64,000 nt of DNA. It comes from Nitrospira sp. Lineage in GTDB: Bacteria; Nitrospirota; Nitrospiria; Nitrospirales; Nitrospiraceae. How positions within the stretch are numbered: the stretch's first letter is position 1; every line of letters begins with the position of its first letter. The stretch is taken from assembly GCA_024760545.1 (NCBI GenBank), contig CP060501.1, positions 3,240,036 through 3,304,035 of the forward strand, in the 5' to 3' direction. The notes below the pieces were generated by a model. It was not told the origin of the DNA, did no database searches, and worked only from the letters and a program-made list of their open reading frames with translations. Positions 1-64,000 of this stretch are shown here, one piece after another. Both the position numbers and the translations under genes were made by a program.

Positions 1-402
1 GGCGAGGTCATCCGCCGCCGGCGCGAGTGTCTTGGTTGTAAACGCCGCTACACCACCTACGAACGCGTCGAGGAAATTCTGCCCGTCGTCGTGAAAAAAG
101 ACGGCCGTCGCGAATCGTTCGACCGCACCAAGATTCTCGCCGGAATGAAGAAAGCGTGCGAAAAACGGCCGATCAGCACCGGGACTATCGAAACCGTCAC
201 CGATCGGATAGAAAAACGGATTCAGGAGATGGGCGAAACGGAGATTGAAAGTCGAGTCGTGGGGGAAGAAGTCATGAAGGAGTTGCACCAGCTGGACCAG
301 GTCGCTTATGTTCGATTTGCCTCCGTCTATCGGGAGTTCAAGGACATCGAGCAATTTATGGACGAATTGAAAACGCTGGCTCAGCAACGCCGCGAACGGT
401 AA
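1..402 (+). CDS. nrdR: Transcriptional repressor NrdR (5' end outside the window)
   Basis: NrdR represses ribonucleotide reductase genes by sensing ATP/dATP through an ATP-cone and binding NrdR boxes through an N-terminal zinc ribbon. The frame is open from base 1. It starts with an Arg-rich stretch followed by a CLGC pair, the second half of the zinc ribbon, then TTYERVEE and the ATP-cone ([16 protein letters not shown] to [12 protein letters not shown]). About 25 N-terminal residues, including the first Cys pair, lie before the window. The C-terminus is complete and the family length of about 150 residues fits. The GTG at 91 is an internal Val, not the start. Confidence 0.95.
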
Positions 403-514
403 CACGGTACTCCTGGCGCCATGGTCCGTCTTCTCCGGACTCGTTCTTTCCTCTCCGATTCGACAACCAGCCACATTTGATCCTGACGGACTCTGTGCAG
501 GAAGTTCTGAACCG

Positions 515-1618
515 ATGAGCAAACCGCTTCCCAAGCGAGTCAGACGGAATACGCCGAGTTCAGGCGCGACGAGCGTCGCCATCATCGGCGCCGGTCGTGG
601 TGGTACGGCATTGATGGAGATTTTTGCGAATGACCCGCTGGTGCAGATTGTGGGCGTCGCGGAACGCGATCCGGAAGCGCCGGGACTGGGATTGGCCAAA
701 CAGCTCAGAATCCCGATCACCCGCGATTATCGACAGTTGTTGGCAATGGAGCGAGTCGATCTGGTCATCGATGTGTCGGGCGACGCGGATGTCTGGGTGT
801 TTCTCCAGGATTTTCATCGCATGGGGGTGACGATCATCGGCGGTGCCAGCGCCAAGTTCATGTGGGAATTGATCGAAGCTCGGATTCGCGCAACGGCCGA
901 GATTGAGAAGACCTTGAACAAATATCAATCCCTGTACCGGCTCTACGTGAAAGAGAGCGGAGCAGCGGTGACGGAGGAGCGGACCAGAATAGCCTGCGAG
1001 ATGCACGATGGACTGGTGCAAAGCCTGGCGGGAGTGAATTTCAAACTGGATCTCTGCCAACAACTGTTCCGGAAGAATCCAAGAGCCAGTTTGACCACCA
1101 TCAAAGAGAGTAAGGCCCAACTCAAGTTGGCCATTCAGGAGGCCCGGCAGGTCATTTTCAACCTCCGGCCCTTGCACTATGACAAGATGGAATTGATTCC
1201 CGCCCTGACAAACTATTTCAAATCCTACGAGATCCAGACCCACATCAACACGAAGTTTACGGTGGCCGGGGATGAGCAAATCCTCTTTCCACGAACGAAG
1301 ATATTCCTTTTCCGGATCATCCAGGAAGCCTTGAGCAACGTTCAGAAACATGCGAAAGCCGACCGCGTCTCGATCAAACTGGACATCGCGATCGATATGT
1401 TGCGCGTCACCATCACCGACAACGGGGTAGGCTTCGACCTGGAAACTGTTTTGCGTGACCCTGAAAAGTGGGATCATTTCGGGATTAAGGGCATCTTGGA
1501 ACGAGCGCGCTTAGTCGGAGGAGAGGGACGCGTCCAATCCAAACCGGGGAAGGGCACAAAAATTATCGTCGAGGTGCCGCTGGGTTATAAGGAGGAGAGG
1601 GGCAATGGAGAAAATTAA
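515..1618 (+). CDS. Soluble sensor histidine kinase (HisKA_3 type) with N-terminal NAD(P)-binding-like domain
   Basis: This 367-residue cytoplasmic kinase should phosphorylate the adjacent response regulator. Residues 20-115 look like a Rossmann fold: a beta strand leads into GAGRGG at 25-30 (GxGxxG), a second strand ends at VGVAERD, and VDLVIDVSG follows, as in dehydrogenase or CoA/NAD-binding domains. A helical linker leads to the dimerisation/phosphoacceptor motif ACEMHDGLVQ with His164, then a HATPase_c domain with an N box (EALSNVQKHA, 271-280), DNGVGF (302-307) and GKGT. No transmembrane segment is visible. The kinase class and motifs are seen. Sensing of a dinucleotide or redox state is inference. 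The ATG at 515 precedes the whole Rossmann strand. Confidence 0.9.
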   Translation: MSKPLPKRVRRNTPSSGATSVAIIGAGRGGTALMEIFANDPLVQIVGVAERDPEAPGLGLAKQLRIPITRDYRQLLAMERVDLVIDVSGDADVWVFLQDFHRMGVTIIGGASAKFMWELIEARIRATAEIEKTLNKYQSLYRLYVKESGAAVTEERTRIACEMHDGLVQSLAGVNFKLDLCQQLFRKNPRASLTTIKESKAQLKLAIQEARQVIFNLRPLHYDKMELIPALTNYFKSYEIQTHINTKFTVAGDEQILFPRTKIFLFRIIQEALSNVQKHAKADRVSIKLDIAIDMLRVTITDNGVGFDLETVLRDPEKWDHFGIKGILERARLVGGEGRVQSKPGKGTKIIVEVPLGYKEERGNGEN

Positions 1619-2276
1619 GGTTCTGATTTCCGATGATCACCGAGTCGTCCGGGAAGGCTTGGCCGCCATTCTCAAGACCAAAGAGGACATTCAAGTCATC
1701 GGTGAAGCGCAGGACGGTGTTGAGGCGGTGGAGAAAGCTCGTGCCCTGCTTCCGGACGTCATTTTGATGGATGTGAGCATGCCGCGAATGGGGGGCGTGG
1801 AGGCAACGAGACAGATCAAACGCGAATTTCCCCACATCGGCATCGTGGCCTTGACCATGTATGAGGAACAGCAATACATCTTCGATCTCGTCCGTGCCGG
1901 AGCGACGGGGTATTTGCTGAAAGACTCCGAATCGTCGCAGATCGTTGCGGCCATACGCGCCATCTATCGAGGCGAATCACTGATCCACCCCTCCGTCGCC
2001 AGCAAAATCTTGGCCGAATTCTCGTTGATGGCCCAAAAGAAAGGAAAGAAGCCGGCTTGGGCGGAGCATGATTTGACCGAGCGGGAGATTACGGTGTTAC
2101 GATTGGTCGCCGACGGCAAAACCAACAAGGAGATTGCCAACAACCTCGATCTCAGTGAAAAGACCGTGAAGAATCACGTCCGGAACATCTTCCACAAGCT
2201 GCAAGTCTACGACCGTACACAAGCGGCAATTCTCGCCATCCGCAAAGGACTGATCGAGCTCGATCCGAAGCGGTAG
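1605..2276 (+). CDS. NarL/FixJ-family response regulator
   Basis: This 223-residue DNA-binding response regulator is the likely partner of the preceding kinase. Its start lies inside the kinase gene (14-base overlap), which implies translational coupling. The receiver domain (1-120) has the acidic pair D10-D11, phosphoacceptor Asp56 in ILMDVSMP, the Thr of ALTMYEE and the Lys of YLLKDSES. A linker leads to a LuxR-type helix-turn-helix near 155-210 (LTEREITVLRLVADGKTNKEIA, then SEKTVKNHVRNIF). A Shine-Dalgarno-like AAGGAGGAGAGG sits just upstream of the ATG. The target genes cannot be read from the sequence; the convergent repeat-protein cluster next door is one untested possibility. Confidence 0.95.
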   Translation: MEKIKVLISDDHRVVREGLAAILKTKEDIQVIGEAQDGVEAVEKARALLPDVILMDVSMPRMGGVEATRQIKREFPHIGIVALTMYEEQQYIFDLVRAGATGYLLKDSESSQIVAAIRAIYRGESLIHPSVASKILAEFSLMAQKKGKKPAWAEHDLTEREITVLRLVADGKTNKEIANNLDLSEKTVKNHVRNIFHKLQVYDRTQAAILAIRKGLIELDPKR

Positions 2277-2436
2277 GATGTACTGCCGCGACAAGGCCGT
2301 AGCCTGCACAGTAGCCTTTCGTAGCTCCTTACAGATTGAGTTCCGAGAAGAAGCCCATGGTTTATAGCTAGGGACAGATTCTCTACGGCAGGCTGGCTGA
2401 AGCGGCCGCTAGCAGACAGAACAGCCTTCAATATTT

Positions 2437-3738
2437 CTAGCGGAATCCACGGTCTATGGTGATGGTGTAGGTTCTGGGGTTTCCATTCGGTGCAGTCACG
2501 GTGATCGATGCTACGGTGATTGTCCCTGGCCCATTCAATGGAATGGCCGCCCGGCCGGTTGCGATTCCTGCCCCAGCTACCACTGAACCGGACATCACAG
2601 CGCTCGGATCAGCTTTGGTTGCGGAAACGGTCACACTGTCGATACCGGCGCCGACGGTGACCGTGTAGATCGGGATACCTGGAGCAAACGCGGGAATCAA
2701 ACGGCCTGGGGTCACGTTCAACGCCGACAAGGCATTCTCGCTGCCGGGTGTTGCTCGATTTACGGTAATGCCATATGTTTTTGAATCTCCATTCGGTGCC
2801 GTCACAGTAATTGACACGGCGGTCGATGTTCCTTGCCCTCCGAGCGTAATGGCCGCCTGGCCGGTTGCGGACCCGGCAGCAGCGGACACCGAACCAGACA
2901 TCACGGCGTTCGGATCGGCTTTGGTCGCGGAGACGGTCACACTGTCGATGCTGCTGCCGACTGTGACCGTGTAGTTCAGGGTGCTTTGGGCAAACGCGGG
3001 AACCAAAACGCCTGGGGTCACACTCAACGCCGACAGATTGTTGTTTACTCGACTCACCGTGATGCGGTACGTCTTCGCGATTCCATTCGACGCGGTTACG
3101 GTGATCGACACCACGGTACTTGACCCTGGCTGGCCCAACGGAATGGCCGCCTGGCCGGTTGCGGACCCGGCAGCAGCGGACACCGAACCGGACATCACGG
3201 CGTTCGGATCGGCTTTGGTCGCGGAGACGGTCACACTGGTGACGTCGGCGTCGACATCCGTTGTGTAGTTCAAAGTGCCTGGAGCAAAAGCCGGCGACAA
3301 GGAGCCTGGTGTCACGCTTAACGCCGACAGATCGTTGTTTACTTTGCGCACAATGACGACATACGTGTGCTGATTTTGGCTCGGTGCCGTCAACACGATA
3401 ATGATATTCGTTGTAGGCTGCGGGAGCGCGATGGTGCGTGCCTGCCCAGCGCTCGTCTCTTGCCCGTTGATGGTCATCGTTGTTCCGCTGTCTTGAGGGG
3501 TGGCTCTTACAGTGACGCTGGTGTCCGCTGTCGACACGTCGACCGTATAGCTGGTGATATCGCTGGAAAAAGCCGGATCAAGCCCTCCAGGGCTAACGCT
3601 ACCGGTAACGCTCAAGCTGGCGAGCTGCCCCTCCTTGTTAACCGACGCGGTATCCTGGCAGCCGGAGGTCCCCAAGCCGATGACAATCAGAAAGACGGCA
3701 GCAATAAATTGTCCGGCTATGGTGAGCGTGCGCCTCAT
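2437..3738 (-). CDS. Exported cadherin-like beta-sandwich repeat protein, 4 repeats
   Basis: This is the last of four tandem paralogues. The product (about 433 residues) starts with a signal-like segment (MRRTLTIAGQ, then a hydrophobic stretch ending GTSGC). The Cys after Gly suggests a lipoprotein, although the -3 residue is not the usual Leu. Four repeats of about 95 residues follow, each opening with a form of LSALSVTPGxLxPAF and closing with VTAPNGxxKTYxITVxR, the pattern of the Pfam cadherin-like family (PF12733). Repeats 2 and 3 share almost identical DNA 294 bases apart. The start is set by alignment with the paralogues, which all begin M-x-x-T. A role as surface or periplasmic adhesion or scaffold protein is inference. 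Confidence 0.85.
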   Translation of the reverse strand: MRRTLTIAGQFIAAVFLIVIGLGTSGCQDTASVNKEGQLASLSVTGSVSPGGLDPAFSSDITSYTVDVSTADTSVTVRATPQDSGTTMTINGQETSAGQARTIALPQPTTNIIIVLTAPSQNQHTYVVIVRKVNNDLSALSVTPGSLSPAFAPGTLNYTTDVDADVTSVTVSATKADPNAVMSGSVSAAAGSATGQAAIPLGQPGSSTVVSITVTASNGIAKTYRITVSRVNNNLSALSVTPGVLVPAFAQSTLNYTVTVGSSIDSVTVSATKADPNAVMSGSVSAAAGSATGQAAITLGGQGTSTAVSITVTAPNGDSKTYGITVNRATPGSENALSALNVTPGRLIPAFAPGIPIYTVTVGAGIDSVTVSATKADPSAVMSGSVVAGAGIATGRAAIPLNGPGTITVASITVTAPNGNPRTYTITIDRGFR

Positions 3739-3771
3739 GTAATGCAGGTCACTTTCTCTCGATCGATGATG

Positions 3772-3835
3772 AGCTGTCTGTTTCGGTGAACCCAAACGGT
3801 AGGCGTAGAGGCTACGAGAGGGCTCAAAATCAGCC
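3772..3835 (-). promoter_or_regulatory. Structured 5' leader element of the 4-repeat gene
   Basis: The transcript from the promoter at 3863-3891 would carry this 64-nt element about 34 bases before the ATG. Two nested helices can form: outer GGCUG (3831-3835) with CAGCU (3772-3776), and inner UGAGCCC (3820-3826) with GGGUUCA (3787-3793) including one G-U pair. The loop side contains the conserved CUCUCGUAG. The equivalent element at 5708-5771 has the same length, with pair changes that keep the outer helix. Function is unknown: RNA switch, protein-binding site or operator. Confidence 0.5.
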
Positions 3836-3862
3836 TATGAGGTTTTCACAAGGCTTAGTGAT

Positions 3863-3891
3863 GGTATAGCTGATCCAATTTGTCGGGTCAA
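3863..3891 (-). promoter_or_regulatory. Sigma-70 promoter for the 4-repeat gene
   Basis: On the minus strand TTGACC (3886-3891) and TATACC (3863-3868) are separated by 17 bases, a good match to the housekeeping consensus. The predicted transcript start near 3856 gives a leader of about 118 bases before the ATG at 3738. The same arrangement is present before two paralogues. The rest of the gap up to 4055 shows nothing recognisable. Confidence 0.65.
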
Positions 3892-4055
3892 CACATTGGA
3901 TTAGGAGCTGTGAGGATTGCGAAGGGTCCGAGGCAGGTTGCGCCGATGGCTGCGGAGCATTTCTTTGCGCGCTTCCACGTGCTCAGTGTGGAATTCAGTT
4001 TGGAGATAAATGGATTCAATGGATTTATTGGATCTACGAATGCGAGGACGATTCG

Positions 4056-5669
4056 CTAGCGGAACGGTCGGCTCACGGTGATGCGGTAGGTTTTTGGGGT
4101 CCCATCCGGTGCGGTCACGGTGATTAACACCTCAGTGCTTGTTCCCAGCCCCACGGAGGCGTTCACTTGGCCCGTTGGGTCCCCTGCCACGGCGATTACC
4201 GATCCGGAGGAGGACATCACTGCATTCGGGTCGGATTTGGTGGCGGTAATGGTCACATTGGCGACTCCGCTGTCGACGTTCACTGCGTAGGTCACGATGC
4301 TCGGAGTAAAGGGTGGTGCCAGGCTGCCCGATGACACAGTCAAGGCTGACAAGTTGTTGTTCGCGGACGCTGCTCGGCTCACGGTGATGCGGTAGGTCTT
4401 GGAGTTTCCATTCGGAGCGGTCACGACAATGGAAATGCTCGTGTCCGATCCCGGAGCGCCGAGGGCAATGTCGCGGCCTTGGCCTGAGCTGGTTCCCTGT
4501 CCATTCACCACCATGCTCGCATTCGAATCTGCTTTCGTCGCGGTGACGGTTACGTCGGAGACCGTGGTCGCCACGTCCACCGTGTAGGTTGTGGTCCCTG
4601 AAGCAAACCCAGGATCCAAGGAGCCTTGTGTCACAGTCAATGCCGACAAGTTATTATTGCTGGCGAGCGCCGCTCGTTCTACCGTGATGCGGTAGGTCTT
4701 TGAGTTTCCATTTTGGGCAGTCACGGTGATCGCCACCGAGGTGGTCGTCCCTGGCCCCCCGAGTTGAATGGATGTTTGTCCCGAAGCTGTTCCCGTCCCG
4801 GCGGTTATCGAACCGGACATCTCAGCATTCGAATCGGACTTGGTCGCGAAGACGGTCACGCTCGTAACGGTGGCCGCCACATCTGCGGTGTAGGTCAAGG
4901 TCCCAGCAGTAAAGGCGGGAGACAAGGCGCCCGGGGTCACACGCAAGGCCGAGAGATTATTATTGCCCGATTCCGCTCGATTGACGACGACGACATAGGT
5001 GTTGCGGCTTCCGCTCTGCGCCGTTAAGACGATCGTAATGCTTGTGCTTGACCCCAGCGATCCCAGCGTGACGGTGCGTCCCTGCCCAACGCCGGTGGCA
5101 GCGCCGTTGATCGTCATGGTGGTCGTGTTGTCTTCAGGGGTGGCCACCACCGAGACGCTCGTCACGGTGCTCGCCACGTCTACCACATAGCTCGAGGTGC
5201 TTGGAGCAAATGCAGGGGACAAGACGCCTGGAGTTACGCTCAAAGCCGACAGATCGCTATTGTTCGATGCCGTTCTATTGACGACGACGACATAGGTGTT
5301 GCGACTTCCACTCTGCGCCGTTAACGCGATCGTAATGCTCGTGCGCGACCCGAGGCCTCCTAACGCGACGGTGCGTCCCTGTCCCGCGTTGGTGGCAGCG
5401 CCGTTGATCGTCATGGTGGTCGTGTTGTTCTCAGGGGTGGCGGTCACCGTGACGCTGGTGACGGTCGTCGAGACATCGACCTCATAGCTGACGGTGTTGC
5501 TTGAAAAGGCCGGCCGGAGCACCCCGGGGCTGACGGATAGGCTGGAGAGTTGGGCCTCCGGTTCATTCGAGAGCGACCCGCTGTCCTGGCAACCGGAGAA
5601 ACCTAGTCCAATCGCGAGGAAGAGAACGGCAACGAGAGATCTAGCTGCGACTGTGATGGTACGTCCCAT
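4056..5669 (-). CDS. Exported cadherin-like beta-sandwich repeat protein, 5 repeats
   Basis: This is the second paralogue in the cluster, about 537 residues. An N-terminal export signal (MGRTITVAARS, hydrophobic core, GFSGCQD) may be a non-standard lipobox. Five repeats of 90-100 residues follow, each with LSxLxVxxGxLxPxF at its start and a KTYRITVxR-type end; repeats 1, 2 and 4 carry the variant TMTINGAAT/VVNGQGT loop. Repeats are joined by short Ala/Ser/Asn linkers. The ATG at 5669 is preferred over upstream in-frame codons because AGGAAGGTGATC, a near-perfect ribosome site, lies about 10 bases before it and the paralogues start at the same place. The molecular partner is unknown. Confidence 0.85.
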   Translation of the reverse strand: MGRTITVAARSLVAVLFLAIGLGFSGCQDSGSLSNEPEAQLSSLSVSPGVLRPAFSSNTVSYEVDVSTTVTSVTVTATPENNTTTMTINGAATNAGQGRTVALGGLGSRTSITIALTAQSGSRNTYVVVVNRTASNNSDLSALSVTPGVLSPAFAPSTSSYVVDVASTVTSVSVVATPEDNTTTMTINGAATGVGQGRTVTLGSLGSSTSITIVLTAQSGSRNTYVVVVNRAESGNNNLSALRVTPGALSPAFTAGTLTYTADVAATVTSVTVFATKSDSNAEMSGSITAGTGTASGQTSIQLGGPGTTTSVAITVTAQNGNSKTYRITVERAALASNNNLSALTVTQGSLDPGFASGTTTYTVDVATTVSDVTVTATKADSNASMVVNGQGTSSGQGRDIALGAPGSDTSISIVVTAPNGNSKTYRITVSRAASANNNLSALTVSSGSLAPPFTPSIVTYAVNVDSGVANVTITATKSDPNAVMSSSGSVIAVAGDPTGQVNASVGLGTSTEVLITVTAPDGTPKTYRITVSRPFR

Positions 5670-5707
5670 CTCGAGGCGATCACCTTCCTTTGATGCGTGA
5701 AGTGATG

Positions 5708-5771
5708 AGCCAGTCGGTTCTGGTGAACCCAAACGTGAGATGTGGAAATGACGAGAGGGTTCAAATTGGCT
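5708..5771 (-). promoter_or_regulatory. Structured 5' leader element of the 5-repeat gene at 4056
   Basis: In the transcript, AGCCA (5767-5771) can pair with UGGCU (5708-5712), enclosing a perfect UGAACCC (5757-5763)/GGGUUCA (5724-5730) helix. Relative to the element at 3772-3835 the outer helix differs at two base pairs that both remain paired (C-G to U-A and A-U to G-C), and the total length is again 64 nt. The loop sequence CUCUCGU is shared. The element begins about 10 nt after the predicted transcript start. Its role is not known. Confidence 0.5.
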
Positions 5772-5785
5772 GAGCAGGAGTTAAA

Positions 5786-5814
5786 TGTATAGCCAATCCG
5801 ACCAGTGAGGTCAA
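5786..5814 (-). promoter_or_regulatory. Sigma-70 promoter for the 5-repeat gene at 4056
   Basis: TTGACC (5809-5814) and TATACA (5786-5791) on the minus strand are spaced by 17 bases. Transcription would start near 5779, giving a leader of about 110 bases. The -35 and its following TCAC resemble the promoter at 8738-8767, pointing to duplication of promoter and gene together. Confidence 0.65.
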
Positions 5815-5907
5815 GACTTCAAATCGAGCGGGGGTAAATCGGGATGCATGGGAATCGGACGCTTATGGCGAGAGAGATTCTGTGAGAGGCCTATTCTTCC
5901 GGAGCTG

Positions 5908-5976
5908 TGACCGTCTCAGCCATTCATATTCCTGATATCAGGACATTCAGATCGGCATTGAGGACTGAGACGGTCA
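5908..5976. repeat. Inverted repeat, 12-bp perfect arms with inner palindrome
   Basis: TGACCGTCTCAG (5908-5919) and its exact reverse complement (5965-5976) flank 45 bases that contain the palindrome CCTGATATCAGG (5931-5942). It lies just downstream of the minus-strand gene ending at 5994. There is no T-run, so a classical intrinsic terminator is not supported; a transcript-stabilising hairpin or the remnant of a small element is possible. Confidence 0.6.
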
Positions 5977-5993
5977 TGCCATTGGTATTGAAC

Positions 5994-8591
5994 TTATCCT
6001 GGTCCTCCAGGGGCTGTGCTGTCGATGGTCACACTCAAGCCGCCACTCTGATCAGATTCAAGGCTCGTTGCCGTACTAGTCACTGTGCTGGTAATCGTGT
6101 GGGGCCCGTCACTCAGCGATGACGTTGGCTGTAGGGTACCCGCACTAAAGGTAGATCCGACTTTGTTTCCATCCACATACAGGTTTGGAGTCAGACCTGC
6201 GCCCGGCTGAGGTATTGCAAATCTAGGTGTCGTGATGTTGGTGTTGTTGTCCGACCTACTAGTGCCAGGCGCGCACCCATCAGGATCAGGATTTGTAGGA
6301 TCAGGAGGATCAAGAAGGGGACAGGAGTCATCCGCTGCTATCAGATTTGGCGCACTCGCTGGCGCCGGCGGCGGACTCGCCGGAGCCGCCCGGTTCACGG
6401 TGATCGTGTAGGTCTGAACGTTAACCCCGTTCTGGGCGGTTACAGTGATCGACACCGATGTGGAAGTTCCTGCTCCGTTCAATGGAACAGTCGCTTGACC
6501 TGATGCTGTTCCCGCTGGGATGGTCGCACCACCTAAGGACATAACGGCATTTGAGTCGGACTTAGTCGCGGAAACTGTGACGCTCGTGACGGTGCTATCA
6601 ACGTTCGTTGTGTAGTTCAGTGTGCTCGCAGCAAAGTTAGGAGATAGGGTACCTTGTGTAACGCTCAATGCCGACAGGTTATCGTTGCTCCCGAGCGCCG
6701 CTCTGTTCACGTTAATGCGGTATGTCTTTGAGTTTCCATTGGGGGCCGCCACGTCGATCAACACAGGCGTGGTTGTCCCTGGGCCGCCGAGTTGAATGGT
6801 TGCTTGGCCGGTTGCTGTCCCTGCTCCGGCGGTCACGTCCTCGGACATCACGGCATTCACATCGGCCTTTGTAGCCGAGACATTGACGCTGGTGACGTTG
6901 CTCGCCACGTTCACTGAATAGGTAAGGGTGCTCGCAGAGAAGGCAGGAGACAGGGTGCCTTGCGTCACGCTCAAGGCCGACAGGTTGTTGTTACTTGCGA
7001 GCGCTGCGCGATTCACGGTGACGCGGTATGACTTGGGGCTGCCATTCGGAGCAGTAACCGTGATCAAAACCACGGTGCCCGTCCCTTGCCCGCCGAGTTG
7101 AATGGTCGCTTGACCGGTTGCCGTTCCCGCGCCGGCTATCACGTCTTCAGACATCACGGCAGTTGCATCGGCTTTGGTGGCCGAGACATTCACGCTGGTG
7201 ACAGTACTCGCCACGTTCACTGTGTAGTTTAGGGTGTTTTGCGCAAACGCAGGAGCCAAGGCACCTTGCGTGACACTCAATGCCGAGAGATTATTGTTTC
7301 CACCAAGCGCGGCACGGATGACGTTCACCGTGTATGTATTCTGGCTGCCGTTCTGTGCCCTCACCGTAATATTGATCAAGGTGTTCGATCCGGCCGCATT
7401 CAATCCGATGGTCCGAGCCTGCCCGGAGTTGGTGGCTTGATTATTCACCGTCATGGTCGCCGCGGTATCTTGCAGCGTCGGCGTCACCGTAAATTGGGTC
7501 ACGCCGCTTACTACGTTGACTGTGTAATCCTCTGTACCGGCGCTGAAGGCGGGGGCTAAGGATCCCGGCGACACAGCCAAACCCTGAAGATTATTGTTTC
7601 CCGCAAGCGCGGCGCGCATGACGTTTACGGAATACGTCTTCTGAGTCCCATTCTGTGCGGTTACCACGATATTGATAAAGGTGCTCGATCCGGCCGCATT
7701 CAATGCGATAGTTCGGGCCTGCCCGGAGTTGGTGGTTTGATTATTCACCGTCATAGTTGACGCGGTATCTTGCAGCGTCGGCGTCACCGTAAATTGGGTC
7801 ACGCCACTTCCCACGTTGGCCGTGTATCCAACTGTGCCTGCGTTGAAGGATGGGGCCAACGTTCCTGGTGAAATGGCCAGACCTTGCAAGTTGTTGTTGG
7901 CGGATACTCCGCGGCTTACAGTCACGAGATAGGTTTTGTCATTGCCATTCTGGGCGGTCACGATAATCGTGATGCTTGTGCTTTGGCCTGGGCCATTGAG
8001 GGATACTGCGCGGGCTTGACCAGAGACCGCGGCTTGTCCATTCACGGTCACCGTTGCAGCAGGATCCGACAGCGTGGGAGTTATATTGACGCTTCCGACG
8101 TTGTTGGCAACACTTACGGTATAGCTTTGCACGTTCGCATCGAATGCAGGCGCCAGTGTTGCGGAGGCTACCGCCAAACTCTGCAATGAATTGTTTCCAG
8201 CCAATCCTGCTCTGACCAGACGGACTGTGTAGGTTCTCGAATTATTGGTTGATTCTGAAACCACAACATTGACGACTGTCGTTGACCCTGCCGGGTCCAG
8301 TGTAATGGTACGGCTTGTCGTCGACTGCCCATTGATAGACACAGTGTCGCCTGACACGGCCGCTTGAGCGGTGATGATCACACTTGCAATGTTATTGGTC
8401 AGATCGACACGGTATGAGGTTGTTCCCGCGCTAAACCCCGGTTGAAGTGTGCCGGGACTGACTGTGAGCCTGGAGAGTTCCACTTCTGGGTTGACTGTCG
8501 CTGAGTCGCCACAACCATAGGCGCTCAACCCGAGTGCAACAAGAAAAGCGGCGGCTAGATACTGTCCAGCAACGGTCATGGTGCGTTTCAT
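5994..8591 (-). CDS. Large exported repeat protein: 7 cadherin-like repeats plus C-terminal Bap/Ig-like domain
   Basis: This is the largest paralogue, about 865 residues. A signal segment (MKRTMTVAGQY, hydrophobic core, SAYGC, possible lipoprotein Cys) is followed by seven beta-sandwich repeats. Repeats 1-4 carry the LQGLAxSPGxLAPxF form and 5-7 the LSALSVTQGxLxPxF form. A Pro/Asp-rich linker leads to an extra domain with DNNTNITTPRF, LYVDGNKVG, LSDGPHTITSTVT and VTIDSTAP, typical of bacterial Ig-like modules in large adhesins. The protein stops right after the STAP motif, where another module would usually begin, so it may be truncated. Repeats 3 and 4 are nearly identical DNA 300 bases apart. 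An alternative ATG lies at 8600; paralogy favours 8591. Confidence 0.85.
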   Translation of the reverse strand: MKRTMTVAGQYLAAAFLVALGLSAYGCGDSATVNPEVELSRLTVSPGTLQPGFSAGTTSYRVDLTNNIASVIITAQAAVSGDTVSINGQSTTSRTITLDPAGSTTVVNVVVSESTNNSRTYTVRLVRAGLAGNNSLQSLAVASATLAPAFDANVQSYTVSVANNVGSVNITPTLSDPAATVTVNGQAAVSGQARAVSLNGPGQSTSITIIVTAQNGNDKTYLVTVSRGVSANNNLQGLAISPGTLAPSFNAGTVGYTANVGSGVTQFTVTPTLQDTASTMTVNNQTTNSGQARTIALNAAGSSTFINIVVTAQNGTQKTYSVNVMRAALAGNNNLQGLAVSPGSLAPAFSAGTEDYTVNVVSGVTQFTVTPTLQDTAATMTVNNQATNSGQARTIGLNAAGSNTLINITVRAQNGSQNTYTVNVIRAALGGNNNLSALSVTQGALAPAFAQNTLNYTVNVASTVTSVNVSATKADATAVMSEDVIAGAGTATGQATIQLGGQGTGTVVLITVTAPNGSPKSYRVTVNRAALASNNNLSALSVTQGTLSPAFSASTLTYSVNVASNVTSVNVSATKADVNAVMSEDVTAGAGTATGQATIQLGGPGTTTPVLIDVAAPNGNSKTYRINVNRAALGSNDNLSALSVTQGTLSPNFAASTLNYTTNVDSTVTSVTVSATKSDSNAVMSLGGATIPAGTASGQATVPLNGAGTSTSVSITVTAQNGVNVQTYTITVNRAAPASPPPAPASAPNLIAADDSCPLLDPPDPTNPDPDGCAPGTSRSDNNTNITTPRFAIPQPGAGLTPNLYVDGNKVGSTFSAGTLQPTSSLSDGPHTITSTVTSTATSLESDQSGGLSVTIDSTAPGGPG

Positions 8592-8629
8592 AATTAGCAT
8601 CGTCTTTCTTTAGAGGTATGAAGTGTCAG

Positions 8630-8688
8630 GTCCATCATTGTGAACCCTAACAAGAGGTGCGGACACTACGAGACGGCTCAAACTGGTC
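8630..8688 (-). promoter_or_regulatory. 5' leader element of the 7-repeat gene (degenerate version)
   Basis: This is the counterpart of the leaders at 3772 and 5708. UUUGAGCC, UCUCGUAGU and GGGUUCAC are conserved in order and spacing. The outer helix GACCA/UGGAC keeps four of five pairs, and the inner helix UGAGCC/GGUUCA keeps six, counting a G-U. It is weaker evidence for structure than the other two but supports a shared element. Confidence 0.4.
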
Positions 8689-8737
8689 CATTTACCCACT
8701 CATGCACCAGTGTATGTTTCAGTGAACGGGGGCAGTA

Positions 8738-8767
8738 CGTATAACCGATCCACTTGGGTGAGGTCAA
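8738..8767 (-). promoter_or_regulatory. Sigma-70 promoter for the 7-repeat gene
   Basis: TTGACC (8762-8767) and TATACG (8738-8743) on the minus strand are separated by 18 bases. The predicted leader to 8591 is about 140 bases. Together with the leader element this promoter occupies most of the 400-base gap between the 7-repeat gene and the next paralogue. Confidence 0.55.
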
Positions 8768-8954
8768 GAGCCATCAGGCGGCGGTGGGCTGGGCTCTGCG
8801 GGAATCAAGTACCTACTGTGGGCAAGATTTTCGATGAGAATTGTGAGGCCGCTCGGGTCACTCACCCAGGGTGTGAGAACCGCTGGTGTTCGGACTAGCG
8901 GGATTGTGTGGGTCGTATACTGGTATGGCGATGTCGATACGGCGGCTCTATGAT

Positions 8955-8980
8955 CCGTCGGATCCCATAGGATCCGACGG
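8955..8980. other. Perfect 11-bp hairpin after the 5-repeat gene at 8996
   Basis: CCGTCGGATCC and its exact reverse complement surround a 4-base loop CATA, 15 bases past the stop codon of the minus-strand gene ending at 8996. There is no T-run on either side, so this is a strong 3' hairpin rather than a textbook intrinsic terminator. It could protect the transcript end. Confidence 0.6.
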
Positions 8981-8995
8981 CGAGTGGGATCATTT

Positions 8996-10582
8996 CTAGA
9001 ATAACGTTCTGACGATGACAACAGAGTATGGCTTTGATTCTCCGTTCGGGGCCGTAACGGTGATCGACACCGTCACGGGTAATAGTGGTACGAGGAGAAA
9101 GGGCTGTTGTCCTGTTGCGACCCCGGCTCCAGCCGTTACGTCACCCGACATCACGGCATTCGGATCGGATTTGGTTGCGGAGACGATTACACTGTCGACA
9201 CTGAACGGAACTTCCACCGAATACGTCGTTGTGCTCTGAGCAAAGTCGGGAACCAAGGTGCCGGGTGTCACCGTCAATGCCGACAGGTTGTTGTCGCTGG
9301 CCGGAGCAGCTCGGTTCACAGTGATCCGGTATGTCTTTGAGGTGCCATTCGGAGCCGTCACGATGATGGACACCAGCTTGCTGGTCCCCGGTCCATCGAG
9401 CGGGATAATTGCGTGTCCTTGATTGGGCACATCACCCGATATTACGGCATTCGAATCGGACTTCGTTGCCGTGACGGTCACTTCGGTAACGTCAGTGGCC
9501 ACATCCACCGTGTAGTTCAAGGTTCCCGAAGCAAATGGAGGAGCCAAGGCGCCTGGTGTGACCGTCAAGGCCGACAGATTGTTGTCACTTGAGAGAAGAC
9601 GGTTCACGGTAATCGTATAAGTCTTTGAGTCGCCATTCGGGGCTGTGACACTAATCGATACGATCTTGCTGGTCCCCGGTCCATCGAGCGGGATAATTGC
9701 TTGTCCTTGATTGGGCACGTCACCCGATATCACGGCATTCGAATCGGACTTCGTGGCTGTCACGGTCACTGCAGTGACATTGGTGGCCACATCCACCGAG
9801 TAGTTCAAAGTAGCCGGAGCAAACGCGGGATCCAAGACACCTGGTGTGACCGTTAAGGCCGACAGATTGTTATCGCCGGAGAGGCGGTTGACAGTAATGG
9901 TGTAGGTCTTAGCGGCGCCATTCGGCGCTGTGACAGTGATCGACACCTGCTTGCTGGTCCCTGGCGCATCAAGCGGGATGGTCGCTTGTCCTGTTGCGAC
10001 TCCTGCTCCAGCCGTTACCGAACCAGACATCACAGCAATAGGGTCAGATTTCGTTGCCGAGACGGACACTTGGGTAACCGAGGTAGCAACGTTAACGGTG
10101 TAGTTCAAGGTAGCCGGATCAAAGGCAGGGGCCAACGGGCCCGGTGTGACGGTCAACGCTGATAGATTATTGTCGCTTGATAAGGGTCTAATGACGTCGA
10201 CGCTATAAGTGGTTTCGCCTCCTGTCTGTGTCGTCAAATTGATGCTGATGGTGGTAGTCGATCCAGGAGGACCAAGTGTCACGATGCGCCCCTGCCCAGC
10301 ACTTGTTAGGTTCCCATTGATCGTAATCGTTGCTTTACTATCCTTGGGCCTGGCCGTCACTGTGACACTGGCCGTGGCTGCCGATACTCTGAATGCGTAA
10401 CTTGTGACATTGCTTGAAAAGGCCGGCTGGAGCTTCCCGGGGGTAATTCCCAAGCTCGAGAGTGGTACCTCAGGTTCATCCGAAACCGAGGCTTTATCCG
10501 AACAGCCAAAGGCGCTCAAACAAAGAGCGACGATCAGGGTAGCGGCTAGATATTGGCATATGGCAGTAACGGTTTGTTTCAT
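8996..10582 (-). CDS. Exported cadherin-like beta-sandwich repeat protein, 5 repeats (first of cluster)
   Basis: The product is about 528 residues. An export signal (MKQTVTAICQY, hydrophobic core, SAFGCSD, possible lipoprotein Cys) precedes five repeats. Repeat 1 is of the TITINGNLTSAGQGR type; repeats 2-5 begin DNNLSALTVTPG. Repeats 3 and 4 are nearly identical DNA 288 bases apart. In the last repeat the usual ATIPLDGPGTS segment reads QPFLLVPLLPVT, while the flanking sequence is normal; this suggests a short out-of-frame stretch between two compensating indels. The start at 10582 follows the paralogues; an in-frame GTG lies at 10609. Adhesion or envelope scaffold function is inference. Confidence 0.85.
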   Translation of the reverse strand: MKQTVTAICQYLAATLIVALCLSAFGCSDKASVSDEPEVPLSSLGITPGKLQPAFSSNVTSYAFRVSAATASVTVTARPKDSKATITINGNLTSAGQGRIVTLGPPGSTTTISINLTTQTGGETTYSVDVIRPLSSDNNLSALTVTPGPLAPAFDPATLNYTVNVATSVTQVSVSATKSDPIAVMSGSVTAGAGVATGQATIPLDAPGTSKQVSITVTAPNGAAKTYTITVNRLSGDNNLSALTVTPGVLDPAFAPATLNYSVDVATNVTAVTVTATKSDSNAVISGDVPNQGQAIIPLDGPGTSKIVSISVTAPNGDSKTYTITVNRLLSSDNNLSALTVTPGALAPPFASGTLNYTVDVATDVTEVTVTATKSDSNAVISGDVPNQGHAIIPLDGPGTSKLVSIIVTAPNGTSKTYRITVNRAAPASDNNLSALTVTPGTLVPDFAQSTTTYSVEVPFSVDSVIVSATKSDPNAVMSGDVTAGAGVATGQQPFLLVPLLPVTVSITVTAPNGESKPYSVVIVRTLF

Positions 10583-10637
10583 ATGAAGCCATCCATTTTC
10601 GATTGACACTGAAGGAATGAGGTCTTTTCAAACTCCT

Positions 10638-10683
10638 GTGAATCCACAGGGTAGAACTGGATACTACGAGAGGGTCCTAAATC
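10638..10683 (-). promoter_or_regulatory. Conserved leader motif upstream of the 5-repeat gene at 8996
   Basis: GATTTAGGACCCTCTCGTAGT followed by GGATTCAC matches the primary-sequence motif found before the three sister genes. The helices of the other leaders do not form here; instead CCUGUG-GAUU-CACAGG makes a local 6-bp hairpin. No convincing TTGACC/TATAC promoter is visible upstream, so expression of this copy may differ. Confidence 0.35.
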
Positions 10684-10821
10684 GGTCTAGCCCTACATAG
10701 GTAAGGGTTTGCCTGAATTTTAAGGAGCGAAGGATCCGAGGATGAAATTATTATTTTGGAGCTGGAATGCTGAAGGTGCCGGTAGTCACAAGTCTATCGG
10801 ACATCTTTGACTGCGAGGCCA

Positions 10822-12204
10822 TCACTGTCCGGTTCCCTGAGTGCCCTGCGGTTTGGCGAGAAGGTCGGTCTTGAGTGGAATCTGGGTGAGGAGATCAGGA
10901 CGCACTTGAAACACACCCTGCAGACGTTGGCCGGTGGCAAAGACAAGGTTTCCTGCATGGTTGCCGAGCGTCAGTTTTCCGATGGTTTTGCCGTCTTTGC
11001 CGGTGGCGACAAATTCCGCACTGGGCGCCAATAGTCCATACGGAGCCAGCGGCGCCGACTGCTTCATCACGCGTTCCTCGGCCGGCAGATTCGCAACTCG
11101 ACTGACGAAGAGATCCGCCGCCTCTTGGCTGACCTTATCCGTAGGCTGGTCTTCGAGCACCCACTCGCCGGTTTGATTGATCAAGACATACTGCTGATCT
11201 CTGGTTTTGACCGACAACATCGCGATATCCGTGTAGTCAAGGCCGAGGAGTCGTTTATCCTGCAGATTGAACAGCTCCTTGGTCAGGTCCTTGAGCAGCG
11301 CCGGGTTGATGTAATAGAGCGGCGCATCGGCTGTCGTTTCCGCAATGGCCTCGCCGCTTTGGGGATCGGGCTGATAGAGCCGGACTGATTGGTCGCCGGC
11401 GGCGGTATGTAGCGTGACCTTCACTTTTGGCGTCGTCAGGGTCTTGGCAATAGCGTCTCGTTCGGGGCCGGGATCGATGATGCCAAGCGCCTTCAGGTCT
11501 TCCAATCGAAACATCATTGAACGAACTTCATTCTGGTCTGCTTCGGCTTCGATCGGATAACGGATTTTCCACAAGGGCTTGGGCTTGTCCTTGGCCATAT
11601 TGTAGATCACGATTTCGGTCGTCGGATAGGTCAGGCGAACCCGCTCGATGTCGTTTTGCACGAATCTCAGCAGCTCTTTCCGGCGGAACGCCATCAAGGA
11701 TTTATTGATGAAGTCTTTCGGCGCCAGGTTCGTCAGGAGCACACGCCGGTCCGATACACGCAGCACATAGAGAGTATTTGAAAGGGGACCGCTGTCGCCG
11801 ATCAAAATCGTCTCTTGTTGCGTTCCGGCTGTGATGGTGAGAGTAGTCACCGGCTGTTCAAGCCCGAATGGCGCCAGTGTGGTGGCTTGCTCTTCAACCG
11901 TTCTATTCACAGCCCCCGTCACTAACGCTCGAATGAGTGCCTGCACCTCGCGGTTATCCGCATCCGTTTGAAGGGGGGTTACGATAGTCCACTTGCCAGG
12001 TTCCGTCAGCTTGAATTCGATCGGTCCCTGTGCGGTGGTGATGGAGAGTCCGGTGATCGCGGTTTCCGGGAAAAGCAGGAGGTGCTTCTGCTCGCTTTCC
12101 TGTTTCTCTTCTCGTTGCTTGGCGGGAAATTCGACGAGATAGAGGTAGCCACCCAGACCGGCCAGCACGGCGAACATGAGTAAAGTCGGCCAGTAGCGCG
12201 TCAT
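10822..12204 (-). CDS. DUF4340 domain protein of a Gld-like ABC system
   Basis: This 460-residue protein has one N-terminal membrane helix (YWPTLLMFAVLAGLGGYLYL) followed by a charged stretch and a long periplasmic region. The pattern ITGLSITTAQGPIEFKL, PGKWTIVTP, ADNREVQALIRAL is the DUF4340 module, which occurs more than once along the chain (a second copy around VLINQTGEWVLEDQP). It is the last gene of a four-gene operon, 3 bases after the GldG-like gene. Known relatives sit with GldA/GldF/GldG-type ABC transporters; the biochemical role is not established. Confidence 0.85.
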   Translation of the reverse strand: MTRYWPTLLMFAVLAGLGGYLYLVEFPAKQREEKQESEQKHLLLFPETAITGLSITTAQGPIEFKLTEPGKWTIVTPLQTDADNREVQALIRALVTGAVNRTVEEQATTLAPFGLEQPVTTLTITAGTQQETILIGDSGPLSNTLYVLRVSDRRVLLTNLAPKDFINKSLMAFRRKELLRFVQNDIERVRLTYPTTEIVIYNMAKDKPKPLWKIRYPIEAEADQNEVRSMMFRLEDLKALGIIDPGPERDAIAKTLTTPKVKVTLHTAAGDQSVRLYQPDPQSGEAIAETTADAPLYYINPALLKDLTKELFNLQDKRLLGLDYTDIAMLSVKTRDQQYVLINQTGEWVLEDQPTDKVSQEAADLFVSRVANLPAEERVMKQSAPLAPYGLLAPSAEFVATGKDGKTIGKLTLGNHAGNLVFATGQRLQGVFQVRPDLLTQIPLKTDLLAKPQGTQGTGQ

Positions 12205-12207
12205 AGG

Positions 12208-13731
12208 CTAGAGGCGGCGGCGTTTTCTCCACACGATGATGCCGGTGAGAAACGTCATGAGCGGAAGGAAGACGACCTGAATGTAAATCAACGCGCGTTC
12301 CTGCGTGGGGTTAGGCGTGAAGGGTCGCAACGCGGGCTCTTTTGGCGCGATGGAAATCAAGTCGCGTTCTTCTGCCAGCCAACCCGTCGTGTGGAGGAAA
12401 AAGTCGCTGTTGCCGGGAAAATTGAAAAACGCGTTGGACACAAACGTGGAGTTGCCGATCACCACGATAGCCGGACGCGGTTTCCCTTCTTCAGGAGCCT
12501 TCTTAGGCGCCAGCGCTGCGGCCATGGGTAGCGGTCCTTTCACGTCTTCCTTTTCGTTCAGGCTCACGACCCGGCCCTGCATATTCGTTTCAGCCCAACT
12601 GTTCGGCGATGTACGGGCAAGCGGCACGAAGTCCCAATCTTTTCCAACTAGTTCGTCGAACATCACGTGTCGGGACAGTGGCAACAGCACGGCAGAGGTG
12701 AGGTCCTGGGTGATCTCATGCTCAGTAAACGTCCTGACCAATAGTGCGGTAAGGTCTCCCTGGGCCAATCGATCCTGTAAGTCCACCAAGACCCCGGGAC
12801 CCAAGCCGAGTCCCCAATGGGCGAGCAGTGACTCCAAACCAGTCTGAGTGTCGGGGTCGGCCAGAACCAAAAGATGGCCGCCCTTCTCGACATAGTTCTG
12901 AATACGGTCCTGCTCCTCTTTCATCACAGCGCGGCGTGGGCCGGCCAAGACCAACACTGAAGTATTGTCCGGCACGGCCGATTCCTTCAGGAGCGAGATG
13001 GTGCCGACCTCATAGCCTTGACGAGTCAGGGCTTCTTTCGCAAGGGAAAGGCCGTTGCGATCCTTATCCTCGACACTCAGCTCGCTGTGCCCCTCGACAA
13101 ACACGATGCGTTTCTTGGCGTCCTTGGATATTCGAAGCAGGGCACCGGTCAATTCCACTTCAGACGGTGAGGTGACGCGGATCGTCTGGCCGTTGCTCTC
13201 AAAAATTGCGGTATCGGTTCGGAAGATTCCATAGTTTTGGGCAAGCTTTGGCTGTTTCTCCGGATCGATGAACTCTATGGTGAGCTTCGTGGAGGCTTGT
13301 CGATAACTCTCCAGTCGTTCCTTATAGGCCTGGTAGCCGGGATCTTTTTCCCTCGTGAAAACGGTGATCTTGACGTCGCGCGCCAAGGTTCGAAGGATCC
13401 GATGAGTTTGCGGTGCGAGCGTGAAATTCTGGTTCTCCGAAAGGTCCCAGCGTACTGAGTGCCGGGACGCCAAAAAGTTCATGATGACCAGAATACCCGA
13501 AACGAGCACGATCATGAGAAAGCTATTCAGCCCCATCTTGGTCGAACGCCGGCCTGAAAAGGCTTTGACGGTCTCGAAGTGCAGGACGAAAAACAGCACC
13601 AAGCAGATCAATGCCAACCCTTCCGCGATCGTGACCGCCCACAGCCAGTCAGGTCGAAGGCTGTACGCAATCATGCCCCCGATTCCGAGCACGACTCCGA
13701 GCAAGCCGAGGGGGAGAGATTTGAGGTTCAT
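12208..13731 (-). CDS. GldG-like auxiliary component of ABC transporter
   Basis: This 507-residue membrane protein has three N-terminal helices (about residues 5-25, 28-50 and 67-87), a large periplasmic domain and a C-terminal helix (QVVFLPLMTFLTGIIVW) ending KRRRL. The soluble part starts with SVRWDLSENQNFTLAPQT, then VKITVFTREKDPGYQ and IEFIDPEKQP, the signature of the ABC-type uncharacterised transport family that includes GldG. Its start overlaps the permease stop by 4 bases (ATGA), so the two are translationally coupled. It probably works as the extracytoplasmic part of the exporter; the substrate is unknown. Confidence 0.88.
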   Translation of the reverse strand: MNLKSLPLGLLGVVLGIGGMIAYSLRPDWLWAVTIAEGLALICLVLFFVLHFETVKAFSGRRSTKMGLNSFLMIVLVSGILVIMNFLASRHSVRWDLSENQNFTLAPQTHRILRTLARDVKITVFTREKDPGYQAYKERLESYRQASTKLTIEFIDPEKQPKLAQNYGIFRTDTAIFESNGQTIRVTSPSEVELTGALLRISKDAKKRIVFVEGHSELSVEDKDRNGLSLAKEALTRQGYEVGTISLLKESAVPDNTSVLVLAGPRRAVMKEEQDRIQNYVEKGGHLLVLADPDTQTGLESLLAHWGLGLGPGVLVDLQDRLAQGDLTALLVRTFTEHEITQDLTSAVLLPLSRHVMFDELVGKDWDFVPLARTSPNSWAETNMQGRVVSLNEKEDVKGPLPMAAALAPKKAPEEGKPRPAIVVIGNSTFVSNAFFNFPGNSDFFLHTTGWLAEERDLISIAPKEPALRPFTPNPTQERALIYIQVVFLPLMTFLTGIIVWRKRRRL

Positions 13732-14498
13732 TTCCAGCGTGTCGATTCCACGACTCGATGTGTGAGGAACAGCATGAGCGCCAGTCCGCTTCCGAAGTAC
13801 ACGAGATCGCTTGTGTCGATGAGTCCCCGCACCAGACGCTCATAGTGCTCCATGAAGGAGACATACGAGATGATTCGGCCTGCAGGGGTGTCGCCGAAAA
13901 GGCTCCCTAACCCGGAAATCAACCAGATCGTTAGCAGCATGCCGAAGCTGACAAAGGCGGCGACGATCTGGTTCTCCGTCAACGCCGACGCAAACACTCC
14001 CACGGAAAGAAAGAGGGCTCCCAACAGCACCATCCCCAGATAGCCGGTCCAGATGGGGTTCCAATCGAAATCGCTGAACAGCATCAATACAGTCGGCACC
14101 AGCACGGTTAGTCCCAAGAGGCCGAGATAAACCAGAAAGACACTGACGAACTTGGCGATGACTATCTCATTGATCCTGATGGGCGACGTCATCAGGAACT
14201 CAAACGTCCGAAGCTTGCGCTCTTCCGCGAACAATCGCATGGTCAGAATAGGCAGAATGAGCAGGAGGACGATACGCATGCTGGCGAAGAGATTTCGAAA
14301 GACCAGATCGTTCAAATTGATCTGGGCCATCCCCCCCTGCATCTGCATCAATTGGATGGCTTGCGCACCGGCAAATCCGACATAGAGATATGAGAGTAGT
14401 CCAAAGATGAGCAGAAAGACGGCCCCCACCACATAGACAATGGGGGATACGAAATACCCACGCAGTTCCTTGGCGATGACGGCCTGCACCGGGGTCAT
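13728..14498 (-). CDS. ABC-2 type permease, GldF-like
   Basis: This 256-residue integral membrane protein has about six hydrophobic helices. It starts with VQAVIAKELRGYFVSPIVYVV, which is characteristic of ABC-2 permeases of the GldF/NosY/CcmB kind, and has the EERKLRTFEFLMTSPI loop that contacts the ATPase. It lies 7 bases after the ATPase gene and overlaps the GldG-like gene by 4 bases. It should form the transmembrane channel of the exporter. Gliding-motility naming comes from Bacteroidetes relatives; gliding in this organism is not implied. Confidence 0.88.
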   Translation of the reverse strand: MTPVQAVIAKELRGYFVSPIVYVVGAVFLLIFGLLSYLYVGFAGAQAIQLMQMQGGMAQINLNDLVFRNLFASMRIVLLLILPILTMRLFAEERKLRTFEFLMTSPIRINEIVIAKFVSVFLVYLGLLGLTVLVPTVLMLFSDFDWNPIWTGYLGMVLLGALFLSVGVFASALTENQIVAAFVSFGMLLTIWLISGLGSLFGDTPAGRIISYVSFMEHYERLVRGLIDTSDLVYFGSGLALMLFLTHRVVESTRWK

Positions 14499-14505
14499 GG
14501 GGTGT

Positions 14506-15492
14506 CTACGCGTCCGTCCTTTCAGCAGAGGCCGTGCTGACCATAGCTTCCGTCGGATCTGAGAGATGGTCCTCGTGGCGCGTGAGGTGGAGGAACACGT
14601 CTTCCAATGTCATAGACACGGTGCGGAGTTCGAGCAATCCCCACTGGTTTGAGACCACCACACGTGCGATCTCGTCCCGCAGATCGTGACCCAGTTCGCA
14701 CTCGATGAGGAAAGTGCCCCCTGCCTGGCCTGGGAGAACATTCAAGATGCCGGAGATCGCACGGAGCTTCATCTCGCAGTCGGCCGGGCATGTCTTGAGG
14801 GTAATTGAAATTTTCTCCGATTGACGTAGTCGGGCCGACAATTGTTCGGGGGTATCCTCCGCGACGATCCGCCCCTTGTTGATAATGACCACTCGTTGGC
14901 AGACTGCCGTCGCTTCCGGGAGGATATGAGTGCTGAGAATGACTGAATGCGAGCCGGCCAGGCTCTTGATGAGTTCCCTGATTTCAATGATCTGTTTGGG
15001 ATCGAGACCGACCGTCGGTTCGTCGAGGATCAGCACCGGGGGGTCGTGCAGCAGCGCTTGTGCCAGTCCTACGCGTTGGCGATAGCCACGGGAGAGGTTG
15101 CCGATCAGCCGGTGGCGTACGGAGCCGAGTTCGAGCCGTCCGACTGATTGGTCGAGCGCTGATGTCAGCTTAGGTCCTGTGATCCCGCGAAGTCGTCCGA
15201 CAAAGGTCAGATATTCGGTGACCGTCAGTTCTTGATAGACCGGCGGAGTTTCCGGCAGGTATCCGATCTGCCGCTTGACCTCCAGTGGTTGATCGGTACA
15301 GTCATAGCCGGCCACTTTCGCACTGCCCTCCGTCGCCGGCATGAAACAGGTCAGGATCCGCATGGTGGTCGTTTTGCCTGCGCCGTTGGGGCCAAGGAAT
15401 GCCAAGACTTCTCCCTTGGCCACGGAGAAGGTGACGCGATCAATAGCCGTGTGATGGCCGTATCGTTTGGTAATGTTCTGAACGTCGATCAC
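14506..15492 (-). CDS. ABC transporter ATP-binding protein, GldA-like
   Basis: This 328-residue ATPase is the first gene of the operon. Walker A GPNGAGKT is at 34-41, the signature LSRGYRQ at 133-139 and Walker B VLILDEP at 153-159, followed by the switch His in LSTHILPEA. A C-terminal extension of about 100 residues (ALKTCPADCEMKL region) is typical of the ABC-2/GldA/NatA group. Translation starts at a GTG (15492), directly at MIDVQNITKRYG. The promoter at 15568-15596 drives this gene and the three downstream genes. Confidence 0.92.
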   Translation of the reverse strand: MIDVQNITKRYGHHTAIDRVTFSVAKGEVLAFLGPNGAGKTTTMRILTCFMPATEGSAKVAGYDCTDQPLEVKRQIGYLPETPPVYQELTVTEYLTFVGRLRGITGPKLTSALDQSVGRLELGSVRHRLIGNLSRGYRQRVGLAQALLHDPPVLILDEPTVGLDPKQIIEIRELIKSLAGSHSVILSTHILPEATAVCQRVVIINKGRIVAEDTPEQLSARLRQSEKISITLKTCPADCEMKLRAISGILNVLPGQAGGTFLIECELGHDLRDEIARVVVSNQWGLLELRTVSMTLEDVFLHLTRHEDHLSDPTEAMVSTASAERTDA

Positions 15493-15567
15493 GAATGCGA
15501 TATCGGTGTGAGCAACTGTGGAGAATGGAGCGGTAACGCTCTAGAATACGACAGCATTGACTCAGGG

Positions 15568-15596
15568 ATCTTACTCACTCCGTCGGAAGCAGTCAA
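15568..15596 (-). promoter_or_regulatory. Promoter of the Gld-like ABC operon
   Basis: On the minus strand TTGACT (15591-15596) and TAAGAT (15568-15573) are 17 bases apart. Transcription would start near 15561, about 70 bases before the GTG at 15492. No other good promoter is seen on this strand in the gap. Confidence 0.55.
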
Positions 15597-15955
15597 TACG
15601 GCCACAAGGACCACATGCCCTGAGGAAACACGACTGCGCAGTGGTATGGCTATTCGGACGTGAACGTTCGTCACTCTGTGCTCGTCGATAGTTCTTCGTC
15701 TTCATTGCCCGGTCTGTTTCACTCTCAAGGTGTTGATTTAGACGTACTTCTCCTTTATATAGAGGTGCGCCGCAGGCCAGCTTCTTGCCGTTGCGTGTGT
15801 TTTCCCCCCTTGATAACGGAATTGGTGGACTCCATACGGAGGTGGGGGTGGCGGGTACTCCAGTCGGTATTGTTGAAGTCCTATGTCTCTCATAACCTGA
15901 TATCGACGTGTACGACGAACGGTCGATAGCAAGCCAAAGGGAGGCGAAACGCAGC
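15597..15955. other. Divergent intergenic region with no recognised gene
   Basis: This stretch lies between the ABC operon promoter and the RlpA gene. A weak plus-strand promoter candidate is TTGATA (15810-15815), 17 bases, CATACG (15833-15838). A homopolymer CCCCCC run is at 15804-15809. No coding pattern with a ribosome site, RNA gene or repeat was found. Confidence 0.4.
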
Positions 15956-16591
15956 ATGTACACAGACATCCACCACAGCTGGTCCTCATCGTATAAGCAT
16001 TGTGCAATGGTTCTATGTCTTTCGTTGGGAGCCTGTTCTTGGATTCCCAAAGGGGATATGCAACTCGATGTCGGGATCAAGGATCGAGGAGTAGCTTCAT
16101 GGTACGGTGAACAGTTTCACGGAAAACAAGCTGCGAATGGCGAGCTATTCGATATGGAAGCCCTGACGGCTGCGCATAGAACTATTCCTCTTGGGAGTGT
16201 GGTGCGTGTGGTTAATTTGACCAATGGGAAACACCTCTATGTGCGGATTACCGACCGTGGTCCTTACGAAAAAGGCCGGATTCTTGATCTTTCCCGTCGT
16301 GCGGCCGTGCAGTTGGGTATGGAGCATGAAGGGTTGGCGCATGTGCAAGTGGAGATCGTCGGTGAGCGCCATCCGGAGCTGATCTTGCTTTCAGAACGAT
16401 TCTCAGAACGAGCGACCTCACTTCTTGCCGCTGCCGGGCCGGAATTTGACCGGACGTCACCTGGTATGGTTTCGCCAGCTCGAAATTTCATAGGTGATCT
16501 TTGGATCGAGAGGCGCAATCGCTGGGCGCTTGCGATGCTCGTTGCGGATCATCCGGCGCAGGTTCCGGTCGCCTCATTGGTCATCAACTAA
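15956..16591 (+). CDS. rlpA: RlpA-family septal ring lytic transglycosylase lipoprotein
   Basis: RlpA proteins are outer-membrane or periplasmic lipoproteins with a double-psi beta-barrel (DPBB) that cleaves naked glycan strands at the septum. The DPBB motifs are all present: GVASWYG, HGKQAANGELFDM, TAAHRTIPLGSVVRV, VRITDRGPY and ILDLSRRAA. The lipobox LGAC places the lipidated Cys at residue 27. No C-terminal SPOR domain is visible; the protein ends after a 60-residue tail. The ATG at 15956 is chosen because GGGAGGCG lies upstream and it gives a normal signal; a GTG at 15908 is in frame. Catalytic activity in this lineage is inferred from family. Confidence 0.88.
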   Translation: MYTDIHHSWSSSYKHCAMVLCLSLGACSWIPKGDMQLDVGIKDRGVASWYGEQFHGKQAANGELFDMEALTAAHRTIPLGSVVRVVNLTNGKHLYVRITDRGPYEKGRILDLSRRAAVQLGMEHEGLAHVQVEIVGERHPELILLSERFSERATSLLAAAGPEFDRTSPGMVSPARNFIGDLWIERRNRWALAMLVADHPAQVPVASLVIN

Positions 16592-16663
16592 GTTCAGCCT
16601 ATTCCGCAGGCTTCCCGGTCTGCTCCTCGCCAACGACCCCGTATGCTGGTTGTCCACTCGAGG

Positions 16664-16693
16664 TTGACAGTGCGCAAAGCTCTCTACTAGACT
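16664..16693 (+). promoter_or_regulatory. Promoter of the small basic protein gene
   Basis: A perfect TTGACA (16664-16669), 18 bases and TAGACT (16688-16693) form a good sigma-70 promoter about 60 bases before the ATG at 16753. Confidence 0.55.
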
Positions 16694-16752
16694 GCACCTT
16701 CTCGTCGTCACCGTACAATACGTAAGTCTATTCGAAGGGGAGGCACAGATCG

Positions 16753-16962
16753 ATGGCCAAGAAGCGAGCCGCGGAACCGGATGAAGCCAGGTTGAAAAAG
16801 AAGATTACAGCGAAGCTCACCAACCACGGCAATCCTGAAGGGGATTCCGCGGTAAGATCACTCAAGAAACGATTGAAGAGGGAGCAGCGGAAACGGCGGG
16901 CGCTTGCACTGCGAAAAAAGCGGGCGGCTGGAAGCAAAGGTGCGGCGGCTACCTCTGCCTAG
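16753..16962 (+). CDS. Small Lys/Arg-rich hypothetical protein
   Basis: This 69-residue, very basic protein is rich in Lys, Arg and Ala (ARLKKKITAKL, LKKRLKREQRKRRALALRKKRAAG). It has a clear ribosome site (GAAGGGGAGG) and its own promoter. Length and composition resemble small nucleic-acid-binding or ribosome-associated proteins, but no family is recognised. The following HEAT-repeat gene starts about 38 bases later and may be co-transcribed. Confidence 0.7.
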   Translation: MAKKRAAEPDEARLKKKITAKLTNHGNPEGDSAVRSLKKRLKREQRKRRALALRKKRAAGSKGAAATSA

Positions 16963-16999
16963 TCTAGCGGGTGCCGCAGTCGTGTCTGGTACTGATTCA

Positions 17000-17833
17000 A
17001 TGGAACAAGAACCAAAACATTCAATTCAGGGGATGAATCCTCTCAACCAGCAGGCCGGTGATGGGCCACTCGGTGGCGTTGCCGCCGATCCGACCCAGGC
17101 TGAATCACCAGCCCAGTCTGACGCGCTGACCATCGGCCAAGATCCTGTTGCGCTTGAAGAAGAGCAGGTAAAGGATGAGATCGATATTCAGATCGACCTC
17201 CTGAATGATCCTGACTGGGTGGTCCGCCGAGAAGCTATCATCACACTCGGCGAGATGGGTGACGAGCGTTGTGTGGCGCCATTGACCCGCGCGTTGCGCG
17301 ACGGTGATTGGCAGGTCCGAGAAGTTGCGATTGAAGCATTAAGTCAGGTGGGCTCTCCCGCCGTCGACACACTCCTCAAATTGCTCCGTGACTGGGAAGT
17401 GCGCAAGTATGCCATTGCTGCGCTCGGCAAAATCCGCGATGAACGCGTGCTTGATCCTCTGATGCTCCAACTTCGGAACGATGAGTTTAAGGATGATGCC
17501 ATCGAGGCCTTGGTCCAACTGGGTCGGCCGTCCGTTGAGAAGTTGATTGTGGCGCTTCGCGACAAGGATGAAAATGTCCGCAAGAGCGCAGTGCTCGCGT
17601 TGGGAAGGATTAAAAGCGGCGAAGCCATCGATCCGTTGATTGAAATGCTTGGCGATAAAGACTGGTTCACGCGGTTGACGGCGGCTGCCGCCTTGGAATC
17701 GATCGGCGACGAACGAGGCCGCGAAGCGATCAAGCCGTTGCTCAAGGATCCCGATATGGTGGTCAAGATGCGGGTGGAACGAATTTTGGCGAAGTGGAAG
17801 AAACAGCCGATCTCTCAACCGGCCAATGCCTGA
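17000..17833 (+). CDS. HEAT-repeat protein
   Basis: This protein of about 277 residues has a disordered acidic N-terminal region of some 60 residues, then six HEAT/PBS-lyase-like repeats of about 31 residues (for example DWVVRREAIITLGEMGD, DWQVREVAIEALSQVG, ENVRKSAVLALGRIKS, DWFTRLTAAAALESIGD). Such repeats form an alpha-solenoid for protein binding. There is no signal peptide, so it is probably cytoplasmic. The start is uncertain: ATG 17000 has no strong ribosome site, and GTG 16982 and ATG 17033 are alternatives. Its C-terminus lies 6 bases from the convergent gene at 17840. Confidence 0.8.
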   Translation: MEQEPKHSIQGMNPLNQQAGDGPLGGVAADPTQAESPAQSDALTIGQDPVALEEEQVKDEIDIQIDLLNDPDWVVRREAIITLGEMGDERCVAPLTRALRDGDWQVREVAIEALSQVGSPAVDTLLKLLRDWEVRKYAIAALGKIRDERVLDPLMLQLRNDEFKDDAIEALVQLGRPSVEKLIVALRDKDENVRKSAVLALGRIKSGEAIDPLIEMLGDKDWFTRLTAAAALESIGDERGREAIKPLLKDPDMVVKMRVERILAKWKKQPISQPANA

Positions 17834-17839
17834 CCCCGT

Positions 17840-18295
17840 TTACTTATTGAGCAATTGATCCATCCGTAGCTGTAACTCATCCAGTTTCTTCAACGATACC
17901 GGCTTCCCCATCGCGATTTCCAGCCGTACCTCCCTCAGTGCTCCAGCCAGATCCGCTAGGGCATTCGTGGAGCTGTCCGGCTTGGTTCCTTTCGTAGTGG
18001 TTTCCACGGCATTGACGGCCTCAGCCAGTTCTTTCGCCGTGTCGCCGAAGTTTCGTTCCACGAGGTGCGCTTTTGCCTGTACTAAATGGGATTTGGCCTC
18101 CACGAGACCTTGACGCCTGCGGAGATCGCGCTCGATTCCGAGCGTCGTATCCAATACGTTTCGAGACAAATCCTTTAACGTCTGTTGAAGGTCGGAGACC
18201 GTTTTCTGCAGCGTTCCGACGGGCCGTTGTCCGAGATAGTAGCCCGCTCCGAATGCGCTGACGAGCAACACCAGGACGCTGAGAAATTTGGCCAT
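17840..18295 (-). CDS. Membrane-anchored coiled-coil hypothetical protein
   Basis: This protein has 151 residues. A single N-terminal membrane helix (LSVLVLLVSAFGAGYYLG) is followed by helical, charged sequence with heptad-like character (LQKTVSDLQQTLKDLSRNVLD, VEAKSHLVQAKAHLVER). The C-terminal part contains a Leu-rich helix ending DQLLNK. It is the last gene of the glgP-HEAT operon, 12 bases after the HEAT gene. No known family is recognised; it is probably anchored in the inner membrane with its body in the periplasm. Confidence 0.75.
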   Translation of the reverse strand: MAKFLSVLVLLVSAFGAGYYLGQRPVGTLQKTVSDLQQTLKDLSRNVLDTTLGIERDLRRRQGLVEAKSHLVQAKAHLVERNFGDTAKELAEAVNAVETTTKGTKPDSSTNALADLAGALREVRLEIAMGKPVSLKKLDELQLRMDQLLNK

Positions 18296-18307
18296 GGAGG
18301 TCCTCAG

Positions 18308-19717
18308 TTAGCGGCGACGTGTTGATGGGTTCAGCCGGCCTAGCTGTTGTAACAGACTGTTCGCCGCAGCGATTCGCACGGCTTCATCGGAGTCTTGTAA
18401 CCCTCTCACCAGTGAGGGCACAGCGTTGTCACTGCCTTTTCGCAAGGCCTTGGCGGCCATTAGGCGAGGAAGCGGCTGCTGATCCTGCAGTAGGGTTTGT
18501 AGAACCGTCAGCGCTTGTTCGCCGGAGGATGCGCTCAAAGCCTGCGCTGCCGCGCCGCGAATGGAAGGGTCGGGATGCCGGGCCAGATCAGACGCGAGAG
18601 TAATCGCTGAGGCCTCTCCGAGGTGCAGCAGCCCTTCTGCGGCATTGGCACGGACGTGAAAATTCGGATCCCTGGTGAGCGCCATCAACAGAGGCCGGTT
18701 TTCCTTGATCCCGAGTTTCCCCAGACTTGCGGCGGCCACGCCGCGAACCATCGCCATTTCGTCCCCTATGGCATGTGTCAACGGAGCCACGCCGCCGGGG
18801 GAACCGAACTCTCCCAGCGCTCCGGCAGCGAAGGCACGCACGGATGGATCGGGATCATACACAGCTTGGGCAAGGACTGCCAGGCTTGCCGGGCGCTTCA
18901 GGCGCCCTAAGACACCCAACGCCGCCATTCTCGATTCCGCATCCGGTAACGTGGCCGCGCTGGTGATGTCGTCCAGCTTCTCGGAATGGCCCAGCTTAAA
19001 CAGGGCTGCGTACGCGAAAATGGCTTCAGGCCCGTCTTCAGAGCGCGCAACGTCGAGCAACCGTTGCCGAACATCGGCGGCGTTCGCTTCTCCCAATGCG
19101 GTCATCGCGGCGATGCGGACGGTCGGCATCTCATCACGCAGGGCACGGCGTAATGCGCCGGACTTCGCGGCGAGTCCGGCTTTCCCGATCGCCTCTGCCG
19201 CGCGCGCCCGTACGACAATCGAGGTATCAAGTAGGCCATCCTCTAACAACGCCGCAGTTTCCGGCAGGCCCAAGTCTGCCAAGGCCGAATAGGCTGCGAT
19301 ACGAACATGCTCTTTCCGGTCCCGAACATGGCTGGTAATTACGCCGAGTGCCAATGGGCGAAGGAGTGAAGAGTCGTGAGACTGTCCCAGCTGGTTCAAT
19401 TTCCCGTAAATCGCGAGCGCTTCATCTGTTCGCCCAGTGCGGACGTAGCTTAACAGGGAAAGGCGGAGGAATTGTCGCGACGGCCTGGCATCAGGTGGCA
19501 GCTCTCGGAAGAGAGCCGTGACGGCTGGGTAGTCACCGGCTTTGAAAAGGGCCTCAGCTTTCGATTCGACCGCGGCAGGAGTTTCTGCCGATGCGGTATA
19601 GAGAGGCGCTGTGATGAGACTGAGAAGGAGCGCGCCTCGTACCAGCCGGGTGCGGAGTGGGTTGACCCCTGGATGCTCTGGGTGACGCCGACCTACAACG
19701 TCGAACCGAGCTACCAT
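18308..19717 (-). CDS. Exported HEAT-repeat protein
   Basis: This protein of about 469 residues has an export signal (RLVRGALLLSLITAPLYTASAE, cleavage plausible after TASA), a TPR-like segment (AEALFKAGDYPAVTALFRELP) and then about nine to ten HEAT repeats (IAAYSALADLGLPETAALL, VRIAAMTALGEANAAD, VRAFAAGALGEFGSPGG and others). It would form a periplasmic or surface solenoid. The ATG at 19717 overlaps the glgP stop by 7 bases; it leaves a long n-region before the hydrophobic core, so a later start is possible. It is co-transcribed with glgP. Confidence 0.8.
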   Translation of the reverse strand: MVARFDVVGRRHPEHPGVNPLRTRLVRGALLLSLITAPLYTASAETPAAVESKAEALFKAGDYPAVTALFRELPPDARPSRQFLRLSLLSYVRTGRTDEALAIYGKLNQLGQSHDSSLLRPLALGVITSHVRDRKEHVRIAAYSALADLGLPETAALLEDGLLDTSIVVRARAAEAIGKAGLAAKSGALRRALRDEMPTVRIAAMTALGEANAADVRQRLLDVARSEDGPEAIFAYAALFKLGHSEKLDDITSAATLPDAESRMAALGVLGRLKRPASLAVLAQAVYDPDPSVRAFAAGALGEFGSPGGVAPLTHAIGDEMAMVRGVAAASLGKLGIKENRPLLMALTRDPNFHVRANAAEGLLHLGEASAITLASDLARHPDPSIRGAAAQALSASSGEQALTVLQTLLQDQQPLPRLMAAKALRKGSDNAVPSLVRGLQDSDEAVRIAAANSLLQQLGRLNPSTRRR

Positions 19718-21873
19718 GTCGTCGGCAGACGTACCGTGGCGCCACGGTACATTAGACTGACATAGTCTTTCACCATACGCGTGGTGCAGAACTGGGGTGC
19801 GATGGTACGGATGCATTCTTTGACCATTTGGAGCCAACCTCGGGGAATGCCGTCACGATCGCGCTGATAGAACAGCGGCACGACTTCTTGTTCCAACATG
19901 CGATAGAGCTGTTCGGTATCGTGGTGATCTTGAGCTTGCGGATCGGCCTGCTCGCTCAACGGCTGGATGCCCCAGCCGTTGGCCCCGTTGTATCCCTCGA
20001 CCCACCATCCATCAAGAACACTCAGATTCAACACGCCGTTCAGGGCGGCTTTCATTCCGCTGGTGCCGCTGGCTTCCAGCGGAAATCGAGGGGTGTTCAA
20101 CCAAATGTCGACGCCTTGGACGAGATACTTCGCCATATGCATCTCGTAATCTTCGAGGAATGCGACGCGACCTCCCAGCTTATGATCATGGCAGAAGCTC
20201 AGCACTTCATGAATAAAGTATCGCCCTGGTTCATCGGCCGGGTGGGCCTTTCCCGCGAAGATAAGTTGCACCGGCCTCCATCGGTCTTGGAGGAGAGCCT
20301 TCAACCGTTCCAGGTCTCGGAAGAGTAAGGTTGCCCGTTTGTAGGTCGCGAATCGTCGGGCAAACCCGATCGTCAACGCTTCGGGATCCAGCAGCGTGCC
20401 GCGCGTGAGGACTTGAGACGGCTGCAGGTGCCCATGCATCCAACCGTTTCTGGCTCGATCGCGGATAAACCCCATCAGCTTCCGCTTCATCGTTTGTCGA
20501 ACGGTCCACAGTTCATGATCTGGGATATCCATCACCCGCTGCCACATGGCCGGATCGTCGCAGGTGTGTGTCCAGGTCGGGCTGAGTGATTTGCTGTATA
20601 AATGGTGGAGTTCCGGCGAGATCCATGTCGGTGCATGAATCCCGTTCGTCACGCTGCGGATCGGTATCTGGTCGGTCGGCAACCCTGGCCAGAAGTGGTG
20701 CCACATCTCGCGCGTGACGCGGCCGTGCTCGCGGCTTACGCCGTTGACGTGGGCCGACAAGCGCATGACCAGGGCGGTCATGTTGAAGCCTTGTCCGCGC
20801 GACTCGGGAGTTTCACCGAGTCGGAGAAATTCGTCACGCGAAAGGCTCAATTGTTCCCAGTAGCCTGCAAAGTATCGATCCATCAGATAGTGCGGGAATA
20901 CATCGTGCCCGGCCGGCACGGGCGTGTGCGTCGTGAAGACCGTGCTCTGACGGACAAGTTCGCTGGCTTCCGCGTGGGATGAACCCTTTTGGACCAATTC
21001 GCGTACTCGCTCCAGTGTGAGGAATGCTGAGTGACCTTCGTTGGCATGCCAGACTGATGGAGAGATACCGAGCGAACGCAGCATGCGCACGCCGCCGATG
21101 CCCAGCAAGATTTCTTGACACAGCCGCATTTCCTGATCGCCGCCGTACAGACGAGCCGAAAGAGCGCGGTCTTCGGGACTGTTTTCCGGCACGTCGGTAT
21201 CGATGAGGAAGAGCGGGATCCGTCCCACCAATACTTTCCAGACTGCCGCGGTCACACGGCGGTTGCCCATCTCGACCGCAAACCGGCAAGGCTCTCCCGA
21301 GGGAGTCAGCGCCGGATGCACTGGAGACTCGTCACGGTTGAACGGGGCGTAGGCCGCCTCTTGCCATCCTTCCGGCGTAATCCGTTGGCGAAAATAGCCT
21401 TGCGGATACATGAATCCGATACCGACGAGCGGTAAACCCAGATCGCTCGCTTCCTTACAATGGTCACCGGCCAAGATGCCGAGGCCGCCGCTATAAATGG
21501 GAACGGAGGCATGTAAGCCGAATTCGGCCGAGAAGTAGGCGATGGTCGTCTTCGTCAAGTCGGCATGGTGAGTTCCCACCCAACTCTTTTTGTTGGCAAG
21601 ATACTCGTCAAACAGGCGGAACACGGCTGAGTATTGACGGAGAAACGCTGGATCCTCGGCCAAGCGCGTGAGCCGGTCCGCCTTGACATCAGCAAGGAGT
21701 TTGACCGGATTATGGTTGGTGAGAAACCACAAGGTCGGATCGATCACTTCGAACAGTTGACGAGCTTCCAAGGTCCAGCTCCACCACAGATTCCGCGCCA
21801 GTTCAGGCAGGCGGTTGAGGCTCTGGGGGAGAGGATTGGGGGAACTGGTTACGTCATTATTCTGAGAATCCAC
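19711..21873 (-). CDS. glgP: Alpha-glucan (glycogen) phosphorylase
   Basis: This GT35 enzyme releases glucose-1-phosphate from alpha-1,4-glucans using pyridoxal phosphate. The product has about 720 residues and belongs to the alpha-glucan phosphorylase type with an N-terminal DUF3417-like segment (LPELARNLWWSWTLEARQLFE). The PLP site is EASGTSGMKAALNG, with the Schiff-base Lys near residue 608. Other conserved blocks are YFSAEFGLH, HANEGHSAFLTLER, TTHTPVPAGHD and FARRFATYKRA. The GTG at 21873 is preferred to the GTG at 21879 because AAGGAG lies 5 bases before it. It follows the hypothetical gene at 21937 by 63 bases, implying one operon. Confidence 0.93.
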   Translation of the reverse strand: MDSQNNDVTSSPNPLPQSLNRLPELARNLWWSWTLEARQLFEVIDPTLWFLTNHNPVKLLADVKADRLTRLAEDPAFLRQYSAVFRLFDEYLANKKSWVGTHHADLTKTTIAYFSAEFGLHASVPIYSGGLGILAGDHCKEASDLGLPLVGIGFMYPQGYFRQRITPEGWQEAAYAPFNRDESPVHPALTPSGEPCRFAVEMGNRRVTAAVWKVLVGRIPLFLIDTDVPENSPEDRALSARLYGGDQEMRLCQEILLGIGGVRMLRSLGISPSVWHANEGHSAFLTLERVRELVQKGSSHAEASELVRQSTVFTTHTPVPAGHDVFPHYLMDRYFAGYWEQLSLSRDEFLRLGETPESRGQGFNMTALVMRLSAHVNGVSREHGRVTREMWHHFWPGLPTDQIPIRSVTNGIHAPTWISPELHHLYSKSLSPTWTHTCDDPAMWQRVMDIPDHELWTVRQTMKRKLMGFIRDRARNGWMHGHLQPSQVLTRGTLLDPEALTIGFARRFATYKRATLLFRDLERLKALLQDRWRPVQLIFAGKAHPADEPGRYFIHEVLSFCHDHKLGGRVAFLEDYEMHMAKYLVQGVDIWLNTPRFPLEASGTSGMKAALNGVLNLSVLDGWWVEGYNGANGWGIQPLSEQADPQAQDHHDTEQLYRMLEQEVVPLFYQRDRDGIPRGWLQMVKECIRTIAPQFCTTRMVKDYVSLMYRGATVRLPTTW

Positions 21874-21936
21874 AAACACTCCTTAGGTCAAAATAAGGCA
21901 TGGATACAGGCTGTGGAGGGCGACCACGGGTTTGGA

Positions 21937-22773
21937 TCAGGCATGCCCTGCCTTATGCCACGAGGCCCATTCTTCGGAGAATGCCACGGCGGCATAACGT
22001 TCGCCAAGGATTTTCGCAACCTGGTTCAGCAGTTTGGTGAGTTGCTGCAGTTCGGTCGGCGTCAGGTCGTTGCGGAATTGCGGATGAAGGCCCCAGCGTG
22101 TCTCAACCTCTTCGCCCGATACGCTCGACATCAGGCTGACAAGCTTAATGTCCTGACCGGTCGATCGCTGCTGTCCAATCGTAGGTTGGTCGGAAGTAGG
22201 CGCGCCTTGCACAATTTCAGGAGAGGGTGGCGCTTGTCCTTGCAACACCGCGCTGAGCGCGGGAACCGCCGCGCTGGCACAGAGCGTTGCGGCTGAGCTC
22301 AGCTGGACATTGCCGGGCGCCCCGAGGGCCTCCGTTACTTTCTCGCCGAAGTCATGAAACATCTCATTCTTGGTCTTGGAGTCTTCCGTGATCAAGAATT
22401 TGTATTTTTCGTATACTCGGCGGCTCTCCGCTACCGTGGTGCCAATGGTCAGCACGATTTCCATTTGATCCGCATTAGCCCCGAATGCCGGTTCCAGTGC
22501 GCGTTTCAACTGTTGCGTCACGGCGTCTTCCAACCCGTTCATGAACTCCATCTGGTCCTTCAACGGGACGTGCAGGGCCACCAGTCTGTCCGTGAGATTG
22601 AACATGATCTTGAGAAATTCCAAATAGATGCCCCATTCCTCCTGGCGTTTGAGCTTCAGCGCCTGTTCGGGCGCATTGCGTTTCATCATGGTGACCGATT
22701 CGCCCGACACGGCGAGCATCAGTTCAGCCAGTTGGCGAAGCTGTTCCTTATATTGAGTATTGGCAGTGGCCAT
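21937..22773 (-). CDS. Hypothetical helical protein upstream of glgP
   Basis: The product is about 278 residues, mostly alpha-helical by composition. Residues 1-140 are rich in Leu, Lys and Glu (QYKEQLRQLAELMLAVSG, LKLKRQEEWGIYLEFLKIMFNL), then there is an Ala/Pro/Gln-rich linker and a C-terminal helical part. No signal peptide or membrane helix is seen and no family is recognised. The ATG at 22773 has a perfect AGGAG six bases before it, and the promoter at 22796-22824 lies just upstream. Operon position suggests a link to glycogen or storage metabolism, but this is only context. Confidence 0.75.
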   Translation of the reverse strand: MATANTQYKEQLRQLAELMLAVSGESVTMMKRNAPEQALKLKRQEEWGIYLEFLKIMFNLTDRLVALHVPLKDQMEFMNGLEDAVTQQLKRALEPAFGANADQMEIVLTIGTTVAESRRVYEKYKFLITEDSKTKNEMFHDFGEKVTEALGAPGNVQLSSAATLCASAAVPALSAVLQGQAPPSPEIVQGAPTSDQPTIGQQRSTGQDIKLVSLMSSVSGEEVETRWGLHPQFRNDLTPTELQQLTKLLNQVAKILGERYAAVAFSEEWASWHKAGHA

Positions 22774-22795
22774 GAATTCTCCTAGTAAAGCGCGG

Positions 22796-22824
22796 ATTAT
22801 AGCGGAGACCGGAGCGGCATTCAA
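22796..22824 (-). promoter_or_regulatory. Promoter of the hypothetical-glgP-HEAT operon
   Basis: On the minus strand TTGAAT (22819-22824), 17 bases and a perfect TATAAT (22796-22801). The transcript would begin near 22789, only about 16 bases before the ATG at 22773, so the leader is very short but includes the AGGAG. Confidence 0.65.
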
Positions 22825-22850
22825 AGCGTGACGGATAGCTTCTCGCTATG

Positions 22851-22879
22851 TTGCCGTAAACCATCCCTTCCGATAGAGT
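22851..22879 (+). promoter_or_regulatory. Promoter of the DUF4112 gene
   Basis: TTGCCG (22851-22856), 17 bases, TAGAGT (22874-22879), 29 bases before the ATG at 22909. It is a moderate match and back-to-back with the divergent glgP operon promoter. Confidence 0.4.
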
Positions 22880-22908
22880 GAGTTCTGCGGAATCAGAGGG
22901 CTCATCAA

Positions 22909-23436
22909 ATGGAATTCAGTCCGGCGCAGGATGCGGAGTCGGAGCCTCGCGTAAAGGTGTTGCCGCGCGATGAGGCGCGCGAACACCTGCTCGCGATTGC
23001 GGATATGCTTGCCAAGGCGCTGGATACCACGATCAAGATTCCGGGAACGTCGATCTATTTAGGACTCGATCCGCTCTTGGGACTCATTCCCGGAGTCGGC
23101 GATGTGTTGGCCAATCTGATCGGCACGATCATTCTTGCGCTGGCGACGCGTTTGCAACTACCGCGCATCGTGGTGGCCCGCATGAGTCTTAATCTCCTGA
23201 TCAACGGCACGGTGGGAGCAGTTCCGATTGTCGGAGATCTTTTCTCGGTGTGGTTTCGGAGTCACGCGAGGAATGCCGCGCTGCTTCGCGAGGCTGCGAT
23301 GAAACCGGGCCGTGAGACCCATACCGATTGGTTCTACGTGGTCGGAATTATCGGAGGTACGGTGGCGCTGCTGATGTTCATGATTGCCTTCGTGGTTTGG
23401 CTGGTGATCAAGTTGTGGGTGATGATGTCGCTGTGA
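22909..23436 (+). CDS. DUF4112 domain membrane protein
   Basis: This protein has 175 residues. The DUF4112 core is clear: IPGTSIYLGLDPLLGLIPGVGDVLANLIG, then VARMSLNLLINGTVGAVPIVGDLFSVWF, with paired Gly-rich hydrophobic segments and a conserved GLDPLLGLIPGVGD. A C-terminal membrane helix (GIIGGTVALLMFMIAFVVWLVIKLW) follows. The function of the family is not known. It stands alone between the divergent glgP operon and the helicase gene. Confidence 0.85.
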   Translation: MEFSPAQDAESEPRVKVLPRDEAREHLLAIADMLAKALDTTIKIPGTSIYLGLDPLLGLIPGVGDVLANLIGTIILALATRLQLPRIVVARMSLNLLINGTVGAVPIVGDLFSVWFRSHARNAALLREAAMKPGRETHTDWFYVVGIIGGTVALLMFMIAFVVWLVIKLWVMMSL

Positions 23437-23512
23437 AAATACTGGTGGAGTATGGTATAGAACGACTCTTCCCGAATGATCGAATCGTCTAACAATTTCT
23501 TCCCGTATCTCC

Positions 23513-25540
23513 ATGGAAAGAGAAGTTAAAACGTATGTGTTGAAGCGGCCTGCTGAGGAGGCCGTACCGCGCAAGTTGACCATCAACTATGCTGCGGCGT
23601 TGAACCCCCAGCAACTGGCGGCGGTGACGGCGGGCGATGGTCCCTCGCTGGTCATTGCGGGTGCTGGGAGCGGAAAGACACGCACATTGGTCTATCGCGT
23701 GGCTTATTTGATCGATTCCGGCGTGGACCCGTCCAACATTCTCCTCCTTACGTTTACGCGGAAGTCGGCCCAGGAAATGTTGGAGCGCGCCGGCGACCTG
23801 ATCGGAATGAGTAGCCGGCGGGTCTGCGGCGGGACGTTCCACTCGGTGGCAAACATGCTGCTGCGGCGGCACGGCAGGTCCATCGGCGTCGAACCGGGGT
23901 TCACCATTCTGGATCGGGGCGATGCGGAAGATTTGATCGCGCTGGTGAGATCGCAGCTGGGTCTGAACGAAAAAGACAAGCGCTTTCCCCGCAAGGGGAC
24001 GATCATGGAAATGATCAGTAAGAGCGAGAATACCTTACGCAGTCTCGACGAGATCATCTTGGAGGAGTTCAGCCATTTTGCCGATCACTCAGAGGAGCTC
24101 GGGCGGCTTCAGAAAGCCTATCAAACTGCGAAACGTCAAAAGCAACTGTTGGACTACGACGATCTGTTGGTCATGCTGCGACAGCTTTTGTTGCTGGACG
24201 AGGCGGCTCGCGCGAACATTTCCCGTCAGTATCGCTACATCCTCGTGGATGAATATCAGGATACGAATCGCTTGCAGGCCGAAGTCATTCGCCAGTTGGC
24301 GGCGACGCATCAGAATGTGATGGTGGTCGGCGATGATTCTCAATCCATCTACGCGTTCCGGGGCGCGACTTTTAAGAACATCATGGATTTCCCGGCGCTG
24401 TTTCCCGGCACGACGATCTACAAGCTTGAAGAAAACTATCGCAGCACCCAGCCGATTTTAAACTTGGCCAACTGCATTATCGAGGAAGCGGCGGAGAAGT
24501 ATACGAAGCGCCTCTTCACGAGAAAGATCGATGGGCCGTTGCCGGCATTGGTCGAGGCGGCCGGAGAAAATGCGCAATCACGGTTCATTGGGCAGAAGAT
24601 TCTTGAGTTGCGGGAAGAGGGAGTGCCGCTGAGCGAAGTGGCTGTGCTGTTTCGGTCGAGTTTTCATTCCTTTGACCTGGAAATCGAACTCTCGCGCAAG
24701 GGGTTACCCTTTATCAAACGCGGGGGCGTGAAGTTTATCGAAACGGCGCATGTCAAAGATTTGCTGGCCCATGTGCGAGTGGTCTCGAATCCACTTGATA
24801 CGGTCAGCTGGCATCGTGTCCTCATGTTGGTGGAAGGTGTGGGGCCGAAGAAGGCCCAGGACTTACTCGCTGCGATTGTGAAAGCTGAACGGCCCTTTGA
24901 TGTGCTGCGCGGGGTGAGTGGCCGATCTGGACAAGGTCTCAAGGATCTAGCCAATACCTTGGAGAGTCTGGGTGGATCGGATGACCGGCAGCCCGCTGAA
25001 CAAGTCAATCACATTTACGAGTACTATCTTCCGATCCTCAAAGATCAGTACGACGACTATCCGAAGCGTACGAGAGATTTGGATCACCTTCACACGATTG
25101 CCGAGGGGTATCATGGCATCGATGAGTTTCTTGCCGATTTGGCGCTGGAACCGCCGGATGGCAGTGCGGTGGATGTGGAGGCGCCTGATCGCGATGATGA
25201 GCGGCTGGTGCTTTCGACGATTCATTCCGCAAAGGGACTGGAATGGCAGTGCGTTTTTGTGATTTGGGTGGTGGATGGTCGGTTTCCGTCCGCCTATTCC
25301 TTTCTCACGGATGACGAATTGGAAGAAGAGCGGCGGCTCTTCTATGTGGCCGTGACTCGAGCGAAGCGCCATTTGTTTTTGACGTATCCCATCAACGTGT
25401 ACGACAGGACCAGCGGAATGTTGCTTTCAAAACCTTCGAGGTTTCTGGACCATGTGTCCTCGGATCTTCTCGATACACTCGCATTGATAGAGGAGGGTGG
25501 ACGAGAGGACTGGGGGATGGCACGAGACCCGTACTATTAA
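23513..25540 (+). CDS. UvrD/Rep/PcrA-family ATP-dependent 3'-5' DNA helicase
   Basis: This 675-residue superfamily 1A helicase has all core motifs: Q motif LNPQQLAAVTA near 30-40, Walker A GAGSGKT at 50-56, motif II VDEYQDTN near 245, motif III GDDSQSIYAFRG near 275, motif IV LEENYRSTQPI, motif V TIHSAKGLEW near 568 and motif VI VAVTRAKR near 612. Such enzymes unwind DNA in repair and replication restart. It is shorter than UvrD (about 720) and close to Rep (about 670), and no C-terminal RNAP-binding extension is evident, so Rep-like is as likely as UvrD. Confidence 0.92.
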   Translation: MEREVKTYVLKRPAEEAVPRKLTINYAAALNPQQLAAVTAGDGPSLVIAGAGSGKTRTLVYRVAYLIDSGVDPSNILLLTFTRKSAQEMLERAGDLIGMSSRRVCGGTFHSVANMLLRRHGRSIGVEPGFTILDRGDAEDLIALVRSQLGLNEKDKRFPRKGTIMEMISKSENTLRSLDEIILEEFSHFADHSEELGRLQKAYQTAKRQKQLLDYDDLLVMLRQLLLLDEAARANISRQYRYILVDEYQDTNRLQAEVIRQLAATHQNVMVVGDDSQSIYAFRGATFKNIMDFPALFPGTTIYKLEENYRSTQPILNLANCIIEEAAEKYTKRLFTRKIDGPLPALVEAAGENAQSRFIGQKILELREEGVPLSEVAVLFRSSFHSFDLEIELSRKGLPFIKRGGVKFIETAHVKDLLAHVRVVSNPLDTVSWHRVLMLVEGVGPKKAQDLLAAIVKAERPFDVLRGVSGRSGQGLKDLANTLESLGGSDDRQPAEQVNHIYEYYLPILKDQYDDYPKRTRDLDHLHTIAEGYHGIDEFLADLALEPPDGSAVDVEAPDRDDERLVLSTIHSAKGLEWQCVFVIWVVDGRFPSAYSFLTDDELEEERRLFYVAVTRAKRHLFLTYPINVYDRTSGMLLSKPSRFLDHVSSDLLDTLALIEEGGREDWGMARDPYY

Positions 25541-25586
25541 TCACGCAGTTTCCGGCGTTGCGCGCTGGCTCTCCTTCCCCGCCTGT

Positions 25587-26480
25587 ATGAGTGACCTCTC
25601 GATCCGATTGTTTCTGGTGTGGTGCTGCTGGTCGGGGTCGGCCTTCCTCGCAGAAGCCTCGGCCATCTCGTCGAATGAAGAGCGGAGTGCGGGCCAGACA
25701 TGGGCACGTCTCATCGATGACGCGGAACGCTTACGGTTGCCGACCAAGTTTCTGAAAGCACTGCCCCCTGATTTTATTCATTTTGAATTCGATGATCTTC
25801 GGACCTACGCTGCCGAATACCATCTCGGCGAGCATCGAATGGTCCTTAATCGGTCGTTGTCATTTAATGCCGCTGGAAGGACGCTCAAACCGCTTGGCAA
25901 GATGACGCACAAGGAATTGGAGGTGCTCTATCATGAACTGTTCCACGCCTATATGGATTACTTGGCAGTCACTGAGAGCGACCAGCGCCCCGAAGGACTC
26001 CTGCGCTTCGCGAGAGAGTGGCAAGCCTGTCGATATGGAGAAGTGGAGATCACTCCGATTGCCCAGCGAAAAGATGAGACGGAATCGCGCTACTTGACAC
26101 CGGTAGAGTCGTGGGAAGCGCTCAATGAAACGTGGGCAGTCTTCATTGGTTGGGTGGTGTGGAACCAGCTTGAGGTGCAGCGCAAGATCGGCAAATCAAT
26201 GTTTCAAGAGCGGCAACAGGCCAGTGAATGGACACGCCGATTCCAAGTGGCATTTGAGAAAGGAGAGCTCCGTGGGTATTACGTCCCAGAAGATCCGGAT
26301 GAACGGCGCCTCGCGCAGAAAAGATATTTGGGCAAGCCGTCGCAGCTCAGTTTGGATGAGGCAACACTCTTAATGAGGCAAGTTCTTGGTTTTCAATATG
26401 ATTTTATAGTTCGATTAGAAACTTTACCAGGATTCTCCAGGGTCTCCCCCTGTCCGAGTTTCAAGGACATGACAAATTAA
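25587..26480 (+). CDS. Exported protein with HExxH motif, putative zinc metallopeptidase
   Basis: This protein of about 297 residues starts with a hydrophobic signal-like segment (LFLVWCCWSGSAFLAEASA). The central helix carries YHELFHAYMDY, with HELFH at about 116-120, the zinc-binding HExxH pattern, preceded by a conserved-looking MTHKELEVLYHE. A third ligand cannot be assigned by eye; a candidate is the Glu of NETWAVFIGW. No family is recognised. The ATG at 25587 gives a normal signal peptide; an earlier in-frame start at 25497 lies inside the helicase gene. The base composition of the last 100 bases is AT-richer than the surroundings. Confidence 0.7.
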   Translation: MSDLSIRLFLVWCCWSGSAFLAEASAISSNEERSAGQTWARLIDDAERLRLPTKFLKALPPDFIHFEFDDLRTYAAEYHLGEHRMVLNRSLSFNAAGRTLKPLGKMTHKELEVLYHELFHAYMDYLAVTESDQRPEGLLRFAREWQACRYGEVEITPIAQRKDETESRYLTPVESWEALNETWAVFIGWVVWNQLEVQRKIGKSMFQERQQASEWTRRFQVAFEKGELRGYYVPEDPDERRLAQKRYLGKPSQLSLDEATLLMRQVLGFQYDFIVRLETLPGFSRVSPCPSFKDMTN

Positions 26481-26504
26481 AAGGACCCGAGCCGAATTCT
26501 CCTC

Positions 26505-26533
26505 TTGACACGGAGAAAGTTCATCAATAGAAT
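26505..26533 (+). promoter_or_regulatory. Promoter of the tRNA-tuf cluster
   Basis: TTGACA (26505-26510), 17 bases and TAGAAT (26528-26533) are near consensus. Transcription would start about 165 bases before tRNA-Tyr and could run through the three tRNAs into tuf, as in the tyrT/thrU-tufB arrangement known in other bacteria. Confidence 0.7.
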
Positions 26534-26705
26534 CCAGCATTTCGTGATCTAGCCTGTCCGAGCACCTCAGCGGATCAATCTTCAATGATTCGAGAAAGAG
26601 AGTTGTGCACGGGTAGGCCTACTTGTCTTTGTTGAACGATTGGTCGGTGAGAGCGTCCTCTATTTGTGCTGCAAATTTGGTTTGCATAGAACAATGAAAC
26701 ATTGC

Positions 26706-26791
26706 GGGCAGGTACCCAAGCGGCCAAAGGGGGCAGACTGTAAATCTGCTGGCTTATGTCTTCCAAGGTTCGAATCCTTGCCTGCCCACCA
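26706..26791 (+). tRNA. tRNA-Tyr (GTA)
   Basis: The acceptor stem GGGCAGG pairs with CCTGCCC, followed by discriminator A and an encoded CCA (26789-26791). The anticodon stem GCAGA/TCTGC encloses CTGTAAA with anticodon GTA. A long variable arm is present, as expected for class II tRNA-Tyr, and the T loop GGTTCGAATCC is normal. Confidence 0.95.
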
Positions 26792-26894
26792 AACCAAGCT
26801 TCGCTCGTACCGGCGAGCTTGCAAGTGGGCGAGTCAGAAGCGTACCTCAAGAGTTTTGGTTTGAATCTGTATGTGAATGAAGAAGGGAAAGTAG

Positions 26895-26969
26895 GCGGGC
26901 GTAGCTCAGTGGTAGAGTTCCAGCCTTCCAAGCTGGCTGTCGTGGGTTCAAATCCCATCGCCCGCTCCA
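26895..26969 (+). tRNA. tRNA-Gly (TCC)
   Basis: The acceptor stem GCGGGCG pairs with CGCCCGC, with discriminator T and encoded CCA. The anticodon loop CTTCCAA within CCAGC/GCTGG gives anticodon TCC. The D loop (AGCTCAGTGGTAGAG) and T arm (GGGTTCAAATCCC) are standard. Confidence 0.95.
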
Positions 26970-27072
26970 AAAAGCTGGTGCTAGGGCGGTAAGAGTCAAC
27001 GTCAAGCGTCGTAGTTGAAATAGATAGATTGAGGAGAGCCTGGTTGCACGAATGACCCTTGACGCGCCGAAT

Positions 27073-27148
27073 GCCCACGTAGCTCAGTTGGTAGAGCACG
27101 TCCTTGGTAAGGACGAGGTCACGCGTTCGATCCGCGTCGTGGGCTCCA
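27073..27148 (+). tRNA. tRNA-Thr (GGT)
   Basis: The acceptor stem GCCCACG pairs with CGTGGGC, with discriminator T and encoded CCA. The anticodon arm CGTCC/GGACG holds TTGGTAA with anticodon GGT. It is 165 bases upstream of tuf, matching the tRNA-Tyr-Gly-Thr-tuf order of the E. coli tufB cluster. Confidence 0.95.
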
Positions 27149-27302
27149 TACCGCGCTTGACACTATCGGGAGCCAAGTAGGAGTGATCTTAGCGGTCGAC
27201 TAGACGCCTCGCGTGTTGGGCTCTTGGTTTTGTGTAGGCTTGCTCGACTCGAAGCGCAGGGCATGGAGCACAGCGGGATTTTACCTTTTGTGTTTTAGAC
27301 AA

Positions 27303-28529
<1,227 letters not shown>

Positions 28530-28616
28530 AAGCGTCGATGGTCAGTCAACCGGAGAAAACGGGCAGACGAATCCTTCGCTTGATGTTGTGACGGTTGACG
28601 AATAACGAGGACTACA

Positions 28617-28766
28617 ATGCGAGAAATTATCGACATGGCGTGTACGCTTTGCAAACAGCGGAATTACTCGTCCATGAAGAACAAGAAGAACGATCCGGAT
28701 CGGTTGGAACGAAACAAGTTCTGCAAGTTCTGCCGAAAGCACACGCCTCATAAGGAAGTGAAATAG
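28617..28766 (+). CDS. rpmG: 50S ribosomal protein L33
   Basis: This 49-residue small protein of the large subunit near the E site carries two Cys pairs (CTLC and CKFC) that bind zinc, so it is the C+ type of L33. The sequence [13 protein letters not shown], the Lys/Asn-rich middle and [10 protein letters not shown] fit the family. CGAGG precedes the ATG. It lies between tuf and tRNA-Trp, the classical position before secE. Confidence 0.95.
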
Positions 28767-28840
28767 CGTACTGAGCGCGCAGTGCGAGGTTTGTGAAGGA
28801 ACCGGTTAGCGCGGCACTCAGGACTCGGCACTATTCAGGG

Positions 28841-28915
28841 AGGGGCATGGTGTTAATGGTAGCACATCGGTCTCCAAAACCGAGAGTCTGGGTTCAAATC
28901 CTAGTGCCCCTGCCA
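28841..28915 (+). tRNA. tRNA-Trp (CCA)
   Basis: The acceptor AGGGGCA pairs with TGCCCCT, with discriminator G and encoded CCA. The anticodon arm TCGGT/ACCGA holds CTCCAAA with anticodon CCA. It lies between rpmG and secE, a very widely conserved position. Confidence 0.95.
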
Positions 28916-29035
28916 CCCCAAGCTTGCTCGAACCGGGAGTCAGGGGGGGTGTTGAGTGTGGTCGTCGGATAGGCACTGCAGGTCTGACGTAACCGGCTGG
29001 GTAGTTCTTAATAGGACGATAGAAGCGGAGTCGCA

Positions 29036-29230
29036 ATGTTTAAGCGTATGACAGAATCGATTCGGTTGTTTGTGACGGACGTGCGGGCGGAGATGAAAAA
29101 GGTTTCGTTTCCGAGTCGTGCAGAAACCGTCGGCTCAACAACGGTGGTCATTGTGTTCTGTATCCTAATGTCGTTGTACTTGTCCGTCATCGATTCATTC
29201 CTTTCATGGTTGGTGGGCAAGGTCATTTAG
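29036..29230 (+). CDS. secE: Protein translocase subunit SecE
   Basis: SecE clamps the SecY channel. This 64-residue short type has a cytoplasmic amphipathic helix (DVRAEMKKVSFPSRAE, the conserved family motif) followed by one membrane helix (STTVVIVFCILMSLYLSVIDSFL). The usual partner nusG follows 60 bases later, and secY is in this window at 54346. Confidence 0.95.
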   Translation: MFKRMTESIRLFVTDVRAEMKKVSFPSRAETVGSTTVVIVFCILMSLYLSVIDSFLSWLVGKVI

Positions 29231-29290
29231 CCTCCTGAAAAATGGGTAGGAAGATTCCGCGGTAATTCATCGAAGACCTGAGGGTGGTGC

Positions 29291-29827
29291 ATGACAAAGA
29301 ACTGGTACGTCATCCATACGTACGCGGGTTTTGAGGGGCGCGTGAAGACCAGTCTCGTGGAGCGTGCGAATCAAATGGGGCTTGTCGAGAAGCTCGGGCA
29401 GGTGCTTGTTCCGACAGAAGATGTGATTGAAATCAAGGATGGCAAGCGACGCACCTCCCGGCGAAAGTTCTTTCCGGGTTATGTTCTTGTGGAACTGGAG
29501 TCTCCATTGGGGGATGAGACGTTGCAAATGATCAAGGAAACTCCAAAAGTGACAGGGTTTGTCGGAGGGGGCGCCGTGCCGACACCGCTGACCAGCGAGG
29601 AAGTGGAGTCCTTGCTCAAGCAAGTCGATGCGGGTCAGGCTGAACCACGCGAACAGGTCAAGTTTATCAAGAGCGACAACGTTCGCATCATCGATGGCCC
29701 ATTCTTGGGGTTCAACGGTGTGGTTGATGAAGTCGATCAGGACCATAGCCGGTTGAAGGTCATGGTGAGCATATTCGGCCGGTCGACCCCGGTTGAATTA
29801 GGATTTTTACAAGTGGAACGGATATAG
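29291..29827 (+). CDS. nusG: Transcription termination/antitermination protein NusG
   Basis: This 178-residue protein couples RNA polymerase to Rho or the ribosome. The N-terminal NGN domain starts KNWYVIHTYAGFEGRVKTSL and includes RRKFFPGYVLVEL and GFVGGG. The C-terminal KOW domain contains VRIIDGPFLGFNGVVDEVD and ends ELGFLQVERI. Length and order (secE-nusG-rplK) are standard, and no insertion domain is present. Confidence 0.97.
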   Translation: MTKNWYVIHTYAGFEGRVKTSLVERANQMGLVEKLGQVLVPTEDVIEIKDGKRRTSRRKFFPGYVLVELESPLGDETLQMIKETPKVTGFVGGGAVPTPLTSEEVESLLKQVDAGQAEPREQVKFIKSDNVRIIDGPFLGFNGVVDEVDQDHSRLKVMVSIFGRSTPVELGFLQVERI

Positions 29828-29906
29828 ACCGATCGGCCGACGTCAGCCCAGATCACGGTTGACGTCAATAGCTGATTGCTGATCGCGTAAGGAGAAAGAG
29901 GAAGAA

Positions 29907-30332
29907 ATGGCGAAAGAAGTGTCGGCGCAGATCAAGTTGCAAATTCCGGCTGGCAAGGCCAATCCAGCTCCTCCTGTCGGTCCCTCGCTGGGCCAGCATG
30001 GAGTCAATATCATGGAGTTCTGCAAGCAGTTCAATGCCAAGACCCAGAAGGACGGAGACAGTATCATCCCCGTCATTATTACGGTCTACAAGGATCGTAC
30101 CTTCACCTTCGTGATGAAAACGCCGCCTGCTTCGGATCTCCTTAAAAAGGCCGCGGGGATCATCAAGGGGTCTGGTGTGCCGCAGAAAGATAAGGTTGGG
30201 AAAATCACGAGACAGCAATTGAACGAAATTGCCCGCAAAAAGATGGCGGATTTGAATGCGGCTGATGTGGAGGGGGCGGCCAAAATCATCGAGGGTACCG
30301 CCCGCAGCATGGGCGTCGTCATTCAAGGATAA
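29907..30332 (+). CDS. rplK: 50S ribosomal protein L11
   Basis: This 141-residue protein of the GTPase-associated centre sits at the base of the L10/L12 stalk. The N-terminal domain has the proline-rich [19 protein letters not shown] (thiostrepton region), and the C-terminal RNA-binding domain ends [31 protein letters not shown] precedes the ATG. Confidence 0.97.
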
Positions 30333-30357
30333 TAGCGAGAGCGAAGGAGCGGCAGGT

Positions 30358-31050
30358 ATGGGAAAGAAAATGGATACGGCGATCAAGAACGTTGAGCCTC
30401 GCGTGTATGGATTGCGTGAGGCCGTTGAAACCGTGAAAAAATCGGCCTTTGCAAAGTTTGATGAGTCGGTGGATCTTGCGCTTAGGCTGGGAATCGATCC
30501 AAAACGCTCCGATCAGCTGGTTCGAGGAACGGCTTCGCTTCCCCACGGAACGGGGAAAAAGGTTCGTGTCCTCGTGTTTGCAAAAGGCGAAAAGGAGCAG
30601 GAGGCGCGTCAAGCGGGTGCCGACTACGTCGGGGCTGATGACTTGATGGAAAAAATCAAGGGTGGATGGATGGATTTCGATTGCGCGATCTCCACGCCTG
30701 ATCTTATGGCCTCGGTCGGAAAACTCGGTAAGGTGCTGGGGCCTCGGGGATTGATGCCGAATCCTAAGACGGGGACAGTCACTTTCGAGGTTGGAAAGGC
30801 TGTCGCGGACATCCGAAAGGGTCGTGTGGAGTTCAAGGTCGAAAAGGCCGGTATCGTGCACGTACCGGTTGGGAAAGTGTCGTTCGATCCGACGAAACTG
30901 TACGACAATGCCTCGGCCATCCTTGAATCCGTCATCAAGGCTAAGCCGGCCTCATGCAAAGGGCGTTATCTCAAGAGCGCCACGATTTCCAGCACGATGG
31001 GTCCCGGTGTGAAATTGGATACCGTCGCGCTGACGAAGCAGTGGAGTTAG
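30358..31050 (+). CDS. rplA: 50S ribosomal protein L1
   Basis: L1 forms the mobile stalk at the E site and in many bacteria represses its own operon by binding the rplK-rplA leader. The product has 230 residues. Motifs seen are [32 protein letters not shown] and [15 protein letters not shown]. The ATG at 30358 follows GAAGGAG and leaves 25 bases after rplK; the frame is open further upstream but only through rplK. Confidence 0.97.
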
Positions 31051-31148
31051 TCGAACGACGTCTTTCGTCACGCGTCCGTCAGGGCACCCATGGTTCCTGG
31101 TCGACGACTCATCAGTGACGGTTGACGATTCTTCGAAGAAGGAGAGCG

Positions 31149-32084
31149 ATGAAGAAGGAAGAGAAAGTTACAGCGGTGGCGGAATTGGCCGAAAAGTTCG
31201 GTCGCGCTCGTCTCGCCATCTTGACTGAATGTGTCGGCCTGCCTGTGAACCAGGTCACAGAGTTGCGAAAGCAGCTCCGTGGGGCGAAGGCCGAATATCG
31301 TATCGTGAAAAATACGTTGGCGGCTCGTGCCGCCGAGGGCACGGTGTTGGCCGGCCTCAAGGCGCATCTCAAAGGTCCGACCGGGGTGGTCATCGGGTAC
31401 GACGACCCTGTGTTGCCGACCAAAGTTCTGAAGGATTTCATCGGCGCGGAGAAGCGAGAAGAAAAGATTCGCATGACGGCCGGAGTGCTGGAAGGGAAGA
31501 TCCTCCAGCCCGCAGAGCTGGCCGCCGTTGCGAAACTGCCGAAGAAAGAAGTTCTCGTGGCCATGCTGCTCTCGGCCATGCAAGGGCCGATTCGCGGCGT
31601 CGTCTATACGTTGAACGCGGTTTTATCGAAGTTCGTCAGAGTCATTGCAGCCATTCAGGATAAACGGAAAGGAGAAGGGGACATGCCAGCTACGGAAGGG
31701 AAATTGTCGCAGGAAGAATTGATCAAGGCGATCGAAAGCATGAGTGTGCTCGATCTTGCTGAACTGGTGAAGGGGTTGGAAACGCGGTTTGGCGTGACGG
31801 CAGCGGCTCCGGTCGCGATGGCAGCAGCGCCGGCTGCAGGTGGTGGAGCAGCGGCTCCTGCCGAGGAAAAGACGGCATTCGACGTCATCCTCGCGTCCGC
31901 TCCGGCTGATAAGAAGATCCAAGTCATCAAGGTGGTGCGCGAGCTCACCAGCCTCGGACTCAAAGAAGCCAAAGACCTTGTGGAAGGGGCGCCCAAGCCG
32001 GTCAAGGCCGGCGTGACCAAGGAAGAAGCCGATACGATGAAGAAGAAGCTCGAAGAAAGCGGTGCCAAGGTCGAAGTCAAGTAA
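31149..32084 (+). CDS. rplJ: Ribosomal proteins L10 and L7/L12 in one open frame (rplJ-rplL)
   Basis: Residues 1-178 are a full-length L10, the anchor of the stalk ([51 protein letters not shown], ending [16 protein letters not shown]). The next codon is the ATG of L7/L12 (31683) and no stop codon separates them: the codons before it read GAT AAA CGG AAA GGA GAA GGG GAC. The only nearby TAA (31661-31663) is out of frame. Translation through the junction would give a 311-residue fusion. The internal start has a ribosome site, so free L7/L12 can also be made. If the frame is real this is unusual; a one-base sequence error near 31655-31661 could hide a normal stop. Confidence 0.85.
31683..32084 (+). 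CDS. rplL: 50S ribosomal protein L7/L12 (internal start in the L10 frame)
   Basis: This 133-residue stalk protein is needed in several copies per ribosome for factor binding. The N-terminal dimerisation domain starts [30 protein letters not shown]. An Ala/Gly-rich hinge follows ([19 protein letters not shown]), then the C-terminal factor-binding domain ([34 protein letters not shown]). AAAGGAGAAGGGGAC lies directly before the ATG and can support independent initiation, which the required excess over L10 would demand. It shares its frame with the upstream L10 sequence. Confidence 0.93.
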
Positions 32085-32128
32085 GCACATTCGTCATAGC
32101 TACTGGGTATTCGTTAGTCGGTGAGGCT

Positions 32129-32145
32129 GACGACGGTCGTCTTTT
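32129..32145 (+). terminator. Weak attenuator-like hairpin between rplL and rpoB
   Basis: GACGA-CGG-TCGTC followed by TTTT, in the 120-base rplL-rpoB spacer. A partial terminator at this place is known in E. coli, where it lowers polymerase subunit expression relative to ribosomal proteins. The stem here is only 5 bp, so support is limited. Confidence 0.3.
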
Positions 32146-32204
32146 CATGAGCGTGTTATGACTGGTGACTGCTGTTCACCATCAACCCGCGTGGAGGAGT
32201 AGGC

Positions 32205-35200
32205 ATGTCCGAAACGACTCTACAGGAGTTCGTCGAGCGGAAAGATTATTCTCGTATTCGAACCAACATCGATATTCCGGATTTGATTGAAATCCAAAAG
32301 CGTTCCTACGAAGAATTTTTGCAGCTTGAAGTCGAGCCGGAACGTCGGAAGGATCATGGACTGCAGGCGGCGTTGGCCAGTGTCTTCCCGATCCCGGACT
32401 ATAACAATACGGCGGTACTCGAATTTTCGAGCTACACGTTAGGGACACCGAAATACGACGAACGCGAATGTCTTGAGCAGGGTATGACCTTTGCGGTTCC
32501 GTTGAAGCTGCGTGTCCGTTTGGTCGTGTTTGATAAGGAGGATAAGGGACCTCGGAAGAAAGTGCTGGATGTGCGCGAGCAGGAGGTCTATGTCGGTGAA
32601 TTGCCGTTGATGACTGAGCGAGGCACGTTCATCGTCAATGGAACGGAGCGAGTCGTCGTCAGCCAGCTTCACCGATCTCCTGGCGCGTCGTTCACACACG
32701 ACAAGGGACGCACCCATGCGAGCGGCAAAGTGTTGTACTCGGCACGAATTATTCCCTATCGAGGCTCTTGGCTCGATTTTGAGTTCGATGCGAGAGACAT
32801 CCTGTATGTGCGCATCGATCGCCGCCGGAAGATGCCGACTACCATCTTATTGAAGGCTTTTGGGTTTTCGAGCGACGATTTGCTCAAAATGTACTACCCG
32901 GTCGAAGAAATTCGGGTATCGAAGGGCAAGATGTTCCGCAAGTTGGACCCGGAAATCCATCATGGGCTTCGGTGTTCCGCAGAGGTGACGGACAAGGGTG
33001 GCAAGGAACCGATAGTCCGGGAAGGCGCCAGGCTGACGAAAGGCATGATCGCCAAACTGAAGGCGTCGGGCGTGAAGGAAATTCCCATGCTTCCGACCGA
33101 GTTGGTGGGGCGTGCCATTCTCACGGAATTGCTCGATTCGAAGAAGAACAAGCTGGCGGAAAAGAATCAGCGCTTGACCCCCGAGATCGTCGAACAGATT
33201 GTCGAGAGCGATGTTGAGGAATTTAAGGTCATCTATCTCGATATGGCCACCGCGACGCCGGTGATCCTCGATACGTTGGAAATGGAGAAAATCGGGTCGA
33301 AGGAGGAAGCGATGGTGGAAATCTATCGCCGTCTCCGTCCCGGTGAGACTCCGTCCGTCGATACGGCACGGGCGTTGTTCGACAATTTATTCTTGAACTC
33401 GAAACGCTACGATTTGTCCCCGGTCGGCCGGCTCAAGCTCAACAAGAAACTTGGATTGGATCTGCCGCTCGATCAGCGCACCCTGACCGCTCAGGACATC
33501 GTGGAAGTCATCCGCTACCTCGTGAACCTGAAAATCGGAAAAGGCGAAATCGACGACATCGACCACTTGGGCAATCGCCGTGTACGGTCGGTCGGTGAGC
33601 TGCTCGAAAATCAGTTCCGGCTGGGCCTGGTTCGCATGGAGCGAAGCATCAAGGAGCGCATGAATCTCCTCGATATGGAAACGGTACTGCCCCACGATCT
33701 GATCAACGCGAAACCGGTGGTCGCGGCCGTCAAGGAGTTCTTCAGCAGCAGCCAGCTGTCTCAATTTATGGACCAAACGAACCCGCTGGCTGAAATCACG
33801 CATAAGCGACGACTGTCAGCGCTTGGTCCGGGCGGACTCACGAGAGAGCGGGCCGGGTTCGAAGTCCGAGACGTGCATCCGTCCCACTACAGTCGAATTT
33901 GTCCGATCGAAACGCCGGAAGGTCCGAACATTGGGTTGATTACATCCCTGGCGACCTATGCGCGCATCAACCAGTTTGGGTTCATTGAGGCACCCTATCG
34001 AAAGGTTGTCAAAGGGCGTGTCACCGATGAAATTGAATTTCTCTCAGCGATCGAAGGTGACAAATATATCATCGCCCAAGCCAACTCAAAATTAGATGGA
34101 ACGAACAGGTTGGTTTCAGAGACGGTCTCCTGTCGTCACGGGGGAGACTTTGTGTTGGCGGCTCCGGATAAGATCGAGTACATGGACGTCTCGCCGAAGC
34201 AAGTGGTGAGTGTGGCGACCGCCCTCGTGCCATTTTTGGAGCACGACGACGCCAATCGCGCGCTAATGGGTTCCAACATGCAACGCCAAGCGGTTCCCTT
34301 GGTGACGTCCGAATCTCCTCTCGTCGGGACCGGAATGGAGGCCGTGGTCGCTCGAGATTCAGGATATGTCATCCAGGCTCGTCGTGCCGGGGTCGTAGAA
34401 AGTGTCGATGCAACCCGTATCGTCGTGCGGGCCGATGCGAAAGACGGCAAGAAGGGTAAGGATTCCGGGTTAGACGTCTATGACCTGATCAAGTTCCAGC
34501 GGTCGAACCAAAACACCTGCATCACCCAGACTCCTGTGGTCCGAATCGGGCAGCCGGTCAAGAAAGGACAGGTATTGGGAGACGGGCCTGCGATCGATCA
34601 TGGAGAGCTCGCGCTAGGGAAGAATGTGCTCGTCGCGTTCATGCCATGGGGAGGCTACAACTTCGAAGACGCCATTTTGCTCAGCGAGAAGTTGGTCCGC
34701 GAAGACGCCTTCACCTCGATCCACATCGAAGAGTTCGAGGTGGAAGCCCGGGATACCAAACTGGGTAAGGAGGACGTCACGCGGGATATTCCCAATGTCG
34801 GCGAAGAGGCGCTCAGGAATCTGGACGAGAGCGGGATTATCCGTATCGGGGCGGAAGTGAAGCCGGGCGACATTCTGGTGGGTAAAGTCACGCCCAAAGG
34901 CGAGACCCAGCTGACCCCAGAAGAAAAGCTGCTCCGGGCGATCTTTGGCGAGAAGGCCGGCGATGTGAAGGATACGTCGTTGACTGTGCCTCCTGGAGTG
35001 GAGGGCATCGTGGTCGACGTCAAGATCTTCTCGCGTAAAGGGCTCGACAAGGACGAACGTTCGAAGAGCATCGAGACCGATGACCAGATGAAGTTACAGC
35101 GTGACCACCATGAAGAGCTGCGGATCATCGATGAAGAAAAGACGAAGAAGATTCGGAAGTTGTTGCTCGGCAAGGTCGTAGGTCGCGATCTCATGGATCC

Positions 35201-36161
35201 GGAGAGCGGCGACGTTATTTTGAAGAAGAAGGGCAAGCTGACAGCGGAGATTCTCAGACGATTGCCCGACGATACGGTACGGCACATCATTCTGAGCGAT
35301 CCTGACGAACAAAAAGAACTGGAAGACGTCGAACGGCGCGCGAAAGAACAGATTGAGATTCTCCAGACTCTGTACGACGAGAAAGTCGGCCGCTTGAAAC
35401 GGGGCGATGAATTGCCTCCCGGTGTGATCAAGCTCGTCAAGGTCTACATCGCGATGAAGCGCAAGATCCAAGTCGGTGACAAGATGGCCGGCCGTCATGG
35501 GAACAAGGGCGTGGTATCGCGGGTCTTGCCCGAGGAGGACATGCCCTATTTACCGGACGGGACCCCTGTGGAAATCGTGCTGAATCCACTCGGCGTGCCG
35601 TCGCGTATGAACGTAGGGCAAATTCTGGAAACCCATCTTGGATGGGCGGCCAGGGCTTTGGGGATCAAGGTGGCGAGTCCGGTGTTTGATGGAGCATCGG
35701 AGAAGGAAATCAAGGACCTGTTGAAGAAGGCGAAGCTGCCGACGAGCGGTCAAACCCAGCTGATCGATGGGAAGACTGGCGAACAGTTCGGCAGTCCGGT
35801 GACGGTCGGATATATGTACGTGCTCAAGCTCCACCATTTGGTAGACGACAAAATCCACGCACGGTCCATTGGCCCGTACTCACTCGTGACCCAGCAGCCA
35901 CTTGGCGGTAAGGCTCAATTCGGTGGCCAGCGTCTGGGAGAAATGGAAGTCTGGGCGTTGCAAGCCTACGGTGCGGCTTCGACCCTGCAGGAATTCCTCA
36001 CCGTGAAATCCGACGATGTGCCGGGCCGGTCACGCATGTACGAAGCGATCGTCAAGGGCGAGCCTTTCCTCGAACCAGGGTTGCCTGAGTCGTTCAACGT
36101 GTTGGTCAAGGAATTACAGAGCTTGGGACTCGATGTAGAGTTGGTCAAGACGCAAGACTAA
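32205..36161 (+). CDS. rpoB: DNA-directed RNA polymerase subunit beta
   Basis: This 1318-residue subunit forms one half of the active-site cleft. The rifampicin region reads [27 protein letters not shown], retaining the Asp, His and Ser residues that are changed in resistant mutants. Later conserved blocks are [40 protein letters not shown] and [24 protein letters not shown]. The ATG follows GGAGGAGTAGGC. It lies in the canonical rplL-rpoB-rpoC order. Confidence 0.98.
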
Positions 36162-36207
36162 CCGCTTGTGTGCCGGTGAAAAACCGGCATCAGAGGAGGT
36201 CACTACC

Positions 36208-39200
36208 TTGGAAGGCGTATATACATTATTCGAAAAACAACGGGATTCGGTGTCGTTCGATTCAATGCGCATTCGCATTGCATCGCCCGAGAAGATCCGG
36301 TCCTGGTCGTACGGTGAAGTCAAGAAGCCGGAAACGATCAACTATCGGTCGTTCAAACCGGAAAAAGATGGGCTGTTCTGCGCCAAGATTTTCGGCCCCA
36401 CCAAGGACTGGGAATGCAATTGTGGCAAGTACAAGCGCATGAAGCATCGCGGAATTGTCTGCGATAAGTGCGGCGTCGAAGTCATTCAATCGAAGGTTCG
36501 TCGTGAGCGTATGGGGCATATCGAATTGGCCGCGCCTGTCGCGCATATTTGGTTTCTGAAGGGTGTGCCAAGCCGGATTGGAACCTTGCTCGACATGAGC
36601 CTCAAGCAGTTGGAGAAGATTCTCTACTTTGAAAGCTATGTGTGCGTGGACCCGGGCTCTACCGATCTGTCGGAAAAGGAATTGGTCCCGGAGGATAAGC
36701 TTCGCACGCTCATCTCAGAATTCGGTTCAAGTGGGTTCAAGGTTGGGATTGGTGCCGAAGCCATCCGTGACTTATTGAGGAAGATCGATATCAATGCGCT
36801 ATGGGATGACCTACAAGTAAAGGCGAAAGCGTCGACATCGGCGGCCATGAAGAAGAAGTACGCCAAGCGTCTCAAAGTCTTGGAGGCGTTTCGCAAGTCC
36901 GGGAACAAACCGGAGTGGATGATCATGGATGTCATCCCGGTGCTGCCTCCCGAGCTGCGCCCGTTGGTTCCCCTTGATGGCGGACGGTTTGCCACGTCCG
37001 ACCTGAACGATCTCTATCGTCGTGTCATCAATCGGAATAATCGGTTGAAGCGGTTGATGGAGCTCAAGGCGCCTGGCGTCATCATCAGGAACGAGATGCG
37101 GATGCTGCAGGAAGCTGTGGATGCCCTGTTCGACAACGGTCGGCGCGGACGCGCGATTCGTGGACCCAACAAGCGTCCGCTGAAATCGTTGAGCGATATG
37201 TTGAAGGGCAAGCAGGGCCGGTTCCGTCAGAACCTCCTGGGGAAGCGCGTTGATTATTCCGGCCGTACCGTCATCGTCGTCGGCCCTGAGCTGCGTCTCC
37301 ATCAATGTGGTTTGCCTAAGAAAATGGCGCTGGAGTTGTTCAAGCCCTTCATTTTCCACAAGCTCGAAGCTCGGGGAGCGGCAACTACCATTAAGAGCGC
37401 CAAGCGACTGGTCGAAAAAGAGCGGCCGGAGGTTTGGGATGTTCTTGACGAAGTGATTCGTGAGCATCCCGTGTTGCTGAATCGTGCTCCGACGCTCCAC
37501 CGGCTGGGCATTCAAGCGTTCGATCCCGTGCTGGTCGAAGGTAAGGCGATTCGATTGCATCCGCTCGTCTGCGCGGCGTTCAACGCGGACTTCGACGGAG
37601 ATCAGATGGCGGTGCATGTGCCGTTGTCTGTCGAGGCGCAGGTCGAAGCGCGGGTCCTGATGATGTCGATCAACAACATTCTGTCGCCGGCCAACGGCAA
37701 GCCGATCGCGGTCCCGTCTCAGGATATGGTGCTAGGGTGTTATTGGCTGACAAAAGAACGGCTTGGTGCAAGGGGCGAGGGCAAGGTGTTTGGGTCTCCC
37801 GAAGAAGTTCGGATCGCCTTCGACGCGCGAGAAGTGGAAGAGCATGCGCGGATCAAGGTCCGCCTCGCGGGCGCGATGGTGCAAACGACTGTCGGTCGTG
37901 TGTTGCTTTCGGAAATCCTTCCTCAAGGCTTGCCGTTCGCCAATGCGAACAGGCTCATGACCAAGAAGGAGATGACGAAGCTGATCGACGCCGTCTACCG
38001 TCAGACCGGTCATCGGGACACCGTCGAGTTTCTCGATAAGATCAAAGATATAGGTTTTACCTATGCGACCAAGGCCGGCTTGTCGATCTGTATCGACAAC
38101 ATGCACATCCCGAGTAAGAAAGAAGACTTTATCGGGAAGGCACAGCGCGAGGTGAATGAGATCGAAAAGCAGTATTCAGAGGGTTTGATCACCAATGGAG
38201 AGCGCTACAACAAGGTGATCGACATTTGGGCGCATGTGACGGAACAAGTTGCCAACGAGATGATGAAAGAGCTTGGTGCGGGAGGCGATCCGGGCAAGGC
38301 GGAATCGTTCAACCCCATTTTCATGATGGCGGATTCCGGCGCTCGAGGCAGCTCGCAACAGATTCGGCAGTTGGGCGGTATGCGCGGTTTGATGGCCAAG
38401 CCGTCCGGTGAAATCATCGAGACTCCGATTACCGCCAACTTCCGTGAAGGGTTGACGGTGTTGCAGTACTTCATCTCGACTCACGGCGCTCGTAAAGGTC
38501 TCGCCGACACGGCGTTGAAGACCGCGAACTCGGGTTATCTGACGCGGCGATTGGTCGATATCGCTCAAGACGTCATTATCAATGAAATCGATTGCGGTAC
38601 GCGCGACGGCATTATCGTCAGCGCTCTGGTCGAAGGCGGTGAGATTATCCAACCGTTGGAGGAACGCGTCCTTGGTCGCTTGGCGGCAGAGGATATCCGC
38701 GACCCTGTCACGGGAGAAATCATCGTATCCTGGAATGAAGAGATTAATGAAGAATTGACGAAGTCGATCGTTGAAGCCGGGGTGGACCGTGTCAAGATCC
38801 GGTCCGTGCTGACCTGTCAATCACCGCGCGGTGTGTGTCGTGCCTGTTATGGCCGTGACCTGGCCCGTGGGCGTCTCGTGGAAAAAGGTGAGCCGGTCGG
38901 TGTCATCGCCGCACAGTCAATCGGCGAGCCCGGCACGCAGTTGACCATGCGGACCTTTCACATCGGCGGTACGGCCAGTAAGGTCGTCGAACAGACGGTT
39001 CTTGAGGCGAAGCATGCCGGGCGAATCAAATTCATGAGCTTCGATGCCAAAAAGAACGCGGACATTCACAACTCTGGGATCGCAGTGCGGAACAAAGAGG
39101 GCGAATGGGTCGTCATGAACCGCAATACGAAGATTGCGATCGTCGACGACAGCGGGCGGGAGCGTGAGAAATATCCCGTCGTATATGGGGCCAAGATTAA

Positions 39201-40395
39201 AATCAAAGACGGAGATCCGGTGGTCGTGGGTCAGAAATTGGTTGAGTGGGACCCCTACTCTCTCACGATTTTGACCGAGGTTGGTGGAAGGGTCGCCTAC
39301 GGCGATATCGTCGAAGGTGTCACGATGAAAGACGAATTCGATGAAGTGACCGGCTTATCGCGCAAGGTGATCATCGAACATACCGGCCAGACTCTCCGTC
39401 CTCGTGTGTCGATCAAAGACGACAACGGCAAGACAGCGAAAGTGCCCGGCGGATCCAATGCCGTGGCGAGGTACTTGTTGCCGGTCGGAGCGCACATCTT
39501 CGTCGAGAAGGGCGCCACCGTGTATGCCGGGGACGTCCTGGCAAAGATTCCTCGTGAAACGACCAAGACGAAGGACATCACCGGCGGTCTTCCGCGTGTC
39601 GTCGAGCTCTTCGAGGCAAGGAAGCCGAAAGAACAGGCAGTCATCACTGAGATCGATGGAGAGGTTTCGTATGGCGGGTTCGTGAAAGGCCAGCGCAAAG
39701 TTCTTGTCGACAACAAGATGGGTGATGTGAAGGAATACTTTATTCCAAAGGGTAAGCACGTCAATGTCCACGAAGGTGATTGGGTGCGGGCCGGAGAGCC
39801 ATTGATGGATGGATCGGCGAATCCTCATGACATCCTCGATGTGCTCGGCCCCAACGAATTGCAGAAATACCTGGTGGACGAAGTACAGGATGTCTATCGA
39901 TTGCAAGGTGTTTCGATCAACGACAAACACATTGAGATTATCGTGAGACAAATGCTGCGCAAGGTGCGGGTTGAAGATCCGGGTGACACGCAATTCTTGC
40001 CGGGCAGCCAGGTCAGCAAGAGCCTGTTCGAAAAAGAAAACGAACGAGTGCTCACCAAGGATGGGAAGCCGGCTTTGGGCAAGCCTGTTTTGCTTGGGAT
40101 CACCAAGGCGGCATTGACAACCGACAGCTTTATTTCGGCGGCGTCTTTCCAGGAAACCACACGAGTCCTGACGGAAGCGGCGATCAATGGGCGTGAGGAT
40201 AATCTGTTGGGCCTGAAAGAAAACGTCATCGTCGGTCGATTAATTCCGGCTGGGTCCGGATTTGAAGAGTATCGCGATACGTTCGTGATCAGTGAAAAGC
40301 CTGAAACTGCAGCGGTAAGCGCCGCACCTGCGGCGGCCGCTGTGACATCTGATGCGCCTGTTCCAGCAGTGACGGGAGAGGCGACTCGGTCATAA
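36208..40395 (+). CDS. rpoC: DNA-directed RNA polymerase subunit beta'
   Basis: This 1395-residue catalytic subunit has an N-terminal zinc site [20 protein letters not shown], a lid/rudder region [12 protein letters not shown] and a catalytic loop [12 protein letters not shown] near residue 460 with the three Mg-binding Asp. The trigger-loop and second zinc regions include [19 protein letters not shown] and [16 protein letters not shown]. The C-terminal tail is Ala/Pro-rich. The start is the TTG at 36208: AGGAGGT ends 7 bases before it and the protein then begins [11 protein letters not shown]. An ATG-like start at 36166 would overlap no ribosome site and only adds unrelated residues. Confidence 0.97.
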
Positions 40396-40418
40396 TGAGG
40401 CCGGGAAATCCCGACCAC

Positions 40419-40447
40419 TTGACAGGATGTAGTTGCCTCATTATAAT
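40419..40447 (+). promoter_or_regulatory. Perfect-consensus sigma-70 promoter before the str genes
   Basis: TTGACA (40419-40424), 17 bases and TATAAT (40442-40447) match the consensus at all twelve positions. It lies 60 bases before rpsL and immediately after rpoC, so rpsL-rpsG-fusA-tuf and probably the S10 genes have a strong promoter of their own inside the long block. Confidence 0.85.
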
Positions 40448-40506
40448 CCTGCGGCTTTGCTCTTGACGGCTGGTGGTTTTGTGTTTCTCGAGAGGGTCTA
40501 AACGCG

Positions 40507-40878
40507 ATGCCGACGATCAATCAGCTAGTTCGAAAAGGCCGGATGTTTGTGAAGGCGAAGACGAAGAGTCCGGCCCTGAAGTCCTGTCCACAAAAGAGAG
40601 GCGTTTGTCTTCGCGTCTACACGACGACGCCAAAGAAGCCGAATTCAGCCTTGCGGAAGGTTGCGCGTGTGCGTCTCACAAACGGCATGGAAGTGACAAC
40701 CTATATCCCAGGTGTTGGACACAATCTCCAAGAGCACTCGATCGTGCTTGTGCGTGGAGGGCGTGTCAAAGACCTTCCGGGCGTTCGGTATCACCTGGTT
40801 CGTGGTGCCCTGGATGCCGTGGGAGTGGCCGATCGAAAGCAGAGTCGTTCAAAGTACGGGGCGAAACGGCCAAAGTAG
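40507..40878 (+). CDS. rpsL: 30S ribosomal protein S12
   Basis: This 123-residue protein at the decoding centre has [25 protein letters not shown] and [13 protein letters not shown], which carry the Lys residues (near 43 and 88) whose mutation gives streptomycin resistance; both are the sensitive form. The gene follows the consensus promoter at 40419-40447 and starts the str cluster. Confidence 0.98.
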
Positions 40879-40922
40879 GGTAATTGTTTAGGTGGTTCTA
40901 ACTCGGATTGAAATAGGTCAAC

Positions 40923-41393
40923 ATGCCACGCAGTAGATTTTTAGGTCAACGTGAAGTGCTTCCCGATGTGCGGTATCGAGATAAGTTGGTGGGGAAGTTT
41001 ATCAATACGCTGATGAGCAGCGGGAAAAAGAGTACGACTGAACGAATATGCTACGGAGCCTTCGACGTTATTCAAGAGAAGACCGGCGGCGATCCGCTTA
41101 AGGTATTTAAGGCGGCTGTGGACAATGTGAAGCCGATCGTTGAGGTCAAGTCTCGCCGGGTGGGAGGTGCCTCCTATCAGGTTCCGGTCGAAATCAGGCC
41201 GGCACGCCGGGTATCGTTGGCGTTGCGTTGGTTGTCGCAATTTGCCCGTACGCGCGGTGGTAAGAGCATGCGCGAAAAGCTCGCAGCCGAACTGATGGAT
41301 GCGTCGAACAATACCGGGGCTGCGGTCAAGAAGCGGGAAGACGTGCATCGGATGGCAGAGGCGAATAAAGCGTTCGCCCATTATCGCTGGTAA
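40923..41393 (+). CDS. rpsG: 30S ribosomal protein S7
   Basis: This 156-residue primary assembly protein of the 30S head has the motifs [46 protein letters not shown] and NKAFAHYRW at the C-terminus. It is 44 bases after rpsL. In E. coli S7 regulates this operon by binding the rpsL-rpsG spacer; no such structure was resolved here. Confidence 0.98.
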
Positions 41394-41509
41394 CGTCATT
41401 CTGTGCTGCAGTTGAGCCGCGTGCTGCGATCCGCAGACCTGGATGCTCCTCCATCGCAGCAACGTGATCCGGCTCGATCTGCAGCACAAGTGTTTTTAGA
41501 GGAGTTGAA

Positions 41510-43579
41510 GTGGCTCGTCAGACATCATTAGAGCGTACGAGAAATATCGGCATCATGGCTCATATTGATGCAGGGAAGACTACGACCACTGAGCGGATCC
41601 TCTACTATACGGGCATGACGCATAAAATGGGCGAGGTCCACGAAGGCGCCGCAACCATGGATTGGATGGAGCAGGAACGAGAGCGTGGTATCACCATTAC
41701 CGCTGCTGCTACCACCTGTTTCTGGCGTGACCATCGCATCAATATCATCGATACTCCGGGACACGTGGATTTTACGATTGAAGTGGAGCGTTCACTGCGG
41801 GTGCTTGACGGCGCCGTAGCGGCATTCGATTCGGTGCAGGGAGTTGAGCCGCAGTCTGAGACGGTATGGCGTCAGGCGGATAAGTATCACGTACCCCGCA
41901 TTGCCTTCATGAATAAGATGGATCGGGTGGGGGCAGATTTTTACGGCAGTGTCCAATCTATTATCGACCGTCTGGGGGCAAAACCGGTTCCGATTCAAAT
42001 CCCGATCGGCCGTGAGGCGGAGTTTCGAGGATCCATCGATCTAGTCAGGATGAAGGGGTACTTCTACGACGATGAGACCTTGGGTGCGAAGTACAAGGTC
42101 GATGAGATTCCTCAAGAACTCCTTGCTCAGGCCAAAGAGTACCGCGAGAAGATGATCGACGCAGTCGCAGAATTCGATGACCAGGTGATGGAAAAATATC
42201 TGAATGGTCATTCGTTGACGGAAGAAGAAGTCATGCGTGCGATCCGAGCCGGGGCCATTTCGATGAAAATTACCCCCGTGCTCTGTGGATCGGCCTTCAA
42301 AAACAAAGGCGTCCAGCAGCTCCTCGATGGTGTCGTCGACTATTTGCCATCGCCGCTCGATATTCCTCCTGTTATGGGAATAGAGCCGAACACCGGCAAG
42401 GAAGTAGAGCGGAAATCTGATGACGGTGAGCCCTTTGCAGCCTTGGCGTTCAAGATCATGTCTGATCCGTTTGCGGGTCAGTTGACCTATTTTCGTGTCT
42501 ATTCCGGGATGCTCAAGACGGGTACGCCGGTACTGAATGTCACAAAGGGGACTAAGGATCGGATCGGGCGTCTCCTGAAGATGCATGCCAATAAGCGGGA
42601 AGATATCGACGAAGTCCACGCGGGGGATATCGTCGCAGCGGTAGGGCTTAAAGGAGCCACCACTGGAGATACGTTGGCTGATGAGAAGCAGCCGGTGTTG
42701 CTTGAGGTGATGAAATTTCCTGAACCGGTCATTGCAATGGCGATTGAACCGAAGACCAAACAGGATCAGGAGAAGATGGGTTTTGCGCTCCAGAAATTGT
42801 CGCAGGAAGACCCCTCCTTCCGCGTACGGACGGATGAAGAAACGGCACAAACGATCATTGCCGGAATGGGGGAGTTGCATCTCGAGATTATCGTCGACCG
42901 AATGTTGCGTGAATTCAAAGTTGAAGCAAACGTCGGAAAGCCTGAGGTGGCGTTCAGGGAAACGATTCGACGGAAAGCTGAGGCTGAATCCAAATACATT
43001 AAGCAGACCGGTGGCCGTGGGCAATATGGTCATGTCGTGTTGACGGTCGAACCGTCGGATCCGGGTAAGGGGTTAGAGTTCGTCAACAAGGTTGTGGGAG
43101 GAGCGATTCCTAAAGAATATATCCCCGCCATTGAAAAAGGTGTGAAGGAACGGATGGAGACAGGGGTCGTTGCGGGTTATCCTCTTCGAGACGTCAAAGT
43201 GACCGTCATTGACGGGTCATACCATGACGTCGATTCAAATGAAATGGCGTTCAAGATCGCCGGATCGATGGGCTTTGCTGATGCCTGTAAAAAAGCTGAT
43301 CCTGTCTTGCTCGAACCGATTATGAAGGTTGAGGTCTTGGTTCCTCAGGAGTTCATGGGCGATGTCATCGGCAATCTCAACGGGCGGAGGGGCAAGGTGC
43401 AGGGTATGAAGGTTCGAGCTGGCGCCCAAGCGATTGAAGCTGCCGTGCCTTTGATGGAGATGTTCGGTTACGCGACTGACTTGCGATCTCGAACGCAAGG
43501 CCGCGCAACCTACAGTATGGAGTTTGATCGGTACGATCAGGTGCCGAAGAATATTGCGGAAGCCATCATCAAGAAATAG
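41510..43579 (+). CDS. fusA: Elongation factor G
   Basis: This 689-residue translocase GTPase has G1 [19 protein letters not shown], switch [15 protein letters not shown]3 DTPGHVDF and G4 NKMDR, followed by domains II-V ([11 protein letters not shown]-like [63 protein letters not shown]). Translation starts at GTG 41510 after TAGAGGAG. It is the third gene of the str cluster, followed by the second tuf. Confidence 0.98.
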
Positions 43580-43597
43580 CGGGTGGTGAATCAGGGG

Positions 43598-44824
<1,227 letters not shown>

Positions 44825-44852
44825 TGCCGGTTGGTAGCTGAGGAGTAATGAA

Positions 44853-45164
44853 GTGAAAGTTGATCAGCGGATCAGAATCAGGTTGCGAGGATTTGACTAC
44901 CGTGTGCTGGATCAATCGGTCAGCGAAATTGTCGAAACCGTTCGACGCAGTGGAGCCAAGGTGGTCGGTCCGATCCCGCTTCCCACACGGATTGAGAAGA
45001 TTACGGTTCAGCGATCGACGCATGCCGACAAGAAGTCTCGCGAGCAGTTTGAAATGCGCACACACAAGCGATTGCTCGATATTATGGAGCCCACGCCCGA
45101 GACGATGGATTCGCTGATGAAGCTTAATCTCGCTGCGGGAGTGGATGTAGAGATCAAGTTATGA
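44853..45164 (+). CDS. rpsJ: 30S ribosomal protein S10
   Basis: This 103-residue protein of the 30S head also acts as NusE in antitermination and NusG coupling. Family motifs are [34 protein letters not shown] and [23 protein letters not shown]. Translation starts at GTG 44853 after GAGGAG; the nearby ATG at 44848 is followed by a stop after two codons. It is the first gene of the S10 operon. Confidence 0.97.
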
Positions 45165-45226
45165 ACCTCGAGTGCTAGGCCCTGAGTGGTAGGGCTCTGC
45201 ACTCAGGACATCATGCTCAGTATTGG

Positions 45227-45853
45227 ATGATTATGACGAACGGACTGATCGGGAAAAAGCTAGGGATGACACAGGTTTTCGATGAGAGTCGTTTGACGCC
45301 GGTAACGGTGATCGAGGCGGGTCCATGTCGAGTGGTGACCGTCAAGACGAAGGAACGGGATCAGTACGAAGCAGTTCAGCTTTCTTTCGGTGAAGTCAAA
45401 GAGCGCAAGCTCTCCAAGCCGGAGCTTGGCCATCTGAAGAAAAATCAAGCCTCGCCCAGCCGTATCTTGCGTGAGTTTAAAAAGGACGGCGACCCGACGG
45501 TCGGCCAATTGGTCACGGTCGAAATGTTTAAGAAGGGTGATTGGGTCGACGTGATCGGCATATCGAAAGGCAAGGGGTTTCAGGGTGTCGTCAAGCGACA
45601 TCACTATGCGGGTGGGCCTGAGTCCCACGGATCCATGTTTCATCGGGCTCCTGGTTCTATCGGCGCAAGTTCATTTCCTTCTCGCGTGTGGAAGGGGAAG
45701 ACGCTGCCAGGTCATATGGGGTCGGAGCGAGTCACGGTTCATCGATTGAAGGTCATCGAGTCGCGATCTAATGAAAATCTCCTATTTGTCCGCGGCGCGG
45801 TTCCCGGTGCCACCAATGGGATCGTGGTCGTGAGGAAGTCCAAGAAGAGCTAG
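45227..45853 (+). CDS. rplC: 50S ribosomal protein L3
   Basis: This 208-residue protein reaches the peptidyl-transferase centre. Typical blocks are [70 protein letters not shown] and VVRKSKK. Start codons at 45227 and 45233 are both ATG in frame and no clear ribosome site separates them. It follows rpsJ by 62 bases. Confidence 0.97.
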
Positions 45854-45854
45854 T

Positions 45855-46478
45855 ATGCCTACTATCGATTTGGTCGATCTGCAAAGAAAAAAGGTGGGAA
45901 CGGTCGAGCTGTCGCCGCAAGTGTTCGGCTGTGAACCGCGTGTTGCGCTGGTGCATGAAGCGGTCATCATGCAACGAGCCTGTGAGCGCAGGGGGACCGC
46001 GTCCACCTTGCGCCGAGGTGAAGTAAGCGGGTCTGGGAAAAAGCCGTGGAAGCAAAAGCATACCGGACGCGCACGGGCTGGATCGCTTCGTTCTCCGGTC
46101 TGGCGTCATGGGGGTAGTGTGTTTGGACCGAAGCCGAGAAGTTACGCCTATTCGATGCCGAAGAAAAAGTACCGCGCTGCGCTTCAGAGCGCGTTGTCCG
46201 CCAAAGTGGTGGAGAACAAGTTGTTTGTCGTGTCGGATCTTTCTCTGCAACAGCCCAGAACCAAGGTGCTGGCTCAAGCGTTGAAGCAATTTAGTGGGGG
46301 TGATCACGCGCTGGTCATTGTGGGGAAGGGGCACCCGGAAATCGTGCAGGCTGCCGGAAATTTGGCCGCTGTTAAGGTGCTCAGCGCGAATGAGTTGAAT
46401 GTGTACGACGTTGTTCGTGCGGGAGTGATCCTGATCTCTGAGCAGGAGCTTGGCCCCGTGAGCGAGGTCTGGTCATGA
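45855..46478 (+). CDS. rplD: 50S ribosomal protein L4
   Basis: This 207-residue protein lines the peptide exit tunnel. It has the extended loop GTASTLRRGEVSGSGKKPWKQKHTGRARAGSLRSPVWRHGG and the conserved GPKPRSYAYSMPKK. In E. coli L4 autoregulates the S10 operon. The ATG lies one base after the rplC stop codon, and the gene overlaps rplW by 4 bases. Confidence 0.97.
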   Translation: MPTIDLVDLQRKKVGTVELSPQVFGCEPRVALVHEAVIMQRACERRGTASTLRRGEVSGSGKKPWKQKHTGRARAGSLRSPVWRHGGSVFGPKPRSYAYSMPKKKYRAALQSALSAKVVENKLFVVSDLSLQQPRTKVLAQALKQFSGGDHALVIVGKGHPEIVQAAGNLAAVKVLSANELNVYDVVRAGVILISEQELGPVSEVWS

Positions 46479-46768
46479 AGATCGACATGCACAGAATTTT
46501 GATTCAGCCGCTCTTGACGGAGAAAATTACGGGGCTTCGCGAAAAGTCCAATACGGTGGGTTTCGTGGTTCATCCTGATGCGAATCGCGTTCAGGTCAAG
46601 CAAGCGGTAGAGGCGCTCCTCAAGGTTAAGGTCGACAAGGTCAACCTTATGAATGTCCGTGGAAAGGTTAAGCGCCTCGGTCGGTTTTCAGGCAGACGTT
46701 CTGATTGGAAGAAGGCGTTCGTCACGCTCAAAGAGGGTGAGAAGCTGGAGATGTACGAAAGCGCTTAA
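46475..46768 (+). CDS. rplW: 50S ribosomal protein L23
   Basis: This 97-residue protein sits at the tunnel exit, the docking site of SRP and trigger factor. Motifs seen are ILIQPLLTEKITGLREKSNTVGFVVHPDANRVQVKQAVEALLKVKV and a C-terminal basic strand. The start overlaps the rplD stop (ATGA), implying coupled translation. Confidence 0.97.
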   Translation: MKIDMHRILIQPLLTEKITGLREKSNTVGFVVHPDANRVQVKQAVEALLKVKVDKVNLMNVRGKVKRLGRFSGRRSDWKKAFVTLKEGEKLEMYESA

Positions 46769-46821
46769 GTAGACGAGGGCATCGTCTCTACTTGTTGAGG
46801 TCTGGAAGGTAGGAGCAGCAC

Positions 46822-47664
46822 ATGGGGTTAAAGGTATATCGTCCAACGTCTCCAGGCCGTCGCGGCATGACGGCTGTGGTGACCGAGGAGCTGACCAATA
46901 AGAAGCCGGAAAAGTCGTTGACTTCTTTTCATGTGCGGAGTGGTGGGCGGAACAACGATGGTCGGATGACCATCCGTTTTCGCGGGGGTGGACATAAGCG
47001 TCTGTATCGGACGATTGATTTTCATCGTGACAAAATCGGGATTCCGGCAAAGGTTGAAGCCATTGAATACGATCCGAATCGATCTGCAAGGATCGCCCTC
47101 TTGAAATATCGAGATGGAGAGAGGCGGTATATTTTGGCTCCGGTCGGACTGAGCGTGAATGATGAAGTCCAATCGGGACCTCAGGCGGAGATTCGACCGG
47201 GCAATGCGCTCCCGTTGGTCAATATGCCGCTCGGCACGACCATTCATAATCTTGAGCTAAAGGTCGGCAAAGGGGGGCAGTTGATCCGAAGTGCGGGTGG
47301 GTCTGCGCAAGTCATGGGGCGTGATGGTGACTATGTGCAGGTACGACTGAAGTCCGGAGAGATGCGGCGCATCTTGGGCGTCTGTATGGCGACGGTTGGG
47401 CAAGTTGGCAACGTCGATCATGAAAACGTCAGCGTTGGGAAGGCGGGGCGAAGTCGGTGGAAGGGGAAGCGGCCGCACGTGCGAGGGGTGGTGATGAATC
47501 CTGTCGACCATCCTCACGGAGGTGGGGAAGGAAAATCAGGGCAAGGAAACCCGCACCCCGTCTCTCCATGGGGCCTTCCGACGAAAGGCTATAAGACCAG
47601 GCAGAATAAGAAGACAGACAAGTTCATTATTGCTCGACGTAAGTCAGGGGTGCGCAATGCCTAG
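46822..47664 (+). CDS. rplB: 50S ribosomal protein L2
   Basis: This 280-residue protein is needed for subunit joining and peptidyl-transferase assembly. It has [55 protein letters not shown] and [19 protein letters not shown]; the latter contains the functionally important His. It begins [13 protein letters not shown] and overlaps rpsS by 8 bases. Confidence 0.98.
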
Positions 47665-47944
47665 ATCGGTAAGCAAGGGGGCTTTTGTCGACGGCCATCT
47701 TCTCAAGAAAGTTGAGCAGATGAATCAGACGAAGGATCGCAAGTTGATCAAGACATGGTCTCGGCGATCGACGGTTGTCCCCGACATGATCGGCCATACC
47801 TTCGCAGTTCATAACGGGAAGAAATTCATCCCAGTGTTTGTGACTGAGAATATGGTTGGTCATAAACTTGGCGAGTTCGCTCCGACTCGGTTTTTCAAAG
47901 GGCATGGACAAGCCAAGACAGAAAAAGCTGTCGCCCTGAAGTGA
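47657..47944 (+). CDS. rpsS: 30S ribosomal protein S19
   Basis: This 95-residue protein of the 30S head, with S13, contacts the A-site finger of the 50S subunit. It starts [19 protein letters not shown] and has [29 protein letters not shown] and [14 protein letters not shown]. The ATG at 47657 lies inside the last codons of rplB (8-base overlap). Confidence 0.97.
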
Positions 47945-48032
47945 AGGACAGACGGTCGTGGTTCGCCGTCAAATCTGGTGCAAAGCGTAGTTTGTTGCTC
48001 ACGGAGAGTTGACCGGTAATAGGGTTGTGAAG

Positions 48033-48389
48033 ATGACTGAAGCACATGCAGTTCTCAGGTTTGTTCGCGTGGCGCCGCGTAAAGCCAAACCGGTGATCGA
48101 TATGATTCGCGGGAGGCAGGTGCCGATGGCGTTAGCCATCCTCAAGCACACTCCCCGGCATGCGGCGCGAGTGGTGGAAAAACTCGTCCGTTCCGCTGTG
48201 GCAAATGCCGAACTGAAGGAAATGGGCGACAGTGAATCCATGGTGATCTCCAAAGCCTTTGTCGATTGCGGCCCAACGTACAAGCGTGTGCGTGCTCGCT
48301 CGATGGGGCGAGCCAATGCGATTCAGAAGCGTACCAGTCATATTACCGTCGTGGTGACGGCGCCGGAAATTCGGGGTAACAAGAAGTAG
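48033..48389 (+). CDS. rplV: 50S ribosomal protein L22
   Basis: L22 forms part of the exit tunnel constriction. The protein has about 118 residues. Typical segments are [44 protein letters not shown] and a beta hairpin [31 protein letters not shown] 48033 matches the family N-terminus; TTG 48009 and GTG 48027 are in-frame alternatives, and the ribosome site is weak for all three. Confidence 0.95.
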
Positions 48390-48420
48390 GTCGATCTTCC
48401 TTTATTGAGGCATACAACGC

Positions 48421-49089
48421 ATGGGTCAAAAAACACATCCAATCGGTTATCGCCTGGGCTACAACTATACGTGGAGCTCTCGTTGGTACGCAGGGAAAGA
48501 TTATGCCAAGCTGCTCCATCAGGACGTCAAGATTCGCAAAATGGTCAAGGCCCGGCTGTATCATGCCGGGGTGGCAAAGGTTGAAATTGAACGGTCCGGA
48601 GATCAGACCAGAGTCATCATTCATACGGCTCGGCCCGGTATCATCATTGGCCGTAAGGGAGCCGAAGTCGATAAGTTGAAGGCCGATCTGGAAAAACAGT
48701 ACGGGGGGCAGGTTTACATTACGGTCAAGGAAATCAAAAAGCCCGAGCTTGATGCCCAGCTTGTCAGTGAAAATGTCGCCACACAGCTTGAGAAGCGGGT
48801 TGCGTTTCGTCGAGCTATGAAGCGTAGTGTCCAATCTGCTCTAAGACTTGGCGCTCAGGGTATCAAGATCATGGTGGCGGGGCGGTTGGGCGGTGCGGAA
48901 ATCGCGCGGACGGAGTGGTATCGAGAAGGGCGTGTGCCGTTGCATACTCTCCGCGCAGAAATAGATTATGGTTTTGCTGAAGCGCACACGACCATGGGGC
49001 AGATCGGGGTGAAGACCTGGATTTACAAAGGAGAACTTCTTCCGGTTCAGCCTATGAAAGCGGAGTCCTTAGAGCGACGGTTTGGGTGA
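48421..49089 (+). CDS. rpsC: 30S ribosomal protein S3
   Basis: This 222-residue protein at the mRNA entry tunnel is part of the ribosomal helicase. It starts [22 protein letters not shown]. The KH domain has [17 protein letters not shown] (GxxG loop GRKG). The C-terminal half includes [55 protein letters not shown]. Confidence 0.98.
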
Positions 49090-49101
49090 GGAGATCGAAC
49101 T

Positions 49102-49518
49102 GTGTTAGCGCCTAAGAAAGTCAAATTCAGAAAGATGCAAAAAGGCCGGATGACCGGGAAGGCCTATCGTGGTGGACAGATTACGCTGGGAGAGTTCGGT
49201 CTTAAGGCATTGGAGCCGGGATGGGTCACCAGCCGACAAATTGAGGCTGCTCGTATTGCGATTACTCGCTATGTGAAGCGAGGTGGCCAGGTGTGGACGC
49301 GTATTTTCCCGGATAAACCGATTACGAAAAAGCCGGCCGAGACTCGAATGGGCAAAGGAAAAGGGAACCCTGAATACTGGGTTGCCGTCGTAAAGCCGGG
49401 CAGGATTCTCTATGAGATGGACGGAGTGACACCGGAAACCGCTCGAGAGGCGTTTCGGCTGGCGTCTCACAAATTGCCTATTGCAACGAAGTTGGTTGTT
49501 CGCGGTGAATTTGGATAA
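49102..49518 (+). CDS. rplP: 50S ribosomal protein L16
   Basis: This 138-residue protein is required for A-site tRNA placement. Family signature regions are [47 protein letters not shown] and [30 protein letters not shown]. Translation starts at GTG 49102 preceded by GAGGAG, 12 bases after rpsC. Confidence 0.97.
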
Positions 49519-49548
49519 GTTCTTGCCGGTGGAAAGAGGAGCGGGCAT

Positions 49549-49764
49549 ATGGCGTTGGACGTCAAAGAATTGAGTGGTATGGCGGTGGATGAACTTGCGG
49601 AGAAAGAGAAGCAGCTTGTGCAAGAGCTGTTCAATCTGCGCTTCCAGTTCGGCACCGGGCGTCTCGAAAACCCTATGCAGATTCGGAAAACGAAGCGAGA
49701 TATTGCGCGGGTGAAGACCGTTCTCCAGCAGGTGAAGGGTCGAACAAAAGGACCTAAAAGGTAA
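49549..49764 (+). CDS. rpmC: 50S ribosomal protein L29
   Basis: This small 71-residue helical protein is near the tunnel exit. ELSGMAVDELAEKEKQLVQELFNLRFQFGTGRLENPMQIRKTKRDIARVKTVL is the family pattern. AGAGGAG precedes the ATG. It is followed by rpsQ after 8 bases. Confidence 0.95.
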   Translation: MALDVKELSGMAVDELAEKEKQLVQELFNLRFQFGTGRLENPMQIRKTKRDIARVKTVLQQVKGRTKGPKR

Positions 49765-49772
49765 AGGACATT

Positions 49773-50039
49773 ATGTCTGAGGTGGCAAAGCGACGTCATT
49801 GGTATGGCGATGTCGTCAGTAACAAAATGCAAAAGACCGTCGTCGTCGTCGTTTCACGGTCAGTCGTTCATCCGGTCTACAAGAAGGTTCTTAGGCGGGT
49901 GACGAGATTAAAGGCTCATGATGAAAGTGGGATGTGTAAAGTGGGAGACCGGGTCAAGCTCGTTCAGACCAGACCTCTGAGTAAAGAAAAGAATTGGCGC
50001 GTCGTCCAGGTCATGGAAAAAGGACAGCCTGAAAAGTAG
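49773..50039 (+). CDS. rpsQ: 30S ribosomal protein S17
   Basis: This 88-residue OB-fold protein is a primary binder of 16S rRNA. Segments seen are GDVVSNKMQKTVVVVVSRSVVHPVYKKVLRRVTRLKAHDE, CKVGDRVKLVQTRPLSKEKNWRVVQVME. Its stop is 51 bases from rplN, the largest gap in this part of the operon. Confidence 0.97.
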   Translation: MSEVAKRRHWYGDVVSNKMQKTVVVVVSRSVVHPVYKKVLRRVTRLKAHDESGMCKVGDRVKLVQTRPLSKEKNWRVVQVMEKGQPEK

Positions 50040-50090
50040 CCGAGGTCATTCTCCAGCTCATCAGCTTTCGATGCTCGTAGGAACATATCG

Positions 50091-50459
50091 ATGATTCAGA
50101 ACTATACGTATATGGATGTGGCCGATAACTCCGGCGCGAAGCAGGCCATGTGTTTTCATGTCTTTGGGGGGACCAGACGGCGCTACGCATCGCTGGGCGA
50201 TGTCGTGGTGGTGGCTGTTAAGGAGGCTATCCCTCAAGCGAGTGTGAAGAAGGGGGATGTGAGCCGAGCGGTCATCGTCAGAACGACGAAAGAAGTTCGA
50301 CGCGAGGATGGATCTTACATCAAGTTCGATCGAAACGCGTGCGTCTTGATCAATAAAGAGGGAGAACCGATTGGGACGCGTATCTTCGGTCCCGTTGCTC
50401 GCGAACTCCGCTGGAAGAAATTCATGAAGATCATTTCTTTGGCACCTGAAGTCTTGTAG
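50091..50459 (+). CDS. rplN: 50S ribosomal protein L14
   Basis: This 122-residue protein contributes to inter-subunit bridges B5 and B8. [75 protein letters not shown] and [12 protein letters not shown] are classical L14 blocks. It starts the spc part of the block. Confidence 0.98.
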
Positions 50460-50482
50460 GGGCAGAACGAACGAGGGGCGTT

Positions 50483-50812
50483 GTGGAAGTACTCCGAAAC
50501 AGCAGAATTCGAAAAGGGGATACGGTTGTCGTGGTTTCCGGCCGTGAACGAGGCAAGACCGGGAAAGTTTTGTCAGTGGATCGCGGTGCCGGCAAGGTCG
50601 TCGTCGAAAAGCTGAATATTGTCAAACGACATACAAAACCGAATCAGAAGGTCAAGCAGGGGGGCATATTGGAGCGAGAAGCGCCACTTCAGATTTCCAA
50701 TGTGATGTTTCTCTGCCCAGTCACGCAAAAGCCCACTCGGCTCGGGGTTCGCATATCAGAGGATGGGCGACGCGTGCGCTTCAGCAAAAAATCAAACGAG
50801 ACCGTGGAATAG
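50483..50812 (+). CDS. rplX: 50S ribosomal protein L24
   Basis: This 109-residue assembly initiator protein has a KOW domain: [46 protein letters not shown], then [20 protein letters not shown]. Translation starts at GTG 50483 after GAGGGGC. The next gene starts 8 bases downstream. Confidence 0.96.
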
Positions 50813-50820
50813 GTTAGGGA

Positions 50821-51468
50821 ATGGCAAAGGAATCGAAAAACCGACCCAGCAAACCATCTGAACGAAAGTCCTCAAAGAAGGAAAGTCCGGCGCAGCAACT
50901 GGACCAGGGGAGCGAGGAGTCCAAGTTTCGGCCGAGACTTCGTGACAGGTATGAGCAACAGGTGATACCGGCACTCATGAAGGAGTTCGGCTACAAGAAT
51001 GTGATGCAGGTTCCCAAGCTCGAACGCGTGGTCCTGAATGTGGGCATGGGTGAGGCGATTCAGAATGTCAAGCTCTTGGAGAGTGCGGTGACTGAATTGG
51101 GGATGATCACGGGGCAAAAGCCGGTGGTCACGAAGGCCAAAAAGGCCATCGCCGGATTCAAGCTCAGGCAAGGGTTGCCCATCGGTGCTAAGGTGACGCT
51201 CCGTAGCCGACGGATGTATGAGTTTTTCGATCGATTGGTCTCGTTAGCGCTTCCTCGTATCCGTGACTTCCGCGGTGTCTCTCCAAAGGCATTCGATGGT
51301 CGCGGGAATTATACGCTGGGGTTGAAGGAGCAGCTCATCTTCCCGGAAATCAAGTACGACGAAGTTGCATCCATTCACGGTATGGACATTACGGTCGTTA
51401 CCACGGCCAAGACGAACGACGAAGGGAAAGCTCTTTTAAAGCACCTCGGAATGCCGTTCCGCGTATGA
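50821..51468 (+). CDS. rplE: 50S ribosomal protein L5 with N-terminal extension
   Basis: This 5S-rRNA-binding protein of the central protuberance has 215 residues against about 180 for the family. Residues 1-38 are a Lys/Ser-rich extension ([18 protein letters not shown]); standard L5 then starts [43 protein letters not shown]. Later blocks [33 protein letters not shown] and [24 protein letters not shown] are normal. GGTTAGGGA precedes the first ATG and the next in-frame ATG is too far inside, so the extension appears genuine. Confidence 0.96.
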
Positions 51469-51512
51469 GAATGGCATAAGCCGACGGTCGCGGCCGGATG
51501 GAAGGAGTGTTT

Positions 51513-51698
51513 GTGTCACGATTAGCGCTGAGAAATAAGGCGGCAACGAAACAGAAATTTTCCACTCGCGAATATCATCGCTGCGGTGTCTGTGGTCGGG
51601 TGCGGGGGTATCTGCGTCGGTTTCGGATGTGTCGCATCTGCTTTCGGATGATGACGTTACGCGGCGAGATCCCTGGAGTACGGAAATCGAGCTGGTAG
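51513..51698 (+). CDS. rpsN: 30S ribosomal protein S14, zinc-binding (type Z)
   Basis: This 61-residue S14 of the short zinc type has CGVC and CRIC pairs. [28 protein letters not shown] and [31 protein letters not shown] fit the family. GTG 51513 is chosen because AAGGAG ends 5 bases before it and the length then equals the family norm; an upstream ATG at 51498 adds five unusual residues. Confidence 0.95.
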
Positions 51699-51747
51699 GT
51701 GGTGTGTTCACGTCTGTGACTGTAAACGGAGGGTAGAAGGATATAGC

Positions 51748-52143
51748 ATGGTTACAGATCCAATCGGCGATCTTCTTGTTCGTTTAAGGAATGGCGCGCA
51801 ACGCCGTTTTGAGATGGTCACGGTTCCCACCTCAAAGCTGAAGCGCGCGATTTTGGAGATTTTGAGGCGAGAGGGCTATGTTGACGCAATTGAGGACGGG
51901 GTGCAGGACGGCCATCCCGTTCTGAACGTCCGTCTGCGATATGTCGGTGAGGGACAGCCTATGATTACGGGGCTTGAGCGCATCAGTAAGCCGGGACGCC
52001 GCGTCTATGTCGGCAGTCAGGACATCAAAAAGGTCCGTAATGGGATCGGTTTGTCCATCCTTTCAACATCAAAAGGAATTATGACGGACCAGGAGTCTCG
52101 CAAGAGTCACCTCGGGGGTGAAGTCCTCTGCTCGGTATGGTAG
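51748..52143 (+). CDS. rpsH: 30S ribosomal protein S8
   Basis: S8 has 131 residues and binds the central domain of 16S rRNA; in E. coli it represses the spc operon. Blocks are [60 protein letters not shown] and [31 protein letters not shown]. Confidence 0.98.
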
Positions 52144-52183
52144 GCAGATAAGTTCTCGAGACCTTGACTGAAGGATACAACAG

Positions 52184-52720
52184 ATGTCGCGTATTGGGAA
52201 AAAACCGATTGCCATTCCTGGTGGAGTGGACGTCAAAGTTGCTGGATCAACCGTGTCGGTCAAGGGTCCGCTCGGTAAGTTAGATTGGTCGCTCGTGCAT
52301 GGAGTTGATGTTGCCGTGAACAATGGCCAGGTCATCGTCGGTCGCTCGAGCGACGATCGCAAGTTACGGGCGCTACACGGACTGACCCGTGCGGAATTGA
52401 GCAACATGATCCATGGTGTGACGAAGGGGTACGAGCGCTCGCTCGAAATCACCGGAGTGGGGTACAAAACCCAAATCCAAGGTCGGACGTTGAGCTTCAA
52501 TGTGGGGTATATCAATCCGGTGATCTATCAGGTGCCGACAGGTATCGATGTGAAGGTGGACAAACAAACGCTCATCAACATCAAGGGAGTCGACAAGCGA
52601 TTAGTCGGCCAGGTCGCAGCTGATCTGCGAGCCATTAAGCCGCCGGATGTCTATAAGCAAAAGGGTGTCCGTTATGCGGGTGAGGTCTTGCGCAAGAAAG
52701 AAGGCAAGACTGGGAAGTAG
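52184..52720 (+). CDS. rplF: 50S ribosomal protein L6
   Basis: This 178-residue protein near the factor-binding site has two similar domains: SRIGKKPIAIPGGVDVKVAGSTVSVKGPLG and EITGVGYKTQIQGRTLSFNVGYINPV. The C-terminal RNA-binding part is IKPPDVYKQKGVRYAGEVLRKKEGKTGK. It follows rpsH by 40 bases. Confidence 0.98.
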   Translation: MSRIGKKPIAIPGGVDVKVAGSTVSVKGPLGKLDWSLVHGVDVAVNNGQVIVGRSSDDRKLRALHGLTRAELSNMIHGVTKGYERSLEITGVGYKTQIQGRTLSFNVGYINPVIYQVPTGIDVKVDKQTLINIKGVDKRLVGQVAADLRAIKPPDVYKQKGVRYAGEVLRKKEGKTGK

Positions 52721-52726
52721 GAATCG

Positions 52727-53095
52727 ATGATGAATGCTGCAGACAAAGTTCGACAGCTTGAGCGCCGCCGTCGGCGGGTGCGGCGAGTCATTTTGGGAAC
52801 GACTGAACGGCCTCGCTTGAATGTCTTCAGGAGCGCGGTTCATATTTATGCTCAGGTTATCGATGATACTCGAGGAACAACCCTTGCCGCCGCGTCCTCG
52901 CTCGATAAAGCGCTCCGTAAATCGCTCAAGTCGACCGGTGGGATTGAGGCGGCCAAGGCGGTGGGGAAATTGATCGCCGACCGCGCCAAAGCCGTGAAAG
53001 TCACAGCCGTGGTCTTCGATCGAGGTGGTCGTATGTATCACGGTCGAATCAAGGCGCTCGCCGATGCATCACGTGAAGGGGGTTTGCAATTTTAG
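52727..53095 (+). CDS. rplR: 50S ribosomal protein L18
   Basis: This 122-residue 5S-rRNA-binding protein has a very basic N-terminus ([15 protein letters not shown]), [23 protein letters not shown] and the C-terminal [28 protein letters not shown]. Two consecutive ATG codons (52727, 52730) could serve as start. Only 6 bases separate it from rplF. Confidence 0.97.
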
Positions 53096-53179
53096 GTTGA
53101 AAAGGTGAGAAGCGGGCAGGGTGTCATGGATGATCTTCCTCCCGAACTGTAACCGAACTTAGGACTGAGGGGTAAGAGC

Positions 53180-53689
53180 GTGCGAGTCAATCCCGATGAG
53201 TTAAGCCTCAAAGACAAGGTGGTCTTCATTAACCGTGTCGCAAAAGTTGTGAAGGGTGGAAAGCGCTTCAACTTCTGCGCGCTCGTTGTCGTCGGTGACG
53301 GTCACGGGTGGGTTGGGATTGGTAAGGGAAAGGCTGCTGAAGTCCCGGTCGCCATCTCTAAGGCTGTCGAACAGGCCAAGAAACACCTCGTTCATGTCCC
53401 TCTGAAGGGCGGAACCATCCCGCATGAAGTCCATGGATTGTTCGGGGGAGAGCACGTGTTACTGAAACCAGCTGTCGATGGAACAGGCATTATTGCCGGA
53501 GGGGCGGTTCGCGCCGTCGTGGAATTAGTCGGCGCGCACAATGTGATCGCGAAAACCCTAGGGCGTGGCAATCCCTTCAATGCGGTTCGCGCGACACTCG
53601 ACGGGCTGACCCAATTGAGAAATTTGGAAGATGTTCTTCGCTACCGTCGGCAGGGGGTCGCCGAAGGACAAGAAAGGGTGACGGCTTGA
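53180..53689 (+). CDS. rpsE: 30S ribosomal protein S5
   Basis: This 169-residue protein at the mRNA entry affects decoding fidelity. The S5-specific dsRBD reads [53 protein letters not shown]. The second domain has [48 protein letters not shown]. Translation starts at GTG 53180 after GAGGGG. The stop shares a base with the rpmD start. Confidence 0.97.
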
Positions 53690-53907
53690 TGGGGGCAACA
53701 AAGGCATCAGGTAGTTCAGAGCCTGGGGTTCAGAGTGTGCGAGTGACCCTGAGGCGCAGTCCCATTGGAACGCCTGAGCGCCATCGGCTCGTGCTTCGTG
53801 GCCTGGGGCTTCGACGCTTGCGTCAGACCGTTGTGCGTCCAGATACCCCTCAGGTACGAGGAATGATTCATAAAGTCGGTTATCTGCTTGAGGTTGGAAA
53901 GCCATGA
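53689..53907 (+). CDS. rpmD: 50S ribosomal protein L30 with N-terminal extension
   Basis: The product is 72 residues; the family is usually about 60. After a short extra segment ([15 protein letters not shown]) the normal L30 core follows: [53 protein letters not shown]. The ATG overlaps the rpsE stop by one base (TGATG), and rplO overlaps its end by 4 bases, so translation is tightly coupled. Confidence 0.94.
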
Positions 53908-54353
53908 ATCTTCATGATTTGACTCCGGCGCACGGGGCAAAGAAGCGACGGAAACGTATTGGGCGTGGGCCTGGATCCGGTCACGGGAAGACCGCGACCA
54001 AAGGGCATAAAGGGTTACTAGCTCGATCCGGTGGGGGGAAGCGTCCTGGCTTTGAGGGTGGGCAGATGCCGTTGATCCGCCGCCTTCCGAAGTACGGCTT
54101 TACGAATCCTTCCCGAGTGGAATATGCCATCGTGAACCTCAAGAGTTTCGAAGGGTGGGCTGGGAGCGAGACAGTCACTCCGCAAGCCATGGTCGATGCT
54201 GGATTAGTGAAACGAAAAAAACTGCCGATCAAGGTTCTTGGCAACGGTGAGCTGAAAAAGCCACTCGTTGTGCAGGCCCACAAGTTCAGTAAATCTGCTG
54301 AAGCGAAGATCCAAGCGGCCGGAGGGCGAGTCGAGGTCATCGGCGGTGCTTGA
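53904..54353 (+). CDS. rplO: 50S ribosomal protein L15
   Basis: This 149-residue protein is a late assembly factor of the large subunit. The Gly/Lys/Arg-rich N-terminal region [34 protein letters not shown] is typical, followed by [31 protein letters not shown] and the C-terminal [22 protein letters not shown]. It overlaps rpmD (4 bases) and secY (8 bases). Confidence 0.97.
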
Positions 54354-55665
54354 GCGGCTTCTCACCAGTTTTCAGAATATCTTCAAGATTCCCGAGTTGC
54401 GCACTCGTGTCCTGTTCACGCTCGGAATGTTGGTCGTGTATCGGGTGGGGTCGCATATTCCGACTCCCGGTATCAACGGTGAGGCGCTCTCCGAGTTCTT
54501 GCAGAAACAGGGCGGATCTTTACTGGGGTTCCTTGATATTTTCTCAGGCGGATCATTGTCCCGCCTGACAATCTTTGCGCTGGGCATCATGCCCTATATC
54601 AGCGCATCGATCATTCTCCAATTGTTGACGGTCGTTATCCCGCATTTGACCAAGTTGGCCAAAGAGGGTGAACGTGGCCGCAAGAAGATCATTCAGTACA
54701 CGCGGTTTGGGACGATCGGGATCGCCTTGATTCAAGGGTTCGGTATCGCGATTGGGTTGGAACAAATGAATCAGGGAGCGTTCGTACTCAATGCCGGTTG
54801 GGGATTCCGTCTCATGACGGTGATCACGCTGACAGCCGGCACCGGCTTCTTGATGTGGCTTGGGGAGCAGATCACTGAACGAGGGATCGGTAACGGAATC
54901 TCCTTGATCATTTTTGCCGGTATCGTCGCACGGTTGCCGGCAGCCGTCGCCCAGACCTACAATTTGTATGAGATCGGCCAGCTCAACGCGTTCTTGCTGA
55001 TTGCCTTGGCTCTCTTGATGGTGTGTGTGGTCGCGGCGATCGTATTTTTGGAAAGCGGGCGCCGAAAGATTCCGGTGCAATATGCGAAGCGGGTGATTGG
55101 ACGTCGGGTCTATGGGGGACAGAGCACGCACATTCCGTTAAAGATTAACACGGCAGGCGTCATCCCTCCCATATTTGCCTCGTCGATCATTGCGTTTCCT
55201 GCAACCATTGCGGGATTCTTTGAGACACCATGGGTGAAATCGATCGGAGCCCAGCTGGCCCCCGGATCGGTGCTCTATACATTGATGTATGTCGGCTTAA
55301 TCGTCTTTTTCTGTTTCTTTTACACCGCGGTCGTCCTGAACCCTGTGGACATGGCTGATAACATGAAAAAGTACGGAGGGTTTATCCCTGGGATCCGACC
55401 TGGGCAACGAACTTCCGACTATATCTATAATGTGCTGACGAAGATCACGTTTGCCGGTGCCATCTATCTCGCCGTCGTCTGTGTCATTCCGGAATTCCTG
55501 ATTTATAAACTCAACGTCCCATTTTATTTTGGGGGAACGTCCCTTTTGATCGTGATTGGGGTGGGACTCGACACGGCCCAGCAAATTGAATCCCATATGT
55601 TGATGCGTAACTACGAGGGATTTTTGGGCAAAGGAATGGCGCCGCTGCGTGGGAGAAGCGGATAG
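54346..55665 (+). CDS. secY: Protein translocase subunit SecY
   Basis: SecY is the channel subunit of the Sec translocon. The protein has 439 residues with ten membrane helices. Motifs seen are HIPTPGIN near the N-terminus, GIMPYISASIILQLLT, the GRKKIIQYTRFGTIG loop, QTITERGIGNGIS-like EQITERGIGNGISLIIFAGI, RRKIPVQYAKRVIGRRVYGGQSTHIPLKINTAGVIPPIFASSI and FVPGIRPG-like FIPGIRPGQRTSDYI. GTG 54346 is the family start; it lies within the end of rplO. Confidence 0.97.
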   Translation: MLERLLTSFQNIFKIPELRTRVLFTLGMLVVYRVGSHIPTPGINGEALSEFLQKQGGSLLGFLDIFSGGSLSRLTIFALGIMPYISASIILQLLTVVIPHLTKLAKEGERGRKKIIQYTRFGTIGIALIQGFGIAIGLEQMNQGAFVLNAGWGFRLMTVITLTAGTGFLMWLGEQITERGIGNGISLIIFAGIVARLPAAVAQTYNLYEIGQLNAFLLIALALLMVCVVAAIVFLESGRRKIPVQYAKRVIGRRVYGGQSTHIPLKINTAGVIPPIFASSIIAFPATIAGFFETPWVKSIGAQLAPGSVLYTLMYVGLIVFFCFFYTAVVLNPVDMADNMKKYGGFIPGIRPGQRTSDYIYNVLTKITFAGAIYLAVVCVIPEFLIYKLNVPFYFGGTSLLIVIGVGLDTAQQIESHMLMRNYEGFLGKGMAPLRGRSG

Positions 55666-55669
55666 GGGT

Positions 55670-56326
55670 ATGCGGCTTGTATTTCTAGGTGCTCCGGGTG
55701 TCGGAAAAGGGACGCAGGCCGATAAGGTCGCGGCTCAGTATCGCATCCGTAAGATTTCAACGGGTGATTTGCTACGGGAGGCGGTTCGTAATCAGACCCG
55801 ACTTGGGCTGGAAGCCAAAGGGCATATGGACCAGGGAAAGCTGGTTCCTGATTCCGTGGTCATTGGGTTGGTGCGGGAGAAACTAGCTGACCCATCTCAC
55901 ACCGATGGATTTATTCTTGATGGGTTTCCACGGACGGTTCCTCAAGCGGAAGCGCTGGCAAAGGTGCTGGAGGAGCGAGGCATTCACCTGGATCAAGTGA
56001 TTAATTTCCAGGTTCCTCGAGAAGCAATCGTCAAGCGTCTGAGTGGGCGACGGAGCTGTCCTAAATGCCAGACGACCTATCACGTAGATTTTGCGCCGCC
56101 TAGGGGCGGAAGCTCGTGTGATCGGTGCGGAGAAATATTGGTTCAGCGAAGTGATGATCAGCGGGAAGCGATTGAGATGCGTCTCCGTGTGTATGAAGAG
56201 CAGACAGCACCATTAATCGCTTTTTATGAACAGAAGCACGTGTTGTCGCATCTCAATGGTGCCGAGGCGGTGGAAGCCGTCTACCAAAACCTCGTACGAA
56301 CGCTGGCGGCATACCAGGCGGCATGA
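55670..56326 (+). CDS. adk: Adenylate kinase (zinc-lid type)
   Basis: Adenylate kinase interconverts ATP + AMP and 2 ADP. The protein has 219 residues. P-loop GAPGVGKGTQ is at 7-16, then KISTGDLLREAV (AMP site), GFILDGFPRTVPQAEAL and GRRSCPKC. The long lid carries two Cys pairs (CPKC and CDRC, around residues 130-153), the structural zinc site found in many non-enteric bacteria. ATG 55670 lies 4 bases after the secY stop. The map gene overlaps its end by 4 bases. Confidence 0.97.
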   Translation: MRLVFLGAPGVGKGTQADKVAAQYRIRKISTGDLLREAVRNQTRLGLEAKGHMDQGKLVPDSVVIGLVREKLADPSHTDGFILDGFPRTVPQAEALAKVLEERGIHLDQVINFQVPREAIVKRLSGRRSCPKCQTTYHVDFAPPRGGSSCDRCGEILVQRSDDQREAIEMRLRVYEEQTAPLIAFYEQKHVLSHLNGAEAVEAVYQNLVRTLAAYQAA

Positions 56327-57081
56327 TCATTCTGAAAACGCCCGCCGAGATTGAAGTGATGGCGGCGGCGTCACGGGTGGTAGCTGAGGCGCTGGAGATC
56401 GTAAAGAAGGCGGTTCATCCCGGTATCAGCACCGAAGAACTGGATTGGATTGCCGAAGAGGAAATACGGGCCAGAGGGGCGGTTCCAGCGTTCAAGGGCT
56501 ATCGGAACTATCCCAAGACCCTCTGTGCCTCCGTGAACGAACAGGTGGTTCACGGTATCCCTTCGAAGCGAAAGCTTAAGGATGGAGATATTATCGGGCT
56601 GGACCTCGGTGCTATTGTCGGTGGATTCTATGGAGATTCTGCCGTGACGGTTGCGGTTGGGCGAATCCCTGAGGCGACAGAGAAGCTAGTTCGGGTGACA
56701 AAAGAGGCGCTCTATCTGGGGATCAAACAGGCAGTCGTCGGCAATCGGTTGACGGACATCTCGCATGCCGTGCAGCGTCATGTTGAATCGGCCGGGTTCT
56801 CGGTCGTGACAGAGTTTGTCGGTCACGGGATCGGTCGGCAGTTGCATGAAGAACCCCAAGTTCCCAACTATGGGAAACCTGGACAGGGGCCTCGATTGCA
56901 GCCAGGGATGGTATTGGCGATTGAGCCGATGGTGAACATGGGCCGGAGTGCTGTTCGTGTTCTCGAGGATCGATGGACGGCTGTCACGGTGGATGGCAGT
57001 CTGTCTGCCCACTTCGAGCATACGATTGCTATACAACCGGCCGGACCTCCCCAGGTCTTGAGTCAGATAGAGAAACTCTAG
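56323..57081 (+). CDS. map: Methionine aminopeptidase, type I
   Basis: This enzyme removes the initiator Met from nascent chains. The protein has 252 residues. The metal ligands are visible: Asp in [20 protein letters not shown] (two), His in [21 protein letters not shown], Glu in [12 protein letters not shown] and Glu in [10 protein letters not shown]; the substrate His is in [10 protein letters not shown]. Position between adk and infA is standard. Confidence 0.97.
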
Positions 57082-57106
57082 GTTTTCAGGAAGAACACAG
57101 AACGAC

Positions 57107-57325
57107 GTGGCAAAAGAAGACATTATTGAAGTTCAGGGCTCGGTCGCGGAGACGCTTCCCAACGCCATGTTTCGTGTGAAACTCGAAAACGGCCATATCA
57201 TATTGGCTCATATCTCGGGGAAAATGCGGATGCATTTCATTCGCATTCTTCCTGGCGATAAGGTCACGGTGGAGATGTCGCCGTACGATTTGACCAGAGG
57301 CCGTATTACCTATCGCTTTAAGTAA
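57107..57325 (+). CDS. infA: Translation initiation factor IF-1
   Basis: This 72-residue OB-fold factor binds the 30S A site. [70 protein letters not shown] is essentially canonical in its blocks. Translation starts at a GTG. It lies 25 bases after map and is followed by rpmJ. Confidence 0.97.
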
Positions 57326-57343
57326 CGGGAGCCGTGAATTCAT

Positions 57344-57457
57344 ATGAAGGTCAAATCATCAGTGAAGCCCATTTGCGCGAAGTGCAAAGTCGTACGCCGT
57401 CGGGGAGTCGTTCGGATTCTCTGCAACAACCCTCGTCATAAGCAACGACAGGGATAA
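57344..57457 (+). CDS. rpmJ: 50S ribosomal protein L36
   Basis: This 37-residue smallest ribosomal protein has the zinc ligands CAKC, a third Cys in [10 protein letters not shown] and His: the C+ form. [21 protein letters not shown] is standard. The start has GGGAG about 11 bases upstream. It is too short to be noticed by length filters but sits in its usual place between infA and rpsM. Confidence 0.95.
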
Positions 57458-57569
57458 ATGAAAGCCCCGAACGACAGGTGCTGAATCTCGAGCGTGTATG
57501 TATGATGGACGCAACGAATGAGGAAGCAGGCTCTTAGCTAGTGCCCAAGCACGTATATCTGGAGGAAGC

Positions 57570-57968
57570 ATGGCACGTATTGCTGGCGTCGATTTACCGC
57601 GGAACAAACGAACCGATATCGGGTTGACGTACATCTACGGGATCGGACGAGTGTCCGCCCAACACATTCTCGACGAAGCCGGTATCGATGGGGCGGTCCG
57701 TGTCAAGGATCTCAGCGAGGACAAGATCGTCAAGTTACGTGAAATCATCGAGCGCGACCATCGGGTCGAAGGAGATCTTCGCAAAGAAGTGTCGCTCAAT
57801 ATCAAGCGGTTGATCGACACTGGATCGTACCGAGGGCTACGCCATCGCAAAGGATTGCCTGTCCGCGGTCAGCGGACCAAGACGAATGCCAGGACACGAA
57901 AGGGACGACGTGCGGGCGTCAGTAGTAAGCCGAGGTCGACGGTTACCAAAACGGCGCCAAGCGCCTAG
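57570..57968 (+). CDS. rpsM: 30S ribosomal protein S13
   Basis: This 132-residue protein of the 30S head contacts the P-site tRNA and L5. Blocks are [33 protein letters not shown], a helix-two-turn-helix region ([15 protein letters not shown]) and [27 protein letters not shown]. The C-terminal tail is longer than in E. coli (118 residues). GGAGGAAGC precedes the ATG. Confidence 0.97.
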
Positions 57969-57994
57969 TCTGCTGAAACAGCCGGAGGAGTTGT

Positions 57995-58378
57995 ATGAGC
58001 GTGAAAAAAGGCAAGAAGAAAGAGCGTCGGATCGTTCAGAGCGGAGTGGCGCATGTTCAAGCGTCGTTCAACAATACGATCGTGACTATCACCGACATGA
58101 GCGGCAATACGGTGGTATGGGCAAGCGCGGGCAATCAAGGGTTCAAGGGATCGCGAAAGAGCACCCCGTTTGCTGCGCAACGCGCCGGGGAGGCAGCAGC
58201 GCGAAAAGCCATGGAAAGTGGGATGCGGCAGGTCGATGTGTATGTCAATGGTCCGGGTTCCGGTCGAGAATCGGCTATTCGCTCACTGCAGGGGGCTGGC
58301 TTGCGGATCAACTTGATTCGTGACGTGACACCGATTCCGCACAATGGGTGCCGGCCACCCAAGCGTCGGCGAGTCTAA
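57995..58378 (+). CDS. rpsK: 30S ribosomal protein S11
   Basis: This 127-residue platform protein has the motifs [46 protein letters not shown] and [38 protein letters not shown]. It starts with a Lys-rich tail ([13 protein letters not shown]). GGAGGAG precedes the ATG. Confidence 0.98.
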
Positions 58379-58465
58379 CCCCAAGAAGGAGTGAGTCCTC
58401 TGGGTCAGAGGGTCCAGATGACCGGTTTTCCAAGCAATTAGTAGCCATTTGGCGAGGAGGCAGCA

Positions 58466-59092
58466 GTGGCAAGGTATCGTGGTCCAGTCTGTCGGTTGTG
58501 TCGGAGAGAAGGTGAGAAGCTCTTTCTCAAGGGCACTCGTTGTATGACGGAGAAGTGTGCCATCGAACGCCGGAGCTATCCTCCTGGGCAACATGGGCAG
58601 GGGCGTCAGCGTACCTCAGACTATAGCCTTCAGTTGCGCGAGAAGCAGAAGCTGCGCCGAATCTATGGGCTTCAGGAGTGTCAATTCCGCGGTGTGTTTG
58701 AACGTGCCGAGCGACAGACCGGGGTCACCGGCGATGCCTTATTGCGATTGCTCGAATGCCGATTGGACAATGTCGCGTACCGATTGGGGTTTGGGGCTTC
58801 TCGGAAACAAGCTCGTCAGATGGTCAGTCATGGCCATTTCACAGTGAATGGCAAGAAGATTACGGTGGCCGGTGCCTTGGTGAAACCAGGCGATGTGATT
58901 GAGATTCGTGAGCGGAGTCGAGATTTGGCGGCCATCCAAGCCGCGTTGGAATCCGTCGATAGTCGGGGGATTCCCGATTGGCTTGAACTGGATAAAGGCG
59001 CGTTCAAGGGAATTGTGCGGGCCCTGCCGGTTAAGGAGCAGATCGCGTTGCCGGTAAACGAACAGATGGTGGTGGAATTGTACTCACGATAG
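58466..59092 (+). CDS. rpsD: 30S ribosomal protein S4 (zinc-binding form)
   Basis: This 208-residue assembly initiator in E. coli represses the alpha operon. RYRGPVCRLCRREGEKLFLKGTRCMTEKCAIERRSYPPGQHG holds four Cys in a zinc-binding arrangement, as in Bacillus S4 rather than E. coli. The S4 RNA-binding domain is FGASRKQARQMVSHGHFTVNGKKIT. Translation starts at GTG 58466 after GAGGAGG. Confidence 0.97.
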   Translation: MARYRGPVCRLCRREGEKLFLKGTRCMTEKCAIERRSYPPGQHGQGRQRTSDYSLQLREKQKLRRIYGLQECQFRGVFERAERQTGVTGDALLRLLECRLDNVAYRLGFGASRKQARQMVSHGHFTVNGKKITVAGALVKPGDVIEIRERSRDLAAIQAALESVDSRGIPDWLELDKGAFKGIVRALPVKEQIALPVNEQMVVELYSR

Positions 59093-59171
59093 GTTGCCGG
59101 TCTGAATTTCGTTCCGTTGGTTCAGGTCATCTGTCAATGTGTTCCTCACTCGATGGTATGGAGGGTGGGTC

Positions 59172-60176
59172 ATGATCAAAGCGATGAAAGACTTTCAGAT
59201 CCCAATGCGGGTGGAAGTCGACAAGGATGCGCATTCCCCCACATTTGGGCGGTTCACGACGGAAGCGTTTGAACGGGGGTTTGGCACCACGATCGGTAAC
59301 GCCCTCCGTCGCATTTTGTTGTCGTCGCTTACGGGGGCTGCGGTTACGACGGTGAAGATCGAAGGAGTTGTGCACGAGTTTTCGACGATTTCGGGTGTGA
59401 CGGAAGATGTTACGGCGATCATTCTGAATATCAAGAGTTTGCGGTTAGCGCTTCACACCGACAAGCCGAAGACCATCCGGTTGAAAAAGAAGGGCCCCGG
59501 AGAGGCGAAAGGCTCCGATATTCTTCACGACGCTGACGTGGCGATTCTGACGCCTGATTTGCATATCGCGACGCTCGACAAAGATGCGACGCTTGATATC
59601 GAAATGACCGTCAAGCATGGGCGAGGGTATGTGCCGGCCGAGCGCAATAAGGAAGAAGGATTGCCGATCGGGGTGATCGCCATCGATTCCATCTTCTCTC
59701 CGATCAAGCGAGTGAATTTCCATGTCGAAAATGCGCGCGTCGGGCGGATGACGGACTATGACAAGCTGACGATGGAGATCTGGACGGACGGCACCATCAG
59801 TCCCCGGGATGCCCTTTCTACCGGAGCGGGCATTCTGCGCGAACATTTGGATATCTTTATCAATCCGGAGGAGCGCAGCGAAGGAAAAAGCGAAGCGGGG
59901 TATGAGGAGTCTCAGCGGGAAGTGAATAAGAATCTCTCCCGTAGCGTGAACGAGTTGGAGCTGTCGGTTCGCGCGGCCAATTGCCTGAAAAACGCGAATA
60001 TCAAGACGATCGCGGATCTTGTGCAAAAATCGGAAGGGGAGATGCTTCGGACGAAAAACTTCGGGAAGAAGTCCCTCAACGAGATTAAGGAAATTCTTAC
60101 TGAGATGGGACTTTCGTTGGGGACTAAAATCGAGGCTGCATCTTCTCCACACAATGGAAGTCCGAAACCCGAGTAA
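59172..60176 (+). CDS. rpoA: DNA-directed RNA polymerase subunit alpha
   Basis: The alpha dimer is the scaffold of RNA polymerase, and its C-terminal domain contacts UP elements and activators. The protein has 334 residues. N-terminal domain: [42 protein letters not shown] and [28 protein letters not shown] linker rich in Glu/Ser leads to the C-terminal domain: [50 protein letters not shown] 59172 has GGAGGGTGGG upstream. Confidence 0.98.
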
Positions 60177-60200
60177 TGCTTTCTAGCCAAGGGGAATACC

Positions 60201-60632
60201 GTGCGACATAGGAAAAAAGGACGACAACTTGGGCGGCAGACCAAGCACCGAGGGGCATTGTTCAGAAACTTGGTGACCTCGTTGTTGGATCAAGAGCGAA
60301 TCGAGACCACGGGAGCGAAGGCCAAAGAGATCCGGGGGTTTACGGATCGCATGATCACGCTTGGCAAGGAAGGGACGCTTCCTGCTCGACGGCGGGCATT
60401 GGGGTTTCTTCGCAGCAAGGCCGTCGTGTCCAAACTGTTCACCGATGTTGCCGTAAGGTTCAAGGATCGTTCGGGCGGATACACGAGAATTGTGAAAACT
60501 CGTCGCCGTATTGGAGATGCCGCTGAGATGGTCGCGATTGAGTTAGTGTCCCGCCCGGAAATAACGACCAAGAAGAAGTCGGCTGCCCGTACTGCACAGC
60601 CTGCGTCAGGCGAGACCGGAACGTCGGCGTAA
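60201..60632 (+). CDS. rplQ: 50S ribosomal protein L17
   Basis: The N-terminal 115 residues are L17 ([82 protein letters not shown]), followed by an Ala/Lys-rich tail, 143 in total. Translation starts at a GTG. It is the last gene of the alpha operon and of the 34-kb block, directly before the intrinsic terminator. Confidence 0.97.
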
Positions 60633-60665
60633 GTTTCAAACAACCACACTCAGTTCGAACCTGAA

Positions 60666-60700
60666 GACTCCCGCGTGAAAACACGCGGGAGTCTTTTTGT
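60666..60700 (+). terminator. Strong intrinsic terminator after rplQ
   Basis: A 12-bp perfect stem GACTCCCGCGTG/CACGCGGGAGTC with an AAAA loop is followed by TTTTTGTTT. It marks the end of the long ribosomal transcript. Confidence 0.93.
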
Positions 60701-60795
60701 TTCCAGTTCTCTGGAGGACGTTTACTTGACAAGCCGTGCATGCTACGATCGTGCCAGCTATCACCGTGGATCTATGTTGGGAGAATTCCTCACGC

Positions 60796-61368
60796 ATGTG
60801 GGAACTTGTAGCGAGACGAACCCTCCTCGCGTTGAGCGTGCTCTTGGCCACGTTTCTCGGCTTTCTTCTCTTCAGAAATGCTGACTCAGTGTCTACTGGC
60901 CAGGCAGTACCTTCCGGATCGATTGAACAAGCCGATGCCAAACTCTTGGAGTTCACCTTTACGCAGTCAAAAGGCGAGATCGTCCAATGGCAGGTGCAGG
61001 CCAAGCAGGCTCGGCTATTTGAGCAAGAAAAGCGGGCAGTGCTCCGCGAGGTTGCCCTCATCTTCTATGGCGGGGAAGGTGACGAAGTGACCGTGCATGG
61101 CGATGAAGGGACACTCGATACCGCAACGAAGGATTTTGCTTTGGCCAATCGTGATACGCCCATTGTTGTGGAAACCAAGAGCGGGTATACCATTTATACC
61201 AACCATTTGGTATGGACGGACGAAGCCAAAGAAATTCGGACGGGAGATCCGGTGCGGATCGTGGGGCATGGGTTGGTGGTAACGGGACAAGGGTTGCTCG
61301 GGCGAATGGAGTCTGAAGAATTCGAGGTTTTACAAGATGTCCATGTGGATCTGGTACCTGCTTCTTAA
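60796..61368 (+). CDS. lptC: Lipopolysaccharide transport protein LptC
   Basis: This inner-membrane protein takes LPS from LptB2FG and passes it to LptA. The product is about 190 residues with one N-terminal membrane helix (RTLLALSVLLATFLGFLLF) and an OstA/LptC beta-jellyroll (LLEFTFTQSKGEIVQWQVQAKQARLFEQEKRAVLREVALIFYGG, VTVHGDEGTLDTATKDFALANRDTPIVVETKSGYTIYTNHLVW). GGGAG lies about 12 bases before the ATG. It overlaps lptA by 32 bases. TTGACA at 60727-60732 may be part of its promoter, but no -10 at normal spacing is clear. Confidence 0.9.
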   Translation: MWELVARRTLLALSVLLATFLGFLLFRNADSVSTGQAVPSGSIEQADAKLLEFTFTQSKGEIVQWQVQAKQARLFEQEKRAVLREVALIFYGGEGDEVTVHGDEGTLDTATKDFALANRDTPIVVETKSGYTIYTNHLVWTDEAKEIRTGDPVRIVGHGLVVTGQGLLGRMESEEFEVLQDVHVDLVPAS

Positions 61369-61945
61369 TGTCATCTTCGTCGGATCCACGTTGGCAGCTC
61401 CTTCAATGGAATCTGGAAACCTGAAGAGGAGTGTGGAAGCATCCGACGTGCCGACTACGATTACTTCCAAGAAAATGACGGTGCGAAACCAAGACAGCCA
61501 GGCAGTTTTTGAAGGAATGGTCGTACTGACTCGCGGCCCACTCGTTGTCCACTCAGATAAGATGGTTGTCCTGTTCAATTCGCGAAACCGTGAGGCCATG
61601 CAGTCGCCCCGTGGAGGAACGGATCAGGGGGAGTCCGTTCACAACTCTCTGCCCAAAGAGAGTAGTGCCGTATCCACGGTGTCGAATCGTTCTGTGAGCC
61701 GGATCGAGGCGACGGCAGACGCCCATCACGTCAAGATCAAGTATGAGAACGGCAATGCCACGTGTCAAAAAGCCGTGTATTTCGTTGACGGCGAGAAGAT
61801 TGTGCTGACGGGTGATCCTGTGGCATGGGAAAAAGGGACTCGTGTCAGCGGCAAACAGATTACGATCTATTTGACGGAAGAGCGGAGTGTGGTAGAGGGA
61901 GGCTCTCATGTACGCATCGAAGGCGAGGGTCCGAACCAACCATGA
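61337..61945 (+). CDS. lptA: Lipopolysaccharide transport protein LptA
   Basis: This periplasmic protein bridges LptC and LptD for LPS transit. The product has 202 residues with a signal peptide (WIWYLLLNVIFVGSTLAAPS) and OstA-like beta strands (ITSKKMTVRNQDSQAVFEGMVVLTRGPLVVHSDKMVVLF, IEATADAHHVKIKYENGNATCQKAVYFVDGEKIVLTGDPVAWEKGTRVSGKQITIYL). A Ser/Pro/Gly-rich insert near residues 90-115 interrupts the jellyroll. The start overlaps lptC, and the stop overlaps lptB (ATGA). Confidence 0.9.
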   Translation: MSMWIWYLLLNVIFVGSTLAAPSMESGNLKRSVEASDVPTTITSKKMTVRNQDSQAVFEGMVVLTRGPLVVHSDKMVVLFNSRNREAMQSPRGGTDQGESVHNSLPKESSAVSTVSNRSVSRIEATADAHHVKIKYENGNATCQKAVYFVDGEKIVLTGDPVAWEKGTRVSGKQITIYLTEERSVVEGGSHVRIEGEGPNQP

Positions 61946-62724
61946 CTCAGAGTGTTCACGCTGAGCCTGGCGCGCTCGTCGACTCGATCTCTGCACGGCA
62001 GGGGGAATGTTTGCGAGCCACGGGATTGGTGAAAAGTTTTCGTAGCCGTAAAGTCGTCAAGGGTGTCGCGATCGAAGTGTACGCGGGTGAGGTGGTAGGG
62101 CTTCTCGGTCCGAATGGGGCTGGGAAAACTACCATCTTCGACATGATGGTTGGTTTGTGTCAGCCCGATGAAGGAGAAATAACCTTCAAAGGGGAATCCG
62201 TCACCAACCTGCCGATGTATAAACGAGCGCGCCGGGGAATTGGGTATTTGCCACAGGAGTCATCCGTCTTTCGACGGCTTTCGGTGGAGCACAATGTCTT
62301 GGCGATTCTCGAAATGCTGGGGTATGCTCGTCACGAACGAAGCCAACGAGTGGATGCGTTGCTCAAGGAATTGGATCTCATCCATATTCGAAAGAGTATG
62401 GCCTATGCGCTTTCGGGGGGGGAGCGACGGCGTTTGGAAATTACGCGTGCATTGGCGACCACGCCGTCCTTTATGCTATTGGATGAGCCATTTGCAGGGA
62501 TTGACCCCATAGCGGTAGCCGATATTCAACAGATCATCACACGATTGAAAGAGAAGGGGATCGGTATATTGATCACCGATCACAATGTGCAGGAAACGCT
62601 GTCGATCGTGGACCGGGCGTATATCATTAACGAAGGATTGATCCTGGAATCGGGGCCTCCCGAAGCGATCGTGCAGAGTGAGACTGCCCGAGCGGTCTAT
62701 CTTGGGGAACAGTTTAAGTTATAG
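61942..62724 (+). CDS. lptB: Lipopolysaccharide export ATPase LptB
   Basis: This ATPase powers LPS extraction. The protein has 260 residues, about 20 more than usual because of an N-terminal extension (THE first 22 residues before CLRATGLVKSF). Walker A GPNGAGKT is at 56-63, the signature LSGGERRR near 158, Walker B LLDEPFAGIDP near 178 and the switch His in LITDHNVQ. The YLPQESSVFRRLSVEHNV segment is typical of LptB. It starts 4 bases inside lptA; rpoN follows after 18 bases. Confidence 0.95.
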   Translation: MTQSVHAEPGALVDSISARQGECLRATGLVKSFRSRKVVKGVAIEVYAGEVVGLLGPNGAGKTTIFDMMVGLCQPDEGEITFKGESVTNLPMYKRARRGIGYLPQESSVFRRLSVEHNVLAILEMLGYARHERSQRVDALLKELDLIHIRKSMAYALSGGERRRLEITRALATTPSFMLLDEPFAGIDPIAVADIQQIITRLKEKGIGILITDHNVQETLSIVDRAYIINEGLILESGPPEAIVQSETARAVYLGEQFKL

Positions 62725-62742
62725 AGGAATGAATCGTCCGCG

Positions 62743-64000
62743 ATGAAACTGCGTCTTGATCTAAAGCTCAGTCAAAAGTTAATCATGACGCCGCAACTGC
62801 AGCAGGCCATCAAGTTGTTGCAGCTGTCTCGCCTCGAATTGCAACAGAGCCTCACGCAACACCTTATGGAGAACCCTTTATTGGACGAGGTTCAAGCCGA
62901 TGTAGAGGAAGGTGATCAGCTGGTCAATGAGGAAAAGGCTGAAGAAACCTCTACCTCGACGGGGCAGGAGCAGTCGGCTGCGGCTGAAACGCCGGAAGAG
63001 CGAGGGTCGCCGGAGGAATTTTCCGCTTCCGGGTGGGAAGAATACTTTGGCAGGGATCGGAGGAACGGCGAGTCCGAATATTCTTCAGCGCAAGACGACT
63101 TTCCCTCATACGAACAAACCGTGGCAAAGGCGACCTCTCTAGAAGAACATCTTCTCTGGCAATTGTCCCTGTCCACACTTCCTGAGCGAGACAAGGAGCT
63201 GGGTCGCTTGATCATCGGCAATCTCGATGACGACGGGTATCTTCGCATTTCGTTGGCTGAAGTGATTGTGGGAACCAGTTTCACTGAAGCCGAAGCAGAG
63301 TCCGTGCTCAAGGACATTCAGACTTTCGATCCGACCGGCGTCGCTGCGAGGGATCTTCCGGAATGCTTGCTGCTACAGCTGGGGCATTTAGGTCGAAACC
63401 CCTTCGGCTCGCTCGGATCACCTCCCGGAGCGCTGAAAGGATCCATTATTGAGAGCATCGTCCTGCATCATTTGAAGGACTTAGAAAAGAAGCAATATGC
63501 CAAGATTGCCAAGGCCTTGAACGTCACGGTTGAAGAAGTGTTTCAAGCCACTAAGATCATCGGAGAGCTCGAGCCCAAACCAGGGCGGCCGTTCACCAAT
63601 ACACAGAACTATGTCATCGTCCCCGATGTGTTTGTGGTTAAAAATGAAGGGGAGTGGGTTGTGCTGTTAAACGATGATGGACTGCCACGCATGAGGATCA
63701 GCCCATATTACAAGCAGCTCATTTCCTCGGGACAGGGCGGAACTCCGGAGACCAAAGCCTACATGGATGAAAAGTTGCGAGCTGCCCAGTGGGTTATCCG
63801 AAGCATTGAGCAGCGCAATAGGACGATCGTCAAAGTCGTTTCCAGTATCGTCAAGTTTCAGGAGCAATTTTTTGACCATGGCGTACAATATCTCAAGCCA
63901 TTGGTTCTCAAGCAGGTGGCCGAAGATATCGGGATGCACGAATCGACGATCAGCCGTGTGACGGCTAACAAATATATGTATTGCCCGCAAGGTATGTTGG
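62743..64000 (+). CDS. rpoN: RNA polymerase sigma-54 factor (3' end outside the window)
   Basis: Sigma-54 directs polymerase to -24/-12 promoters and needs AAA+ activators. About 419 residues are visible. Region I is Gln/Leu-rich (LSQKLIMTPQLQQAIKLLQLSRLELQQSLTQHLMENPLLDE), followed by an acidic region II and the core-binding domain (LLWQLSLSTLPERDKELGRLIIGNLDDDGYL, FDPTGVAARDLPECLLLQL). The DNA-binding part begins (VLKQVAEDIGMHESTISRVTANKYM), but the C-terminal RpoN box lies beyond the window. The next upstream ATG (62729) meets a stop after five codons, so 62743 is the start. Position after lptB is classical. Confidence 0.96.
   Translation, partial: MKLRLDLKLSQKLIMTPQLQQAIKLLQLSRLELQQSLTQHLMENPLLDEVQADVEEGDQLVNEEKAEETSTSTGQEQSAAAETPEERGSPEEFSASGWEEYFGRDRRNGESEYSSAQDDFPSYEQTVAKATSLEEHLLWQLSLSTLPERDKELGRLIIGNLDDDGYLRISLAEVIVGTSFTEAEAESVLKDIQTFDPTGVAARDLPECLLLQLGHLGRNPFGSLGSPPGALKGSIIESIVLHHLKDLEKKQYAKIAKALNVTVEEVFQATKIIGELEPKPGRPFTNTQNYVIVPDVFVVKNEGEWVVLLNDDGLPRMRISPYYKQLISSGQGGTPETKAYMDEKLRAAQWVIRSIEQRNRTIVKVVSSIVKFQEQFFDHGVQYLKPLVLKQVAEDIGMHESTISRVTANKYMYCPQGML

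Follow-up and report, generated by a model that had tools for sequence, protein, structure and literature searches.

Four tandem lipoprotein genes of a Nitrospira genome are each preceded by a leader with a common conserved stretch, which raises the question of whether these leaders share an RNA fold and what might read them. We analyzed a 64,000-nt stretch of Nitrospira sp. (GCA_024760545.1, contig CP060501.1, positions 3,240,036–3,304,035, forward strand), hereafter termed the window. An earlier note on this DNA had proposed that the first two leaders adopt the same nested two-helix fold, maintained by compensatory base changes and acting as RNA. Our results indicate that this stretch probably constitutes a small control element that has not been described before.

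The lipoprotein array and its promoters

The four genes and their leaders are all encoded on the minus strand (Table 1). The array lies between two regions (window positions 515–2276 and 10822–15492) that we take to encode a histidine kinase with its response regulator and an operon for an ABC transporter; the kinase/regulator pair is a candidate regulator of the array. The same arrangement of kinase/regulator pair, array, and ABC operon recurs at another locus (L084:3926–9086). Cadherin-like repeats were also found behind a different N-terminus lacking a lipobox in L031:910–2631 (plus strand), L040:4107–6104, and L050 (the latter two on the minus strand, with coordinates referring to the reverse complement); these N-termini presumably resemble TIR domains (SYRREDS..., ISYSSEDK...).

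Table 1. Features of the lipoprotein array in the window
Feature	Position	Strand	Details
Gene 1, lipoprotein, 433 aa	2437..3738	-	Signal peptide and lipobox; 4 Cadherin-like repeats (PF12733, E 2.4e-57)
Leader 1, type A	3772..3835	-	Conserved UCUCGUA 3819-3813
Leader 1 helices		-	Outer GGCUG 3835-3831/CAGCU 3776-3772; inner GAGCCC 3825-3820/GGGUUC 3793-3788
Promoter of leader 1, TTGACC...GATCAGCTATA	3865..3891	-	Genome-wide pattern search
Gene 2, lipoprotein, 537 aa	4056..5669	-	5 Cadherin-like repeats (PF12733, E 1.8e-81)
Leader 2, type A	5708..5771	-	Conserved UCUCGU 5756-5751
Leader 2 helices		-	Outer AGCCA 5771-5767/UGGCU 5712-5708; inner GAACCC 5762-5757/GGGUUC 5730-5725
Promoter of leader 2	5788..5814	-	Genome-wide pattern search
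Gene 3, lipoprotein, 865 aa	5994..8591	-	7 Cadherin-like repeats (PF12733, E 1.7e-104)
Leader 3, type A-like, small divergent group	8619..8697	-	Arms 8679-8674/8647-8642, one mismatch
Promoter of leader 3	8740..8767	-	Genome-wide pattern search
Gene 4, lipoprotein, 528 aa	8996..10582	-	5 Cadherin-like repeats (PF12733, E 6e-71)
Leader 4, type B	10631..10699	-	5' GUAGGG.UAGACC part and sequence blocks
Leader 4 arms	10677-10672/10645-10640	-	One C.A mismatch; inner helix unsupported

A promoter of the form TTGACC-N17/18-TATAC was found shortly 5' of leaders 1–3. The more restrictive pattern TTGACCYSAC-N4-7-GATYRGYTATA, which includes the conserved spacer, occurred three times in the 4.8-Mb genome, solely before these leaders, and in 39 genomes its matches were located on contigs bearing leaders of this kind. 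This promoter, with its conserved spacer, may carry its own operator. Because the promoter lies directly upstream of leaders 1–3, the element falls within the predicted transcript, in agreement with the earlier note; it is preceded by a dedicated promoter and followed by the Shine-Dalgarno region. Among leaders with a recognized promoter, the conserved core lay at a variable distance from the -10 box, mostly 30 to 65 nt, indicating that the element keeps no fixed spacing to the promoter.

Distribution and sequence conservation of the leader element

PF12733 matches were present in 47 of the 79 Nitrospira genomes, often in tandem arrays. From an alignment of 61 leaders (A1), we built a search model (R1) without base pairs to avoid forcing a fold. 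R1 matched in 43 of the 79 genomes. When 197 genomes sampled across the class were searched, its matches were confined to Nitrospira, except for two marginal ones in other genera of the family. The earlier note had suggested checking whether matches in relatives lie before similar repeat genes, and most do: 119 of the 124 sites in fetched DNA precede an open reading frame with Cadherin-like repeats, and the exceptions that were inspected were contig ends or false matches. The confirmed targets were all repeat lipoproteins, with no transport or metabolic gene among them. An exact search for the type A core (type A comprises window leaders 1 and 2 and their relatives) in approximately 85,000 species genomes returned nine records, eight from Nitrospira and one from Nitrospiraceae, and no viral contig. 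Structured and sequence-only models built from the four window leaders each returned 91 sites at E ≤1; these were mostly shared, showing that structure adds no new target class. Bit-score differences between the two models were not used, as the two align ends differently.

Two individual cases deserve mention. An apparent element without a gene in one genome (G025) was rejected, since the downstream lipoprotein is present, interrupted by a run of N at an assembly gap. A genome from another genus of the family (G135; L097:4600–7038) carries the 5' half of the element without the GGGUUC half; this 5' half abuts the start codon of a gene for a lipoprotein bearing He_PIG (Ig-like) repeats, and the motif may thus reach other repeat lipoproteins.

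Throughout the family, the leaders retain CYCUCGUA followed 26 nt further by GGUUCA, with a block spacing of 26 ± 1 nt in 107 of 119 leaders. Information content peaked at approximately 1.5 bits per site over UCUCGUA, as compared with approximately 0.2 in the flanks; conservation of GGGUUCAC was below this peak but clear. The family-wide conservation lies in sequence, and structure varies by branch. Some leaders are traversed by open frames, as would be expected if an upstream peptide were translated or the lipoprotein were extended at its N-terminus; however, the frame relative to gene and motif varies (some leaders read EPSRS, others NPLVVS) and the leaders showed no shared start codon, making such a product highly improbable.

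Structure of the leaders across branches

We compared the four window leaders with their original description. The letters, helices, and two-sided differences reported for leaders 1 and 2 were all present on the minus strand. At two positions of their outer helices both partners have changed (U-A versus C-G and G-C versus A-U), at a further position only one has, and the two helices align only with a one-base shift; their inner helices show the reported A-U versus G-U difference. Leader 3 likewise retains most pairs, with a single inner pair broken, and leader 4 retains the sequence motif, its arms containing one C.A mismatch. With four changed letters and a free one-base register, the outer-helix match is not strong evidence from leaders 1 and 2 alone. 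A pair count on the four window leaders alone was uninformative, as their alignment cannot show the outer one-base shift. In energy folding with flanks, the best pair probability of the inner helix was 1.0 for leader 2, 0.34 for leader 1, and 0.0 for leaders 3 and 4, so that the inner helix is firmly predicted in leader 2 only among the four.

Family-wide tests did not uphold one common two-helix fold. RNAalifold returned 0 pairs from the 61-leader alignment. In an R-scape-like test (G-test with APC, with null alignments in which substitutions were re-placed along a FastTree tree), no complementary pair reached E < 1 for all leaders, type A alone, or type B alone, and the top pairs were mostly non-complementary signatures of subgroups. 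We therefore rejected a fold common to all leaders; the top pairs from gap-free block alignments were likewise set aside as probable register artefacts.

Since family-wide covariation tests were negative, we used an alignment-free arm-swap test, which compares the energy of the duplex formed by the two arms of one leader with that of arms exchanged between leaders (calibration: p < 0.02 in 2.5% of random pairs of sequence segments). For the inner helix GAACCC/GGGUUC in the type A core, p was 0.0008–0.005, and the signal was not owed to any single leader. It was replicated with compensatory changes in relatives after exclusion of the window leaders (p 0.001–0.0025). In an alignment of 30 type A leaders (A4), 92% of the cells of the seven-pair inner helix were paired, three of the seven pairs were changed on both sides, and covariation exceeded that of 499 of 500 shuffles and was well above all slides. 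One leader (L064) carries a double-sided change from C-G to A-U. The commonest compensatory change, U-A to C-G at the closing pair, occurred in six sequences of one ortholog group and may represent few events. The inner helix was fully paired in 28 of 46 type A leaders versus 2 of 76 type B leaders. When whole type A leaders were folded, it seldom dominated the prediction (median probability 0.02). Two further pairs with two-sided changes come from an apical GUAG/CUAC extension, which is broken in a quarter of cells. G-U-type changes in the type A core set were kept in 13 cases and broken in 3, a transition bias that favors the helix, although the stronger conservation of the 3' arm confounds it. 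These comparative data support the inner helix by covariation within the type A branch. Further covariation in a wider alignment, on which the earlier note had made its fold depend, was accordingly not significant across the family but was seen within this branch.

The outer helix in its original geometry gave a weak signal in the leader-1 group (p 0.015–0.06); the leader-2 group yielded none, and neither did the two groups jointly. A helix proposed by RNAalifold for the leader-2 group extends into the promoter and was dropped as not transcribed. Neither pairing of GGGUUC with a downstream GAAC nor pairing of the core with the Shine-Dalgarno region produced an own-versus-swapped signal family-wide.

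Type B leaders, which include window leader 4, make up more than half of the family and keep the sequence blocks, with no arm-swap signal for the inner helix (p 0.45–0.88). A scan of approximately 1,100 overlapping segments yielded type B hairpins that are leads rather than results. In the R group, a hairpin around GGUUCA (z -4.1) lies approximately 15–45 nt past the core; it was seen in L093, L095, L063, and others, all leaders without the inner helix, and its stems differ yet remain complementary (CUACCC/GGGUAG in L093, CGACUG/CAGUCG in L095, and also CCGUC/GACGG). The T group has a candidate GGUUCA/UGRACC hairpin, and type B contains a conserved hairpin at the 5' side, CCUUAC/GUAGGG, with very little variation. 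Type B leaders thus seem to use other local hairpins instead of the inner helix.

Candidate modes of recognition

The main rival to an RNA element is a DNA operator, in which a protein would bind two half-sites downstream of the promoter, GAACCC and GGGTTC, separated by approximately three helical turns. The inverted repeat at fixed spacing and a dedicated promoter suggestive of specific transcription control agree with such an operator, but type B loses the half-site symmetry while retaining asymmetric blocks, the distance to the promoter varies, and G-U-type changes in type A are more often kept than broken, a count confounded by the stronger conservation of the 3' arm. Taken together, we regard an operator as rather unlikely. 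That the leaders have no RNA function, having been inherited with gene copies so that their complementary arms reflect descent and chance, would fit the finding that all genes are paralogs in tandem arrays and the negative family-wide structure tests; the sharp conservation peak inside an otherwise diverged leader and the replicated inner-helix signal argue against it and render it distinctly unlikely.

A riboswitch for a metabolite or an ion, with an aptamer of two helices, is suggested by the earlier note's mention of a ligand. It could account for the location in the 5' UTR, the size of approximately 45–60 nt, and, in type A, the conserved loop that is left unpaired above a supported stem. 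However, the fold differs between branches though the sequence is kept, which is at odds with a conserved aptamer fold, and 119 of the 124 sites precede genes for Cadherin-like repeat proteins, targets without a metabolite tie. Neither a terminator nor an alternative structure sequestering the Shine-Dalgarno sequence was demonstrated. Moreover, Rfam (release 15, 4227 models) matched only tRNAs in the window at gathering score and, with E relaxed to 5, nothing credible in 3600–10900. We saw no sign of a ligand for these leaders; a metabolite riboswitch is possible but unsupported, and we judge it improbable. The leaders resemble Rfam 15 riboswitches in being structured 5' UTR leaders, in one branch only, and differ from them in lacking a match up to E 5, a family-wide fold, and metabolic targets.

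The durable blocks, the stem in one branch, the fixed block spacing, the variable promoter distance, and the single target family fit a trans-acting factor better than an aptamer. The element is likely a genus-specific cis-acting 5'-UTR element recognized mainly by sequence. With roughly even confidence, we propose that it serves a Nitrospira-specific paralogous family of surface lipoproteins and is read by a putative trans-acting factor. This factor, most likely either a small RNA or a protein that binds RNA, would recognize the blocks on the mRNA and jointly set the translation or stability of the lipoprotein mRNAs, with a local stem presenting the blocks to it. In type B the stem would have been replaced by other local hairpins, and for this reason the sequence would outlive the fold.

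A stronger version, that the leaders constitute an undescribed Nitrospira class of regulatory RNA, appears unlikely: branch-specific hairpins (GAACCC/GGGUUC in type A; around or after GGUUCA in type B) would hold both blocks so that one trans-acting factor controls the lipoprotein set, and GGUUCA would possibly switch between upstream and downstream partners.

The proposed trans-acting recognition has counterparts in known systems. Autogenous ribosomal-protein leaders are an example of cis-regulatory 5'-UTR motifs bound by protein. Like such motifs, the Nitrospira leaders carry short conserved blocks that a local stem presents ahead of the ribosome binding site; unlike autogenous leaders, they precede genes for surface lipoproteins rather than for the putative binder. 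One small RNA can also target several mRNA leaders, and the many leaders here, which are probably co-regulated and share one short, near-invariant block, are reminiscent of such targets; in contrast to such systems, a search of this genome with an exact complementary 10-base seed found no candidate small RNA. The antisense seed CTACGAGAGG had 6 exact matches in the genome versus 26 for the reversed control, and the four matches away from the array all overlapped long open frames; a multi-copy antisense seed was rejected for want of any excess.

The leader element appears undescribed. A full-text search of open-licence papers found none naming these lipoproteins in Nitrospira, and the titles of open-licence papers on Nitrospira and riboswitches indicated none on such leaders. 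The compensatory pairs with which the analysis began carry a lesson, namely that such pairs between two paralogs can mark a real helix in one branch without a common fold.

Nitrospira are central nitrifiers, and to our knowledge little is known about the regulation of their surface proteins. The promoter pattern and the leader element, confined to one tandem family, provide a ready handle on a regulon.
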